Of a stretch of DNA of 51,750 bases, positions 1 to 51,750 are shown piece after piece (positions within the stretch are counted from its first letter, which is position 1; each line of letters starts with the position of its first letter). Source of the DNA: Bacteroidales bacterium (GTDB lineage: Bacteria; Bacteroidota; Bacteroidia; Bacteroidales; UBA932). The stretch spans positions 1-51,750 of the forward strand of contig JAGCCX010000082.1 in assembly GCA_017651465.1 (NCBI GenBank), given 5' to 3'. Below the pieces are notes generated by a model that worked only from the letters and a program-made list of their open reading frames with translations, did no database searches and was not told the DNA's origin. Position numbers and translations under genes: made by a program.

Positions 1-558
1 CTCCCCGGTTTCCTTCAAGTCCCGGTAGAGGTCCTGGCAGCAGTCCAGGGAATGGAAAGCGAACTGGTCGTATTTTGCCGTGCTTGCCCTGGGCTGAGGG
101 TCGGCGGTAAACAATACCGTAGCCCTGTCCGGGTTTTGTACAGCGCTCAGTTTGAAAGGCTCGGCCTTGTATATTCCTTCCGACTTTGCGAGCCTGGCGA
201 AGGGTATGTAAAACACGGGCCTGCCGTCGGAGACCGGCGGCTCATATCCAGGCGGCGTGCTGATATAGATGAACTTGACCGATGCCTCGTCCACTTTCAT
301 ATAGTAGGTGCCGTCGGCTTGAGTGGCGGTGCACTGGAGACCGTCAGTAACAACCACTCCTTCGATACCTTTTCCGGAATCGTCGACGACCGAGCCGACA
401 AGGTTCATTCCTTCCGGTATTGCAGGTTCGTCGTCCCCGTCGTCTATGACTTCCTCTTCAGGCTCTTTCCCTCCCTCGTCGTTGGGTATTTCGACTGGCG
501 TGCAGCCATTTATTATAATGGCTGTGCACGCTGCAAACAGCAGGAATGTCTTTTTCAT
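1..558 (-). CDS. Calcineurin-like metallophosphoesterase lipoprotein (3' end outside window)
   Basis: Only the first 186 codons are present; the gene runs off the left edge. The start at 558 gives a lipoprotein signal (MKKTFLLFAACTAIIINGC, Cys19), then an acidic linker (about residues 26-48) and a carboxypeptidase-regulatory-like beta-sandwich (about 50-145, with VVDDSGKGIEGVVVTDG). The TADPQPR segment near residue 155 looks like the first metal-binding motif of a calcineurin-type phosphoesterase. This order matches the MetallophosN/Metallophos proteins common in Bacteroidota. It is the last visible gene of the susC operon, 9 bp after the PQQ lipoprotein, so a surface or periplasmic phosphoesterase acting on an imported or processed substrate is plausible. 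The catalytic core lies outside the window, so the substrate is unknown. Confidence 0.75.
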   Translation of the reverse strand, partial: MKKTFLLFAACTAIIINGCTPVEIPNDEGGKEPEEEVIDDGDDEPAIPEGMNLVGSVVDDSGKGIEGVVVTDGLQCTATQADGTYYMKVDEASVKFIYISTPPGYEPPVSDGRPVFYIPFARLAKSEGIYKAEPFKLSAVQNPDRATVLFTADPQPRASTAKYDQFAFHSLDCCQDLYRDLKETGE

Positions 559-567
559 TCTCACAGT

Positions 568-2436
568 CTATTGCAGGCAACCGGTTCCTTGGAGGTTTCC
601 GCCGTGGCAAGGCCATCCGAAGGTGGCGATGTCTTTCCCGACGTATTTGCTCATAATGGGCTTCTGTACTTTGTTTTGAGGATCGTTGCAGATGATATAG
701 AGCAATCCGTTGCAGAGGCCCGTTCCTGCCATCGGGCCTTCGAGGTTCTTTGTATTCGCCCAGTCTGCCAGCACTTCTCCGTCAGGGCTGATCTTGATGG
801 TGTGGCCCGCGCCGTCGAAGGAATAGTGTCCGGCTGAAAGGTATATGTTGCCGTCGGTGTCCATAACAGGCTGGCCATAGTTGTAGGCGTTGCGTTTCCA
901 GGAGCCTTTTTTCCAGACCGTCCGGAGCGTCGATGATTCGAGCCTGGTGATGTAACCGTCCTTGTCTGCGATAATTATGTCGCCGTTGGCAAGGACGACC
1001 CCTCCCCAGAAGCTGTTAGTCGCTATTTCGCCGCATGAAATCATCTTATGCCCTGCAAGGTCGATGGCTGTCAGGCAGGAAGTCAGGTCGAGACCACTGT
1101 AGTCTGAAGGATCCGTCGGGGCGCTCTGGTTGCTGCCCTTCGAGGGAATGTATGCAATTTTCTTTGCCGGATCCACGACGAGCGAAGCGGCGTCGTTGCT
1201 GTTCTTGTAAAGATCGACCGCGGCGATAGTGCTGCCGTCGGCGGCGTTCAGGAAGACCGCCCCTTCGGTGATGGCGTCACATGCGCAGAAAAGCTCTTTG
1301 CCGTTGAGGATCATTCCCTGTACGGTGGCGTTCAGTTTTACTCCCCATATCTTTTCTCCTGTGAGGGCGTTGACCGCATGCACATTGCCCTTGCTGTCGG
1401 AGAAGAAGACCGATGCACCGTCCTTGGAGACGACGGGACTGGAGTTCTTGTTGACCGATTCGAGCCCTTCGTATTTCCATTTCATGGTTCCGTCTGCTTT
1501 GACGGCGTAAATATCGTTTGCAGTGGTGGTGACATAATAGATATCACCGCTTACCGGATTGACGGTGGGCGTTGTGCAGCAGGTCTTATCCGCTCCGGGA
1601 TCGAACTCCCATTTCTTAGTGCCGCTTGCTGTATCGAACGCGTAGAGTTTGCTTCCCTTGCGGTCGGTGGCTGCGTAAACAGTGGATTTGTCGACCGAAA
1701 AGACGGGGGCGGAATAGCGGAAAGCCTGAGGGGTTACTCCCCAGTCGTTGTAATAGAGCAAATAAGGTTTCACGCTCAGACTCAACTCCCAGTTCATTTC
1801 TTTCCCGTTCACGGTGGCGGAGACGGCGATCGGGACATCTACGGGGGTATTGTCGGTTATGGTCAGGTAATCCACTTCTACCGGCGTGGTGACTTCGGCC
1901 CCTTCTTTAACTATTTCTTTCTCTCCCTCTTTCCAAGACCATTTTATTCCCTTGGCCATAGTCCATACCGAAGTGTCGAATCTCAAGGTGACGCTCTGGC
2001 CGGAAACTATGGATGTCTTGTCGACAGAATGTGGGTCGCTAGACGGAAGAGGCTCTTCTGAATTCTCTGCACCTTTTTGATTTACAGCTATTTCCTCGGT
2101 TTTTCCCGAATAAGAGAAGGTGATTTTTCCTTTCCTCTCGGAGGTCTTGGTGTTTTCTGCTGCTGTCAGTGTCACGGTTGCATTGCCTTTGCCTTTGGAC
2201 GGCTCTATGGTGAGCCAGTCAAGCCCTACGGCCATCCATTCGGTGTTGGATGTTATGCTCACGGATGCGGTTCCGCCTTTCGCTTCGAAAGATACGCTTG
2301 TCTTGTCGATGGAGAAAGTCGCTTCAGGATCTTTGCCCGGCTCAGGTTCCGGTTCGGGCTCCGGTTCGGGCTTGTTGCATGACATTATCGCGGCGGTAAA
2401 TGCCGCAATTGCAAATAGAAAGCGTCTTGTGTTCAT
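568..2436 (-). CDS. Lipoprotein with BACON domain and PQQ-like beta-propeller
   Basis: This 622-residue protein begins with a lipobox (IMSC, Cys20). A low-complexity Pro-Glu run (residues about 23-33) follows and probably acts as a spacer from the membrane. Residues about 40-122 form a BACON domain (ATFSIDKTSVSFEAKGG ... WLTIEPSKG ... VNQKG). After a second Ig-like segment, residues about 240-620 hold repeated blades such as LYAFDTASGTKKWEFD, IYAVKADGTMKWKYEG and VHAVNALTGEKIWGV, typical of PQQ-like/BamB-type propellers. It lies between the SGNH-type lipoprotein and the metallophosphoesterase in the susC operon. BACON domains are often carbohydrate-binding or spacer modules in surface lipoproteins; the propeller is probably a binding or scaffold domain. 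No catalytic residues can be assigned. Confidence 0.8.
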   Translation of the reverse strand: MNTRRFLFAIAAFTAAIMSCNKPEPEPEPEPEPGKDPEATFSIDKTSVSFEAKGGTASVSITSNTEWMAVGLDWLTIEPSKGKGNATVTLTAAENTKTSERKGKITFSYSGKTEEIAVNQKGAENSEEPLPSSDPHSVDKTSIVSGQSVTLRFDTSVWTMAKGIKWSWKEGEKEIVKEGAEVTTPVEVDYLTITDNTPVDVPIAVSATVNGKEMNWELSLSVKPYLLYYNDWGVTPQAFRYSAPVFSVDKSTVYAATDRKGSKLYAFDTASGTKKWEFDPGADKTCCTTPTVNPVSGDIYYVTTTANDIYAVKADGTMKWKYEGLESVNKNSSPVVSKDGASVFFSDSKGNVHAVNALTGEKIWGVKLNATVQGMILNGKELFCACDAITEGAVFLNAADGSTIAAVDLYKNSNDAASLVVDPAKKIAYIPSKGSNQSAPTDPSDYSGLDLTSCLTAIDLAGHKMISCGEIATNSFWGGVVLANGDIIIADKDGYITRLESSTLRTVWKKGSWKRNAYNYGQPVMDTDGNIYLSAGHYSFDGAGHTIKISPDGEVLADWANTKNLEGPMAGTGLCNGLLYIICNDPQNKVQKPIMSKYVGKDIATFGWPCHGGNLQGTGCLQ

Positions 2437-2462
2437 TGCTTGTGTGTGTTTGTGGTTATTGT

Positions 2463-5400
2463 TCAGTATTTGTTGATGTATCCTGGTATCAGCTGTTGTA
2501 TGCCGCGCATTTCTGCATCGTTGTCGATGACGGTCATGAACGGAAGAGCGGCCGGAGTAGTATAAAAAGCATTATAGTAGTCCTCGTACTTAGTGCTTCC
2601 GGAAGCAAACTTGCATTCTTTTATAAGGGAAGCATAGTCGGGGTAGCCGGCTGATTCTCCTGTCAGTGCGCAGCAAACCATCTGTGTCATTATGTAGCCC
2701 ATCAGAGGGTTGGGGTGGTAGGAATCGCCGCTTTTGTGGTTGCAGAAGGTGTAGCGGTCGCTGTAGCTGAGGCTGCCGCCGGGCACCTTTACAGCGCCTG
2801 TGTATATATCATACCCCAACTGTCCGCAGTTGATTATGGTCACTCCGTCTGTTTCGTGGAGGAGCTTCAGATTGTCAAGAATACGTGTGTGATTCTTGTA
2901 AACGCTATAAATATGGTTGATGTAAATCTTTTTTACATTGGGGTTTACATCGGTGAAACGTTTGTATACCGCGCGGGCATCCGGGACGAAATTGGAGTTA
3001 TTGTCTCCGGATTCGGAAAGGATTACGTAGTCGAACGATGACAGGTCCAGGCCTTTTAGCAGATCTTCGCCCACGGTGCAGTCACTTCCTGAAGTTTTGC
3101 AGCCGGCGGCGGTGTAGTCGTAGAGGTGGTGGCCGCCTTGGGTGCAGTCGATGACGCTAATCTCATGTCCCAGTGCTTTCATCAGCTTGTAGAACATGCC
3201 CGGGTCTTCTTTACCCTGGTTGCCTTTCTGTACAAAGCCTCCGTAATAGACCATTGAATTGGCTATTACTATGAATTTCTTGCCTTTCAGTGGACTGTCT
3301 TGCCCTGCCTGAGAGCCGGCAAAGACCGCATTGTACACCGTCTCGGTGGATCCGTTCACGAGATTGTTGCCAAATTTGTTGCCGTTGAGGCCATTCTGGA
3401 AGTTGCTCTCTGTCAGCGTGAGGGTATTGTCTGAGCAGGTAAGGGAGCCGGAAACCTTTATGGGGGCTGACTCGGTGCCGCAGGTATGGACGTATCCAGA
3501 AGCGGATGCACTGCTGCCGAACACGAGTCCGCAGCACTCCAGCGGGTTGGACGAGAGTGAAGAGGTGGCCGCGTATGCTCCGCTGATGTTGCAGGCAGTC
3601 ACGCAGCCGGCGAAGGTCGTGAAGTTGCTCTTGATGGTGTTGAAATATCCGACCAAGCCGCCAAGATAGACGGCGCTGCCGGAAAAGTCGCAGCTGAGGT
3701 TGCCGTAGTTCTTGCATTCGTTGATGTCAACCTCGTTCTTGGTCTCGCCGGCGATTCCTCCGTTGCGGATATTTTTGATAGCGGTTCCGGGCGTGACGGT
3801 CATCGTAATCGCGCCATGGTTGACGCAGCGTGCAATCCTTATGCCGGATACGTCGGCCATGCCGGTTATACCGGCAAGGCGCTTGTATGTTTGGGTGGCG
3901 CCGGCCGGGACATGGTAGGTTATATTTCCGTAGTTTTCACAGTCTTCAATTGATGCGCCGGTCCCGCAGGAACCGGCGATTCCTGCCAGATACATAGCGT
4001 TTACGTCTTCGGGACTGGAGAAGCTGAGGTCGCCGCGGTTTGTGCAGCCCTGGATGAGGCCTTTATTTGTGGCGGCGATGCCTGCTATGCGCCCCGATGC
4101 TCCCGGATTGGCGGAACAATTGAGCGGTGCCAAGTTGGTGCAGGCGGTAATGGTGCCGCCGTTCTCTTTGGCAAAAAACGCCATGTTCTCTGAGAGAGCC
4201 ATAGAACAGCTCTGGTCAATTACAATATTCTTCAGAGTTCCGGTGTTTACATTCACCAGGGGGGCCTTGGCCGCCCAATTCTTCAGAGAGTGACCCTGTC
4301 CGTCCAGTGTTGCGGCAAAAGCATCTATGGAAGGAAGTTCTATATCTTTGAGGTCGATATCGTCTGTAAGGGAGACAACGGTCCCGGCAGGATACAGGTC
4401 AGTATTGCTGCCGTTTTTGACGAATTGCTCAAAATCTGCAGCATTCTTTATTTTTGTCCTGTCCTCCGGCTCGGGGGGCAGATTTGCTCCCTCCTGAACG
4501 ATAGTGACGGCTTCGGTGGAGCCCATTGGCATAGTCACCAGAACTGTGCCTTCGCGCCCGGATGCACCTTCATTTGCTGCAGCCGATACCTTGATGTCGT
4601 GATATGCTCCATCGCCTTCGACCATTGAGGGAGAAACTTCCAGCCATTCAGCTTCGGTGGATATGGTCATCGGATAATTGCCTCGCACTGAGAACGATGC
4701 CTCTCCTCCTGATGCTGGAATCGAGAGCCTTACACCGTCGGTCTTGACGATCAGATCTTCGGGATCACCGGTCTGTCCGTCACCGCATACCTCATAAAGA
4801 ATGTTATTGTAGTCGGCCTCCGGAATCGAGCCTCCGTTGACGCTTGTCTTTGATCCGTCGCCGTCCAGCAGTGCTTGATAGTCCTTTGGCTGGGCTATCT
4901 GCTTGACTTTGGATGACAGGCAGGTAATGGATCCTGAAACTCGTATCGGGCTGTCGGCGGTGCCGTAGTGAAGGGTGCTGTAACCGCTCTGGCCACTGAA
5001 CCTTCCGGTTACCAAGCCGGCAGATTTGCACGGATTGTTGCCATATTGGCCGGATGCCTTGGTCTGCGCGGTAATGTTGCAGTTGACGATGCTGTTTTCG
5101 AAAAGCACAGCGTCGCCTTCGGTGACTTTGGCCTGCCAGCCTTGAAGGCCGCCGATGTATGACTCAGCCTTGAGATTTATTTCGAGGTCGGCGTAATTCC
5201 GGTTGCCGGAGCTTGCCGGGGTGCCCTCGACGTAGCCTACGATGCCGCCAATGTATGATTTGCCGCTTCCGCTGACTTTGTTGGTGGAGATGCGGGCTTC
5301 GCGATGGTTGATACAGTTGCTCAGGACACTGTTCTGCTGACGTGCTGTGATGCCCCCGATAAAATACACCGCGCTGTTTTCGATGGGTGTGCAGTTGAAC

Positions 5401-6341
5401 GGCCCGTAATTCTCGCAAGCGTCGATAGAGCCGTAGCTATAGCCGGCGATGCCGCCCATATAGGCATTGGCGGTTGCGCTGTCGGGAGAGTAGTTGAAAG
5501 ATCCTTTGTTCACGCATCCGTGCAAGGATGACTCCAGGTTGTGGTAGCCGACGATACCTCCAAGATAGAGTTTGGCAGTTCTGGCGCCGTGGACGAAAAA
5601 GCTGGCTTCGTTTACGCAGGCTTCGACTTTCCCGAAATTCTGACCCGCGAAGGCGCCGAAGTACTGTTCGGTGTCTTCGGGCTGGATTTCAAAAGCTCCG
5701 GAAGCATCTATAACCAGATTGTTTATCACTCCTTCGTTGCGTAAGATAAGCGGAGTGGAGGCTGACAGGTTCCTGATGCTGAATCCGTTGCCGTTGATGA
5801 CTCCCTTGAAATACTCGGCTGGCTGAAAGGTTTTGCCCTTCATGTCGATATCCTTCGAGAATGAAATGGTCTCGCCTTCTTCAAGCACGGCTGCGCAAGT
5901 ATCCAGGAAATACACAAGTTCGTCGGCATTGGATATGCTCTGGGGAATGTCAGGGCGCTCGAAATAAGGCTGGGCTACCGAAATTGACTTGGAGAGCGAC
6001 CCGGACTTGATGTTTATGACCCCTGTCCTGTCCGCTCCTCCAGGTTCATTATTCCTTGAGGCAGTGGCGGTTAGAGTGTATGTGCGACCGTCTCCGGGTA
6101 CTTCGGCAGATGCCAGGCTAATCCATTCCGGGGCTTCCAATGTGGCGTCGTAGTTTGTCTCCACGGTGAAAGACAACGCACCGCCTCGACCGGAAAAATC
6201 GAGCCGTTCCGTGCTGACCGTCATATATGCTTCACCCTTGTTGCGGACATAGGGATTCTGCGTGTCAACTTCCTTCAGGCAGCCCGTGGCTGAGATGCCG
6301 GTTAATACCGTAAGGGATATGATTAGTTTGTGGATATTCAT
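2463..6341 (-). CDS. Large lipoprotein: two BACON domains, GLUG-type repeats, C-terminal SGNH-like domain
   Basis: The reading frame is open further upstream, but the start at 6341 gives a clean lipoprotein signal (MNIHKLIISLTVL..SATGC, Cys21) 17 bp after the susD stop, giving 1292 residues. BACON-like domains lie at about 37-125 and about 530-620. Between and after them are many Gly-rich repeats (GGIVGY, GGIAGYSYGSIDACENYG) of the GLUG/right-handed-helix type. From about 1018 the sequence changes to an SGNH-hydrolase-like fold: KFIVIANSMVYYGG (block I, Ser kept but the usual GDS is ANS), VILSESGDNN, and DSYHPN near 1202, matching the C-terminal Asp/His block. It resembles the DUF4886/SGNH type. 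It is expected at the cell surface, co-transcribed with susCD. Whether it is an active esterase is uncertain because the block I glycine and aspartate are replaced. Confidence 0.78.
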   Translation of the reverse strand: MNIHKLIISLTVLTGISATGCLKEVDTQNPYVRNKGEAYMTVSTERLDFSGRGGALSFTVETNYDATLEAPEWISLASAEVPGDGRTYTLTATASRNNEPGGADRTGVINIKSGSLSKSISVAQPYFERPDIPQSISNADELVYFLDTCAAVLEEGETISFSKDIDMKGKTFQPAEYFKGVINGNGFSIRNLSASTPLILRNEGVINNLVIDASGAFEIQPEDTEQYFGAFAGQNFGKVEACVNEASFFVHGARTAKLYLGGIVGYHNLESSLHGCVNKGSFNYSPDSATANAYMGGIAGYSYGSIDACENYGPFNCTPIENSAVYFIGGITARQQNSVLSNCINHREARISTNKVSGSGKSYIGGIVGYVEGTPASSGNRNYADLEINLKAESYIGGLQGWQAKVTEGDAVLFENSIVNCNITAQTKASGQYGNNPCKSAGLVTGRFSGQSGYSTLHYGTADSPIRVSGSITCLSSKVKQIAQPKDYQALLDGDGSKTSVNGGSIPEADYNNILYEVCGDGQTGDPEDLIVKTDGVRLSIPASGGEASFSVRGNYPMTISTEAEWLEVSPSMVEGDGAYHDIKVSAAANEGASGREGTVLVTMPMGSTEAVTIVQEGANLPPEPEDRTKIKNAADFEQFVKNGSNTDLYPAGTVVSLTDDIDLKDIELPSIDAFAATLDGQGHSLKNWAAKAPLVNVNTGTLKNIVIDQSCSMALSENMAFFAKENGGTITACTNLAPLNCSANPGASGRIAGIAATNKGLIQGCTNRGDLSFSSPEDVNAMYLAGIAGSCGTGASIEDCENYGNITYHVPAGATQTYKRLAGITGMADVSGIRIARCVNHGAITMTVTPGTAIKNIRNGGIAGETKNEVDINECKNYGNLSCDFSGSAVYLGGLVGYFNTIKSNFTTFAGCVTACNISGAYAATSSLSSNPLECCGLVFGSSASASGYVHTCGTESAPIKVSGSLTCSDNTLTLTESNFQNGLNGNKFGNNLVNGSTETVYNAVFAGSQAGQDSPLKGKKFIVIANSMVYYGGFVQKGNQGKEDPGMFYKLMKALGHEISVIDCTQGGHHLYDYTAAGCKTSGSDCTVGEDLLKGLDLSSFDYVILSESGDNNSNFVPDARAVYKRFTDVNPNVKKIYINHIYSVYKNHTRILDNLKLLHETDGVTIINCGQLGYDIYTGAVKVPGGSLSYSDRYTFCNHKSGDSYHPNPLMGYIMTQMVCCALTGESAGYPDYASLIKECKFASGSTKYEDYYNAFYTTPAALPFMTVIDNDAEMRGIQQLIPGYINKY

Positions 6342-6358
6342 AATATGTCTCTGTTTGT

Positions 6359-8233
6359 TTACCATCCGGGATTCTGGGTAAGCGCTTCGTTGGTCAAGTC
6401 TATCTGTGCTTGAGGAATAGGATAGAGGTAATCCCTTGTTTCTTTCCATTGCTTGCATGCAGGATCATTTCTGTATGCCGTCATATATCCTTTCTGGGGA
6501 TTGGGGTTCCAGGGATCGTCAGGATCGACGAGGGAGAGATCGGCAATCTTCCGGGCGTTTGTGGCAGGAATTTCCGGGCCGGAGGTCTTGTTTTCCAAGT
6601 ATATCTCGAAGTCTTTGACTCCGTCTCCATCCATGTCAAAAATGCCGGGGCCGGGAATATATACTCCATAATAGCCGCAGCTTTCAGGGCCGCAGAGGCT
6701 GAAACTGTCGCTGTTCTGCTGGAGTCCTTCACGCCAGCGAAGGACGTCATAGCGGTGGAAACCTTCAAATATCAGTTCCAGGATACGCTCGCGGCGCACT
6801 TCCAGAACGAGGGCACGGTTACCGGCTGTTTTAACAGAGTTAGGATAGCATTTTTCCATGTACGGGTCGGAAGAAACGCCCATCAGCAGCTTCGGCATGC
6901 CGACCCTTCCCCTGAGGAGGTTGACCGACTTGTCCAGATCGTCCTGAGTGAGGGTGCCGAGTTCAGCTTTTGCTTCGGCGTAATTCAGCAGTACCTCGGC
7001 ATAGCGGAACACCGGCATGTCGCATACCCCTTTGTTCATGATGGAATTCTCTTCCTTTGCTGCGAACTTAATTGGTTTATAGCCGGTATATGTCTTGTAG
7101 AAGGTGTTGGGCGTCAGAGATTTTGCATCTACCATGCGGTATCCGGGACACATGAAGGTCTCGCTGAGCCTTGGGTCGCGGTCCGCAACTTCGTCCAGGA
7201 ACCACATCTTCTCGTTGCCGGGCTTGTCCGTGAAACGGCTTCCGTCCTTGCACAAATACATGTTGATGATTTTTCTCGGGACGCTCAGATTGTACTGGTC
7301 GTAGTTGTAGGGAAGGCTGTGGGCAAAATTTTTCAGCTCCGAAGTTGTGTTGTTGTATATCTTTGCCAATATGACCTCCTCGTCAATAGCGTTGTCGGCA
7401 TTGAACAGTGACCTGTAGGGCTGGCTGCCTTTAGACCAGATGTTATATTTCCCGCCGTCAATTACTTGTCCGGCCGCTTCAGCAGCCAGCTCAAGAAAGT
7501 ATTTGGCACTCAGCTGTACAGGCTTGCCGTCAAACTCCGATGGATCATTTGCCGGAGCAAAACAGTCGTCGTCATGATAGACGCGCCAGGTGCCTTCAAA
7601 CAGGGCGGCGCGGCTTTTCATTGCCAGGGCTGTCCACTTGGTGACACGGGCGACGTCTTTCTTTTCGGGCAGGTGCTCTATGGCGAAATCAAGGTCTTTC
7701 ATGATCTGGAGCATGACGTAGCCGCGCGGGTCACGGGGGCGACAGAGGTCTTCCATATCAGTGGAAGAAACTACGTGGTCATAGAAAGGAACATCGCCAA
7801 AGTGCTTAACTTTCAGGAAATATCCGTAAGCCCTGAAAAAACGGGCCTCAGCCTCGTAGTGCAGGCGTACCGCTTCATCTTTGCAGTTCGAAGAATGCTC
7901 CAGGAAGAGATTAATGCGGCGCATCGTATCCCATCCCCAATAAGATTCTCCGGTATTTGCCGAAGTTGCCAACCTTGTGCCGAGCATCCAGGAGGACATG
8001 TTGTTTGATACGCAATCGTCTGAACACCACTGGCATGATGATACCGGCACCGTGAGATAATTTGCGTAACAGCGGTTGAGCCATAGCTGGCACTCCGACT
8101 CCGAGGTGAAGAATGCATCAGGATTGACATCGTCGATGGGAAGGCGCGTAAGGCTTTCATTGATTTTGTCGCATGATGCCAGTGCCAATGTCAGTGAGGC
8201 AATATAAAGTATTCTTTTCATACCGTTCATCAT
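6359..8233 (-). CDS. SusD/RagB family nutrient-binding outer-membrane lipoprotein
   Basis: The product (624 residues) has a lipoprotein signal (MKRILYIASLTLALASC) and SusD features: an N-terminal TPR-like helical part (FFTSESECQLWLNRCY), a central ARFFRAYGYFLKVKHFGDVPF segment and the C-terminal VLEVRRERILELIFEGFHRYDVLRW motif. SusD proteins cap the SusC channel at the cell surface and bind the substrate. The gene starts 1 bp after the susC stop. Two in-frame ATGs at 8233 and 8221 are possible; the second (MKRIL) gives a more typical signal peptide, and no ribosome-binding site decides between them. No glycoside hydrolase is visible beside it, so the substrate cannot be named. Confidence 0.95.
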   Translation of the reverse strand: MMNGMKRILYIASLTLALASCDKINESLTRLPIDDVNPDAFFTSESECQLWLNRCYANYLTVPVSSCQWCSDDCVSNNMSSWMLGTRLATSANTGESYWGWDTMRRINLFLEHSSNCKDEAVRLHYEAEARFFRAYGYFLKVKHFGDVPFYDHVVSSTDMEDLCRPRDPRGYVMLQIMKDLDFAIEHLPEKKDVARVTKWTALAMKSRAALFEGTWRVYHDDDCFAPANDPSEFDGKPVQLSAKYFLELAAEAAGQVIDGGKYNIWSKGSQPYRSLFNADNAIDEEVILAKIYNNTTSELKNFAHSLPYNYDQYNLSVPRKIINMYLCKDGSRFTDKPGNEKMWFLDEVADRDPRLSETFMCPGYRMVDAKSLTPNTFYKTYTGYKPIKFAAKEENSIMNKGVCDMPVFRYAEVLLNYAEAKAELGTLTQDDLDKSVNLLRGRVGMPKLLMGVSSDPYMEKCYPNSVKTAGNRALVLEVRRERILELIFEGFHRYDVLRWREGLQQNSDSFSLCGPESCGYYGVYIPGPGIFDMDGDGVKDFEIYLENKTSGPEIPATNARKIADLSLVDPDDPWNPNPQKGYMTAYRNDPACKQWKETRDYLYPIPQAQIDLTNEALTQNPGW

Positions 8234-8234
8234 A

Positions 8235-11200
8235 TTAGAAAGTTACGCTGGCTCCGACTGATATCGTGCGAGGGTATAAGTATCCGACTCCGGTGTTGCT
8301 TGTCGCAACGCCTGAAGCATTTGCCAACTCAGGGTCGATCAGGAGCGTATGCTTCTTGAGAGGGGAGAGATAGAACAAATTCTCTCCGCTGACATAGAAA
8401 CGCAGTTTGTCGATGGCAATCTTCCTGCTAAGCTTAGACGGAAGAGTGTAGCCGAGGGTAAGGTTCTTCAGCCTGAGGTATCCTATGTTTTGGAGAAAAT
8501 AGTCGTTGCTGAATCCCAGTCCCGTATAGTAATCGTTGGAAGTATATGCCGAATAGCCGCGCGGGCGCGGAAAATACGCGTCGGTATGCTCCGGCGACCA
8601 TACATTGTCCATAAAACGCTTATGGATAAACGTTATGCTTGTGGAAGAATAAGGGCCCCAGAAAGCATACCCTCCATATGTGCCCTTTGGATACCAGTCC
8701 TTATGGCCTATGCCCTGGAAGAATGCGGAGAAGTCGAATCCCTTCCAGTCAAAGTCGAGACGGAAAGAATAATTGAAGTGCGGTTGGGTCGTGCCTAATA
8801 CATCAAGGTCTCCGTGGTCGTCGAGAGTGTTTTTTCCTTTGGAGATGATTCCGTCAGGCTCTCCGTTCGGGCCGCCTCCTATGTCAAGTAACTTGAAGTC
8901 TCCTGCCTTGGCGCCTTCTCCGTCCACGCAAACGCCGCCGCCCGGATAATAGTATCCCGGCTGGAACTGGCGGCTGTCCACTGAAGAAGTATATTCCCAA
9001 GCTTCTTCATCGGAGGTGAAAAGGCCGCCAGAGCGGAACCCCCATATGGTGCCGAGTTCCTCGCCCACGTAGTGGCTGTCAAGTGTGCCGGTTGGATTGT
9101 AATACTTGGTGAAATATGTGTGCCTGTCGCCTAGGAAACCCGATACGGAATAGTTGAACCTGCTGCCTGCCAGCATGAAACCGTCGTGCCAGCCGAGCGA
9201 GAACTCCCATCCGTATGTGCGGAGGTCTGCACAATTCTCCTTGGGCTCGGTCGCTCCGAATACTTCCGGGAGCGCAACTGAAGCGGTAAGCATGTCTTTG
9301 GTGTCCCTGATGTAGTAGTCTCCGACGAATTTCAGCTTGTTGTCGAAGAATGAGAGATCCAGACCTGCATCATAGGTGTTTACGGTCTCCCAGGTGAGGT
9401 TCCCGGAAACAGGCGACGAGATCGACGCATAGCGCGACTTGGTCTGGTTGTCGAAGGTATAGTCCTGAGTATTGTCTATGGAGATTCTCTCGATGTAGTA
9501 ATAGTTCGAAACCTGCTGGTTGCCGAGGGATCCTGCAGAGAAACGTATTTTTCCGTTGGAGACAATTTTTTTGAGAGGAGAGAAGAATTTCTCTTCGCTG
9601 AATTTCCAGGCAATTGACCCGGAGGGGAAGAAGCCCCAGCGGTGACGCTCGCCGAAGCGGGAAGTACCGTCGTAGCGGGCGCTGGCCTCCAGTATGTAGA
9701 TGCCTTTATAGTCATAGTTCAACCGGCCGAAGAAACCAAGTGTCGCATATTCTGAATTGCCGCTTGAAACGGAGTAGGAGGCCCTTGGGAATCCGTTTTC
9801 ATCTGCGCTTTGATCTATGAGGGCGAAAGAGTCGTATCCTTCGACGAGGACCGGCGAGCCTTTGACCGTAAAATCGGAGGTACGCGATGTCTCGTACTGA
9901 GCTCCGGCAAGGGCCTTCATATAGTGGCCGCCCCAATTGTTCTCATACTGAACGGTGAGGGTCCCGATATGCACCTGCCGCCAGTCGCGGTCCTCTTTGT
10001 AAGAATTTGTGGTTCCCGACATTTCGTTGATGATACCGGGTTGATTGGACCAATAGTATTTGCCAGTACGGTAGGTATTGAAAGTATCTATGCGGCGGAA
10101 GTCATACTGCCCGCTTATGGTAAGACCACGCAAAGGCGTGATTTCCAACTTGTTTGAAAGTGTCAAGTGACCGGTATCCTTGCTGTTGTGGTTAGTCCCC
10201 GCAAGAGCCTGTGTCGCGGAATTGTTCATCATGTTGGTCTTTGCCGCGCCGGAGAGTTCTATGGGGAAATTTACAAGCGAACCGTCTGGATTGTATGGCG
10301 AAAATGCGGGCGAGCCGTAGCGCCATAGGTTTTCAAACGTAGATTCCATATCGGAATTACCTTGCCAAGCGTAATTCTTCTTTGCGTAGGAGAGATTGTT
10401 GATATACCGGATGTGTTTGTTCACCTGTGCTGAAACCTTGCTGCGTATGGAGTAACTTCTGTATTTATCGCTAAGGCTGCCCTTCAGCAATCCGGTCTCG
10501 TTGTAGTAGCGTCCGCCGACATAGTACCGTATTCCGCCGTTGCCTCCTGATACGGAAAAATCGTGCTCCGAGACAGGGCGGTTGGTGTTGTAGAAGAAGT
10601 TGAACCAGTCGAAGTTGCCGTAATAGTGGTAATAACCGTCAGCCCCCACTTCTACCCATGGACGTGCGGGATTCTCAACCACATCGTTGCGCCTCTCAAA
10701 AAGTTTCAGCAATTCGCCGTTTGCTACGGTGTAGTCGTATTCGTTCAGCCTGGAACTGTGGAACGAGTGCTGTTGGAAGTAGTTGATGATGGAGATATGG
10801 TCGTAGCCCGTGGTAATCAGGTCCATGTCGGTAGTCGGCTGAATCCATCCCTGACGGAATCCATAGGAAATCCGGGCGCTGCCTGTGGAACCTTGTTTGG
10901 TTGTAACGAGCACCACTCCTGCCGATGCCTTGGCACCGTAAATGGCGCAGGTCGATGCGTCCTTTAGTATTGAAACCGACTCTATGTCGTTCGGATTCAA
11001 CATGGAAAGGCTGCCTTCCACTCCGTCGATCAGCACTAGGGGACTGCCTCCGTTGACCGAGAGGGAGCCTCGGATGTTGATTGATGCCGAACTGTTGGCA
11101 CTTCCGTTGCTCGTGGTGATGTAAACGGAGGGATCGGCACCCTGCAGGGCGTTTGCAGCGGATACTACTGGACGCTGGTTGAGGGTTGCCCCGTCTATCA

Positions 11201-11570
11201 CTCCAACGGAGCCCGAAAGAGTGCTGAGTTTTTGCGTGCCGAAACCGACGACGACCACTTCGTCGAGCAGATTCTTTGAGTCGTCAAGCACGATGTTGTA
11301 GGGGACCGGCTCGTTTCCTGTCAATTCCAGTTCGGTATCCGCATAACCGATGAATGAAACTACGATTCTGGCGGGGAAGCGTATGCCGCTTATTTCATAA
11401 ACTCCGTTTATGTCAGTGATGAACCCTTTGTCAGTTCCGGCTACTTTAATGGCCGCCCCGGGAAGGGGAACGCCGCCGGAATCGGAAATAGTACCTCGAA
11501 GAATTTGTTGCGCTTCAGCTTGATAGAAAAAAAGGAGCGTCAGCAGCAAGAGCAAGTAATGTTTATTCAT
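8235..11570 (-). CDS. SusC/RagA family TonB-dependent outer-membrane transporter
   Basis: The 1111-residue protein starts with a Sec signal (MNKHYLLLLLTLLFFYQAEA). A carboxypeptidase-D-regulatory-like domain follows (about 22-105: LRGTISDSGGVPLPGAAIKV), then the SusC signature DEVVVVGFGTQ, the plug domain (about 105-230, with SILKDASTCAIYGAKASAGV) and a long TonB-dependent beta-barrel ending in aromatic-rich strands (TISVGASVTF). It is the first gene of the operon, behind a well-matched promoter at 11604-11634, and is divergent from a DUF6377 regulator. SusC/SusD pairs import oligosaccharides or peptides too large for porins, using TonB. No N-terminal STN or FecR-linked signalling domain is seen, which fits regulation by the neighbouring DUF6377 protein rather than by a sigma/anti-sigma pair. 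Confidence 0.95.
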   Translation of the reverse strand: MNKHYLLLLLTLLFFYQAEAQQILRGTISDSGGVPLPGAAIKVAGTDKGFITDINGVYEISGIRFPARIVVSFIGYADTELELTGNEPVPYNIVLDDSKNLLDEVVVVGFGTQKLSTLSGSVGVIDGATLNQRPVVSAANALQGADPSVYITTSNGSANSSASINIRGSLSVNGGSPLVLIDGVEGSLSMLNPNDIESVSILKDASTCAIYGAKASAGVVLVTTKQGSTGSARISYGFRQGWIQPTTDMDLITTGYDHISIINYFQQHSFHSSRLNEYDYTVANGELLKLFERRNDVVENPARPWVEVGADGYYHYYGNFDWFNFFYNTNRPVSEHDFSVSGGNGGIRYYVGGRYYNETGLLKGSLSDKYRSYSIRSKVSAQVNKHIRYINNLSYAKKNYAWQGNSDMESTFENLWRYGSPAFSPYNPDGSLVNFPIELSGAAKTNMMNNSATQALAGTNHNSKDTGHLTLSNKLEITPLRGLTISGQYDFRRIDTFNTYRTGKYYWSNQPGIINEMSGTTNSYKEDRDWRQVHIGTLTVQYENNWGGHYMKALAGAQYETSRTSDFTVKGSPVLVEGYDSFALIDQSADENGFPRASYSVSSGNSEYATLGFFGRLNYDYKGIYILEASARYDGTSRFGERHRWGFFPSGSIAWKFSEEKFFSPLKKIVSNGKIRFSAGSLGNQQVSNYYYIERISIDNTQDYTFDNQTKSRYASISSPVSGNLTWETVNTYDAGLDLSFFDNKLKFVGDYYIRDTKDMLTASVALPEVFGATEPKENCADLRTYGWEFSLGWHDGFMLAGSRFNYSVSGFLGDRHTYFTKYYNPTGTLDSHYVGEELGTIWGFRSGGLFTSDEEAWEYTSSVDSRQFQPGYYYPGGGVCVDGEGAKAGDFKLLDIGGGPNGEPDGIISKGKNTLDDHGDLDVLGTTQPHFNYSFRLDFDWKGFDFSAFFQGIGHKDWYPKGTYGGYAFWGPYSSTSITFIHKRFMDNVWSPEHTDAYFPRPRGYSAYTSNDYYTGLGFSNDYFLQNIGYLRLKNLTLGYTLPSKLSRKIAIDKLRFYVSGENLFYLSPLKKHTLLIDPELANASGVATSNTGVGYLYPRTISVGASVTF

Positions 11571-11603
11571 GTTTTAGAGTTTGTCGTGGCCTTTAAAAGC
11601 AAT

Positions 11604-11634
11604 CAAAAATAAATATAAGTACGCACACACGCAA
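11604..11634 (-). promoter_or_regulatory. Promoter of the susC operon
   Basis: Read on the minus strand, TATTTTTG (11611-11604) matches the Bacteroidota -7 consensus TAnnTTTG, and TTG (11634-11632) lies exactly 20 nt upstream as the -33 element. Transcription would begin near 11597, leaving a leader of about 25-30 nt before the susC ATG at 11570. Confidence 0.75.
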
Positions 11635-11685
11635 TGGAGATGCTCAATTTTCAATGTGCTTATCAAGATTATTTTAGCTTAATTA

Positions 11686-11698
11686 ATTGATAATCAAT
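11686..11698. promoter_or_regulatory. Palindrome between divergent promoters (possible operator)
   Basis: ATTGA-taa-TCAAT is a perfect inverted repeat in the AT-rich region between the susC and DUF6377 promoters, about 50 bp upstream of the susC -33 element. It could bind a regulator; short AT-rich palindromes also arise by chance. Confidence 0.3.
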
Positions 11699-11721
11699 AT
11701 ATGCTTTCAAATTTTGTTAAA

Positions 11722-11753
11722 GTTGTTTTCAAAGTATTTATGTTGTATATTTG
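11722..11753 (+). promoter_or_regulatory. Promoter of the DUF6377 regulator gene
   Basis: TATATTTG (11746-11753) is a perfect TAnnTTTG -7 box and GTTG ends at 11725, 20 nt upstream, as the -33 box. Transcription would start around 11758, a short distance before the ATG at 11775. This also shows that the in-frame TTG at 11751 is part of the promoter and not a start codon. Confidence 0.75.
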
Positions 11754-11774
11754 CACCATAAAAACTATTCTCTC

Positions 11775-13334
11775 ATGAAGGTGTTTTATAAGTTGCTTCT
11801 GGCCTCTTTACTGCTTTGCTCATGCAGTGAATCTCCGCTGCAAAACAAAATTGCCGAGCTGGATCACCTCCTTACACAAAGTAAGGATTATACGGCCAAA
11901 TTCGAAGCCGGTGCTGATCCTTTCAGAGACAGTCTGAAAAATGCAACAACTGATTCTGCCCGGTGGAATGCGGCCAAGGAAATCTATTCTATTTACAAGT
12001 GCACCCAGATGGATTCCGCCCGCTTTTACCTGCGGATGATGAGGCAGCTCTCAGAGGGACATCCAAAGGAGAATTTTTTTTGCCGAATAGAAGAAGCCTC
12101 CATTAATATCTCCGCTCGTAACTATCAGGAGGCCAGGTCCTTCCTTGCAAGTGTAGATACTTCGTCATTAAGTGGTAAAGAAAGGAATCGCTACTACGAA
12201 ACAATTATGTTACTGTATGCTACGGAGGCCATTGATGAAACGCTCCCGCAGGATGTTAGAGACAACAGCATAAAAAAGCGTTATGAGATGCGCCGCCAGT
12301 ATATAGCCTCTTCCCTTGGCGATCCTTTTGAAGCAGTCCGCAGACCTGCAATCCAAATGTATGAAGACAGCAACGCTGCTGAAGCTATACCCATTCTGAA
12401 GAATCTTGCCGAGACTTCGGAACCCGGCCTGAAGGCTCACGCATGCTATAGCTTGGCAAAGGCATTTCAGGCCGCCGGCATGCGAGAAGAAACTGAATAT
12501 TGGTTTGCCCAAAGCGCTATTGAAAGTATTTTGAGACCTTCCGGTGAGCATCTTGCCCTCTACGAATTGTCTATGATGCTTTTTGACGATCAGAATCTCA
12601 AACGTGCACTGGCTTATAACCAGGCCGTACTGGAAAGCGAGTTGGAAAGCCATTATAATATTTGGATTATCAATTCTGCCAGTTCGCAGTTGGGCATTGT
12701 CAATGCCGTGCTGCTGCGTGAGAAGCATCAAAAAAAGGTCTCGATAATCATTACTATTGTAATCAGCTTGCTGTCTTTGATATTCTTCGCTACCGGCCTG
12801 GTAGCTATACGGCAGGCGCAGAAGATCAGGGCTGCTGATGCTGAAATACGTTTGATGAACCACCGGCTCGAGGAAGCGGGTAAAATCAAGGAAGGTTATG
12901 TGTTCCGGTACATCATCCTTTCTTCCCAATACTTGCGTATGGTAGAGGACTACCGCCATAGCCTGCGTGTCACTTTAAAGGAAGAAGGAATAGAGGGCCT
13001 TAAAAAGGAACTGCGGCAGAATGAAATCAAGAATCTGAATTCCAGACAGTTTTATGCTATTTTTGACGAAACTTTCCTGGGCATTTTCCCAGACTTCGTC
13101 TCACATGTGAATTCTCTGCTCAAAGAAGAAGCACGCTTCCAGATCAAGGAGGGGAAAGAGCTTCCCACCGGGTTGCGTATACTTGCCGCAATCAAACTTG
13201 GGATAACCGATTGCGGAAAGATTGCGGAATTCCTGGACTGTGCAGTCAGTTCAGTTTATACGCACAGGAGCCGCATGCGTCATGCAGCCGCTTGTGCTCC
13301 TGAAGATTTTGAGAGGCTTGTGACCGAAGCTTAA
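11775..13334 (+). CDS. DUF6377-type membrane-spanning transcriptional regulator
   Basis: Starting at the ATG at 11775 (MKVFYKLLLASLLLCSC), the 519-residue product has an N-terminal signal, a long helical TPR-like periplasmic region, one transmembrane helix at about 321-345 (SIIITIVISLLSLIFFATGL), a coiled-coil stretch and a C-terminal helix-turn-helix-like part (ITDCGKIAEFLDCAVSSVY..HRSRMRHA). This is the plan of DUF6377 proteins that sit beside SusC/SusD genes in Bacteroidota, and it suggests a one-piece sensor that detects a periplasmic signal and binds DNA in the cytoplasm. It is divergent from susC and the likely regulator of that operon. The LLLCSC sequence resembles a lipobox, odd for a protein that must cross the membrane; the signal may instead stay as an anchor. 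Confidence 0.78.
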   Translation: MKVFYKLLLASLLLCSCSESPLQNKIAELDHLLTQSKDYTAKFEAGADPFRDSLKNATTDSARWNAAKEIYSIYKCTQMDSARFYLRMMRQLSEGHPKENFFCRIEEASINISARNYQEARSFLASVDTSSLSGKERNRYYETIMLLYATEAIDETLPQDVRDNSIKKRYEMRRQYIASSLGDPFEAVRRPAIQMYEDSNAAEAIPILKNLAETSEPGLKAHACYSLAKAFQAAGMREETEYWFAQSAIESILRPSGEHLALYELSMMLFDDQNLKRALAYNQAVLESELESHYNIWIINSASSQLGIVNAVLLREKHQKKVSIIITIVISLLSLIFFATGLVAIRQAQKIRAADAEIRLMNHRLEEAGKIKEGYVFRYIILSSQYLRMVEDYRHSLRVTLKEEGIEGLKKELRQNEIKNLNSRQFYAIFDETFLGIFPDFVSHVNSLLKEEARFQIKEGKELPTGLRILAAIKLGITDCGKIAEFLDCAVSSVYTHRSRMRHAAACAPEDFERLVTEA

Positions 13335-13337
13335 TTC

Positions 13338-14699
13338 TTACCAATATTTATAAAACAGTGCGATGCTTTCCATTCCGCCGAAGAACTGCTTGAGGAGGTA
13401 GCTCTCGTTGGGGGAGTGGATGGTGTCTCTCTCGAGTCCGAAGCCCATAAGGAGGGGGTCGATGCCCAGGATCTTCTGGACCTCGGCCAGCACGGCTATG
13501 CTGCCGCCTCCGCGGGCCGGCACTGGCTCTATTCCGTAAACCTCTGAAATAGCGCGGCTTGCTGCTTTATATGCGCTCGAACTGATGGGAATTAAAAATC
13601 CGTCTCCACCCTCGCAAGGCTTAACTTCTACCTTTACACTCTTGGGCGCAATGGCCTTGAAGTGCCTGGCGAACAACTTGGTGATCTCCGCGCTGCGCTG
13701 GTTGGGAACGAGGCGCATTGATATCTTGGCGTAAGCCTCGCTGGGAAGCACGGTCTTGGCTCCTTCGCCGGTGTAGCCGCCCCATATGCCGCATACATCG
13801 AGGCACGGCCTGATGCCGGTGCGCTCGAGGGTCGTGTAACCTTTTTCGCCCCGTACGTCGCCAATCTCCAGGAACTCCTTGTATTCCTTGAGGTTGAACG
13901 GGGCACGGGCAAGCATCCTGCGGTCGGCTCGGGAAAGCTCGACAACCTTGTCGTAGAACCTCGGGACGGTAACCCGGCCGTCTGAATCTATGAGCGATGA
14001 AATCATTTCGCACAGTACTTGAATCGGGTTGGCCACGGCCCCGCCGTAGTGGCCGCTGTGCAGGTCTTTGTTGGGACCGGTGACTTTGACCTCCAGGTAG
14101 CTCAGGCCCCTCATTCCACAGTTGATGGACGGTACCTTTTCGCTTATCATAGTGGTGTCGCTGACAAGGCAGATATCGGCGCCCAGCATCTTTTTGTGGG
14201 CTTTGATCCACGCTGGCAGCGAAGGGCTGCCAATCTCTTCCTCGCCCTCGAACAGAAACTTTACGTTGTGCCTGAGCTGGCCGCTGCGCACCATAAACTC
14301 GAAGGCCTTGATGTGCATAAAGAGCTGGCCCTTGTCGTCGTTGGCGCCTCGTCCCCAGATAGCCTCCTGCCCGGTGGCGTCAGGGCCCAGTACCGGCTCG
14401 AACGGATCGGTGCGCCATTTGTCGAGGGGTTCCGCCGGCTGGACGTCATAGTGTCCGTAAACAAGCACGGTAGGATATGCAGGGTTGAGTATCTTCTGTC
14501 CGAAAACAACTGGGTTTCCCTCTGTCTCCCAAAGAGATGCACTGTCGGCACCTGCATCCAGGAGCAGCCCGGAGAGCTTCTCGGCGCAGGCATACATATC
14601 GGGTTTGTGTTCGGCTTTGGCGCTGATGGAGGGAATCCTGAGCAGGGAGAAAAGTTCTTTAAAAAACCTTTCTTTATTTTGTTCGATGTACTTTTTCAT
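13338..14699 (-). CDS. M20 family metallodipeptidase
   Basis: The frame is open further upstream into glmM, but the ATG at 14699 (MKKYIEQNKERFFKELFSLL) is the natural start, giving 453 residues. Metal-binding motifs of the M20 clan are in order: VLVYGHYDVQP (His and Asp), GRGANDDKGQ (bridging Asp), FEGEEEIGS (catalytic and binding Glu), LVSDTT and the C-terminal RDTIHSPNE (His). The central dimerisation domain contains NKDLHSGHYGG. These enzymes cleave dipeptides or related small amide substrates in the cytoplasm with two zinc ions. It converges on the DUF6377 gene with only 3 bp between stop codons and is divergent from glmM. Confidence 0.92.
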   Translation of the reverse strand: MKKYIEQNKERFFKELFSLLRIPSISAKAEHKPDMYACAEKLSGLLLDAGADSASLWETEGNPVVFGQKILNPAYPTVLVYGHYDVQPAEPLDKWRTDPFEPVLGPDATGQEAIWGRGANDDKGQLFMHIKAFEFMVRSGQLRHNVKFLFEGEEEIGSPSLPAWIKAHKKMLGADICLVSDTTMISEKVPSINCGMRGLSYLEVKVTGPNKDLHSGHYGGAVANPIQVLCEMISSLIDSDGRVTVPRFYDKVVELSRADRRMLARAPFNLKEYKEFLEIGDVRGEKGYTTLERTGIRPCLDVCGIWGGYTGEGAKTVLPSEAYAKISMRLVPNQRSAEITKLFARHFKAIAPKSVKVEVKPCEGGDGFLIPISSSAYKAASRAISEVYGIEPVPARGGGSIAVLAEVQKILGIDPLLMGFGLERDTIHSPNESYLLKQFFGGMESIALFYKYW

Positions 14700-14716
14700 T
14701 TTGTAAAGATAATAAT

Positions 14717-14724
14717 TAAATTTG
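14717..14724 (+). promoter_or_regulatory. Possible -7 box for glmM
   Basis: TAAATTTG matches TAnnTTTG and would start transcription only a few bases before the glmM ATG at 14731. No TTG lies at the expected distance upstream, so the match is partial. Confidence 0.35.
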
Positions 14725-14730
14725 TACATT

Positions 14731-16149
14731 ATGGCACTTATAAAATCTATTTCCGGTATCCGCGGCACCATAGGAGGGGCTACGGGCGACAATCTGACAC
14801 CTGTCGATATTGTCAAATTCACTTACGCTTACTGCAAATGCCTCAAAGAGCGCAAAGCTCCTTTCGGGGATCGTTACAAGGTCGTTGTGGGCCGTGATGC
14901 ACGCATCAGCGGCGAGATGGTAGAACAGCTGGTAGTCGGCACGCTCATCTCCTGCGGAGTCGATGTGGTGCGCTGCGGCTTTGCCAGCACCCCCACCACC
15001 GAACTTGCGGTAACATTTACCGGCGCTGACGGTGGAATCATCATAACCGCCAGCCATAATCCCCGTCAGTGGAACGCACTCAAGCTCCTTAACGAGAAGG
15101 GTGAGTTCCTTACAGCTGTGCAAGGCCAGGCCATCCTTGACTGCGCCGAGAGCGGCGACTTTGACTTTGCCGCCGTGGACGAGCTCGGCTGCATAGAGGA
15201 CCACGATTTTACGGACGAGCATATAGACGCGGTGCTCAAGCTTGAAGCCGTTGATGTGGAGGCCATAAAGGCCGCCGGCTTTAAGGTGGTACTCGACGCC
15301 ATCAATTCGGTCGGCGGTATTATCATGCCCCGCCTGCTTAAGAGGCTCGGCGTCAAGTGCATAACCCTTAACGGCAACCCTACCGGCGACTTCGCGCACA
15401 ATCCCGAGCCGCTGCCTCAGAACCTTATCGAGCTGAGCCAGACCGTGGTCAAAGAAAAGGCCGACCTGGGTATCAGCGTAGATCCGGACGTAGACCGTCT
15501 TGCCTTTATCTGCGAGAACGGCGAGCCTTTCGTTGAGGAATACACCCTTGTGAGCGTGGCAGACTATCTGCTTGACGAGGCGGTGAAGAAAGGCGTCAAG
15601 CCCCTTGCCACAGTATCTAACCTCAGCTCCAGCAGGGCGTTGCGTGATGTTACCGAGGCTCACGGCGGTACTTATTATGCCGCCGCAGTGGGCGAGGTGA
15701 ACGTTACTACCAAGATGCACGAAGTGGGCGCGTTGATAGGCGGCGAGGGCAACGGAGGCGTTATTTATCCCGCATCCCACTGCGGCCGCGACGCAATGGT
15801 GGGCGTGGCCCTGTTCCTGAGCAACCTTGCTCACAAGAAGCTTTCCGCCTCTGCATACAAGGCGACCCTGCCCCCGTATTTCATTGCCAAGAACCGCATC
15901 GACCTGAGCGACAAAGCTCTTATCGACCGCATCCTTGACGCGATGAAGGAGCATTATAAGAACGAGAAAGTGAATACCATCGACGGCGTAAAGATCGACT
16001 TCGAGGCCAGCCGCCGCTGGGTGCACCTGCGCCGTTCCAACACCGAGCCTATCATCCGTATCTACTCCGAGGCCCCCAGCCAGGAGCAGGCGGAGGCTCT
16101 GGCAAGTGAGGTTATTGATCTGGCACACAAGATTATAGATAATGTTTAG
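14731..16149 (+). CDS. glmM: Phosphoglucosamine mutase (GlmM type)
   Basis: GlmM converts glucosamine-6-phosphate to glucosamine-1-phosphate for UDP-GlcNAc, the precursor of peptidoglycan and lipid A. The start is the ATG at 14731 (MALIKSISGIRGTIGG); an in-frame TTG upstream lies in a promoter-like box. The 472-residue sequence has the phosphohexomutase hallmarks: the active-site serine loop TASHNP near residue 108, the metal loop DPDVDR near 253, GEGNGG near 343 and the phosphate-binding RRSNTEPIIRIYSEA loop near 432. A related phosphomannomutase specificity cannot be fully excluded, but the SGIRGTIGG start and length fit the Bacteroidota GlmM. It overlaps the next gene by 8 nt, so the two are translationally coupled. 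Confidence 0.85.
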   Translation: MALIKSISGIRGTIGGATGDNLTPVDIVKFTYAYCKCLKERKAPFGDRYKVVVGRDARISGEMVEQLVVGTLISCGVDVVRCGFASTPTTELAVTFTGADGGIIITASHNPRQWNALKLLNEKGEFLTAVQGQAILDCAESGDFDFAAVDELGCIEDHDFTDEHIDAVLKLEAVDVEAIKAAGFKVVLDAINSVGGIIMPRLLKRLGVKCITLNGNPTGDFAHNPEPLPQNLIELSQTVVKEKADLGISVDPDVDRLAFICENGEPFVEEYTLVSVADYLLDEAVKKGVKPLATVSNLSSSRALRDVTEAHGGTYYAAAVGEVNVTTKMHEVGALIGGEGNGGVIYPASHCGRDAMVGVALFLSNLAHKKLSASAYKATLPPYFIAKNRIDLSDKALIDRILDAMKEHYKNEKVNTIDGVKIDFEASRRWVHLRRSNTEPIIRIYSEAPSQEQAEALASEVIDLAHKIIDNV

Positions 16150-17200
16150 TTTTCGCACCACAGCGATTACCGAGCAGCTCGACAAGGGCTTGACCGAGGG
16201 CTGCGTGGCCTGTATGTGTACTCCCGGGTGCTGGAACAGCGCCACCGGGGAGTACCTTCCCGACTTTTTCCGCGCCCGCGGGAATTTGGTCAAGGTATTC
16301 GGCCCGTCCGCTCCGGAGTTCTCGCCCAGTGCCTGGCATATTGACTTCAGCGCCTCCGACCTGGAGGGGCTCGATGCGGTGGTGATAGACATTCAGGACG
16401 TAGGTTCACGCTACTTCCCATATACCCGCGATGTGCTCCGGCTCCTGAGTTTCCGTGCCCGTATGGAGGAAGGACCGTCGATCTATGTAATCGACCATAT
16501 CAATCCGGCAGGACGGGTGGTGGAAGGTACGATCCCGGTGCTGGAGCCTGATTTGTGGACGCCCAAAGTGGCTCATCGTCACGGACTTACCCTTGCCGAG
16601 CTCTGCAACCTGTATTGCTCGGAGATAGGTGCGCGCTTCCCGTTGCACATCATTTCCGCCCTGTGCTCCGAGATTGGCAAGGACTTGCTCCCGTGGACCG
16701 TTGCCCCGGCTCCCGATTTTCCGGGAATGTTCACTCCCGAGATGTACAGCGGGGGAGCATTGTGGACCGCTACTTCCATTACTCCCGGAATAGGTACACC
16801 GCGCCCTTATGAGTATATCGGAGCTCCTTTCGTGAGCAATAGTGCCATTCCGCCGAGCCCCCAGGGCGTTCTTATGCGTCCGTGCTCGTTTACTCCCGTT
16901 TATGGGCCATATTCAGGCGAGGCGTGCCACGGTTACCAGATTATCCTGCTTCCGGGGGCGCAGTATCATTCGTTGCTTCATACCGTCCAGCTGATGCGCT
17001 GGTTTGCGGACAGGGATTCGCGCTTCGAGCTTACTGCTGAGTTGCTCGAGCGTATCGACGACCCTGTGATTACCGAGTATTTGCGCGGAGGTATCACATT
17101 CGACATAGTTCAGGAGCACGTTAAGCTTGAAGAACAGAAATGGATACGCAAGGCCAAGCGTTTCCTCCTTTACGACGATTCGCCATTCAGAATTAAATAA
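16142..17200 (+). CDS. DUF1343/NamZ-like exo-beta-N-acetylmuramidase homologue
   Basis: The 352-residue product contains the DUF1343 core, including VVIDIQDVGSRYFPYTRDVL, then PAGRVVEGTIPVL, and the C-terminal half with GIGTPRPYEYIGAPF. NamZ enzymes of this family release N-acetylmuramic acid from non-reducing ends of peptidoglycan fragments. The protein is shorter than usual for the family, and no signal peptide is visible (MFSFRTTAITEQLDKGL), so it may act in the cytoplasm or be a divergent member. It overlaps glmM by 8 nt. Pairing a MurNAc-releasing enzyme with glmM would join cell-wall amino-sugar recycling to UDP-GlcNAc synthesis; this is inference from context. Confidence 0.75.
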   Translation: MFSFRTTAITEQLDKGLTEGCVACMCTPGCWNSATGEYLPDFFRARGNLVKVFGPSAPEFSPSAWHIDFSASDLEGLDAVVIDIQDVGSRYFPYTRDVLRLLSFRARMEEGPSIYVIDHINPAGRVVEGTIPVLEPDLWTPKVAHRHGLTLAELCNLYCSEIGARFPLHIISALCSEIGKDLLPWTVAPAPDFPGMFTPEMYSGGALWTATSITPGIGTPRPYEYIGAPFVSNSAIPPSPQGVLMRPCSFTPVYGPYSGEACHGYQIILLPGAQYHSLLHTVQLMRWFADRDSRFELTAELLERIDDPVITEYLRGGITFDIVQEHVKLEEQKWIRKAKRFLLYDDSPFRIK

Positions 17201-17221
17201 CATAGTTAAATAGCCGATAAT

Positions 17222-20200
17222 ATGAAGAATCATTTTTTCTTGGCAGGTATGCTGCTTGTCGTACTGGCAGGCTGTACCAAAGAAAAAGAACCGCCCACCC
17301 CGGGCCCTTCAGACGGTGATGGATCTATTTCTATTACTGCTAAACTGGTAGAAACCAAAACTGTTCTCGGTCCTTCTTCCGGAACCTCCCGCCCTGTTTT
17401 GTGGCAGCCCGAAGACCAGCTCTGGGTGCGTTCTGCTGCCCAGGTGGCAGGGACGTCCGGCCATCAGTTCACCACTTCCGCCGATAAGATTTCGCCCGAT
17501 TCCAAGGAGGCGGTGTTTACCGGAGAAGCTCCTGCAGAAGGACCTTATGTCGCTGTGTATCCGTATTCTGCCGTGGTCACCGGGTCCAGCAACTCGGAGT
17601 TGCTGCTGAATCTTCCAGGAGATCAGAATTATATTCCCGGCAGTTTCGATCCACGCTGTGACATTACCGCGGCTAGCTGGAATAGCGGAAGCTCCATCAG
17701 CCTGTCGCATCTTTTCGGCCTGCTCAAGCTTAATTTTACCGGCAGCGCCAAAGTGGGGCAGATCGTGGTTACCGAAAAGGATCCCGCCATCAACCTCTGG
17801 GGACGTTGCCGCGTGCCTGTAAACGCTTCCGACAATACTATAGGAGCGATAGAGATCACCAATTCCGACGAGGCCCGCAATTCGCTTAAGCTAATTTGCA
17901 GCGAAGGAGTGACCCTGGGCAGCGACCCTACGGAGTTCTTCATAGTTGCGCCTCCCGGAGCTTTTGCCAAGGGCTTTACTTGTACTGTTTACGATACCAA
18001 CTTAGCTCCTATCAGCAGTATGAGTACCGATACGGACTGCACCATCAAGCGCGGGTTCGTATCCGATATGAAGGCTGTCAATCCCGAGGAGTCGCTGTTC
18101 AGCGGAGGCAAGGGTACGGAGGCTGAGCCGTATCTGATTGCAACCCCTCAGGACATTATTGATTTGTCGGACTACACCAACGGTTCCGAGGCCGCCAAGT
18201 TCACCGGGGCTTTCTACAAGCAGACCGCTACCATCGATATGGCGGGCGGCACCTTCACCCCTGTGGCCCAGAGCGGCAGCTTTACCGGAAGCTACGATGC
18301 CGACGGTAACAGCATTAAGAACCTTACTATAGCTTCCACAGCCACCAAGCCTGCCGGTTTTATTGCCAAGGCGGAGGGCGCTACGCTCAAGAACCTGAAT
18401 CTCGAACAGGCGGATATCGACAGTAAATACGTTTACTGTGGCGCTTTGGTGGGATATGCAAAGTCGTGTACCATAGAGAATTGTACGGTATCCGGCCAGG
18501 TCCGCGAGTATGTCAAGGAAATCACCGTGGGCTCGGATGCCAACAGCGGCTATTCCGGAGGACTGGTGGGGTGGATGGACGAGACCACGCTCCGTAACTG
18601 CACCCTCGACGGTGAAGCTACGTTCTACGGAAAATTCAGCGGCGGATGTGTAGGCTATGCCAAGAACTCCACCATCGAAGAATGCCGCGTCACCAAAGGC
18701 CATACCATCAATGTTTACTACCATTGGGCCGGCGGTATAATTGGTAAAGCCGAAGGAGCCAACACCCTTATCAAGAACTGCTCGTTCGAAGGTAACCTAA
18801 CGAATACCGGTTACATCCTCGGCGGTATAGTCGGCCAGGTTATGGGCGGCCGTGTTGAGGGCTGCGTGTTCGGAAGCTATGGCAATATGGGCTCCGACAA
18901 GTATTTCGTGGGAGGTATCGTGGGTGCCGCGGTGCCCGTATCCGAGCTGGTTATCGACAAGTGCGCCACTTATGGCGTGGTTAAGGGCCAGTATTCGGTG
19001 GGCGCTGTGGTCGGTTATACCGGATTCCTCACAAGTGCTCCCGGCAAGGTGTCTTCAGCCACCAAGCCCGTGACCATTTCCAACTGTGCATCTATAGGTG
19101 CGGAAATCACGGCCACCGGCAACAACGGAGGCAGCAACGCGTACTCTCTTGTCACCGGACTCTGCGGCTGGACACACGGCGAGAGCAAAACGACCATCAA
19201 GGGATGCTATGTTTCTCCTTCCCTTATCCAGACCACCTCGGTTGGCAACCGCGGCGCTCTTGGCGGCATAAGCGGATACCAGAACTGCACGGCTACGACG
19301 GTTTACGAGAACTGCTATACCACCATTACCCCTTCAATCGTACTCAACCGCGGAGAAAAGGTTACCGATGTCAGCGGCGACTGCTTCTATGGCGCCATCT
19401 ACGCCCGCTGCACCCAGCCTACTACGGTCCGTAACTGCTTCTGGGATGAGGCGATGAAGCAAATCGGCCCTGCTGAGGGAAAGACTACCGAGAGCGGCAA
19501 CCAGGCCCTGGCCACGGCGCAGCTGTCCGACGGTACGCTGCTCGCCAAGCTTCAGGCTACTGCCAACGGTACCGTGTGGATCAGCGGCCCTAACGGCCTG
19601 CCTACCATTGAAGGCCTTCCTGCCGATCCCAACGTCAAACCCAAGGCCGCCAAGCGCCTGAGCGTTATCGGCGACTCCATATCCACCTTCAAGGGCTGGA
19701 TTCCAGGCGGCTATTCCTCTCACTATCCTGCAACTGACGGTACGCTCACTTTGGTCAATGAGACCTACTGGTATCGTCTCATTCACGATTATATGAAGGA
19801 TTGTGAGTTCGATACCAACATCTCTTTCTCCGGCTCTACGGTGACCAATACTACCGATGCCAATTACGCAGCCAGGTACGGTTCCGCTTCCAATGCGTGG
19901 TTCAAGAAGGATTTCACCACCCGTTTTGCCGAGTGCGGCGGTATGGGACGTCCCGATATCATCTTGATTCACGGTGGAACTAATGACTGGGCGCACAACG
20001 CCGACCCTCTGGCTCCCGGAGTGGCTATACGCAACGACGCGTCCAATAGTTACGGCGGCACCAAGCCTTCGGCTTCGATAATGGAGTCCATTTACGCAAC
20101 CGCCGATGCGGCCAAGTCGCGCAGCCAGATCAACGCCCTGCCCGACGGCACGTTCTGCGAGGCGTATGTCAAGCTTCTCTGCCAGATACGCGAGCGTTAT

Positions 20201-20494
20201 CCTCAGTGCAAGGTGGTGTGCATCATCGGCGACTACCTGAGCCAGAGCATTGAGCAGTCTGTGATAGACATTGCCGAGCATTATGGCGCCAAGACAGTCA
20301 ACCTGTTCCGCGTGAACGGTTTCAACGACCTGGGCGGCTACTCTCCCAGCACCCTCACGAACAAGGGCTCCCAGCCCAATATGCCAAAGCACGACTATAG
20401 CGGCGATGTGAGTGGCTGCCATCCGGGCTCCCAGGCTATGAAATTCATTGCCGAGAAGATTTATAACGAACTTGGAACCTGGCTCGAAGAATAA
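17222..20494 (+). CDS. Surface lipoprotein: fimbrillin-like domain, GLUG repeats, SGNH/GDSL hydrolase
   Basis: The protein (1090 residues) has a lipobox (VVLAGC, Cys18). Residues about 35-290 resemble a fimbrillin/Mfa-like beta-sandwich (ETKTVLG ... PVLWQPEDQLWV). Residues about 310-730 hold GLUG-type repeats (GALVGYA, GGLVGWMDETTLRNC, GGIIGKAEGA). From about 813 there is a well-preserved SGNH hydrolase: RLSVIGDSIST (nucleophile Ser), a block with SFSGST, LIHGGTNDW (block III Asn) and DVSGCHPGSQAM (Asp/His of block V). It should therefore be an active esterase or deacetylase anchored at the surface. It lies 21 bp after the NamZ-like gene and is followed by a large hairpin at 20526-20594. Its GLUG plus SGNH plan resembles that of the lipoprotein at 2463-6341. 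Confidence 0.82.
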   Translation: MKNHFFLAGMLLVVLAGCTKEKEPPTPGPSDGDGSISITAKLVETKTVLGPSSGTSRPVLWQPEDQLWVRSAAQVAGTSGHQFTTSADKISPDSKEAVFTGEAPAEGPYVAVYPYSAVVTGSSNSELLLNLPGDQNYIPGSFDPRCDITAASWNSGSSISLSHLFGLLKLNFTGSAKVGQIVVTEKDPAINLWGRCRVPVNASDNTIGAIEITNSDEARNSLKLICSEGVTLGSDPTEFFIVAPPGAFAKGFTCTVYDTNLAPISSMSTDTDCTIKRGFVSDMKAVNPEESLFSGGKGTEAEPYLIATPQDIIDLSDYTNGSEAAKFTGAFYKQTATIDMAGGTFTPVAQSGSFTGSYDADGNSIKNLTIASTATKPAGFIAKAEGATLKNLNLEQADIDSKYVYCGALVGYAKSCTIENCTVSGQVREYVKEITVGSDANSGYSGGLVGWMDETTLRNCTLDGEATFYGKFSGGCVGYAKNSTIEECRVTKGHTINVYYHWAGGIIGKAEGANTLIKNCSFEGNLTNTGYILGGIVGQVMGGRVEGCVFGSYGNMGSDKYFVGGIVGAAVPVSELVIDKCATYGVVKGQYSVGAVVGYTGFLTSAPGKVSSATKPVTISNCASIGAEITATGNNGGSNAYSLVTGLCGWTHGESKTTIKGCYVSPSLIQTTSVGNRGALGGISGYQNCTATTVYENCYTTITPSIVLNRGEKVTDVSGDCFYGAIYARCTQPTTVRNCFWDEAMKQIGPAEGKTTESGNQALATAQLSDGTLLAKLQATANGTVWISGPNGLPTIEGLPADPNVKPKAAKRLSVIGDSISTFKGWIPGGYSSHYPATDGTLTLVNETYWYRLIHDYMKDCEFDTNISFSGSTVTNTTDANYAARYGSASNAWFKKDFTTRFAECGGMGRPDIILIHGGTNDWAHNADPLAPGVAIRNDASNSYGGTKPSASIMESIYATADAAKSRSQINALPDGTFCEAYVKLLCQIRERYPQCKVVCIIGDYLSQSIEQSVIDIAEHYGAKTVNLFRVNGFNDLGGYSPSTLTNKGSQPNMPKHDYSGDVSGCHPGSQAMKFIAEKIYNELGTWLEE

Positions 20495-20525
20495 CTAGCG
20501 CCGACAAGCTAGGCTGGCCAAAAAT

Positions 20526-20594
20526 AGATTCTTCGGCAGGCTCCCCCTGCCTCAGAATGACACCGCATGTCATTCTGAACGTAGTGAAGAATCT
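20526..20594. repeat. Long palindromic intergenic repeat, possible terminator of the upstream operon
   Basis: AGATTCTTC (20526-20534) and TCAGAATGAC (20552-20561) pair with GTCATTCTGA (20569-20578) and GAAGAATCT (20586-20594), making a long interrupted hairpin ending in TTTTTT. Flanking GGCTGGC and GCCAGCC extend the symmetry. The sequence type is familiar as a widespread intergenic palindrome in bacterial genomes. Here it follows the lipoprotein gene and could end its transcript. Confidence 0.6.
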
Positions 20595-20692
20595 TTTTTG
20601 CGCCAGCCTTGGCTTCCTCTAAGCCCCCAAGCGCTGCGCCGGGCCTCCGGAACTTAGGGATTGTTATTGGCAGTACGCAAAGTATTGACCGT

Positions 20693-20872
20693 CCGGTAAA
20701 CGATACGTCACCAAATGCCGCCTCATGCGTTTTAGTGCCGTAAACCCCCGGATTATTGAGGGGGTTTATTGCACCTCAAGCCACCAGTGGCCGATTTGTG
20801 CAATACTCCCTACCGAAAAAAACGCTTCCTCCCGCCGCTCGTCCTCAAATCCGGCCCTCTGTGAGGACAAAC
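20693..20872 (+). repeat. Hairpin-rich intergenic element, copy A
   Basis: This segment is clearly homologous to 35300-35528, in the same orientation. It contains TAAACCCCC/GGGGGTTTA (20741-20749 with 20760-20768), TATTGCA/TGCAATA (20767-20773 with 20799-20805) enclosing GCCAC-CA-GTGGC (20780-20791), and GTCCTC/GAGGAC (20841-20846 with 20863-20868). The first copy lies about 100 bp upstream of a promoter. It carries no plausible gene. It may be a structured RNA, a miniature mobile element or a boundary of the accessory region. Confidence 0.7.
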
Positions 20873-20973
20873 GTCGTATTACCCGGTGTACCTATAGGCA
20901 TAGATAGGTCTTGTCTGTTGAAGGCCATACGTCACTAGGCGGTTAAAAATACAAAAATGAATGGCGCGCGGAG

Positions 20974-21003
20974 TTGTATTGTCGCCATAATTGCGTATAT
21001 TTG
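20974..21003 (+). promoter_or_regulatory. Promoter upstream of a hairpin-terminated short transcript
   Basis: TTG (20974-20976) and TATATTTG (20996-21003) are separated by 19 nt, a good match to the Bacteroidota -33/-7 promoter. No coding start follows closely; the first structured feature downstream is the terminator-like hairpin at 21052-21100. Confidence 0.65.
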
Positions 21004-21008
21004 CCAAG

Positions 21009-21100
21009 TCTTTAGGGACACTAAAAGTTTGTATACCGTGGCACCTTGAGTCCACAAAGCGAGTTGGGTTATATCGTGCCTGGCTCGCTTTGTGGTTTTT
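21009..21100 (+). ncRNA. Candidate small RNA or attenuated leader
   Basis: Transcription from the promoter at 20974-21003 would give an RNA of about 90 nt. It has a small hairpin (TTTAG-ggaca-CTAAA, 21011-21025) and ends at a 12-bp perfect stem followed by five T residues. No open reading frame in it looks real. It could be an independent small RNA or an attenuator before the ParDE region. The call rests only on promoter and terminator signals. Confidence 0.4.
21052..21100 (+). terminator. Rho-independent terminator-like hairpin
   Basis: CCACAAAGCGAG (21052-21063) pairs perfectly with CTCGCTTTGTGG (21084-21095) and is followed by TTTTT. The 20-nt loop is long for a terminator. Confidence 0.5.
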
Positions 21101-21121
21101 AGGAGGACCGCATATTAAGTT

Positions 21122-21231
21122 GGCAACACCAAGCCGGAACTCTGGCGGGAGTAAGTTCCCTGGCCCCTGGATAGGAATCTGGTAAACTATTTAGGACAAG
21201 GGTCAGGAAATCCGCCACCGGCGGTGTTGCC
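21122..21231 (+). ncRNA. Candidate structured RNA
   Basis: GGCAACACC (21122-21130) pairs perfectly with GGTGTTGCC (21223-21231) over about 110 nt. Inside are a GGAACT/AGTTCC hairpin (21136-21159) and a CCGCC-acc-GGCGG hairpin (21212-21224) that competes with the closing stem. Mutually exclusive stems are typical of a switch or leader, but no known family could be assigned and no promoter is seen directly in front of it. Confidence 0.3.
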
Positions 21232-21273
21232 TTTATTAAGGAACTTGCTTCCCGGCTGCGGCGCGGCGAGACG

Positions 21274-21305
21274 TTTGGATAACATAAGAATATTTCTTAT
21301 GTTTG
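21274..21305 (+). promoter_or_regulatory. Promoter of parDE
   Basis: TTTG (21274-21277) and TATGTTTG (21298-21305) are 20 nt apart, fitting the TTTG/TAnnTTTG promoter. Transcription would start near 21311, which supports the ATG at 21325 as the antitoxin start. Confidence 0.65.
21281..21303. promoter_or_regulatory. Operator palindrome in the parDE promoter
   Basis: AACATAAGAA-tat-TTCTTATGTT is a perfect 10-bp inverted repeat lying between and overlapping the -33 and -7 boxes. This is the arrangement expected for autorepression of a toxin-antitoxin operon by its ribbon-helix-helix antitoxin. Confidence 0.65.
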
Positions 21306-21324
21306 AGCAATAATGTTGATTGTT

Positions 21325-21561
21325 ATGAAAACCACTACAGTAGCACTGGGAAGTCATTTTGACGAATTCATACAAGCAAGTGTGCTTGGAGGCAGATATG
21401 CAAATGCCAGTGAAGTCATTCGTGCCGGGCTCAAGAGGCTGGAAGAAGATGAACGCAGGATAGCCGCGCTCAGAGCCTCCATTGAAGTAGGCGAGGCAAG
21501 TGGCTATGTGGAAGATTTTGATTTTGAGGCTCATCTGAGCAATTTGAAAAAACAAAAGTAA
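21325..21561 (+). CDS. parD: ParD-like ribbon-helix-helix antitoxin
   Basis: The 78-residue product starts at the ATG at 21325 (MKTTTVALGSHFDEFIQ). A second in-frame ATG at 21313 would sit on the predicted transcription start and is less likely. The N-terminal half reads as a ribbon-helix-helix DNA-binding domain (VALGSHFDEFI .. GRYANASEVIRAGLKRLEEDE), typical of ParD/CopG antitoxins. The acidic C-terminal tail (EVGEASGYVEDFDFEAHL) would wrap around the toxin. The stop codon overlaps the toxin start by 1 nt (TAATG). It should repress its own promoter through the palindrome at 21281-21303. Confidence 0.85.
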   Translation: MKTTTVALGSHFDEFIQASVLGGRYANASEVIRAGLKRLEEDERRIAALRASIEVGEASGYVEDFDFEAHLSNLKKQK

Positions 21562-21857
21562 TGAGCAAGTATCATATTTCCAGGAAGGCGATTGAGGATT
21601 TGGAGGGAATTTGGAAATATACTGCAAGTGAATGGTCAGAAGAACAGGCCTCGGACTACTATCGTCAATTGTACATATCTATCAGGAATCTTGCAACCAT
21701 TCAGCCTTATCTCCGTAGGGACTTTAGCGTGATAAGCCCAGAACTATTGGGCTTTATGAAAGGACATCACATCATATTCTTCGAAAAGCATAGTGATGGT
21801 TCCGTCTGGGTAGACAGAATCCTGCATGAGAAGATGGATTTTCATAGGTATCTTTAA
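21561..21857 (+). CDS. parE: ParE/RelE-family toxin
   Basis: The 98-residue protein shows the RelE/ParE pattern: an N-terminal strand plus helices (YHISRKAIEDLEGIWKYTASEWSEEQA), a central LATIQPYLRRDFSVISPELLGF segment and C-terminal strands (HHIIFFEKHSDGSVWVDRILHEKMDF). ParE toxins inhibit DNA gyrase, whereas RelE toxins cut mRNA on the ribosome. ParD-type antitoxin pairing and the lack of an obvious RelE catalytic set favour ParE, but the target cannot be proved here. It is translationally coupled to parD. Such pairs often stabilise mobile or accessory regions, which fits its position near the left edge of this one. Confidence 0.85.
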   Translation: MSKYHISRKAIEDLEGIWKYTASEWSEEQASDYYRQLYISIRNLATIQPYLRRDFSVISPELLGFMKGHHIIFFEKHSDGSVWVDRILHEKMDFHRYL

Positions 21858-21965
21858 TCGGTCAGTAGACTCTTTGTGTATTGATCTGCAAGATCTTTTC
21901 GATCAGGAAAACAACTGACAGCTTTCTTTTCCGGTGCTGTCGGTTCTTTTTTCAGATACATTTCT

Positions 21966-22063
21966 TATATTTGTAGGTGTCCCTCGGGACATTACATACT
22001 GATGAAAGTGTTTTCGACCTCGTCTATGAATGAGGAGCGAAAACTTTTCGTTGATAAACGAAA
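21966..22063 (+). promoter_or_regulatory. Possible promoter and three-hairpin leader of gene 22085
   Basis: TATATTTG (21966-21973) is a perfect -7 box, but no clear TTG lies 19-20 nt upstream. The leader that would follow folds into TGTCCC-TC-GGGACA (21978-21991), GTTTTCG/CGAAAAC enclosing CCTC/GAGG (22010-22044), and TTTCGTT-gata-AACGAAA (22046-22063). Three successive stems before the start codon suggest control of translation or RNA stability. Confidence 0.4.
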
Positions 22064-22084
22064 GATGGTAGACATTCTTTTCTT

Positions 22085-22486
22085 ATGGGCTGGTATCAAA
22101 AGATAGTCGGTTTTTTCTCAAAGGATGCTGCTGAAAGGAGGCGCTTTATTAATACGTTTAATGCCACGGCATTAAATAGTTTTACTATGCTTTCCGTCGA
22201 TGCTCTTTTCCAGGCAGACGTGTGCGAAGGGAATCCAAATTATAAACACGAATATTCTGCGCCACGCCCTGTCAGTGGCTTTATTGTCAAGGTTATCAGT
22301 GGTGTTGATGTCCCATATGAGGACGTATTACTTATTGGCAGGATTATCTTGGAAAACAAAGCTCTTGTTAGAAGGATGTTTGTCCTGCACTGGGATACCC
22401 TATACATTAAGGATGAACGTAATGGTCGATTTGGCCAATGGAGAATCCGTGATTTCGTAGACTTTGGCGGGATTCTCCCTATCTAA
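22085..22486 (+). CDS. Hypothetical protein, 133 residues
   Basis: The protein is not recognised. It has no signal peptide and no clear transmembrane helix. It is mildly basic at the start (GWYQKIVGFFSKDAAERRRF) and has several hydrophobic, strand-like stretches (VSGFIVKVISGV, VLLIGRIILE) and a C-terminal WRIRDFVDFGGILPI. It is the first gene of an AT-rich group including a J-domain-like protein and zinc-ribbon proteins, all on the same strand, and is preceded by a hairpin-rich leader. The tight spacing to the next gene (12 bp) suggests one operon. The codon pattern and low GC suggest horizontal acquisition. Confidence 0.6.
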   Translation: MGWYQKIVGFFSKDAAERRRFINTFNATALNSFTMLSVDALFQADVCEGNPNYKHEYSAPRPVSGFIVKVISGVDVPYEDVLLIGRIILENKALVRRMFVLHWDTLYIKDERNGRFGQWRIRDFVDFGGILPI

Positions 22487-22498
22487 TGATTTGTGCTT

Positions 22499-22780
22499 AT
22501 GCTTTTTTTTAGGAAGAATCGTACTCGCAAAGAACTTATAGAAAAAATAAAAAAAGAAGAACTTGATCTCTCTTCCGTATTCTCTGCGATTAATAATAGA
22601 GCCGAAGTGGACCAACTGTTTAAAAACTTATTGAGACGATGCCACCCGGATAGATTTGTTGATAATCCGGAAAAGAATGCTCTCGCTGAAGCCCTATTCA
22701 AGAAGGTAATGGCAAATAGTACTAATCTAGGTGTACTTAAAGAACTGGAAATAATAATAAAAAGGGACCTTGAGCCATGA
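22499..22780 (+). CDS. Small J-domain-like protein
   Basis: The 93-residue product (ATG at 22499; a GTG at 22493 is also in frame) contains LFKNLLRRCHPDRFVDNPEKN, which resembles helix II, the HPD loop and the start of helix III of a DnaJ J-domain. A Lys/Arg-rich helix precedes it. It lacks the Gly/Phe and zinc-finger regions of full DnaJ, so it would be a stand-alone or degenerate J protein that recruits Hsp70 (DnaK) to a specific partner. The stop codon overlaps the next gene's start (ATGA), so it is coupled to the zinc-ribbon protein, a possible partner. The HPD motif is directly visible; function is inference. Confidence 0.6.
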   Translation: MLFFRKNRTRKELIEKIKKEELDLSSVFSAINNRAEVDQLFKNLLRRCHPDRFVDNPEKNALAEALFKKVMANSTNLGVLKELEIIIKRDLEP

Positions 22781-23547
22781 TGTGCAAACTGTGTGGAAAA
22801 GAATTTGGGGATGGCGAAATCTGTCAGCACTGTGGCGCCGATAAAGTTTCGGCGCTTGGCGAGTTTAGCGGATACTCGATACCCAAGAAATCAACTAACG
22901 CTGAACCTTATTCAAGCGAGTACTGCTCTTCTTCTCATTCAGTATCTCCACGCATTGAGGATATCCCGTCTATGATTTGTTGGAAGTGCGGAGAGGTTAT
23001 TCCGGGGGATTCAAAATATTGTCCTGTTTGTGGAACTTTACTATTTGCGACCTGCCCCAAGTGTGGGCATATGTATTCTGCAAAGTATTCTATTTGCAAC
23101 CAATGCGGGACGAATCGTGAAGAGCTCAAAAAGGCAAAGGATGATAGGAATTATAATGACGAATTACAAAAGCAGAGGCAGAAAGAAGCGCTTCGTCAAA
23201 CAGAGAGAGAAAAGCCCGCCCATTTACTGGCGGTTGAGAATAGTAAAAAGGCAATGACTTCAGAACTGAGGCTAAGCAAAATCTTTGATAAAGTCTATAA
23301 TTACATCAAGGAAATGGCCGTCTATTTCGAGTTAAATTCTTCCTTTATCAACTTAGCGCCTACGGTAAAGATTCACTATCTGGAGAGTTATGTCATTAAT
23401 CATTATCCAATAGATGCCCGAGTAGAAACAGTCGTGCAGGCCATTATTAGAGATAAAACATATTGGTGTAGAAGAGACTGTCTTAATGAGGAAGCACTTG
23501 AGGCAGAGTGTATAAATGCGATTCTATATGTTCACGGGGAGATGTAG
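22777..23547 (+). CDS. Zinc-ribbon protein with helical C-terminal domain
   Basis: The 256-residue protein has several Cys pairs: MCKLCGKEF..ICQHCG at the N-terminus, then ICWKCGEVIPGDSKYCPVCG and CPKCGHMY..SICNQCG around residues 68-112. These give at least three zinc-ribbon modules. A charged helical linker rich in Lys, Gln and Glu follows, then a C-terminal domain of about 100 residues (LSKIFDKVYNYIKEMAVYFEL..) that is not recognised. It begins inside the stop codon of the J-like gene. The N-terminal 120 residues are closely paralogous to gene 23646, but the C-terminal parts differ. No signal peptide is seen. A role as an adaptor for proteins or nucleic acids is possible. Confidence 0.7.
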   Translation: MMCKLCGKEFGDGEICQHCGADKVSALGEFSGYSIPKKSTNAEPYSSEYCSSSHSVSPRIEDIPSMICWKCGEVIPGDSKYCPVCGTLLFATCPKCGHMYSAKYSICNQCGTNREELKKAKDDRNYNDELQKQRQKEALRQTEREKPAHLLAVENSKKAMTSELRLSKIFDKVYNYIKEMAVYFELNSSFINLAPTVKIHYLESYVINHYPIDARVETVVQAIIRDKTYWCRRDCLNEEALEAECINAILYVHGEM

Positions 23548-23645
23548 TCCCGCCCATTAATCGGTTATTGATTTCTACAACTAAAGCCAACAACACAATA
23601 TGTTGAACTAATCTGGTATACATGACGAAATAGGAATATATAATC

Positions 23646-24179
23646 ATGACTTGCAATAAATGTGGAAAAGAATTCGGCTCTGGTGATACTTGCCAGCACT
23701 GCGGAGCGGACAAGGTTGGTGCTCTAGGCGAGTTCAATGGATATCCAGAGCGAGGAGGAGCATCCCATAATATGTCATCATCTCCTGGAACTCCTCACAT
23801 TGATACCCTCTCGACTTCCATTTGTTGGAAATGTGGAGAAATTATTCCAAGAGATTCGGAGTATTGTCCATTTTGCGGAGAACAACTATTCGTTAGTTGC
23901 CCTAAATGTGGGCATAGATATTCTGCACAGTATCCTAATTGTAATAAGTGTGGAACAAATCGAGAGCAACACCTTAAACGACTAAAAGAGCAGAAGGAAG
24001 AAGAAGAGAGACAAAGGAAGAAGGAAGAAGACGTACGTTGTCAAGAAGAGTTACAAAAACTGAAAGAAAGGAGCGCGCAGCGAAGTGCTAATTGGTTTTT
24101 ATTTGTTTTCTTTGGTTTATTTACACTATGGCTAATACTTTCTTCATCAGAATGGTTTCCAATTCTTTTCGGTAAATAA
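23646..24179 (+). CDS. Zinc-ribbon membrane-anchored protein, paralogue of gene 22777
   Basis: Residues 1-110 align closely with the upstream neighbour: the CNKCGKEFGSGDTCQHCGADKV start, ALGEFNGY, ICWKCGEIIP..YCPFCGEQL and CPKCGHRYSAQ..NKCGTNRE are shared. After this the protein has a highly charged coiled coil (EQKEEEERQRKKEEDVRCQEE, cut here to its pattern) and a C-terminal membrane helix (WFLFVFFGLFTLWLILSSS). The zinc ribbons should therefore face the cytoplasm while the tail sits in the membrane. Duplication of the zinc-ribbon head with two different tails suggests paired components of one system, one soluble and one membrane-bound. Confidence 0.72.
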   Translation: MTCNKCGKEFGSGDTCQHCGADKVGALGEFNGYPERGGASHNMSSSPGTPHIDTLSTSICWKCGEIIPRDSEYCPFCGEQLFVSCPKCGHRYSAQYPNCNKCGTNREQHLKRLKEQKEEEERQRKKEEDVRCQEELQKLKERSAQRSANWFLFVFFGLFTLWLILSSSEWFPILFGK

Positions 24180-24198
24180 ATAACATCTAATATTGCTC

Positions 24199-25170
24199 AT
24201 GAATACTTTCTTAAAAACTATTGCGAACAGTCTTCCTCTTGCTTTTGAAGGAAAGCTTTCTTTTTATGCGTTCATTCAACAGCAGTTTACTCAATATGAG
24301 ATTGATTTGTCCCATCTTCCTGCTGAACAATTAGATTTACTTTTGCAAGAATCTGGAGAATTAAAAGGAAATCCGACAAAAAGAAGGTTTATTAGTTTAA
24401 TTTCTAATATACACAAGCAGTGTTTATCTATCCTTGCTGACTCATACAATGGGGATCTTTATTCTTCATTAATCAAACTAACCCGATTACTTACATCTAG
24501 TTCCGCAATAGGTCATCGCCTAAAGGATGTCCTTGCCAACTATTTTGTTTTACAACTTGACCCAAAACTTAAACTTTATCGTGGGCGTGATGAAAAAGAG
24601 CCTATCGAGGATTGCTGGAACCTTCCATTCAATCTTCGCGAGAAAGCCTCTAACGCAAGGTTTAACTTGACTGGAACTATTTGTATGTATTTGGCGAGTT
24701 CTGCTGATTGTTGTAGTTTAGAACTTGGAAATCATAAGCCAAAGCAAATACGATATATTCAAGAATTCCGACTTAAGCCTAATAGACACATATCATTGTT
24801 GGACCTAAGAATTCCAATGGATACGGAGATTGATGAGATGAACGCTTACGAAAAGTTTTGTTTCTTACTCCTCTATCCGTTCTATTGCTTATGTCTTTCA
24901 AAAGCGATGTATAATCACAATGATAGAAGTTTTTATGAAGAGTACCTTTTCTCGCAATTGTTCTTCAACATGCTTTTCCTTCAGAGAAATAATGACGTCC
25001 TATTCTTCGATGGAATAATTTATTCATCTGTCCATGATCGTTCTATGCAAAACATTGTTCTGCCAGCGAGATATGATGTGCGGAATAATGATGACACGAA
25101 TACCAAGAGTGCCTTTTTAAGGGAGCACTTAGAAGCAATCGCGCCACCTTTTGTTTATAAACAAAGCTAG
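24199..25170 (+). CDS. RES-domain family protein (putative NAD-degrading toxin fold)
   Basis: From the ATG at 24199 the product has 323 residues. An N-terminal helical region (about 1-115) precedes a RES-like domain: KLYRGRDEKEP (conserved Arg), LPFNLREKASNARFNLTG, CMYLASSADCCSLELG (Tyr, Ser and Glu positions) and FRLKPNRHISLLDLR. RES proteins in Xre-RES toxin-antitoxin modules break down NAD+. Here there is no adjacent Xre-type antitoxin, and the domain has an N-terminal helical extension, so it may be a RES protein of another kind. It follows the zinc-ribbon membrane protein by 19 bp and has the same AT-rich composition. The family call is from motif reading, not from a search. Confidence 0.68.
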   Translation: MNTFLKTIANSLPLAFEGKLSFYAFIQQQFTQYEIDLSHLPAEQLDLLLQESGELKGNPTKRRFISLISNIHKQCLSILADSYNGDLYSSLIKLTRLLTSSSAIGHRLKDVLANYFVLQLDPKLKLYRGRDEKEPIEDCWNLPFNLREKASNARFNLTGTICMYLASSADCCSLELGNHKPKQIRYIQEFRLKPNRHISLLDLRIPMDTEIDEMNAYEKFCFLLLYPFYCLCLSKAMYNHNDRSFYEEYLFSQLFFNMLFLQRNNDVLFFDGIIYSSVHDRSMQNIVLPARYDVRNNDDTNTKSAFLREHLEAIAPPFVYKQS

Positions 25171-25460
25171 TACCTTGTTACATCTAATTCTTACTTTTTA
25201 TAACGAAATGGTTTCTGGAATTCCACGCGTGACGAACATGGCAGTTTGTTTTTTGTGCTTCAATTGGGGAACAGCGTTAAATTAAGTTTCTTAGTGAGGA
25301 AATAACCTTGATGATTCGTCTCGTAAGGGGGTAGGTGATTATGCGCAATACTTAGACGTGCCTACTGAATGTAGGTAATAGGGGCAGACAGTCCAAAATG
25401 CAATAGTCGTATTACAATTATTGGTTAGCATTAGGAGCGCGAAAGAAAAACAGAAGTATA
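25171..25460. other. Intergenic region without recognised feature
   Basis: No open frame with coding character is visible on either strand. A small stem CCTAC-tgaat-GTAGG (25361-25375) is present. No TAnnTTTG box with a matching TTG was found, so the promoter of the WG-repeat gene is not identified. Confidence 0.5.
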
Positions 25461-26849
25461 ATGGTTAAAACTCATAAAGTTGTTCATATCAACGATTGTT
25501 CAGTTAACGGGTATGTGAAATGCCCGGCGTGCCGTGGTAGTGTCCCTGTTAATCAGAAATATTGTACGTGCTGTGGGGAATATGTCAATTATAAGTATAA
25601 CTATAATGTACTTGCGAAATGGGATCTCGATCTCTTCAACAATTCTCTTGGCGACATAAAGAATGGTTTAGTTGAATATTCTAAAAATATAAGTGGAGAT
25701 GACAAGCCCGGGTGGAATGCATATGATTTAGAATATGGAAGAAGTGTAATCCCAGAGCCTTATACATCTTATGATCACCGCTATTATGAAGCCCCCGGGG
25801 TCTTTATTGTTTGCCATTCGCAGATGTTTGAGGGTGGATATGGAATTCTAGATAGATATGGGAACACCATTCTGGCAGCACGATTTGATAGAATTGATAT
25901 TCTTGATTCAAAGGGCTATTTCGTTGTCAAGAAAGAGGGAAAGGTAGGCGTATGCGCGCTAACTCGTGAACTTATCATCCCTTTTGAATACGATTTGATA
26001 AAACCTTCGTCTATTTCTAACAATAATTATTTTATTGTAAGAAAGGACAATAAATATGGTATGATAGATTTTGGAAATCTGGTTGTCGTCCCTATTGAAT
26101 TCGATGATGTCGGTGAATATAGTGAAGGCTTTATAGTAATTCAAAAAGAAAAGAAATGGGGGTATTACTGCCATAAAACAAAAGAGATTAAGATCCCTTT
26201 TCGTTTCGATAAAGCAGATAAGTTTAAGGACGGCTGCTCAAAAGTTGTTCTAGGTGGCACGGAGTTGTATATAGACGAAAACGGCTTCCCGACACTACCG
26301 AAGGGATATGGAGAGAAAGAGGTAATAGAAAATGGAAGGGTAGTGATTCGTGGCATAGACGGGCAAATTGTCCGTCGTCGCATTTTTGATCCGACAATTT
26401 GGAGACAAGATATACGTTCATATAAAGTCAACGACAAGGAAGGCGCCATTACACCCGAAGGTTATTTTGTCATTTCCCCCGAATACGATTCCCTCCTTGT
26501 TCTGGAGAGCAACTTATGTGTAGTAAAGAAAGATGGGAAATGTGGTGTTATTACACACAAGGGGTATTCTGTGCTTCCGTTAGAGTATTCGGATGTCTGG
26601 GTTGATGAAGGTCTTATTCGTATTTCTGGCCCTAATTATCCGGGGAGGTATTCCTTTGTGGTTTCAGGCTATATTGATAGGAATGGTAATGTTATAGTGC
26701 CTCAAGAGTATATGTGGCTCGGACATTTTCAAGAAGGGCTATGCCTCTATGAAGGCCCTAGAGGACAACAGTGTGGTATTATGGATAAATTTGGCAATTA
26801 TGTTGAATATCATCCTCTCTCTAAGGATGGTAAATGGCAGTTAGCATAA
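25461..26849 (+). CDS. WG-repeat protein with N-terminal zinc ribbon
   Basis: The 462-residue protein begins with a treble Cys motif (KCPACRGSVPVNQKYCTCCG, residues about 20-39), a zinc ribbon. The rest is a series of WG-type repeats recognised by their pattern: YGILDRYGNTILAARFDRID, VGVCALTRELIIPFEYDLI, YGMIDFGNLVVVPIEFDDV, WGYYCHKTKEIKIPFRFDKA, CGVITHKGYSVLPLEYSDV and CGIMDKFGN. WG repeats form beta-rich scaffolds of unknown function, common in Bacteroidota. No signal peptide is visible, so it is probably cytoplasmic. The zinc-ribbon head echoes genes 22777 and 23646. The next gene begins 8 bp downstream, so read-through into the caspase operon is likely. Confidence 0.82.
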   Translation: MVKTHKVVHINDCSVNGYVKCPACRGSVPVNQKYCTCCGEYVNYKYNYNVLAKWDLDLFNNSLGDIKNGLVEYSKNISGDDKPGWNAYDLEYGRSVIPEPYTSYDHRYYEAPGVFIVCHSQMFEGGYGILDRYGNTILAARFDRIDILDSKGYFVVKKEGKVGVCALTRELIIPFEYDLIKPSSISNNNYFIVRKDNKYGMIDFGNLVVVPIEFDDVGEYSEGFIVIQKEKKWGYYCHKTKEIKIPFRFDKADKFKDGCSKVVLGGTELYIDENGFPTLPKGYGEKEVIENGRVVIRGIDGQIVRRRIFDPTIWRQDIRSYKVNDKEGAITPEGYFVISPEYDSLLVLESNLCVVKKDGKCGVITHKGYSVLPLEYSDVWVDEGLIRISGPNYPGRYSFVVSGYIDRNGNVIVPQEYMWLGHFQEGLCLYEGPRGQQCGIMDKFGNYVEYHPLSKDGKWQLA

Positions 26850-26856
26850 ATCTTGT

Positions 26857-27525
26857 ATGAATCATGATAATCATATACTGCGTTCTCTTATAGTTCCTCT
26901 ATTCTTACCTTTTTCTTTTGTAGTGGCAGCTCAACCCGCCATGCACTTCCGGAACATTCCCTTCGGTGAGCCGCTAAAGGCGACGACTGCGCAGTTCAAG
27001 CAGCAGGGGTTCAAGCTTGTCAAGACACAGGCCAAGGAGGACAGCCTGTTTTATGGCCGCCACAAGGAGGAGTTCCTGCTTGGAGAACTTGAAGGATACC
27101 CGACCGTCATCCACCTGGAGGCGAGTGCAAAGACTCAGACCGTGTTCCAGATGGATGTCATCTACCGGGAGTGCATAGACGAGGACGAAGCTGTTGAGTT
27201 GGCCAGTCGTTTGGCAGCAGACGAGAAAGCTAAATCCAAATACTACACGTGGGAATCTAATCAAATCGGTATGGGGTTGGTGGAGATACCGGACAGGAAG
27301 GGCCGGCTGACAAAATATGTGGCAAGCCCCGTCATCCAGGTATCACACCGTTTTTACAATAGCGAAGACCATAACCGACAATCTTACTTTGGCTGTGCAA
27401 TCCTTACCATTTGGAACTTGATGATGGGACACGAGTACATAGTAGAAGTGCATTACTATGATCAGAAGGCAGCTGCGCTTGCTGAGGCTGAAGGAGGCGG
27501 ACGCTGGGCCGGGAAACTGCAATGA
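26857..27525 (+). CDS. Secreted hypothetical protein coupled to caspase
   Basis: The 222-residue protein starts with a Sec signal (LIVPLFLPFSFVVAAQ, cleavage likely near residue 25) followed by MHFRNIPFGEPLKATTAQFKQQGF and a mixed alpha/beta domain. It is not recognised as a named family. Its 3' end overlaps the caspase start by 4 nt (ATGA), so the two are translationally coupled and are likely partners; it could be an inhibitor, substrate or chaperone of the caspase. The GC content rises abruptly after the signal-peptide region, which marks a change from the AT-rich block upstream. Confidence 0.65.
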   Translation: MNHDNHILRSLIVPLFLPFSFVVAAQPAMHFRNIPFGEPLKATTAQFKQQGFKLVKTQAKEDSLFYGRHKEEFLLGELEGYPTVIHLEASAKTQTVFQMDVIYRECIDEDEAVELASRLAADEKAKSKYYTWESNQIGMGLVEIPDRKGRLTKYVASPVIQVSHRFYNSEDHNRQSYFGCAILTIWNLMMGHEYIVEVHYYDQKAAALAEAEGGGRWAGKLQ

Positions 27526-28403
27526 AAAGGCTTACAACAATAATCTTATTTCTGTCTTTGACCATCCTCGCAGGGGGTGCAACCAGGCGGGCGCTACTTG
27601 TTATTATAGGCGATTACCCGTCAGGGTCGGGTTGGAACAGTCTGGCGAGCCACAACGACAAGGCGATTCTTCTTAAGATGCTGGATCGCAACGGATTCCA
27701 CCCTGAAGATATTGTCTGCCTGGAGGATGCGGATGCGACTTACAGCGGCATCATCGAAGCTCTCAGGCTATTAAAGGAACAGGCGTGCTCGGGAGACCAA
27801 ATCTACATCCATTTCAGTTGCCACGGGCAGCAGATTACCGATATTGACGGCGATGAAGTTCTACGTGACTTCAATGACCACTACGACGAAGCTATTGTTC
27901 CATATGATGCTGCCATAGCGTACAATTGGAACGGCTATAAAGGAGAGCATCATCTTACCGATGATGTTTTAAGTCAACATATGAGCGCCATCCAGGATGC
28001 TTTGGGAAAGAACGGCCGCTTGCTCCTTGTTGTTGATGCCTGCCATAGCGGAGGTGTGCAAAGGGCTAAATGCGAAGATAAAGCTCCACATCGCGGTACA
28101 TACGATAGTTTCAAGCTACCATTAACCGGGAGGCCCCTGTCGCAAAACAATGTTACGGAAACTTGGATTACTCTCAGTGCTTGTAAGTCATTCCAGACCA
28201 ATTACGAGGTAGAAGTGGACGGAATTCGTTACGGCCGCCTTACATATACCATATCTCAGGTTCTCTGCGCAGGAATAAATGCAGAGAAGCTTGAGAAAGA
28301 GATAAAACGTGTATATAATTCACTGCCAATGCCAGCAAGAAAACATCAGACCCCGGAACTATCTGCCCCCTCTTCATTAATGCACAAAACTATCTTCAAA
28401 TGA
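27522..28403 (+). CDS. Secreted caspase-family (C14) peptidase
   Basis: The 293-residue product has an N-terminal hydrophobic signal (LTTIILFLSLTILAGGA) and then a caspase/metacaspase p20-like fold: RALLVIIGDYP, NDKAILLKMLDRNGF, YIHFSCHGQQ with catalytic His101, and LLLVVDACHSGG with catalytic Cys174. The substrate-binding part with YDEAIVPYDA and TETWITLSACKSFQTNYEV follows. Bacterial caspases generally cut after basic residues and often need calcium; specificity cannot be read here. Export to the periplasm is unusual for caspase systems linked to cell death, where the peptidase normally stays in the cytoplasm. The start overlaps gene 26857 and the end overlaps the ECF sigma gene, each by ATGA. 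Together with the CHAT gene it suggests a two-protease operon. Confidence 0.88.
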   Translation: MKRLTTIILFLSLTILAGGATRRALLVIIGDYPSGSGWNSLASHNDKAILLKMLDRNGFHPEDIVCLEDADATYSGIIEALRLLKEQACSGDQIYIHFSCHGQQITDIDGDEVLRDFNDHYDEAIVPYDAAIAYNWNGYKGEHHLTDDVLSQHMSAIQDALGKNGRLLLVVDACHSGGVQRAKCEDKAPHRGTYDSFKLPLTGRPLSQNNVTETWITLSACKSFQTNYEVEVDGIRYGRLTYTISQVLCAGINAEKLEKEIKRVYNSLPMPARKHQTPELSAPSSLMHKTIFK

Positions 28404-28975
28404 TTGACTACTGGATAAAAAGGATTGCTGCCGGCGATTTATCTGCTTTCGAGCAGGTTTACGAGACATACAAGGGCCCATTTATCCGGCTGTTCCGCGC
28501 AAATCAGGGTCTTTGCACTGCAGATGCCTTGGATTTATACACTGATGCCTGCACGGCATTATTCAACAATATCCATACCGGCAGGCTGACTGAGTGGAAA
28601 CATGGCGGAGGTGAATTTCAGACGTATATCAATAAAATCGGTCTGAACATTTTGTTCAACAAGCGGCGCAAGCAGCAGCCGCCTTTAGTGTATGATACGG
28701 ACAAAATTCTAAATTCCAAGGAGTTAGAAGATGAGTATGATGAAGAACGTGGGGCTATGTTGAAGTTGATTCGCACTGATGTTGACCAGATGCCCTATCC
28801 CTGCAACAAGCTGCTGAACTTGACCAGCTTCGAGAAAAAGAGCTATCAAGAAGTTGCCGTCATTATGCATTATGCCAGCGCAGAAACAGTTGGCACACAA
28901 CGCTCCCGCTGCTTCAAAAAGCTAAGAGACTTCGTAAAAAAACAATTTAAAGACCTTGGGTACTTATATGAATAA
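28400..28975 (+). CDS. ECF-type RNA polymerase sigma factor
   Basis: This 191-residue protein has the region 2-like start IAAGDLSAFEQVYETYKGPFIRLFR and NKIGLNILFNKRRKQQ. A C-terminal region 4-like HTH follows (FEKKSYQEVAVIMHYASAET..RSRCFKKLRDFV). Such sigma factors direct RNA polymerase to a small regulon and are held by an anti-sigma factor. The gene begins 4 nt inside the caspase gene and overlaps the next gene by 8 nt, so caspase, sigma and anti-sigma should be made together. It may control this operon and unlinked genes. The long linker between regions 2 and 4 (LVYDTDKILNSKELEDEYDE) is acidic. Confidence 0.85.
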   Translation: MIDYWIKRIAAGDLSAFEQVYETYKGPFIRLFRANQGLCTADALDLYTDACTALFNNIHTGRLTEWKHGGGEFQTYINKIGLNILFNKRRKQQPPLVYDTDKILNSKELEDEYDEERGAMLKLIRTDVDQMPYPCNKLLNLTSFEKKSYQEVAVIMHYASAETVGTQRSRCFKKLRDFVKKQFKDLGYLYE

Positions 28976-29489
28976 AGAAGATTTCAATCTGGACGAAATG
29001 CTGGAGTGCGCAGTCCGGGAAAAAGGCGCACGGGAATACTTGCAGCGCGTTGAAGCTCGAAACAGGAGAAGACGCAGGCATTGGATTACTGCAAGTTACA
29101 GCTTTGCCGCCTGCCTGGTACTCATTGCTGCTGGAGGCTGGACGATTGGTCATAAAACACAAGTCGCCGGCTATGCCTTCGACCCTGTAGCAGGTCAGAT
29201 GGGCGGTTCTGAAATCACTGCCCTCATGCAGGAAAAGAGGATTAAGGAGGCTCTTGTCAAGATTGAGGATGCGCGGGAGCAACTCAATCGCGAGATTGAT
29301 GATCCCTCGTCAACAGACCCCGATTATCTGATTCAACTGGAAGCAGACCGGCAGGAACTTGATCTCCTGAGCGCCGTGTGCGCGATGCGTCAGGGACGGT
29401 ATTTCAAGGCTCGCCGCATTCTTAAAGAGATAGCGCGCAACGAAGGCGCTTATGCCGAGGAGGCTCAGTCACTGCTGGATTCTTTCTAA
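28968..29489 (+). CDS. Putative membrane-anchored anti-sigma factor with TPR-like C-terminus
   Basis: The real start is the ATG at 28968 (MNKEDFNLDEMLECAV), 8 nt inside the sigma gene, giving 173 residues. A short cytoplasmic N-terminal segment (1-38, ending in the basic RNRRRRRHW) could hold the sigma factor. One transmembrane helix (about 39-61, TASYSFAACLVLIAAGGWTI) follows, then a periplasmic helical part with TPR-like features (EALVKIEDAREQL, LLSAVCAMRQGRYFKARRIL). The gene order, after an ECF sigma gene, fits an anti-sigma factor, but the N-terminal part lacks the classic zinc-binding anti-sigma motif. A periplasmic signal, perhaps cleavage by the linked proteases, might release the sigma factor. 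Confidence 0.65.
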   Translation: MNKEDFNLDEMLECAVREKGAREYLQRVEARNRRRRRHWITASYSFAACLVLIAAGGWTIGHKTQVAGYAFDPVAGQMGGSEITALMQEKRIKEALVKIEDAREQLNREIDDPSSTDPDYLIQLEADRQELDLLSAVCAMRQGRYFKARRILKEIARNEGAYAEEAQSLLDSF

Positions 29490-29490
29490 T

Positions 29491-30723
29491 ATGGTCAAAC
29501 AGTTACTCGTTCTCATTTTGCTATTCTTTCCGGTATTGGCTTTCGGCCAACTCCGAAAGAATGAGGTGGCAATTGAGTTTAACTATTCGGAAGGGGAGTA
29601 TTCAGCATCGGTCCGGCGAGGAGGGCAAAAAATTTCAACCACCGTTGTACTAGGGAATGGCAGTGAGATTGACGCACTGGCTAAAAATGCGGCGTTGTAC
29701 GACAACGCTTATTCCCGACAGGCCTATGACTTGATACTGACGCCTTTAGTTCATCTGCTCAGACATGGAGACAAGGTCATTTTCTCTCCAGCAGGCGAAT
29801 TACATTTTATTAATCTTGAGGCCTTGACTGACGAAAGAGGACAGCGGTGTTTTGAAAAGTATAAGTTTTATCGAGTATCGGATATTACCACTGGAGTGAA
29901 CGATAATTCCCTTAATCCTATTTATACACGTTTTGTCCTTTACGGTGGAATGAATTATCTGGCGGAGCCTTCTGCAATGAATCAGCACTGCTGGTTCCTT
30001 CACTCTGGCCCAAGACAAGAATTGTTTGAAGATTGTGACGGCTGGGCGTCGGATGGTATTGATTTTGGCGCAGCTGAAGACGGAACACGAGCCGGTTTTT
30101 CCACCCTCCCCAACAGCCGGAATGAGATAAAATTTATATTTAACCTTAATAAGTGGAATGCTGTTGTAAATACCGGCCCCGAGGCCACAGAGGAGCGTTT
30201 CAGACAAGATGTCCGTCGCAATGAGCCCTATGTTATGCACATCTCCTCCCATTCGTTCAAGACTGTCCGTCCGCCACAAAAGGCTTTTGATCTCACGGAT
30301 GAAGAAATAGCTTACAAAAGTTGTGGCCTGTTGTTTTCTGGCGCAGGCCACACAATCAATGGAGAGAGGCTCCCATTTAAACTTAATGATGGATTACTTT
30401 ATGCTGAGGAGATAGCCAGACTTGATATGCACAACTGCGAACTTGTGGTTATTGGTGCCTGCAATACTGCACTTGGCCGCATCTCTCAGGATGGCGTTGT
30501 TGGAATACAAAGCGCGTTCAAAAAGGCAGGAGCCAAGACGCTGTTGCTGACGCTATGGAGTGTGAATGATCGGGCAACATCTTTCTTTATGCAGCAGTTT
30601 TATCTCCATCTTTCCAAGGGAAAAAGCAAATACGAAGCATTCAGATGTGCCCGGCTAGATATGATCCTCAGCGAAGATTTCAACGACCCTGTTTACTGGG
30701 CACCATTTATTATGCTGGATTGA
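29491..30723 (+). CDS. Secreted CHAT-domain protease
   Basis: The start at 29491 (MVKQLLVLILLFFPVLAFGQ) gives a Sec signal and 410 residues. The CHAT fold is seen in the order RQAYDLILTPLVHLL, VIFSPAGELHFINLEALTD, RFVLYGGMNYL, LPNSRNEIKFI, PYVMHISSHSF with catalytic His254, and LVVIGACNTALGR with catalytic Cys324, followed by GIQSAFKKAGAKTLLLTLWSV. CHAT peptidases belong to the same clan as caspases. Long N-terminal TPR arrays are usual in bacterial CHAT proteins; this one lacks them and is exported. It starts 1 bp after the anti-sigma stop. A typical cytoplasmic TPR-CHAT role is therefore unlikely; periplasmic processing of envelope proteins or of the linked anti-sigma factor is possible. 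Confidence 0.85.
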   Translation: MVKQLLVLILLFFPVLAFGQLRKNEVAIEFNYSEGEYSASVRRGGQKISTTVVLGNGSEIDALAKNAALYDNAYSRQAYDLILTPLVHLLRHGDKVIFSPAGELHFINLEALTDERGQRCFEKYKFYRVSDITTGVNDNSLNPIYTRFVLYGGMNYLAEPSAMNQHCWFLHSGPRQELFEDCDGWASDGIDFGAAEDGTRAGFSTLPNSRNEIKFIFNLNKWNAVVNTGPEATEERFRQDVRRNEPYVMHISSHSFKTVRPPQKAFDLTDEEIAYKSCGLLFSGAGHTINGERLPFKLNDGLLYAEEIARLDMHNCELVVIGACNTALGRISQDGVVGIQSAFKKAGAKTLLLTLWSVNDRATSFFMQQFYLHLSKGKSKYEAFRCARLDMILSEDFNDPVYWAPFIMLD

Positions 30724-30775
30724 CCCTTTGGCAAAATGCGGCAAGTATAGTATTATTAATCTGCAACTTAAAAGA

Positions 30776-31516
30776 TTATTGCAGAGGGAATCGAGGTTCA
30801 TTCGGGCGTGATCTTATGTAACGGAGTTGAGCCCTGATCCAGAAAGTATCAATAACTGGAGATGCTGGCAGCACCAGGGCGAGTTGTAGGAGAGTGATAA
30901 GAAAGTTACATAGGTTGTTGGGCATAGGTGTGGCAAATGCTATATCATCGGTAATCAACTTATACGACCCCCATAGCAGAACGGCGACTCGCGGATCACT
31001 AGCACGGCGCCCTTTTTTGATGGGGACAGGTTCATCCAGACTTTTCAAAGCCGCGTTTAAATCAGCAATTCCTGATAGTTTTTCCGTTATGAATGGATCC
31101 AAAAATTCATTCATGAACCAATTTGAATAATTATTTATACGGATGTTGTTCTTAGCATTCCGTATAAAAATGGTCTCGCCGTCCCTGCTGCTTCTTCTGA
31201 GTTTGTAGAGGCGTAGATAATCCCTCTGTTTCATTTGCTCAAATAGTTCGTCAGTTTTTAGATCTCTTTGTAGCACCGGGCTTTCCAGGAGGCAACAGAC
31301 AAGCAAAAAGAGAGTATTAAGAAGTTGCTGATGCTGACGTGGGTCGTCTATCTTTTCGAAAGCCTTCAGCAAAGAGGCAGAATCCCAGGAGGCGTTAATA
31401 GTAATGCTTCCACCCTCAGTGCTCTTTAATTGTTGTGGAATAAGTGCATTGTTGATGCCATAATACTTATCAAGCGCGGCAAGCGCCGCTTGTCTCTCTT
31501 CTTGTGTCAGTGTCAT
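30776..31516 (-). CDS. Hypothetical protein, 246 residues
   Basis: The protein is not recognised. It appears soluble, largely helical, with no clear signal peptide. It has a central KRDYLRLYKLRRSSRDGETIF-like basic region (shown shortened here) and NYSNWFMNEFLDPFITEKL, then a hydrophobic stretch LCNFLITLLQLALVLPASPV. It lies convergent to the CHAT gene with 52 bp between them and divergent from gene 31749. One arm of a 12-bp inverted repeat pair is 21 bp upstream of its start. The long single open frame and the absence of a better frame on the other strand support a real gene. Confidence 0.6.
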   Translation of the reverse strand: MTLTQEERQAALAALDKYYGINNALIPQQLKSTEGGSITINASWDSASLLKAFEKIDDPRQHQQLLNTLFLLVCCLLESPVLQRDLKTDELFEQMKQRDYLRLYKLRRSSRDGETIFIRNAKNNIRINNYSNWFMNEFLDPFITEKLSGIADLNAALKSLDEPVPIKKGRRASDPRVAVLLWGSYKLITDDIAFATPMPNNLCNFLITLLQLALVLPASPVIDTFWIRAQLRYIRSRPNEPRFPLQ

Positions 31517-31536
31517 TGCAATATCCTTTAGCTACA

Positions 31537-31698
31537 TTGTTTATGTCAACAACACTTCAGAGGTAAACAGAGAAAGAATAGTTTATTTTTGAGCCCTTCT
31601 TTTTTTCAAGAAAGGGTACATCTTTCGAACTTTGTAGAAAAGTTTCAGGCCCCATCGTCAATTAGTTGTTTATGATTTCTAAATAATGACATAAACAA
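31537..31698. promoter_or_regulatory. Pair of 12-bp inverted repeats in divergent intergenic region
   Basis: TTGTTTATGTCA (31537-31548) and TGACATAAACAA (31687-31698) are exact inverted copies, 138 bp apart, between two divergent genes. They could be operator sites for a shared regulator or the ends of a small element. Between them a hairpin CCCTT-CTT/AAG-AAAGGG lies around 31594-31616. Confidence 0.45.
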
Positions 31699-31748
31699 AG
31701 CGTGGAGTTGAAACACAACAATTTGTTTAACTATAAATTTTCAAAACA

Positions 31749-32213
31749 ATGAAACGTTTATTAATTCTTTTTGCAATGATGCTGAGCACCTCAGCTCTCG
31801 CACAAGTTGGTGGAGTCGAATTTACACCTTACATACCAAGACAAAGTCAGCCACAAAACCAACCCCAATTAGATCCCTGGATAAACGACACCCCTTACAT
31901 ACTAAGACAAAGTCCGTCAAATGCTAAATCTAATTTGGAAACTCAGAATGTCTCAGCATTCAAAGTTGATGTTTGGGGTAACTATGTGACGATGAGAATC
32001 CGCGTAGAGATTGGACCCTCAAGTCAATCGGCATATAGTTCTAACACGAATATGCGAGTGGTTGCAAGATACTCAAGACAAACCGGAACTTGGGATCCAA
32101 TAGCAACCAAACCAATTGTTTACAAATGCTCTTATTCTTCCGCTGAACCGATGGAACAGCGCTTTATGTATAAAGCTTACGTCGGGACAGAGTATGTGTA
32201 CTTTGATTTGTAG
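31749..32213 (+). CDS. Secreted hypothetical protein, 154 residues
   Basis: The product has a clear Sec signal (KRLLILFAMMLSTSALAQ, cleavage after residue 19), then a Pro/Gln-rich linker containing two similar motifs, TPYIPRQSQPQNQP and TPYILRQSPS. A C-terminal beta-rich domain of about 85 residues follows (FKVDVWGNYVTMRIRVEIG ... YVGTEYVYFDL). It is not recognised as a known family. It ends 5 bp before the mreB-like gene and is on the same strand, so the two may share a transcript. Its codon use is more AT-rich than that of the mreB gene after it. Confidence 0.62.
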   Translation: MKRLLILFAMMLSTSALAQVGGVEFTPYIPRQSQPQNQPQLDPWINDTPYILRQSPSNAKSNLETQNVSAFKVDVWGNYVTMRIRVEIGPSSQSAYSSNTNMRVVARYSRQTGTWDPIATKPIVYKCSYSSAEPMEQRFMYKAYVGTEYVYFDL

Positions 32214-32218
32214 TAGGG

Positions 32219-33160
32219 ATGTCCTTTTTCCATCAAGAGTTGGCCATAGACCTGGGGACGGCCAACACGGTGATATTCAAGGACGATAAGGTCGTGCTTG
32301 ACGAGCCCAGCATAATAGCAGTGGAGACAAAGACCGAGAAGCTTGTCGCCATTGGCGGCCAGGCGCAGTTGATAGAGGATCACACGCCGCCGCGGATCTA
32401 TACGGTGCGCCCGCTTATGAACGGTGTAATAGCTGACTATGATGCTGCGGAGAAGATGCTCACCGGCTTCATCCGCAAAGCAATCGGCCGCAGGGGGCGT
32501 TTCAAGCCGTCACTTAAGGTGGTAATAGGCATTCCCGGCGGTGGTACGCCGGTTGATATGCGTTCCATCAGGGACTCGTCCGAGCACGCCGGCGCCCACG
32601 ACGTTCACCTAATCTATGAGCCAATGGCATCGGCGATGGGCATAGGCATCGATGTCACCGCCCCCAACGGCAATATGATAGTCGATATCGGTGGTGGCAC
32701 GACGGAGATTGCTGTGATTTCTCTCGGCGGCATCGTGGAGTCGTCCAGCATCCACATAGCTGGCAACGAGATAACTACAGACATCATCGACTACCTGGGC
32801 CAGCAGGACAACATCAGCATCGGCCGCACCACAGCGGAGCAGATAAAGTTCGCAGTAGGTGCAGTGCTGCCGGAGCTGCCGCAGGAAGAAGAACCGGATG
32901 ATTTCTTCGTGGAGGGGAAGAACCTCGTGACCGCCCATCCGACCCGTGCCGCCATATCGTGCCGCGACATCGCCTGCTGCATCGACAAGACGATTTCCAA
33001 GATCGAGGGAGAGATTATCAAGGTCCTGCAACGTACACCGCCGGAGCTGTATTCCAACATCGTTAAGAACGGCATCTGGCTTGCCGGCGGCGGGTCGCTC
33101 CTTCGCGGCATCGCTCAGCGCTTCACCGACAAGGTCAACATCCAGTTCCGGGTGGCATAA
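32219..33160 (+). CDS. mreB: MreB paralogue ending at a premature in-frame stop
   Basis: The 313-residue product is a clear actin-like MreB: LAIDLGTANTVIF (phosphate 1), VVIGIPGGGTPVDMRSIRDSSE, MIVDIGGGTTEIAVISLGG (phosphate 2), EIIKVLQRTPPELYSNIV and GIWLAGGGSLLRGIA (adenosine loop). Homologues continue VAEDPL..V..GTG.AL; here the frame reads FRVA, then TAA at 33158, then 25 more codons in the same frame (DPLKAVARGT ... PFLMR) before TAA at 33236. A single G-to-T change turning GAA into TAA would explain it. The C-terminal helix of subdomain IA is lost unless the stop is read through. No mreC or mreD is adjacent, so this is probably a second copy. It could be dominant-negative, inactive, or a sequencing error. 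Confidence 0.88.
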   Translation: MSFFHQELAIDLGTANTVIFKDDKVVLDEPSIIAVETKTEKLVAIGGQAQLIEDHTPPRIYTVRPLMNGVIADYDAAEKMLTGFIRKAIGRRGRFKPSLKVVIGIPGGGTPVDMRSIRDSSEHAGAHDVHLIYEPMASAMGIGIDVTAPNGNMIVDIGGGTTEIAVISLGGIVESSSIHIAGNEITTDIIDYLGQQDNISIGRTTAEQIKFAVGAVLPELPQEEEPDDFFVEGKNLVTAHPTRAAISCRDIACCIDKTISKIEGEIIKVLQRTPPELYSNIVKNGIWLAGGGSLLRGIAQRFTDKVNIQFRVA

Positions 33161-33238
33161 GACCCGCTCAAGGCTGTAGCCCGCGGAACCTGCCTGGCGC
33201 TGAAAGACACCGAAAACTACCCTTTCCTGATGAGATAA
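33161..33238 (+). other. Untranslated 3' end of the mreB frame
   Basis: After the premature TAA the frame stays open for 25 codons that encode the normal MreB C-terminus (DPLKAVARGTCLAL ... NYPFLMR) and then reaches a TAA. The intact frame and family-like sequence show that the interruption is recent. Confidence 0.75.
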
Positions 33239-33258
33239 CGTAAAAAAAAGTATTAATT

Positions 33259-34257
33259 ATGCAGAAGTATTTCCTCGCCCTGATTCTGGCAACGCTTTCC
33301 TTGACGGGTTGCCAATTTAACAATGACTCACAACAAAAGCCAATTCGTGATGATGACTGGATTGTCCGGGAAATGAAAGAGCTTGGTCCGGATTTCAATG
33401 ATTGCAGTGTTTTCTCTGCAAAAGCGGATTCCGCCCTGGCCGCAGAACGCAACGCCAAGAACTATTGCTGGAAAGGTCGTGCCCTTGGGCTGGAAGGGAA
33501 GCACAAGGAATCTGTAGCATATCTGGACAGCGCACTGTCGCTGGCTGGCGATGATGCAGTGCTGCTGAGCTATTACCACTCCTGCAAAGCTTTTGCATTA
33601 TTAATGTTAGGTGAAACAGACAAAGAACGAGCTGAATACCAGGCAATTATCGATATAGGTTTAGAGGGCTATGTGGACGAAGCGAAAGAGGATCTTGTTC
33701 GCAGCTACTACCACGAAGGCAAATACAAGGAAGCGCTGGATGCCGTTCCTGACGCACTGACACTGGAAGGACTACAGTATTACAGATTGATTATCAATGA
33801 TTTGGGAATCCTGGACGAAGAATCCGATTATGTAAAACTGGAGCACATTTGGAAGCCGATAAACAAAGCCAGATTTATGCTGGCGGCGCCGTCCAACGGG
33901 GAGGTGTCCAGCTGGGAAAGGGGCTTTGAGAACGTCAACAAAATAGACTCCGTGAGCCGGGAGGAGCTAAAAGCTTATGGCAATATCAGACGATTTATGG
34001 CGGTCAAAGATTTCGCCAATGCCTGGTACGGACAATACAGAAGCCTGTCCATAAACAATCTTCGCGAAACAGAATGGCGGCTTCTGCAGTACGATACAAC
34101 GGCAGTCATATTTGAGAACTTACAAGACAAGGTGGCTCATTTGAAAGAAGTGTACGAGGATGTCCTGACCTTCGATGCCAAGACGGAGGATGAATTGACT
34201 CTGCGGTCAACCCTTGCCAAAGATTTCGAACGTTTCTATAAGCATATCCAACAATAA
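33259..34257 (+). CDS. TPR-like lipoprotein
   Basis: The product (332 residues) begins with a lipoprotein signal (FLALILATLSLTGC, Cys18). The middle consists of helical tetratricopeptide-like repeats (YCWKGRALGLEGKHKESVAYLDSAL, SYYHSCKAFALLMLGETDKERAEYQ, DLVRSYYHEGKYKEALDAV; each cut here to its core). The C-terminal third is helical and not recognised. It is likely held at the membrane facing the periplasm as a protein-binding scaffold. It lies 20 bp after the stranded mreB tail and 7 bp before the DUF3298 gene, and probably shares their operon. Its function is unknown. Confidence 0.72.
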   Translation: MQKYFLALILATLSLTGCQFNNDSQQKPIRDDDWIVREMKELGPDFNDCSVFSAKADSALAAERNAKNYCWKGRALGLEGKHKESVAYLDSALSLAGDDAVLLSYYHSCKAFALLMLGETDKERAEYQAIIDIGLEGYVDEAKEDLVRSYYHEGKYKEALDAVPDALTLEGLQYYRLIINDLGILDEESDYVKLEHIWKPINKARFMLAAPSNGEVSSWERGFENVNKIDSVSREELKAYGNIRRFMAVKDFANAWYGQYRSLSINNLRETEWRLLQYDTTAVIFENLQDKVAHLKEVYEDVLTFDAKTEDELTLRSTLAKDFERFYKHIQQ

Positions 34258-34264
34258 GATTACA

Positions 34265-35152
34265 ATGAAAAGATTAACAATAGCAATCTTTATCCTGCTG
34301 TCATTTGCGCTCTCCGTCAGCGCCCAGAATTACAGAGGAGCCTGGAACACCCCGACCATAAGCCACAGCAATTACCCGTCGCAAATCTATTTCGGAATGC
34401 GCGACCCCTACGATCGGACCCCCGGTGTCAAGGCATCCACTATACCTCCCGTTCCGGGGCTCAAGTACAGTTCCTGCTATGTGCTCTGTCCAAAAGATAC
34501 CTGCTATGCCAGGCGTGTAGTCATGGCCGTACGCTGCCCGCAGGAAAGGGTACTTCTGGACTGGGCATCCAAAATGGCAGCATGGTATGAAGTCGTGTGC
34601 TGCGATGATCCGACTGGAAATACTGAGCCGGAGAATGTGCTGGCCGTAAAATCGGCCGGGGATATTTGCCGTCAATATATCCGACGCATCGAGGAATCCG
34701 TCCGGCACGAATGTCAGGAAGACGGCCTGCACGGCGAGATGAATGAGCAGAGTGGTTTCTTGCTGACGGACTGTTGGCAGACCGATAAATACTGCACCTT
34801 CTATGTGGCCACCTGGTATGATATGCTCAGCTGTGGAGACAACACGACCCAGGCCTACTATTCAGTAGACAAGAAAACCGGTCGTGTAGCAACCCTTGAA
34901 GACTTTGTTCCCAAGAGTCGCTGGCAGGCGCTTGCTGAGATACTTTACAAATACCTGAAGAACTCCACAGGGAAGTTATGGGTCGATGAGAACCCCGACA
35001 GGAGCACATTTGATCCGATGGAGACACTAAACGACAGGAGCGGCTGCGCCTTGATTCGTGAGGGACTGGTCATTTACTATTTCCCTTATGCTATCGGCGG
35101 CGGATATGAAGGAGAAATCATGGCGGTGATCCCGCTTAGTGAACTTCGCTGA
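34265..35152 (+). CDS. Secreted DUF3298-type protein
   Basis: The start is the ATG at 34265 (MKRLTIAIFILLSFALSVSAQ), giving a Sec signal and 295 residues. The C-terminal part has a DUF3298/RsiV-like pattern: AYYSVDKKTGRVATLEDFV, then ALAEILYKYLKN, and IREGLVIYYFPYAIGGGYEGEIMAVIPLSEL at the end (given in pieces). Domains of this type occur in secreted or anti-sigma-like proteins that bind lysozyme or other ligands. The N-terminal half is Cys-rich (SSCYVLCPKDTCYARR, VVCCDD), suggesting disulphides in the periplasm. It is the last plus-strand gene before copy B of the hairpin element. Confidence 0.7.
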   Translation: MKRLTIAIFILLSFALSVSAQNYRGAWNTPTISHSNYPSQIYFGMRDPYDRTPGVKASTIPPVPGLKYSSCYVLCPKDTCYARRVVMAVRCPQERVLLDWASKMAAWYEVVCCDDPTGNTEPENVLAVKSAGDICRQYIRRIEESVRHECQEDGLHGEMNEQSGFLLTDCWQTDKYCTFYVATWYDMLSCGDNTTQAYYSVDKKTGRVATLEDFVPKSRWQALAEILYKYLKNSTGKLWVDENPDRSTFDPMETLNDRSGCALIREGLVIYYFPYAIGGGYEGEIMAVIPLSELR

Positions 35153-35155
35153 GAT

Positions 35156-35191
35156 GTGCCAGGCTGGTCGAATATAGGGCGGCCCTGGCAC
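35156..35191. terminator. Stem-loop after the DUF3298 gene
   Basis: GTGCCAGG (35156-35163) pairs perfectly with CCTGGCAC (35184-35191) right after the stop codon. No T-tract follows, so it may act as an RNA-stabilising or weak termination hairpin. Confidence 0.4.
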
Positions 35192-35260
35192 GAATTAGGC
35201 TGAATTCGTAGCAGGCCAGCCCAGCCAGCGGCCGGCACGGCACGTTGTTGACTGTCCTCC

Positions 35261-35290
35261 CGATCTTTCCAGGTCTTTCCCGGTCTTTCC
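35261..35290. repeat. Three tandem 10-bp repeats
   Basis: CGATCTTTCC, AGGTCTTTCC and CGGTCTTTCC follow each other directly, just before copy B of the hairpin element. The unit is too short and few for a CRISPR array; it is a small tandem repeat. Confidence 0.6.
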
Positions 35291-35299
35291 TGGCCCCTT

Positions 35300-35528
35300 C
35301 CGGTAAACGATACGCCACCAAATGCCGCCCAGGGTAGTTTGGTGCCGTAAACCCCTGGATTATTGAGGGGGGGTATTGCACTGCAAGCCACCAGTGGCCG
35401 ATTTGTGAAATATATATTACCGAAAAAACGCCTTCTCCCGCCGTTTGTCCTCAAAACCAGCCCTCCGTGAGGACAAAACTCAGTTTTCCCGCCCTTTGTC
35501 CTCAAAACCGGCCCTCTGCGAGGACAAA
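35300..35528 (+). repeat. Hairpin-rich intergenic element, copy B (last hairpin duplicated)
   Basis: This is homologous to 20693-20872, in the same orientation, with long identical runs including the GCCACCAGTGGCCGATTTGTG region. CACCAAA/TTTGGTG forms a perfect first stem here. The final hairpin TTTGTCCTC/GAGGACAAA is present twice: 35444-35452 with 35469-35477 and 35495-35503 with 35520-35528. It lies 84 bp upstream of the rpmE2 promoter. The 500-bp stretch between the DUF3298 gene and rpmE2 has no convincing gene. Confidence 0.7.
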
Positions 35529-35612
35529 CTGCGGGGCGGAAAGGGCGGCGGGGTTTCTGCGGGGCTCTGGCGTGACAGGTGCAATGCGCTGTGCGATTTT
35601 GCGGGCAAAGCA

Positions 35613-35642
35613 TTGTTATTTATCGAAAAAGTGCTATATTTG
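35613..35642 (+). promoter_or_regulatory. Promoter of rpmE2
   Basis: TTG (35613-35615) and TATATTTG (35635-35642) are 19 nt apart, a good Bacteroidota promoter. The leader to the ATG at 35668 would be about 20 nt. Confidence 0.75.
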
Positions 35643-35667
35643 CGGCCGATTTTTTAAAACTAGTTTT

Positions 35668-35919
35668 ATGAAACAAGGAATCCATCCCGAAACCTACCGC
35701 CTTGTAGCTTTCAAGGATATGTCCAACGAAGATGTATTCATCACCCGCAGTTGCGCCAACACCAAGGAGACGATAACTATCGAGGGTGTCGAATATCCTC
35801 TTGTGAAGCTTGAGATTTCCAATACTTCTCATCCTTTCTACACCGGCAAGATGAAGATCGTCGATACCGCCGGCCGTGTGGATCAGTTCTACCAGCGCTA
35901 CAAAGCCCGCAAGAAATAA
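35668..35919 (+). CDS. rpmE2: Ribosomal protein bL31, type B (zinc-free)
   Basis: The 83-residue protein starts [18 protein letters not shown] and ends [26 protein letters not shown], with the internal [13 protein letters not shown] and HPFYTGK typical of L31. The paired Cys motifs of the zinc-binding type A form are absent, so it is type B, the form usual in Bacteroidota. L31 sits at the large-subunit central protuberance and bridges the subunits. A strong terminator follows 21 bp later. The start ATG agrees with the promoter at 35613-35642; an open frame upstream of it is not coding. Confidence 0.95.
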
Positions 35920-35940
35920 TTGCTTGCGTCAAGATAGGCA

Positions 35941-35974
35941 AAAAGCCCGGAGTTCAAGGAACCCCGGGCTTTTT
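35941..35974. terminator. Bidirectional terminator between rpmE2 and aqpZ
   Basis: AAAAGCCCGG pairs with CCGGGCTTTT, with an inner GTTC/GAAC extension and an AAG loop. A-rich and T-rich ends on both sides allow termination of both convergent genes. Confidence 0.85.
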
Positions 35975-36005
35975 CTTTTCGCTCAATTAACTGAGCTGAA
36001 ATCTC

Positions 36006-36689
36006 TTACTTCTCCTTGGGAGCAAGACACTTCCAGCAAAGTGCGCTCAGTGCACCGCCCACAAGAGGTGCGCAGATGAACACCCAAACGTCTTTGATAG
36101 CGTCGCCGCCGGCAAAGATTGCAGGACCGAGCGAGCGGGCAGGGTTCACGGAAGTACCGGTGAGGTTGATGCACACAAGGTGGATCAGGATGAGGCTCAG
36201 GCCGATGGCAAGGCCTGCCAGGTTGCCTGCACCCACTTTACCGTCCGTGGTGCCGAGCACTACAAGTACAAAGAGGAATGTGGCGATGACTTCCACGAGG
36301 AATGCTCCGCCGGCTCCTCCGGCATTGGCCACTCCGTTTGCGCCGAGGCCTTCGGGGCTGCCCATTGCTCCGGGAGCTCCAGTAACGTTGACGATGAGGA
36401 GCAGGAGAGCGCCGGCGATGATACCGCCGATGAACTGGCCGACCCAGTAGCCGCAGGCGTCTTTCCAGCTCATACGGCCGGAGAGAGCTACGCCGAGGGT
36501 GATAGCAGGATTGATGTGGCAGCCGCTGATGCCGCCGATGGTGTAGGCCATAGCTACAACGGCAAGACCGAAGGCAATGGCTGTGCCGACGACGCCGGCA
36601 GTATCACCACATCCAAGGAACATTGCAGTTCCGCAACCAAGGAAAGTCAGGACAAATGTGCCTAGACATTCAGCAAAATACTTTTTCAT
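36006..36689 (-). CDS. aqpZ: Aquaporin Z family water channel
   Basis: The 227-residue protein has six membrane helices and the two NPA boxes of the MIP family: CHINPAITLGVA and TSVNPARSLGPA, the latter with the selectivity-filter Arg. The start MKKYFAECLGTFVLTFLGCGTAM is typical of AqpZ. The region between helices 3 and 4 (NVTGAPGAMGSPEGLGANG, shown shortened) is Gly-rich. It should pass water rather than glycerol, judging from the narrow-type sequence, but this is inferred. It lies 43 bp after the FAD/FGE fusion gene on the same strand and has its own -7-like box. Confidence 0.93.
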   Translation of the reverse strand: MKKYFAECLGTFVLTFLGCGTAMFLGCGDTAGVVGTAIAFGLAVVAMAYTIGGISGCHINPAITLGVALSGRMSWKDACGYWVGQFIGGIIAGALLLLIVNVTGAPGAMGSPEGLGANGVANAGGAGGAFLVEVIATFLFVLVVLGTTDGKVGAGNLAGLAIGLSLILIHLVCINLTGTSVNPARSLGPAIFAGGDAIKDVWVFICAPLVGGALSALCWKCLAPKEK

Positions 36690-36713
36690 ACAAAATATTG
36701 GTTATGGTTTTCA

Positions 36714-36721
36714 CAAATATA
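36714..36721 (-). promoter_or_regulatory. Possible -7 box for aqpZ
   Basis: On the minus strand TATATTTG matches TAnnTTTG at 36721-36714, about 25 nt before the aqpZ start. No TTG is seen at the expected distance upstream, so only the -7 half is supported. Confidence 0.4.
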
Positions 36722-36732
36722 AATAATTTTTC

Positions 36733-39309
36733 TTATTTATCCATCACTATGCGGAAGCCGTTGATGACCAGGTTACTTTCGGGTGCGTCGAAGCTGCGGT
36801 AAGTGACCCTGCAACTGTTGGTTCCTCCGAATATGCCTCCTCCCCGCACAACTGCATACGCGCCTTTTTCAGCGCCCAGGGGATTACTTACGGTGGCGGG
36901 GGAGTAGGGCCCGTAAAGATCGGAACAGAGTTCCCAGGCATTGCCGCTCATATCGTAAATGCCCAGCTCGTTTGGCAGTTTGGTGCCCACAGGATGCATT
37001 ACCCCTCCTGAAGTGAGGTTGATCCAGGCCACGTCGGCCCAGTCGTTGCTGCCGCTGTAGAGGAAACCCTTTGAGTAGCGCCCGCCGCGGGCTGCATACT
37101 CCCATTCGGCTTCGGTGGGAAGCCGGAAAGAGCGTCCGGTGAGCGCTTTCAGTTTGTCGCAGAAGACGGCGATCTCGGTGCGGGTCTTACGTTGGACGGG
37201 CAGCAGTTCGCTGCTGCTATCGGGCGTCGAGCCCATTACGGCGCACCAAAGAGCGTTTGTCACTTCGTACCGCCCTATGTAGTAAGTGTCGAGCCTTACG
37301 TCGTGGGCTGGAAGCTCATCCACGTGCGTGTAAGCGGCGCGGCCGTCCGCTCCCATACGGAACAATCCCCCCTCTACCAGAACCATCTCCAGTTTGCATC
37401 CGTTTACATCTGCACTCCAGTCGGCCTCTTTGACGCTGTGCGGCGGTGTGATACGTTCGGTGAGCGGCTTTTCGAAGAAGTGGTGGGCATTGCGTCCAAT
37501 GTTGGTCATCTGGAGGTTGGGTGCCGACGGGTCTCCTGCGCCCTTGGTCATCAGCAGCTTGAGATCATCGAAGTGCGCAGGCCACAGTTCGCGAGGGGTG
37601 CAGCTGTAGTCGGTGCAAACCTTGGCGGCAAGTCCCACCACCTCGCCCATCATCGCGCAGGTGCGCATCACCCGCACCGAGGCCAGGGCTACGTGGGTCA
37701 CGCTGATGTCGCGGCCTGCCATAAACAGGTTGCTTATGTTGCGCGAATACAGGCAGCGGTAGGGAATAGGGCTCACGGGCGTTTCTTCCTGGTCGCATAC
37801 GCTTTTGAACTCCCGGCCAGGGAAGTACCGGTGGTTTTCGGGCTCGGGGTAGTGGATGTCGATAGACCAGGAAGTGGAACAGGTTCCGTCGGGGAACTGT
37901 ATGTTGTGCAGTATGTCGTTGCCGCTCAGCACGTAATCGCCCATAAGGCGGCGGCTCTCGCGCTTGCCGCTGTTGAATGATACCCAGTCGAGGGAGCGGC
38001 GTTCGAATTCGCTGCGGAAAGAGGCTTTGTTCTTGATATACGACCAGTTGGCATATATTGCCAGCATCCCGTAGTCGCGTATCTGCTCGGCTTCGAGTAT
38101 CTGGTCGCTGAACATACCGGTTTCCCAGGTCCAGGAGCCCTTGGTCATACGCTGGCAGCTTTGCTCGTCCAGGACCAGGCCGTATTCGAATTCGGGGAAA
38201 CTGCTGGGGGCATCGTCTTTTTTTGAACTCCACTGGAGCGAAGCGCCGAGCACCATATTGTCTGCCTGCTCCGGGGCCTGGGGCTCACCGTATTCGCTGC
38301 GGGCCTCACGTCCGGTACGGAAATCGGCGCCTGCAATGGTGCCCACAGTGCCGTCGCCGGTGCAGTCGGCAAACAGAGGTGCAAAGAAGCGCAGCCTCTC
38401 TCCGCTAACCACGTGGCGGCCGGTAACGGACACTATCCGGCTGCCTGACTTTTCGACTTCAAGCACCTTGGTGAGAGTGAACAGGCTGATGTTGGGCTCG
38501 GAGGTCACAATGCGCATCTTTTCAGCGTCCCCATAATACTCAACGGGCATTGCATTGCCTTTACGCGTGGGGGCGAATTCCTTTAGCAGGTTGCCCAGGT
38601 TGGGGTAAGGCTGGCAGTCGATCGCTCCGCCAAGCTGCACCCGTATTTCCGACGAATTATTGCCGCCAAGGACAGCCCTGTCTTGTATCAGGGCGACCCG
38701 GAGGCCCTGCCTTGCCGCCGCTACGGACGCGCAAATTCCGGAATACCCGCCGCCTATGACAACAAGGTCGAAGCTTCCGGCATCTTTTGCCTGGGGAACT
38801 GCGGCGGGGAAGGGCCTGAAAGCCTTTAACTGCTCCTCGCTGAGCGCCTTGGTGCTGAATAGTATAGCGTCGAAACGACCTTCCAGGCCAGTGAGGTCTT
38901 TGACTGAAAGATCTTCCGTTCCCTTGCCCAGGCGGACCCTGCCGGCCAGCTGCCATTCCCATCCTTTTCCCGAGCTGCCGATTGACGTGAGGGCTTTTCC
39001 GCCGACGCAGATCTTAAACTTGCCGGGCCCCTCTCCCGGAGAGAAAGGGGATGTCCAGTTGTACGTGCGGGCGTAGATGTAGTATCGTCCGCGTTTGGGA
39101 ACTTCTATGCGCGTGACCGCGTCCTTTACCGGCACTCCGGCACCGTGTGCCAGCAGGTAAGACGAGCCCATCTGCTCGATGAACTGCTGGTCGAGCGACC
39201 AGCCGCCATAATCGTCGAACTGTTCTGCCTCCACAAGTATATGCTGCTGGGCCGCAGCGCTTGAGCAAATGGCCAGCAAACACAGAACGGAATATAGAAT
39301 ATGGCGCAT
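36733..39309 (-). CDS. FAD-dependent oxidoreductase fused to FGE/SUMF1-like domain
   Basis: The 858-residue protein has a signal peptide (HILYSVLCLLAICSSAAAQ). Residues about 22-170 form a golvesin/xanthan-lyase-type beta domain (ILVEAEQFDDYGGWSLDQQF, RGRYYIYARTYNW). An FAD-binding Rossmann domain follows (DLVVIGGGYSGICASVAAA, ALIQDRAVLGGNNSSE), then the remaining oxidoreductase part to about 600. The C-terminal about 220 residues are a formylglycine-generating-enzyme/sulfatase-modifying-factor-like domain (GGLFRMGADG, YYIGRYEVTNALWCAVMG, RLPTEAEWEYAARGG, DMSGNAWELCSDL, VVRGGGIFG). The paired catalytic cysteines of true FGEs are not both present (one Cys in GTNSCRVTYRS). This is an unusual combination; the substrate is unknown. 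Confidence 0.82.
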   Translation of the reverse strand: MRHILYSVLCLLAICSSAAAQQHILVEAEQFDDYGGWSLDQQFIEQMGSSYLLAHGAGVPVKDAVTRIEVPKRGRYYIYARTYNWTSPFSPGEGPGKFKICVGGKALTSIGSSGKGWEWQLAGRVRLGKGTEDLSVKDLTGLEGRFDAILFSTKALSEEQLKAFRPFPAAVPQAKDAGSFDLVVIGGGYSGICASVAAARQGLRVALIQDRAVLGGNNSSEIRVQLGGAIDCQPYPNLGNLLKEFAPTRKGNAMPVEYYGDAEKMRIVTSEPNISLFTLTKVLEVEKSGSRIVSVTGRHVVSGERLRFFAPLFADCTGDGTVGTIAGADFRTGREARSEYGEPQAPEQADNMVLGASLQWSSKKDDAPSSFPEFEYGLVLDEQSCQRMTKGSWTWETGMFSDQILEAEQIRDYGMLAIYANWSYIKNKASFRSEFERRSLDWVSFNSGKRESRRLMGDYVLSGNDILHNIQFPDGTCSTSWSIDIHYPEPENHRYFPGREFKSVCDQEETPVSPIPYRCLYSRNISNLFMAGRDISVTHVALASVRVMRTCAMMGEVVGLAAKVCTDYSCTPRELWPAHFDDLKLLMTKGAGDPSAPNLQMTNIGRNAHHFFEKPLTERITPPHSVKEADWSADVNGCKLEMVLVEGGLFRMGADGRAAYTHVDELPAHDVRLDTYYIGRYEVTNALWCAVMGSTPDSSSELLPVQRKTRTEIAVFCDKLKALTGRSFRLPTEAEWEYAARGGRYSKGFLYSGSNDWADVAWINLTSGGVMHPVGTKLPNELGIYDMSGNAWELCSDLYGPYSPATVSNPLGAEKGAYAVVRGGGIFGGTNSCRVTYRSFDAPESNLVINGFRIVMDK

Positions 39310-39344
39310 AATGGCTATAAAGTTATGAATTTTTAATCAAAACG

Positions 39345-39375
39345 TTTGGTGAATCAAAAAATCTTCATATCTTTG
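39345..39375 (+). promoter_or_regulatory. Promoter of tRNA-Glu
   Basis: TTTG (39345-39348) and TATCTTTG (39368-39375) are 19 nt apart, an excellent match. Transcription would begin about 39382, just before the tRNA 5' end at 39387. Confidence 0.75.
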
Positions 39376-39386
39376 CACTCCAACCC

Positions 39387-39461
39387 GGTGGGTTCGTATA
39401 ACGGTCAGTACTCGAGATTCTCAATCTCGCAATAGGAGTTCGATTCTCCTACCCACTACCA
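39387..39461 (+). tRNA. tRNA-Glu (anticodon CTC)
   Basis: The sequence folds as a cloverleaf: acceptor GGTGGGT with ACCCACT (first pair G-U), D-arm GTATAACGGTCAGTAC, anticodon arm CGAGA-TTCTCAA-TCTCG, and T-arm AGGAG-TTCGATT-CTCCT. The 3' CCA is encoded. The anticodon CTC reads GAG, so the amino acid is glutamate; the TCG after the acceptor is typical of tRNA-Glu. It lies alone between two minus-strand genes with its own promoter and terminator. Confidence 0.9.
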
Positions 39462-39464
39462 AAG

Positions 39465-39489
39465 GCACTGCGCAAGCGGTGCTTTTTTT
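39465..39489 (+). terminator. Terminator of tRNA-Glu
   Basis: GCACTGC (39465-39471), a GCAA tetraloop and GCGGTGC (39476-39482) form a stem with one T-G pair, followed by seven T residues. Confidence 0.8.
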
Positions 39490-39491
39490 GT

Positions 39492-40838
39492 TTATCCGCT
39501 GAAATCGACCTCTCCGAAGGCGAGGGAACCTATCAGTTTGGTAGCACAGCGTCGGTAGTCGGAACCGGCGCCGAGGAAATTCTTCCAGAGCGAGATGAAA
39601 TTGCCTGTTATAAGCATTTCGCTGACCGGGCGCAGGGGCTTCCCATTCTCGAAGTACTGGCCCGAGATACCATAGGAAAAGTCTCCGGTGGCCGGATTGC
39701 AGTTGCCGCCGTTAAAGTCGGTAACCAGTATGCCTCTGCCGAGCATCTGCATAAGCCCGCTCTGGTCTGTCGCTTCCGACGGAAAAGGGCAAAGTCGCGG
39801 ACGCGTGGCTTCCTCCACCGTGGGCTGGAAGCCTGTCTTGCCGGACATATAAGTGTTTACGGAGTAGCGCATAACTATTCCTCCGGAAATGATGGGCCCC
39901 TCTTTGGTGGCGACTCCCTCCGAGTCGAACAGCTTCGATCCGGTTTCGCCCTTGCGCCAGGGCTCGTCAAGGAGGGTCATATTCCCGGAGAACACCTGCC
40001 TTCCCAGGCTCCCCACAAGGAACGAGTTGCCCTGCTGGAGAGAATAGGCGTTGAGGGCATTGAGCAGCGGGCTCACAAGGCGCGAGGCCACGTTGGCGGC
40101 TACTACCATATTGTATTTTCCGCTTTCTTCCGGGCGGGCTCCTATCTGGGCGCAGGCGCGGAGTATGGCTGTCTTTCCGCAGGCGGAGGCGTCAAAATCG
40201 CTCAGCAGGGGAGACGAGGTCCACCAGTAGTCGCTGTATTTATCGCCCGACGGGTCCTCGATAGTAACTTCCACTCCATAGTCGAAGGATGTTTCGGTGT
40301 GGCGGCATTCAAGCCCCTGACTGTCCACCACATATACATCGTATTCGGAGTCGCTGTACTCTCCCTCCTCCGACACCAGCTTCACCCCCTGGGGAAGGCC
40401 CTCAAGGGGCTTTCCGCTGACGGCAGCATCGAGGGCCGCCCTGCGTCTTGCCGGGGCGTCTATCCCGTTATAGGCAGGGTCGTAAATGTTCATTTCCTTT
40501 CCGCTCACGGCAGAAACGCAGCAGCGCTCCCGCTCGGGAAGCTTTCGGAAGGAGTCGGGGGCAAGCATCTTTACCGTCTGTACCGCACCCCTGATGAAAC
40601 GCCTGAGGCTTTCCCTCTCCAGCCTGTTGCTGGAAAAGCTCCCGAAACTCCCGTCCACGAAAAGGGCTATGTTTACGGTGCGGTCGGCGCAGCGGGTGAC
40701 CTTATCTACCTGGCCGTCAAGTGTGGCGATCTGGTCTTCGGTGCTCTTGGTAAGGGTGATACGGGCGTCGCTGGCACCCTCCTCGCCGGCAAACACGAGG
40801 CACTCCTTAATAAGTGCTTTTTCAACGTCGGTGATCAT
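39492..40838 (-). CDS. tldE: TldE/PmbA-family protein
   Basis: The start at 40838 (MITDVEKALIKECLVFAGEEG) gives 448 residues; the frame is open further upstream but that would enter tldD. It lacks the HExxxH metal motif of its partner, as expected for TldE. Family features include LDGQVDKVTRCADRTVNIALF, GSFSSNRLERESLRRFI, LEGLPQGVKLVSEEGEYSDS, and SYGISGQYFENGKPLRPVSEM near the C-terminus. TldD and TldE form a heterodimeric zinc protease that trims unfolded peptides and, in some bacteria, matures modified peptides. It overlaps tldD by ATGA, so the two subunits are translationally coupled. Confidence 0.9.
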   Translation of the reverse strand: MITDVEKALIKECLVFAGEEGASDARITLTKSTEDQIATLDGQVDKVTRCADRTVNIALFVDGSFGSFSSNRLERESLRRFIRGAVQTVKMLAPDSFRKLPERERCCVSAVSGKEMNIYDPAYNGIDAPARRRAALDAAVSGKPLEGLPQGVKLVSEEGEYSDSEYDVYVVDSQGLECRHTETSFDYGVEVTIEDPSGDKYSDYWWTSSPLLSDFDASACGKTAILRACAQIGARPEESGKYNMVVAANVASRLVSPLLNALNAYSLQQGNSFLVGSLGRQVFSGNMTLLDEPWRKGETGSKLFDSEGVATKEGPIISGGIVMRYSVNTYMSGKTGFQPTVEEATRPRLCPFPSEATDQSGLMQMLGRGILVTDFNGGNCNPATGDFSYGISGQYFENGKPLRPVSEMLITGNFISLWKNFLGAGSDYRRCATKLIGSLAFGEVDFSG

Positions 40839-42238
40839 TCTCCTCCTACTGTAAGGTTGTTTATAAGAACGCTGGGGATGCCGCAGCTTACGGCTACGCT
40901 TTGCTCCTTGCCGCAAGTCCAGGTTCCGTCGTCAATCTTGAGATCCCCGGCCACGGCCACTATGTCGGCGAGCGCGCGCGGGCCGTTGCCGATGATGTTT
41001 ATGTCTTTGACGGGCATAGTAAGACGCCCGTTTTCAATCAGATAGCCTCGGTTTACATAGAAGGTGAAGTCTCCCTCGCCTATCTTTACCTCGCCGTTGG
41101 CGAACTTATCTACATAGACGCCCTTCTGAACTTCGGAAATGAGGTCCTGGAGTGTGCCGTCGGCCCCGCTTTCCATATAGGTGCAACGCATACGCGGGAT
41201 GGGGTTGTAGCGGAACGATTCCCTGCGTCCGTTTCCGGTGGGAGCCACTCCGTACCACGCCGCACTGATGCGGTCGTGGAGATAGGAAGTCAGCACTCCG
41301 TCGCGGACCATATATGTCTTCTGGGAAGGAGTACCTTCGTCGTCGTAAAGCAGGGCCCCGCGGTTGAACGGAACCGTACCGTCGTCGATGATGTTTATGC
41401 CCTGCTTGCAGATGCGCTGGCCTATACGGTCGCAGAATACCGACTGGCCTTTGCGGTTGAAATCGGCCTCGAAAGCGTGCCCCATCGCCTCGTGAAGGAG
41501 AATGCCGGATGCACCGGCGGCCATTACCACGCTCATCTGTCCGCCTTTCGGACGGCGGGCGGCGAAGCTGTCGTCGAGGTCTTTAACCGCCTCGCCGGCG
41601 AGTGTGTCGATAAGCTCGTCGCTGAGCATCTCGCGGCCGCAGCGGAAGCTTCTTGACACGTTGCGCTGCTCGGTGGCGTCTCCTTGTTTGAAGATTGCGG
41701 TGACGGTAACGCTTGCAAGTGGACGGGTGTCGGAACTGAGCTGGTCGAGGGAGTTATACATCAGTATGTTGCTTACCGACCAGGAGAGCAGCGCGATTAT
41801 CTTGGAGGGCCTGGAGTCGCGGGAGCGGATGGCGGCCTCAAGCTTTTCGAGCCAGGAGGCCAGCTGCTTCTTGTCGGCGTCGTCCCAGTGAAGCTGCATC
41901 CCGTAAGGAGGCGGGGGAGTGGCGGGGGGTGTTTCGAGCTTTAGCGTGCCGCTTTTTCCTGCAATGGCTCCAGCGGCCCGTGCAGCGTCGATAAGAGATT
42001 GAAAATCGGTCGATTCCGAATATGCATATCCGGTTTTCTCGCCGCTGAGGACCCTGACTCCGCAGCCATAGTCGAGGTGGAAGCCGCCGGAGGCAACAGT
42101 GCCGTCCCGCAGGAGAAGGTCGTTATAGATGGTTTGCTCGAAGTACAGGTCACACCAGTCTCCGCCCTTGATTCCTTCCGATACTATGGCCCGGAGCTGC
42201 GCAAGCGACAGTCCGAATATATCGCTATTGTTGTTCAT
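40835..42238 (-). CDS. tldD: TldD metalloprotease
   Basis: The start at 42238 (MNNNSDIFGLSLAQLRAIV) gives 467 residues and overlaps the preceding P-loop gene by 14 nt. The zinc-binding motif HEAMGHAFEADF (HExxxH) is intact. Other family blocks are LRDGTVASGGFHLDYGCGVRVL, GTPSQKTYMVRDGVLTSYLHD and PIPRMRCTYMESG (given in part). TldD is the catalytic subunit of the TldD/TldE heterodimer in the cytoplasm. It is in an operon that starts at the POT transporter, which could link peptide import to peptide degradation; that link is inference. Confidence 0.93.
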   Translation of the reverse strand: MNNNSDIFGLSLAQLRAIVSEGIKGGDWCDLYFEQTIYNDLLLRDGTVASGGFHLDYGCGVRVLSGEKTGYAYSESTDFQSLIDAARAAGAIAGKSGTLKLETPPATPPPPYGMQLHWDDADKKQLASWLEKLEAAIRSRDSRPSKIIALLSWSVSNILMYNSLDQLSSDTRPLASVTVTAIFKQGDATEQRNVSRSFRCGREMLSDELIDTLAGEAVKDLDDSFAARRPKGGQMSVVMAAGASGILLHEAMGHAFEADFNRKGQSVFCDRIGQRICKQGINIIDDGTVPFNRGALLYDDEGTPSQKTYMVRDGVLTSYLHDRISAAWYGVAPTGNGRRESFRYNPIPRMRCTYMESGADGTLQDLISEVQKGVYVDKFANGEVKIGEGDFTFYVNRGYLIENGRLTMPVKDINIIGNGPRALADIVAVAGDLKIDDGTWTCGKEQSVAVSCGIPSVLINNLTVGGE

Positions 42239-42806
42239 CCTCGAGGAGCAATCTGATTTTTTTGAAAGTAACGTCGTCCTTGATGAGGGTACGCTCACTG
42301 TTCCCCTCGGCAATCACGGTAAAAGGCGGATGGGTATTATCGGCTATTATCCAGTTGTCGCAGAGCGGCATATATGTGTTGAACAGATAGTGTATGCCCA
42401 TCTTGTAGCGGCGCCGGAGCACGTCTTCGGGTATGTTGTGACCTCCGCTAGCTACCCTGTCGCGCACCCTCTGTATTGCCAGCTCGGGATTCTGGAGCCA
42501 GAGGTAGATGAGGGTTATTTTGTAGTTGCGCTCCCTGGCCTCTTTGATTATCGACACCAGCGAACGCGTGGCCAGGGTGGTTTCGATGCTGAAGTCGGCG
42601 TTCTGGTCGAGCAGGTACTGGATGCGCATAAGCATATAGCGGCTTGCCGACACCGAAGCTATGGAAGGGTCGAAGGGCGAGAGGCTCTTGGCGAACTCGT
42701 CGGAATTGACGAATTCGCGGCAATCCAGGATTTCCGGCAAGAAAGTGTAGGACGCGGTGGTTTTGCCCGCGCCGTTGCAGCCCGACAGAATGAAGAGTCT
42801 TGGCAT
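42225..42806 (-). CDS. Zeta-toxin-like P-loop ATPase/kinase (COG4185 type)
   Basis: The 193-residue protein starts with a Walker A motif, LFILSGCNGAGKTTASYTF. It continues with FVNSDEFAKSL, FSIETTLATRSLVSI, YKITLIYLWLQNPELAIQRV and VRDRVASGGHNIPEDVLRRRY, the pattern of predicted ABC-type ATPases of the zeta-toxin/AAA family. Zeta toxins phosphorylate UDP-GlcNAc, but many of these Bacteroidota proteins have no antitoxin and are of unknown role. There is no antitoxin-like gene here; both neighbours are coupled genes of other function (1-nt overlap upstream, 14-nt overlap with tldD). Confidence 0.75.
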   Translation of the reverse strand: MPRLFILSGCNGAGKTTASYTFLPEILDCREFVNSDEFAKSLSPFDPSIASVSASRYMLMRIQYLLDQNADFSIETTLATRSLVSIIKEARERNYKITLIYLWLQNPELAIQRVRDRVASGGHNIPEDVLRRRYKMGIHYLFNTYMPLCDNWIIADNTHPPFTVIAEGNSERTLIKDDVTFKKIRLLLEDEQQ

Positions 42807-43498
42807 TATTTGCTGTGGGTTACTCCGTATCCGAACAGGGCGAAGTCGCCCAGCAGGGGATCTTCGGGCCAGATGTCACGGAAGTGTGAGGTTATCTCTT
42901 CGGCGGTCTTGATGTCTTTGGAGCGCCTTTTTGTGAGCCCAAGCTCCCAGGCCTGAGTATAGACGTGAACGTCAAGCGGTACAAGCAGCGAAGTAAGATC
43001 GGTGTGGGTCCACAGGCCGAGATCGACCTTGCCGTCGCGCCTTACCATCCAGCGGCGCATCAGGTTGATTTTCTTGTCGGGAGCCGAAGGGTCGTCTTTG
43101 CGGCGGAATACGATCGAGCGTATTTCTTTGGCCGAGAGGCTCTCCAGGCTGTCGTGCCAGCTGTACCACTCGCTCAGGCGCCTGCAAATGCCGGCGGTCT
43201 CGCTCCATTTGACCGTGCGGTGAAGCGAGGTCTCGTCGGAGCGGTAGTCTCCCGACATTACGTAGTCGTAGGGCCGCCACTCCATCTGGTCGAACAAGCG
43301 GGTGCAGTCGCGCACTATCATCGCACGCTTGCCCCAGGCGAGGAACGAGGCAAATACGGCGGCTATTTCCACATCCTGGAGGGATGCGCCCCTGCGGACG
43401 AACTCTTTTGGAAAGGCGATCGGATCCTCCTCGAAGTACTTAGGGTCGTTATACTCCTCGGCCCATTCCTTCATTTGTTCGATAGTCTTGCGTGTCAT
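42806..43498 (-). CDS. TIGR02757/DUF2400 family protein
   Basis: The ATG at 43498 (MTRKTIEQMKEWAEEYNDPKY) gives 230 residues. An open frame further upstream is not used, because it would overlap the neighbouring secreted protein. Family-like features are DPIAFPKEFVRR, EIAAVFASFLAWGKRAMIV, KKINLMRRWMVR..DLGLWTHTDLTSLLVPLDVHVYTQA, and a C-terminal GDFALFGYGVTH. Proteins of this family are small, helical and widespread in Bacteroidota; function is not established, though the helical core recalls HhH-GPD-type DNA glycosylases. It overlaps its upstream neighbour by ATGA and its downstream neighbour by 1 nt. Confidence 0.8.
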   Translation of the reverse strand: MTRKTIEQMKEWAEEYNDPKYFEEDPIAFPKEFVRRGASLQDVEIAAVFASFLAWGKRAMIVRDCTRLFDQMEWRPYDYVMSGDYRSDETSLHRTVKWSETAGICRRLSEWYSWHDSLESLSAKEIRSIVFRRKDDPSAPDKKINLMRRWMVRRDGKVDLGLWTHTDLTSLLVPLDVHVYTQAWELGLTKRRSKDIKTAEEITSHFRDIWPEDPLLGDFALFGYGVTHSK

Positions 43499-44595
43499 TT
43501 TACTGCGGTAAACGGGTTGTCGCCGAGGCCTTGCCAGAGATAGAGCCTTGCTGTACAGCTCTGAATCCCTGTGGCCTTGTCTTTTTTGTTCTCGGAGATG
43601 TACCAAAGTCCGTCTCCAAGCGGGCAGAGCCCGGTAGAACCCCACTTGAACTGCCATCCGCGCACGCCAGTGGCCTGGTCAAGCAGTCCGGCATCTGAAA
43701 GGCGCAATGTCTGGTGCTTCTCGTCCAGCCCTGCGGGGGTTGCCTTGCGGGGCCTTTGCTTTACGTCGATGCTGAACAGGGGGTAATTGGGATAATTGGG
43801 TTTCTTGCCTTTATATACGGCCATATAGATGCGTCCGGTATGGGCATCGTAGGCCAGGTTCTGCACGCCCCAGGTGGTGTTGCCGGTAAAGATGAAGTAC
43901 TTGTGCAGCGGCTTATCGGGACCGTTGGTTGGAACGGTCCCGAACACCACCGGAGTTTCGTATTTGCGTTTCCAGTTCTTGATGTCGTAGCACAGGAGTA
44001 CCTGGTTGTCGTTGTCGGAGCGGTCGTTGTCCCCGTAGATGCCGTATGCAACGTAGAGGTACATCTTCTTGCCGCATTTGCCTATGCCCGGCGCGAAGGT
44101 TATCCCGTCTATCCCGGAGCATCCGTAGGTGCTTTCGACATAATCTTTGCAGGCCTCCCTGATGCACACGGTGGTCATAACGCCGTCTTTTTCCGGATCC
44201 ATACCCACACGGTCGATGCGGTCGACGTCTATTATGGCCACATAGAATACCGACTGCTCGTGACTGAGGTTCTCCACTCCCAGGCGCTTGGCTATGCCCT
44301 GGCCGATCGCGTCATCTTTGCACTCCAGCGAGGCATATACCCTTCCGTCAGGCCCCAGGGTCATAGCGCCAAGGTGCCCCTGAATGCGGCCTATGGTGCC
44401 AAGTATATTGCCCTGAAGGTCGGTCTTGATGAACGAGCTGGTGAAGGAAAAGTACATACAGCCTTTGTCTTTGTCGAGGGCGATGCCTTGTACGTGACCG
44501 TCCATTACGGCCACGTACACCGAGTCGGGAAGCTCGGTGGCAAATGCCGCGGCGCAAAGCAGCAGGCCGGCTATGACACTCTGCAGACGCTTCAT
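43495..44595 (-). CDS. Secreted beta-propeller-like hypothetical protein
   Basis: The 366-residue protein starts with a signal peptide (RLQSVIAGLLLCAAAFA). The body has repeated strand-rich segments (VQGIALDKDKGCMYFSFTSSF, LGAMTLGPDGRVYASLE, GVQNLAYDAHTGRIYMAVYKG; shortened) that suggest a beta-propeller. No named family is recognised with confidence. It contains a Cys-rich part (TVCIREACKDYVESTYGC), so disulphides are possible after export. It lies 1 bp after the POT transporter and overlaps the TIGR02757 gene by ATGA. Confidence 0.65.
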   Translation of the reverse strand: MKRLQSVIAGLLLCAAAFATELPDSVYVAVMDGHVQGIALDKDKGCMYFSFTSSFIKTDLQGNILGTIGRIQGHLGAMTLGPDGRVYASLECKDDAIGQGIAKRLGVENLSHEQSVFYVAIIDVDRIDRVGMDPEKDGVMTTVCIREACKDYVESTYGCSGIDGITFAPGIGKCGKKMYLYVAYGIYGDNDRSDNDNQVLLCYDIKNWKRKYETPVVFGTVPTNGPDKPLHKYFIFTGNTTWGVQNLAYDAHTGRIYMAVYKGKKPNYPNYPLFSIDVKQRPRKATPAGLDEKHQTLRLSDAGLLDQATGVRGWQFKWGSTGLCPLGDGLWYISENKKDKATGIQSCTARLYLWQGLGDNPFTAVK

Positions 44596-44596
44596 C

Positions 44597-46279
44597 TTAA
44601 GAAGTTGCAGCTTCCAGTTTCTTGAGCATACTGAACATCACCACGCCGCTTATGACGCAGAGGGCCATAAGCACGCACCAGTTTACCCAGAGGGGAACAT
44701 TGTTCCAGAGCATCGAAGGAATTGAGCTGAGGTAGTTGCCGATTGCTGTGGCGGCGAACCAAAGACCCATCATCAGACCCTTGAATTTAGGCGGGGCAAC
44801 CTTGGATACGAACGAAATGCCCATAGGGGAGAGGAGCAGTTCGGCGAAAGTGAGTACCAGATAAGTGGAAATAAGATAGGTGGGGACCACGGGGTCGGGT
44901 GACACGCCGCCCACGTTGATCAACTCCGAAGGGGCCGGCTGGCCCTTGGATGCGGCAAGCATAATCAGGTAGCCTACGGCCGCCACGAACATTCCAAGAC
45001 CGATTTTCTTGGGTGCGGAAGGCTCCTTGCCCTTGCTGGCGAGGGCACCGAATATGGCCATCGAAATAGGCGTAAGCGCTACCACGAAGAAGGGGTTGAA
45101 CTGCTGGAACTGCTGGGGCAGGATGCTGATTTGGGAGGGCATTCCCTTGTAGAGCAGGAATGCTCCGGTCCACAGTGCAATGGTAACTGCTCCGCTGATG
45201 GCCTTACCCCTGGTGCTCTCGGACTGGAAGGTGCTGAAGAGAGTATATACCGATACGGCGATCAGCGCGAGGGCCCAGATGTTGAAACCTATCTTGAGGG
45301 GACCTTCGACGCTGGCCTGGGTGTAGTCGCGGGCGAAGTAGGTGAGGGAACTGCCGTTCTGGTGGAAAGCCATCCAGAAGAAGATGACCACTGCGAACAC
45401 CCAGATAAGGGCGGTGATGCGGTCTTTGGTCTGCTTGGCGGTGAGCTCCACTACGGGCGCGCCGTCTCCGGCCTTGGCCTGCTTTGCGTTGACGTCAGCG
45501 TGCTTGAACCAGCTGCGGCAGCCCAGATAGATAGCTATGGAAACGATGAGCGATACGCAAGCTACTGCAAAGCCCAGATTGTATGCGGTGGAAAGCTGGT
45601 TGATGTAGTACTGGCTGAAAGTGCCGAGATCCATACCTGCAATGTCAGCTCCGGGCATAGCGGCCTTCAGGCCCTCCAGAATGCCCGGGTCTTCCAGGGT
45701 GCCGCCAAGGTACTGATGCGCGAGCGCGGGAATGTCGGCCTTGTAGATGAGGCCGGCCTTGGAAAGGTGGCTGTTGGTCAGAGCGGTAGCGGCGGTGGGG
45801 GCGAACATAGCGCCTATGTTGATCGCCATATAGAAGAGACTGAATGCCGAGTCCCGTTTGGCTGAATATTTAGGGTCGTCGTACAGATTGCCAACCAGCA
45901 CCTGCAGGTTCCCTTTGAAGAGGCCTGTACCTACCGCGATGAGCAGCAAGGCGCCTATCATCAGGGCCAGTGCGAAGCCGCGGCCTGCAAAAGCGTCGGT
46001 CGGGATGGCCAGGCACAGGTACCCGGTGAACATCACGCATACACCTGTGATGACGCATTTGCCGAAGCCTATTTTGTCGGCAAGCCAGCCGCCGATGACC
46101 GGCATAAAATATACCGCGGCGAGGAAAATGGCGTAAAACTGACCCGCCGCAGCGGCGGAGAATCCAAATTTGGCCTGCAGGAAAAGCAGGAATATGGCTA
46201 GCATTGTGTAGTAGCCGAAACGCTCACCTGTGTTGGCGAGAGCTAGAGCAAATAAGCCTTTGGGCTGTCCTTTGAACAT
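44597..46279 (-). CDS. POT/PTR2-family proton-dependent oligopeptide transporter
   Basis: The 560-residue protein has about a dozen or more membrane helices and the POT signature NTGERFGYYTMLAIFLLFL near the N-terminus (with GERFGYY), plus the later FMPVIGGWLADKIGFGKCV and FYMAINIGAMFAPT. A cytoplasmic loop with LTAKQTKDRITALIW lies in the middle, and the C-terminal helices include LLSPMGISFVSKVAPPKFKG. It imports di- and tripeptides with protons at the inner membrane. A well-matched promoter lies at 46303-46333. It is the first gene of a six-gene operon that ends with tldD and tldE. Confidence 0.92.
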   Translation of the reverse strand: MFKGQPKGLFALALANTGERFGYYTMLAIFLLFLQAKFGFSAAAAGQFYAIFLAAVYFMPVIGGWLADKIGFGKCVITGVCVMFTGYLCLAIPTDAFAGRGFALALMIGALLLIAVGTGLFKGNLQVLVGNLYDDPKYSAKRDSAFSLFYMAINIGAMFAPTAATALTNSHLSKAGLIYKADIPALAHQYLGGTLEDPGILEGLKAAMPGADIAGMDLGTFSQYYINQLSTAYNLGFAVACVSLIVSIAIYLGCRSWFKHADVNAKQAKAGDGAPVVELTAKQTKDRITALIWVFAVVIFFWMAFHQNGSSLTYFARDYTQASVEGPLKIGFNIWALALIAVSVYTLFSTFQSESTRGKAISGAVTIALWTGAFLLYKGMPSQISILPQQFQQFNPFFVVALTPISMAIFGALASKGKEPSAPKKIGLGMFVAAVGYLIMLAASKGQPAPSELINVGGVSPDPVVPTYLISTYLVLTFAELLLSPMGISFVSKVAPPKFKGLMMGLWFAATAIGNYLSSIPSMLWNNVPLWVNWCVLMALCVISGVVMFSMLKKLEAATS

Positions 46280-46302
46280 ACTTTTGAGTTTTATTTATTT
46301 CT

Positions 46303-46333
46303 CAAAAATACGCATTATCCCCGTAAACTTCAA
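46303..46333 (-). promoter_or_regulatory. Promoter of the POT-tldDE operon
   Basis: On the minus strand TATTTTTG (46310-46303) and TTG (46333-46331) are 20 nt apart, as in Bacteroidota promoters. The leader to the start at 46279 would be about 17 nt. Confidence 0.75.
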
Positions 46334-46343
46334 GTATTTTTTT

Positions 46344-46351
46344 TATTTTTG
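46344..46351 (+). promoter_or_regulatory. Possible -7 box for the acyltransferase gene
   Basis: TATTTTTG matches TAnnTTTG and lies just before the ATG at 46360. No TTG is found at the right distance upstream. The transcript would have almost no leader. Confidence 0.4.
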
Positions 46352-46359
46352 TGAAAGTG

Positions 46360-47271
46360 ATGAATTTTCTTCTCCAGTCTATGGCCTCACTCCTGGCCCT
46401 GCTGCCGCTAAAGCTGCATTATGCGCTCTCGCGACTGCTCGCGTTTCTCTCCGAGAAGATATTCCGCTACAGGGTAGATATCGTTAAGCAGAACCTGACC
46501 AGCAGCTTTCCCCGCAAGAGCCCCGGGGAGATCAAGCAGATTCAGCATCTTTTTTACCGCCACCTGGCCGATGTGATTGCCGAGACCATCTGGTTCGGGG
46601 GCTGCCGCAAGCCTGAGCGGCTCAAGCGCTCTCACCTGGTGGAAATGGTTAACCCCGACGAGATCAACCGTCTTTATTCCCTTGCTCCCAGCGTGATGGT
46701 GCTTATGTCTCACGCGGGCAACTGGGAGCTTATCGGGGGCATAGGCTCATACGACTACACCGGCAATCCTACCTGCGTGCAGGAAGATACTTTCTGCGTG
46801 GTTTACCTCAAGCAGTCCACCCCCGGCTGGGACAAGTTCCTCAGGCGCAACCGTACGGCCCCTCTCATCGATTCCGAGGGTTATCCCGGTTACCTGGAGT
46901 CGCGTCAGGTGGTGCGTTACGTGTTCGAGCATAAAGACGAGAAGAAGATATACAATTTCATTACCGACCAGCACCCTTACTTCAAGGCTAAGGATTTCCT
47001 TAAGGTGACGTTCCTGAACAGGGAATGCGAATCGATGCGTGGCGCAGCCGAACTCGCCCGGCGCTTCGGTATGGCGGTGTGCTATATGAGTATGCCCGTC
47101 GAAAGCCGCGGGCACTATAAATTGAAGTATATTCCTATCTGCGAGAATGCTTCCGATATGAGCGCCGATGATATAATGCGGCAGTTTTATCGTCTTCTGG
47201 AAGCGGACATCGAAGCGCAGCCCTGGAATTATCTCTGGACGCACAACAGGTGGAAAAAGTTCCCGAATTAA
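46360..47271 (+). CDS. LpxL/HtrB-type lipid A acyltransferase
   Basis: The ATG at 46360 gives 303 residues (MNFLLQSMASLLALLPLKLHY); the in-frame GTG at 46351 overlaps a -7 box and is not used here. The membrane-associated helix at the N-terminus, the VDIVKQNLTSSFP segment, and the catalytic SHAGNWELIGG motif (HX4E) identify the late-acyltransferase family. ITDQHPYF and AAELARRFGMAVCYMSMPV are further family blocks. The enzyme adds a secondary fatty acid to lipid A precursors at the inner membrane. It lies 12 bp before pepD. Confidence 0.87.
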   Translation: MNFLLQSMASLLALLPLKLHYALSRLLAFLSEKIFRYRVDIVKQNLTSSFPRKSPGEIKQIQHLFYRHLADVIAETIWFGGCRKPERLKRSHLVEMVNPDEINRLYSLAPSVMVLMSHAGNWELIGGIGSYDYTGNPTCVQEDTFCVVYLKQSTPGWDKFLRRNRTAPLIDSEGYPGYLESRQVVRYVFEHKDEKKIYNFITDQHPYFKAKDFLKVTFLNRECESMRGAAELARRFGMAVCYMSMPVESRGHYKLKYIPICENASDMSADDIMRQFYRLLEADIEAQPWNYLWTHNRWKKFPN

Positions 47272-47283
47272 CATAATAACATT

Positions 47284-48741
47284 ATGACTATCAAAGATCT
47301 ACAACCTTCAATCGTATGGAATAACTTTTATTCCCTTACTCGTTGCCCCAGGCCTTCCAAACACGAGGAAATTGTTCGCAAGTTTCTCCTCGACTGGGCT
47401 GCGGAGCATAAGATAGAGGCCTTTGCCGACGATACCGGCAATGTCATTATGCGCGTGCCCGCAACTCCCGGTTACGAGAATCTGAAGACCGTGGTGCTTC
47501 AGGGCCATATGGATATGGTGCCCCAGAAGAACGCCGACGTAGCCCACGATTTCCTTAAAGATCCTATCGAAACCTGGGTCGACGGGGAGTGGCTGCGTGC
47601 CAAAGGTACCACGCTCGGTGCGGACGACGGACTTGGAGTGGCTTTTGCTATGGCGGTTGCCGAATCGCCCGATGTCAAGCACGGACCTATTGAAATCCTG
47701 GTCACCTACGATGAGGAAACCGGTATGACCGGAGCGCAGGCTCTCAAGAGCGGTGTCCTGAAAGGGGAAATCCTTATCAATATCGACTCCGAGACCGAAG
47801 GCGAGCTTTATGTGGGATGTGCGGGCGGTCTTGACACAAGCGCTTCGGCGCGCTATCGCCGCAAGAAGGAGCCTCGTGCCCATCAACGTTATTCGCTCGT
47901 GGTGAAGGGCTGTCAGGGCGGTCACTCCGGGATGGACATCATTCTCTGCAGGGCCAATGCCAACCGCTTGATGGCCAGGGTCTTGCTCCCTTTGCTTGAT
48001 CGCTGCGGAGTAAAACTCATCGATTTTGCTGGAGGCTCGTTGCGTAACGCTATTCCGCGCGAGGCGTTCGCCAATGTGTATGTTCCCCAAAAGAAGCTGG
48101 CCGCAGCCAAACGTAACGTGGAGCGTATCGCCAAGGCCCTCAAGAACGAATTTGCCGCCACCGATCCTAATCTCGAGGTGCTCTTCGAGCCTTGTGCATC
48201 CGATGGCGCCAAGTATGTAAGCGAAGAGGCCGCACTGCGTTTCGTGCGTGCCATTTTGGCCTGCCCCGACGGAGTCGAGCGTATGAGCGACAATATGCCT
48301 GGTATGGTGGAGACTTCCAACAACCTGGCTATAGTAAAGATTGCCGACGGAGAGTTTAAACTCAGCACCCTTATGCGTTCATCTGTCGATTCGGCCAAGG
48401 ATGCCCTTGCCGCGCGGATACGTTCCGTTTTCGAACTTGCAGGCATTAAAGTGCGCTTCACGGGCGGTTACAGCGGATGGGCCCCCAATGCCTCTTCCGA
48501 GATTCTCGCTGTTATGAAGAGCGTGTACAAGAAGATGTACGGAAAGGAGCCTCTGGTGATGGCCATCCACGCCGGCCTGGAGTGCGGTATTCTTTCCGGT
48601 GCTTATCCTAACTGGGATATGGTGTCTATGGGCCCCACACTGCTCAGTCCCCATTCTCCCGACGAGAGGGCATATATCCCCAGTGTACAGAAAGTATGGG
48701 ACTTCCTCCAGGAAGTGCTTGTGAATATTCCGAGTAAGTAA
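47284..48741 (+). CDS. pepD: Aminoacyl-histidine dipeptidase (PepD, M20 family)
   Basis: The 485-residue protein has the PepD metal ligands in order: VVLQGHMDMVPQ (His), TLGADDGLGV (Asp), TYDEETGMTGA (Glu pair), INIDSETEGELYVGCAGG (Asp), and C-terminal LLSPHSPDERAY (His). The lid domain contains KGCQGGHSGMDI and RANANRLMARVL. PepD hydrolyses dipeptides such as Xaa-His in the cytoplasm. It follows the acyltransferase gene closely but is not related to it in function. A second M20 enzyme is present at 13338-14699. Confidence 0.93.
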   Translation: MTIKDLQPSIVWNNFYSLTRCPRPSKHEEIVRKFLLDWAAEHKIEAFADDTGNVIMRVPATPGYENLKTVVLQGHMDMVPQKNADVAHDFLKDPIETWVDGEWLRAKGTTLGADDGLGVAFAMAVAESPDVKHGPIEILVTYDEETGMTGAQALKSGVLKGEILINIDSETEGELYVGCAGGLDTSASARYRRKKEPRAHQRYSLVVKGCQGGHSGMDIILCRANANRLMARVLLPLLDRCGVKLIDFAGGSLRNAIPREAFANVYVPQKKLAAAKRNVERIAKALKNEFAATDPNLEVLFEPCASDGAKYVSEEAALRFVRAILACPDGVERMSDNMPGMVETSNNLAIVKIADGEFKLSTLMRSSVDSAKDALAARIRSVFELAGIKVRFTGGYSGWAPNASSEILAVMKSVYKKMYGKEPLVMAIHAGLECGILSGAYPNWDMVSMGPTLLSPHSPDERAYIPSVQKVWDFLQEVLVNIPSK

Positions 48742-48751
48742 TTACAGGGCA

Positions 48752-48771
48752 GCCCCGGTGAAGGCCGGGGC
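48752..48771. terminator. GC-rich stem-loop after pepD
   Basis: GCCCCGG-tgaagg-CCGGGGC is a perfect 7-bp stem just after the stop codon. No T-tract follows, so full termination is uncertain. Confidence 0.45.
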
Positions 48772-48791
48772 CCCGATAAAAAACAGTTAGT

Positions 48792-50348
48792 ATGTGTAGG
48801 TTATTTTCCAGGATGCTGACGCTCTTTGTGGCGTTGAGCATAGCAGTGGGAGCGGCAGCCCAGGATAAGGTGGTCCGCTCGGTGCTTGAGATGGGTCGCG
48901 ATGACAACCGGACAATGGAACACGCGGACCATCTGGCCAATGTTATCGGCGGACGTATCGTCGGTTCCGCCGCACTTTCCGAGGCCGAGGCCTGGGTAAA
49001 GGAGCAGTTCGAGTCGTGGGGGCTTGAAGTGATCGTGCAGGAGGCCGGAACAGTGCCCGTAGGCTTCAACCGTGGGCCCTGGAGCGGCCGTATGCTCAGT
49101 CACGACGGTATGGTCCTGCATTTCGGCACCCCTTCTTATACCGCGCCCACTCACGGCCGCCAGAGCGGTCACGTGCTCATTGAACCTCACTCCCGCCGGG
49201 AATTGGAGCGTATGAAAGGTGCTCTTAAGGGCGCCTGGGTGCTTCTTGATGCCGAATCGAACGGAATGGCCATCGACCGCAGCCCCCAGGCTCAGGAAAA
49301 GCGCGCCGAGGTTATTGCCCGCAACGAGGAGATTGACCGTAAGAATATGGAGATTATGAGGTGGAACTGGTCGCATCGTGATTCGGTGGCCCGCGAAAGC
49401 CTTCCATATGAAAAAGTTACGGCTCCCTTCTACCAGGAGATGGTGGATGCCGGCGTGCTCGGATTTATCCGTTCCGCCAAGGTGCCCCTTCAGCTGATGT
49501 ATGACAGGGTGGGCTGTATGGATCTGACTATGGAGACCTTGCCCGAGGCGTGTGACATTTGCCTCGACGAGGCCCAGTTCGAGATCGTGCGCCAGAAAGT
49601 ACTGCGTAAGGAGGCGTTCGAACTTGAATTCGACATACGCAACCACTTCTACCGCGGGCCTGTGGCTTTCCATAACGTCATCGGCGTTATGCGGGGCAGC
49701 AAGTATCCGAAGGAGTATGTGATCGCAGGCGGGCATTTGGATTCGTACGACGCCGGTACCGGTGCGGTTGATGACGGAAACGGCGTGTCGGTGACGATGG
49801 AGGCCGCCCGCTTGCTCGCCGCTTCGGGCGCCAAGCCGCGCAGGACCTTGTTGTTCTGTATCTGGACGGCCGAAGAGTTCGGTCTCCTGGGGTCCAAGTA
49901 CTTTGTCGAGAGTGGAATTGTACCTCTGGGTGCCATTTCCAACTATTTCAACCGCGACGGAGGTCCGCTTATGGCTACTGGCCTGAGCGTGCCTGCGGCT
50001 ATGTACGACGACTTTGCCAAGGTGTGTAAGCCGTTGGAGAATTATAATCCCGACGTGCCCTTCGTGGTCGAGAAGAGGCAGGCTCCCGCCGGTCCCCGTC
50101 CCAACAGGGCGGGAGGCAGCGACCACGCTTATTTTGCAATGAACGGAGTGCCCACAGTGTCGTTCCGCGAGACCGATCCGGACGGCTTGAATTTCGACTA
50201 CCGCGAGATTTGGCATACCGAGAGCGACCTGTACAATAAATTGATTCCCAAGTATATGGAACATTCGGCCGTGGTCACCGCAGTAACTATGTGGGGACTT
50301 GCCGGCCTCGACCATCTGCTTTCGCGCGACGGCTTATATACCGATTAA
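48792..50348 (+). CDS. Secreted M28-family zinc aminopeptidase
   Basis: The 518-residue product has a signal peptide (MLTLFVALSIAVGAAAQ after a short basic start). The C-terminal peptidase domain contains the M28 ligands GGHLDSYDAGTGAVDDGNG (His, Asp), IWTAEEFGLLGSKYF (Glu pair), YFNRDGG (Asp) and DYREIWHTESDLYNKL (His). An inserted PA-like domain lies between residues about 100 and 240. The protein probably trims peptides in the periplasm or outside the cell. A terminator at 50367-50396 separates it from the convergent ribosomal operon. Confidence 0.88.
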   Translation: MCRLFSRMLTLFVALSIAVGAAAQDKVVRSVLEMGRDDNRTMEHADHLANVIGGRIVGSAALSEAEAWVKEQFESWGLEVIVQEAGTVPVGFNRGPWSGRMLSHDGMVLHFGTPSYTAPTHGRQSGHVLIEPHSRRELERMKGALKGAWVLLDAESNGMAIDRSPQAQEKRAEVIARNEEIDRKNMEIMRWNWSHRDSVARESLPYEKVTAPFYQEMVDAGVLGFIRSAKVPLQLMYDRVGCMDLTMETLPEACDICLDEAQFEIVRQKVLRKEAFELEFDIRNHFYRGPVAFHNVIGVMRGSKYPKEYVIAGGHLDSYDAGTGAVDDGNGVSVTMEAARLLAASGAKPRRTLLFCIWTAEEFGLLGSKYFVESGIVPLGAISNYFNRDGGPLMATGLSVPAAMYDDFAKVCKPLENYNPDVPFVVEKRQAPAGPRPNRAGGSDHAYFAMNGVPTVSFRETDPDGLNFDYREIWHTESDLYNKLIPKYMEHSAVVTAVTMWGLAGLDHLLSRDGLYTD

Positions 50349-50366
50349 GCTCGCGCCAATAGACGA

Positions 50367-50396
50367 AAAAACCGGGCCCCTGAGGGTCCGGTTTTT
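50367..50396. terminator. Bidirectional terminator between the M28 gene and rplI
   Basis: AAAAACCGGGCCC pairs with GGGTCCGGTTTTT (one G-T pair) around a ctga loop. It can serve both convergent transcripts. Confidence 0.85.
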
Positions 50397-50415
50397 GTTT
50401 TGTAAATGCTTTGGA

Positions 50416-50856
50416 TTACTCAGCTACGACGTTGATCTTTACGTCGGCAAAGACACCCTTGTAGCACTTGACTTTGGCTTCGAATTCGCCGAGCTCTTTG
50501 ATCTCGGGAACCTCGACGTTCTTTTTGTCAACCTCAAAGCCTTTCTCTACCAGAGCGTTGGCAACCTGGGCTGCGGTAACGGAGCCGTAAAGTTTGCCGC
50601 TCTCGCCAACCTTCACAGCCACGTCAACGGGTTCGGCTGCGATTTTGGCGGCCTTGGCCTGAGCCTCGGCGATGTTCTTGGCCTCTTTGTGAGCCCTCTG
50701 GCGGATGGTTTCCTCGTGCTGCTTGAGAGCAGAAGGGGTGCCGATAGCGGCGAAGCCCTGGGGAACCAGATAATTGAGAGCGTAACCGGTCTTTACTTCT
50801 ACCACCTCTCCGGCATCGCCGAGATTGGCAACATCTTTCTTAAGTATGATCTTCAT
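50416..50856 (-). CDS. rplI: Ribosomal protein bL9
   Basis: The 146-residue protein starts MKIILKKDVANLGDAGEVVEV and has the L9 signature GYALNYLVPQGFA, a long central helix (HEETIRQRAHKEAKNIAEAQ) and a C-terminal domain with GKLYGSVTAAQVANAL. L9 binds 23S rRNA near the L1 stalk. It is the third gene of the rpsF-rpsR-rplI operon, 10 bp after rpsR. The bidirectional terminator at 50367-50396 follows. Confidence 0.97.
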   Translation of the reverse strand: MKIILKKDVANLGDAGEVVEVKTGYALNYLVPQGFAAIGTPSALKQHEETIRQRAHKEAKNIAEAQAKAAKIAAEPVDVAVKVGESGKLYGSVTAAQVANALVEKGFEVDKKNVEVPEIKELGEFEAKVKCYKGVFADVKINVVAE

Positions 50857-50866
50857 AACGCTTCAA

Positions 50867-51139
50867 TTATTTAAGGAGGTCAGTAACATAGGGGAGAAGA
50901 GCAAGGGAGCGTGCCCTCTTGATGGCCTGGGCGACCTTGCGCTGGAATTTGAGGGAAGTACCGGTGATGCGGCGGGGGAGAATCTTACCCTGCTCGTTGA
51001 GGAACTTCTTGAGGAACTCGGGATCTTTGTAATCCACGTACTTGATGCCTGCCTTCTTGAAACGGCAGTACTTCTTCTTGCGAACGTCCACGGTGGGAGG
51101 GTTCAGATAACGGATTTCGTTGTTTTCTACTGCTGCCAT
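50867..51139 (-). CDS. rpsR: Ribosomal protein bS18
   Basis: The 90-residue protein contains the S18 core [18 protein letters not shown] and [19 protein letters not shown], followed by [14 protein letters not shown]. It forms a dimer with S6 on the small subunit. It starts 3 bp after the rpsF stop, as expected for this conserved gene order. Confidence 0.97.
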
Positions 51140-51142
51140 AGC

Positions 51143-51556
51143 TTATTCCTCCACATTTTCGGGTTCAACATCGATTTCGGGCTCTTCGACGGGAGCTTCT
51201 TCGGCCTTGGGGGCTTCTGCCTTTGCGGCGCCCTTCTGGCGGCGGTGCTCAGCGTATGCGATGGAGTCTTTGTCCAGGGCCACGGTGAGGAAGCGGATGA
51301 TGCGTTCGTCACGGTGATACTGGGTCTCGAGGACATTGACGAACTGAGGGTCCGCCTTGAACTGGATCAGGTAATAGAAGCCTGATGTTTTGTGCTGGAT
51401 TGGGTACGCGAGCTGCTTGAGCCCCCAATCCTCTTGGTACACGACTTCGCCGCCATTGTCGGCGATGAGTTTGGTGTACTTGGCAACCGCTTCCTTCATC
51501 TGGGTGTCAGACAAAACGGGAGTTGCAATGAAAACGGTTTCGTACTGTTTGATCAT
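51143..51556 (-). CDS. rpsF: Ribosomal protein bS6
   Basis: The 137-residue protein starts MIKQYETVFIATPVLSD and contains EDWGLKQLAYPIQHKTSGFYY and NVLETQYHRDERIIRFLTV (given in part). An acidic C-terminal tail (APVEEPEIDVEPENVEE) extends beyond the usual S6 core. S6 pairs with S18 on the small subunit. It is the first gene of the operon, behind a promoter at 51598-51628. Confidence 0.97.
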   Translation of the reverse strand: MIKQYETVFIATPVLSDTQMKEAVAKYTKLIADNGGEVVYQEDWGLKQLAYPIQHKTSGFYYLIQFKADPQFVNVLETQYHRDERIIRFLTVALDKDSIAYAEHRRQKGAAKAEAPKAEEAPVEEPEIDVEPENVEE

Positions 51557-51597
51557 AATGTTTTGTTAATAAAAAGGTTTGTCCTTTAAAAGGGGTG

Positions 51598-51628
51598 CAA
51601 AGATAGTTATTCTTTTGTCAATTACCAA
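51598..51628 (-). promoter_or_regulatory. Promoter of the rpsF-rpsR-rplI operon
   Basis: On the minus strand TATCTTTG (51605-51598) and TTG (51628-51626) are 20 nt apart. The leader to the start at 51556 would be about 35 nt. Confidence 0.75.
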
Positions 51629-51679
51629 GTTTTTTTTCATTTTGCTTTTTGTTTGCCTTGAGCGCCTTATTTTTATAGC

Positions 51680-51719
51680 CGTTGGAGCTTTGTTTTGTAT
51701 TAGTCGTTGGAGCTTTGTT
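51680..51719. repeat. Two 15-bp direct repeats
   Basis: CGTTGGAGCTTTGTT occurs at 51680-51694 and again at 51705-51719, upstream of the rpsF promoter. Its role is unknown; it could be the edge of a repeat array outside the window. Confidence 0.5.
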
Positions 51720-51750
51720 CCGGGGGCCTTTTCCCAAATTTTTAGGCCCC

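Follow-up and report, generated by a model that had tools for sequence, protein, structure and literature searches.

A caspase, an ECF sigma factor, a putative anti-sigma and a CHAT protease form a module that recurs in Bacteroidota well beyond the genome analysed here, and we propose that the locus encoding them may be a transmembrane proteolytic switch, with the clan CD proteases acting as site-1 proteases of the anti-sigma, a reading that we consider evenly balanced. The DNA examined, hereafter the window, is the 51,750 nt of contig JAGCCX010000082.1 from Bacteroidales bacterium (GCA_017651465.1), in which the locus (26857..30723) consists of five close-packed ORFs in the order gene 1, caspase, ECF sigma, anti-sigma and CHAT. 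Gene 1 and the caspase join at an ATGA (27522-27525), as do the caspase and the sigma (28400-28403), while the sigma and anti-sigma overlap by 8 nt (28968-28975) and a 1-nt gap (29490) precedes CHAT. An earlier note on this DNA had described these ORFs as a five-gene operon and read a His-Cys dyad in each protease; all ORFs and joins, and both dyads, are found at the positions it gave. The features are as follows.

26857..27525, + strand: gene 1, 222 aa, signal-like start, fold unassigned, lineage-specific accessory
27522..28403, + strand: type I metacaspase-like caspase (C14), 293 aa, apparently exported (PF00656, E 5.9e-14)
27822..27824, + strand: catalytic His101 codon of the caspase, read from the sequence (H in 82/82 short relatives)
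28041..28043, + strand: catalytic Cys174 codon of the caspase, read from the sequence (C in 82/82 short relatives)
28092..28097, + strand: R191-G192, Arg-Gly C-terminal of the catalytic Cys, conserved in caspases
28400..28975, + strand: divergent ECF sigma factor, 191 aa (NCBIfam TIGR02937, 44.0 bits, cut-off 42.9)
28968..29489, + strand: putative anti-sigma, 173 aa, with a short cytosolic part, one TM and an extracytoplasmic TPR-like tail
29199..29201, + strand: M78 codon of the anti-sigma, at the position where the family has its nearly invariant Arg, the two following Gly being retained
29491..30723, + strand: short CHAT protease, 410 aa, apparently exported (PF12770, E 1.4e-45)
30250..30252, + strand: catalytic His254 codon of CHAT (126/126 ungapped rows of 130)
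30460..30462, + strand: catalytic Cys324 codon of CHAT (124/125 ungapped rows of 130, the remaining one X)

The caspase possesses the p20 His-Cys dyad and the acidic residue of metacaspases/orthocaspases (C14B), the latter being D172 ahead of the catalytic Cys (80/82 short relatives), and metacaspases made up 10 of the 11 solved relatives recovered by profile search. Its relatives were collected by an alignment-based search (A2) in place of a phylum-level Pfam C14 search, which missed the window's own caspase and whose counts were left unused. Metacaspases cut after Arg or Lys, usually in a Ca2+-dependent manner (PMC4357240), a family property that fits the linker Arg described below. R191 is conserved in 79/82 short and 12/14 long caspases and G192 in 82/82 and 11/14, respectively, marking this pair as a possible autoprocessing site.

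The CHAT assignment is given by a PF12770 score of 156.4 bits (gathering score 24) together with the conserved His-Cys dyad, and this gene is the only CHAT match in the window genome; a PDB search with the single sequence yielded no match at E 1. An assignment of D360 (W-x-V-x-D) as the separase S1 Asp was withdrawn, the Craspase paper placing that residue four positions further. The separase position aligns to Ser364 in the window CHAT, and the Arg specificity of CHAT therefore stays a conjecture.

In Pfam the sigma showed a region-4 match alone, sub-threshold at E 0.25. ORF 4 was weakly assigned as an anti-sigma from gene position, topology and family: it is a single-pass protein with an extracytoplasmic domain encoded beside an ECF sigma, and the label itself comes from weak family matches. 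Of the 14 sequences in alignment A3, 9 matched NCBIfam 'antisigma' with an E-value no higher than 0.01, the lowest being 2.1e-10. The window protein matched at E 0.0094, its 16 bits falling short of the cut-off of 100, and its TPR match was likewise weak (TPR_19, E 0.0017, under cut-off). Among the relatives, 48/56 anti-sigmas have one TM beyond residue 45.

The earlier note's claim of a linked neighbourhood withstood a co-occurrence check, since 77 of the 80 caspase loci in Bacteroidota carry at least one of sigma, anti-sigma and CHAT within five genes, and 41 carry all three. On a tree of 120 sigmas, the caspase label changed 6 times, compared with a shuffled mean of 38. The carriers include Bacteroidales, many of them from animal guts. 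Bacteroidales are known for secreted clan CD peptidases, gingipains among them, which speaks for the caspase and CHAT being ordinary exported peptidases that process nutrient or surface proteins and lie beside an unrelated ECF pair by chance or convenience; this is very improbable and already disfavoured by conservation, namely the recurrence of the neighbourhood and its co-inheritance with the sigma. Gene 1 fared differently from its neighbours, and its place in a general module had to be given up: relatives occur in six other caspase loci (7/80 overall), and among 198 genomes only its own and one weak match were found, showing gene 1 to be lineage-specific and outside the general module. It had no match in Pfam, NCBIfam or PADLOC at the thresholds used, and a PDB search gave only weak matches (best E 0.026), largely to designed proteins.

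Sec-like N-termini were recognized by eye on gene 1, the caspase and CHAT. By a crude rule of our own, signals were called in 75/79 caspases, 63/73 CHATs and 7/7 gene-1 relatives, and in 10/56 anti-sigmas and 0/57 sigmas, which argues against cytoplasmic proteases. The earlier note had further held that export is unusual for such proteases; conservation of the signals on both is upheld by the crude rule, but exported CHATs look normal in Bacteroidales (19/20 sampled), so that export is less odd than supposed, and N-terminal helices, maybe signals, of prokaryotic metacaspases are already in print (PMC3501461).

Alignment of the anti-sigma family revealed a linker that is variable apart from a single Arg, nearly invariant and followed by a small residue (R 133, K 4 and M 5 of 147 sequences, once 7 of the 155 rows that lack the column and 1 duplicate are set aside), a count to be read knowing that the anti-sigma profile itself rewards the Arg and that all 14 A3 seeds came from CHAT-containing stretches, nine of them chosen for CHAT. 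The Arg is extracytoplasmic, at median distances of 25-26 residues from the TM and shortly before the TPR tail; it occupies profile position 132, and TPR matches to solved chains start near position 143. When these 147 sequences were aligned separately, only one of 226 well-filled columns was more conserved than that of the Arg (131/147); in alignment A5, with one extra Met-bearing member, the Arg column fell under 90%. R[SGA] lies 18-33 residues past the TM in 103/125 family members versus 0/14 other TM proteins downstream of sigmas, and anti-sigmas from outside the order have R in 19/22 and K in 1/22. A preference for G over S after the Arg in caspase loci (44/53 versus 19/84 elsewhere, Fisher 3e-12) was dropped as a sign of co-evolution because the sigma tree leaves just 2 to 5 independent pairs and descent confounds the comparison.

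The window anti-sigma has Met, neither Arg nor Lys, at this position, as do L019, L020 and L075, whereas L021 has R and L022 has K. Residues tracking Met versus Arg/Lys were sought in the caspase and CHAT, and the few clade-specific changes were mostly common to both groups, none being explanatory. The earlier note's proteolytic cascade cutting the anti-sigma is thus favoured by the module, the signals and an Arg-small site outside the membrane, and weakened by the Met at that site in the window itself.

As we picture the switch, the anti-sigma at rest would keep the sigma at the membrane, its TPR tail shielding it from a site-2 protease. Once a signal arrives from the envelope, one of the clan CD proteases of the locus (either the caspase or CHAT, or the two in sequence with one activating the other) would cut after the linker Arg and free the TPR tail, whereupon the site-2 protease would cut in the membrane and the sigma would activate its regulon, to which the operon itself may belong. 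Within the window clade, with M, R or K at the site, specificity may be relaxed or shifted, or a different site may be used. A site-2 protease candidate is present in the genome (PF02163, E 3.4e-55), weak evidence because all 14 control genomes also have one.

Regulation could also run the other way, the sigma/anti-sigma pair controlling caspase and CHAT as envelope-stress outputs while a general, DegS-like site-1 protease cuts the anti-sigma, with the Arg being that protease's site or structural; we regard this as a real but lesser possibility. The genes are tightly packed, and the Arg persists in 37/42 anti-sigmas with neither protease in the fetched stretch and in two incomplete genomes without a CHAT match (L193 and L198), so it may indeed be structural or serve another protease. 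A Trypsin_2-type protein is moreover a recurrent neighbour, the Trypsin_2-type part being retained by 11/13 members of one cluster (Pfam run on one, L051). A promoter-element search found AAAGGTAA[CT] upstream of 14/217 module first genes versus 12/890 others, and of 8/58 caspase first genes (including a duplicate contig), an element picked post hoc with duplicates included (L077/L130) and not taken as proof. Against proteases as outputs, CHAT occurs in 68/70 genomes with a strong anti-sigma match versus 36/128 others among 198, though the family was seeded from CHAT loci; the linker site suits basic-P1 clan CD enzymes; and R-G appears again in a similar linker of a second protein near the caspase, with a signal-like start (16/16).

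A conflict or cell-death module, armed by the sigma and using the exported proteases to attack own or foreign envelope proteins when the cell is infected or in competition, seems unlikely. This reading draws on a PADLOC 'caspase' match (1.1e-11), on a RES-domain ORF upstream of the locus and on the discussion, as death or immunity systems, of EACC2-caspase neighbourhoods that include an ECF sigma and a TPR protein (PMC8195603), yet the proteases appear exported and none of the other 9 scanned proteins matched PADLOC at E 0.1.

The proteolytic switch that we prefer resembles type III-E CRISPR, in which Csx29 (TPR-CHAT) cuts Csx30, an inhibitor of DNA binding by the sigma factor (CASP-sigma); the authors back a model whereby this cleavage lifts the inhibition (PMC10028731). 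In both systems a CHAT protease has an ECF sigma and the inhibitor of that sigma for neighbours; here, however, the proteases are apparently exported, the anti-sigma spans the membrane, a caspase is added and the linker Arg is conserved in the family. A single model (PF03787) found no RAMP-type (Cas7-11) effector at E 0.001 in the window genome, which is 95.1% complete. With a confidence somewhat short of even, we suggest more broadly that exported metacaspase and separase-like CHAT may be dedicated site-1 proteases that release ECF sigmas by cutting the extracytoplasmic linker of TPR-type anti-sigmas at one conserved Arg-small bond, an extracytoplasmic counterpart of the Csx29-Csx30-sigma switch across Bacteroidota with a signalling, not death, role for bacterial caspases. 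If so, bacterial caspases and CHAT proteases would gain a transmembrane signalling role in gut bacteria, with a candidate substrate and bond named, and CRISPR-associated CHAT-sigma switches would be tied to a broader system encoded on chromosomes. With the linker Arg as target, one point mutation suffices to test the idea.

RseA/DegS/RseP shares the single-pass anti-sigma, the extracytoplasmic candidate site and the site-2 protease candidate (PMC10202637), but here the operon itself encodes the candidates for site-1 cleavage, which are cysteine proteases of clan CD, and a TPR tail replaces the RseA domain. Metacaspase-sigma70 operons, described from Myxococcus among others, likewise unite a caspase homolog and a sigma (PMC3501461), though in other phyla; that paper does not use the term CHAT, and the portions of it drawn on here mention neither an anti-sigma nor a cleavage site. 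In EACC1/EACC2 loci, too, a caspase has an ECF sigma and a TPR protein for neighbours (PMC8195603), but the accessory domains described there differ, and the window caspase scores 26.6 bits against the EACC1-caspase model (NCBIfam NF047832), below its cut-off of 140. ECF54 sigmas have CHAT or other peptidases nearby and are proposed, with a Geodermatophilus example, to act without an anti-sigma (PMC8999054), whereas the window locus contains an anti-sigma-like gene.

The five ORFs described in the earlier note, their joins and the catalytic residues were borne out on re-reading the window sequence. The locus and its surroundings are as follows.

22777-26849, + strand: upstream neighbours, comprising zinc-ribbon proteins, a RES-domain ORF (PF08808, 2.4e-07) and a WG-repeat protein
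26857-27525, + strand: gene 1
27522-28403, + strand: caspase
28400-28975, + strand: ECF sigma factor
28968-29489, + strand: anti-sigma
29491-30723, + strand: CHAT protease
30776-31516, − strand: unknown 246-aa ORF convergent with the CHAT gene, with a sub-threshold Pfam match only
32219-33160, + strand: MreB-like protein (PF06723, 6.4e-96), flanked by small ORFs with signal-like starts

The caspase matched PF00656 (5.9e-14) and the CHAT protein PF12770 (1.4e-45), the latter being the sole CHAT match in its genome, and the divergent sigma factor scored 44.0 bits with TIGR02937 (cut-off 42.9). The fourth ORF, which matches TPR weakly and has a single TM segment, is labelled an anti-sigma because of its place, topology and family; 9 of the 14 members of the anti-sigma alignment A3 hit the NCBIfam 'antisigma' model with E-values of 0.01 or lower, down to 2.1e-10. 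A whole-genome search with Pfam C14 gave zero matches in the window's own genome despite the 52.8 bits scored by its caspase in hmmscan, and counts of such caspases by family model may be underestimates. The WG-repeat protein stops 7 nt upstream of gene 1, a zinc-ribbon ORF of the same kind likewise lies upstream in locus L020, and the 246-aa ORF holds the same position in six loci of the window's clade, the window counted.

Conservation was examined with A2, an alignment of five caspases, four of them chosen for adjoining sigma relatives. The search yielded 80 named loci, the best 80 of 136 encoding a relative, with titles from Bacteroidales or other Bacteroidota, to which we take some of the Candidatus names to belong. 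With the window added and L070 removed (no called caspase), 80 loci were examined, in some of which the contig ends early. Counting up to five genes from the caspase, 53 loci have a sigma factor, 57 an anti-sigma and 67 a CHAT; all three were present in 41, and at least one in 77 (exceptions L036, L079 and L088); the rare co-occurrence that would have refuted the earlier note was not seen. The caspase/sigma/anti-sigma/CHAT module is real and conserved. Gene 1, previously counted in the same unit, does not belong to its core, since it was found in 7/80 caspase loci and, among 198 Bacteroidales genomes, in its own and as one weak match. A check sample comprised the 20 best caspase matches in these 198 genomes, own excluded. 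For seven of its eight short caspases (up to 360 aa) the stretch also holds a CHAT, a sigma or an anti-sigma, in two cases by weak matches only, and the eighth lies on a 3,984-base contig; for long caspases the figure was 4/12 (L133, with a weak sigma match, L134, L139 and L142), and for 20 weaker order-wide matches 3/20 (L149, L151 and L159). The caspase label switches 6 times along a 120-sigma tree, compared with a shuffled mean of 38.

The N-terminal signals read earlier on both proteases appear to be kept, a crude N-terminal rule being positive in 75/79 caspases and 63/73 CHATs, as well as in 7/7 gene-1 relatives, versus 0/57 sigmas; the rule is imperfect because it also called 10/56 anti-sigmas. 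Of 20 CHATs chosen downwards through the matches listed in an order-wide search, 19 had a hydrophobic N-terminus and eight adjoined a sigma/anti-sigma pair, the CHAT being convergent with the pair in five (L169, L178, L180, L185 and L187), divergent in two (L179 and L188) and co-directional in L183, where the anti-sigma was assigned by eye.

Alignments of anti-sigmas beside caspases, and of those beside CHATs without a caspase, revealed one Arg, directly followed by a small residue, in the linker that joins the TM segment to the TPR tail. In A3 (14 divergent members) the only near-invariant columns were M1, A48, this linker Arg and A148; in A5, whose 15 members include two with Met, the Arg column fell below 90%. 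After 80 further loci found with A3 were added, 147 sequences (155 rows less seven without the column and one duplicate) gave R 133, K 4, M 5, I 2, H 1, Q 1 and Y 1. Arg was present in 45/52 loci with both proteases near, 5/6 caspase-only loci, 46/47 CHAT-only loci (including L070, a caspase locus with an uncalled caspase) and 37/42 with neither in the fetched stretch; this persistence without adjacent proteases is a limit on the reading that the clan CD proteases cut the anti-sigma. Median distances from the TM end to the Arg were 25-26 residues. A separate alignment gave R in 131/147, ranking second in conservation among 226 columns at least 70% filled. R[SGA] occurred 18-33 residues past the TM segment in 103/125 family members versus 0/14 other TM proteins downstream of sigmas, a mixed set including one caspase ORF. 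Beyond Bacteroidales the site was R in 19/22 and K in 1/22; G170 (L279), alone among these genomes in lacking a CHAT match, carries Thr (one instance only), whereas two Bacteroidales genomes without a CHAT match retain Arg (L193 and L198). A further limit is that, within the window's clade, Met occupies the site in the window, L019, L020 and L075, Arg in L021 and Lys in L022.

CHAT was present in 68/70 genomes with a strong A3 match (E up to 1e-25) versus 36/128 others of the same 198, descent being uncontrolled and the tie partly built in, because all 14 A3 seeds sit in CHAT-bearing stretches. Thirteen caspase loci lacked a CHAT within five genes; of nine genomes searched, six encode one elsewhere and three gave none (G542-G544), two of the latter having the anti-sigma Arg (L041 and L043) and the third no anti-sigma in the stretch (L072).

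The window caspase resembles type I metacaspases, a group for which the part of PMC4357240 consulted gives cleavage after Arg or Lys. Downstream of its catalytic Cys it keeps an R191-G192 pair (R in 79/82 and G in 82/82 short caspases), which is not specific, because it is frequent in long caspases also. According to the portion of PMC9729208 consulted, separase D2151 aligns to Lys670 of the Craspase CHAT, and therefore to Ser364 of the window CHAT. Near the caspase in 16 loci lies another protein, about 235 aa long and signal-like at its start, that carries R-G ahead of a PPC-like domain (PF04151, 21.8 bits, under the 25.9 cut-off) in 16/16 rows, some near-copies; R-G alone is no proof, because another conserved R-G lies within that domain. 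Cleavage of the anti-sigma by a clan CD protease, caspase or CHAT, as site-1 protease is the best supported of the readings, with a roughly even chance of being correct.

Anti-sigma proteolysis and CHAT-sigma switches are already known, and on this reading the module would be a variant of these (related work, seen in part: PMC10028731, PMC9729208, PMC8999054, PMC8195603, PMC3501461, PMC4357240 and PMC10202637). Among the matches listed from titles and abstract starts of open-licence literature, none described an exported caspase or CHAT acting on an anti-sigma; an earlier mention is possible.

A Trypsin_2-type protein with a signal-like start recurs near the caspase (L028, L033, L035, L037, L042, L044, L047, L048, L049, L051 and L096; PF13365, 1.3e-26 in L051). 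The Trypsin_2-type part is kept by 11/13 cluster members; it is absent in L021, and L029 is a fragment. In five loci (L045, L046, L048, L056 and L059) the gene after the caspase encodes a small protein with an extremely Arg-rich tail, which might serve a basic-P1 protease as substrate or decoy. A AAAAGGTAAC-like element with a T-run after it lies upstream of the caspase genes in L049, L058, L064, L071, L073, L077, L129 and L130; in a post hoc count, with L077 on the L130 contig, it preceded 14/217 first genes of modules versus 12/890 others, and could be an ECF promoter.
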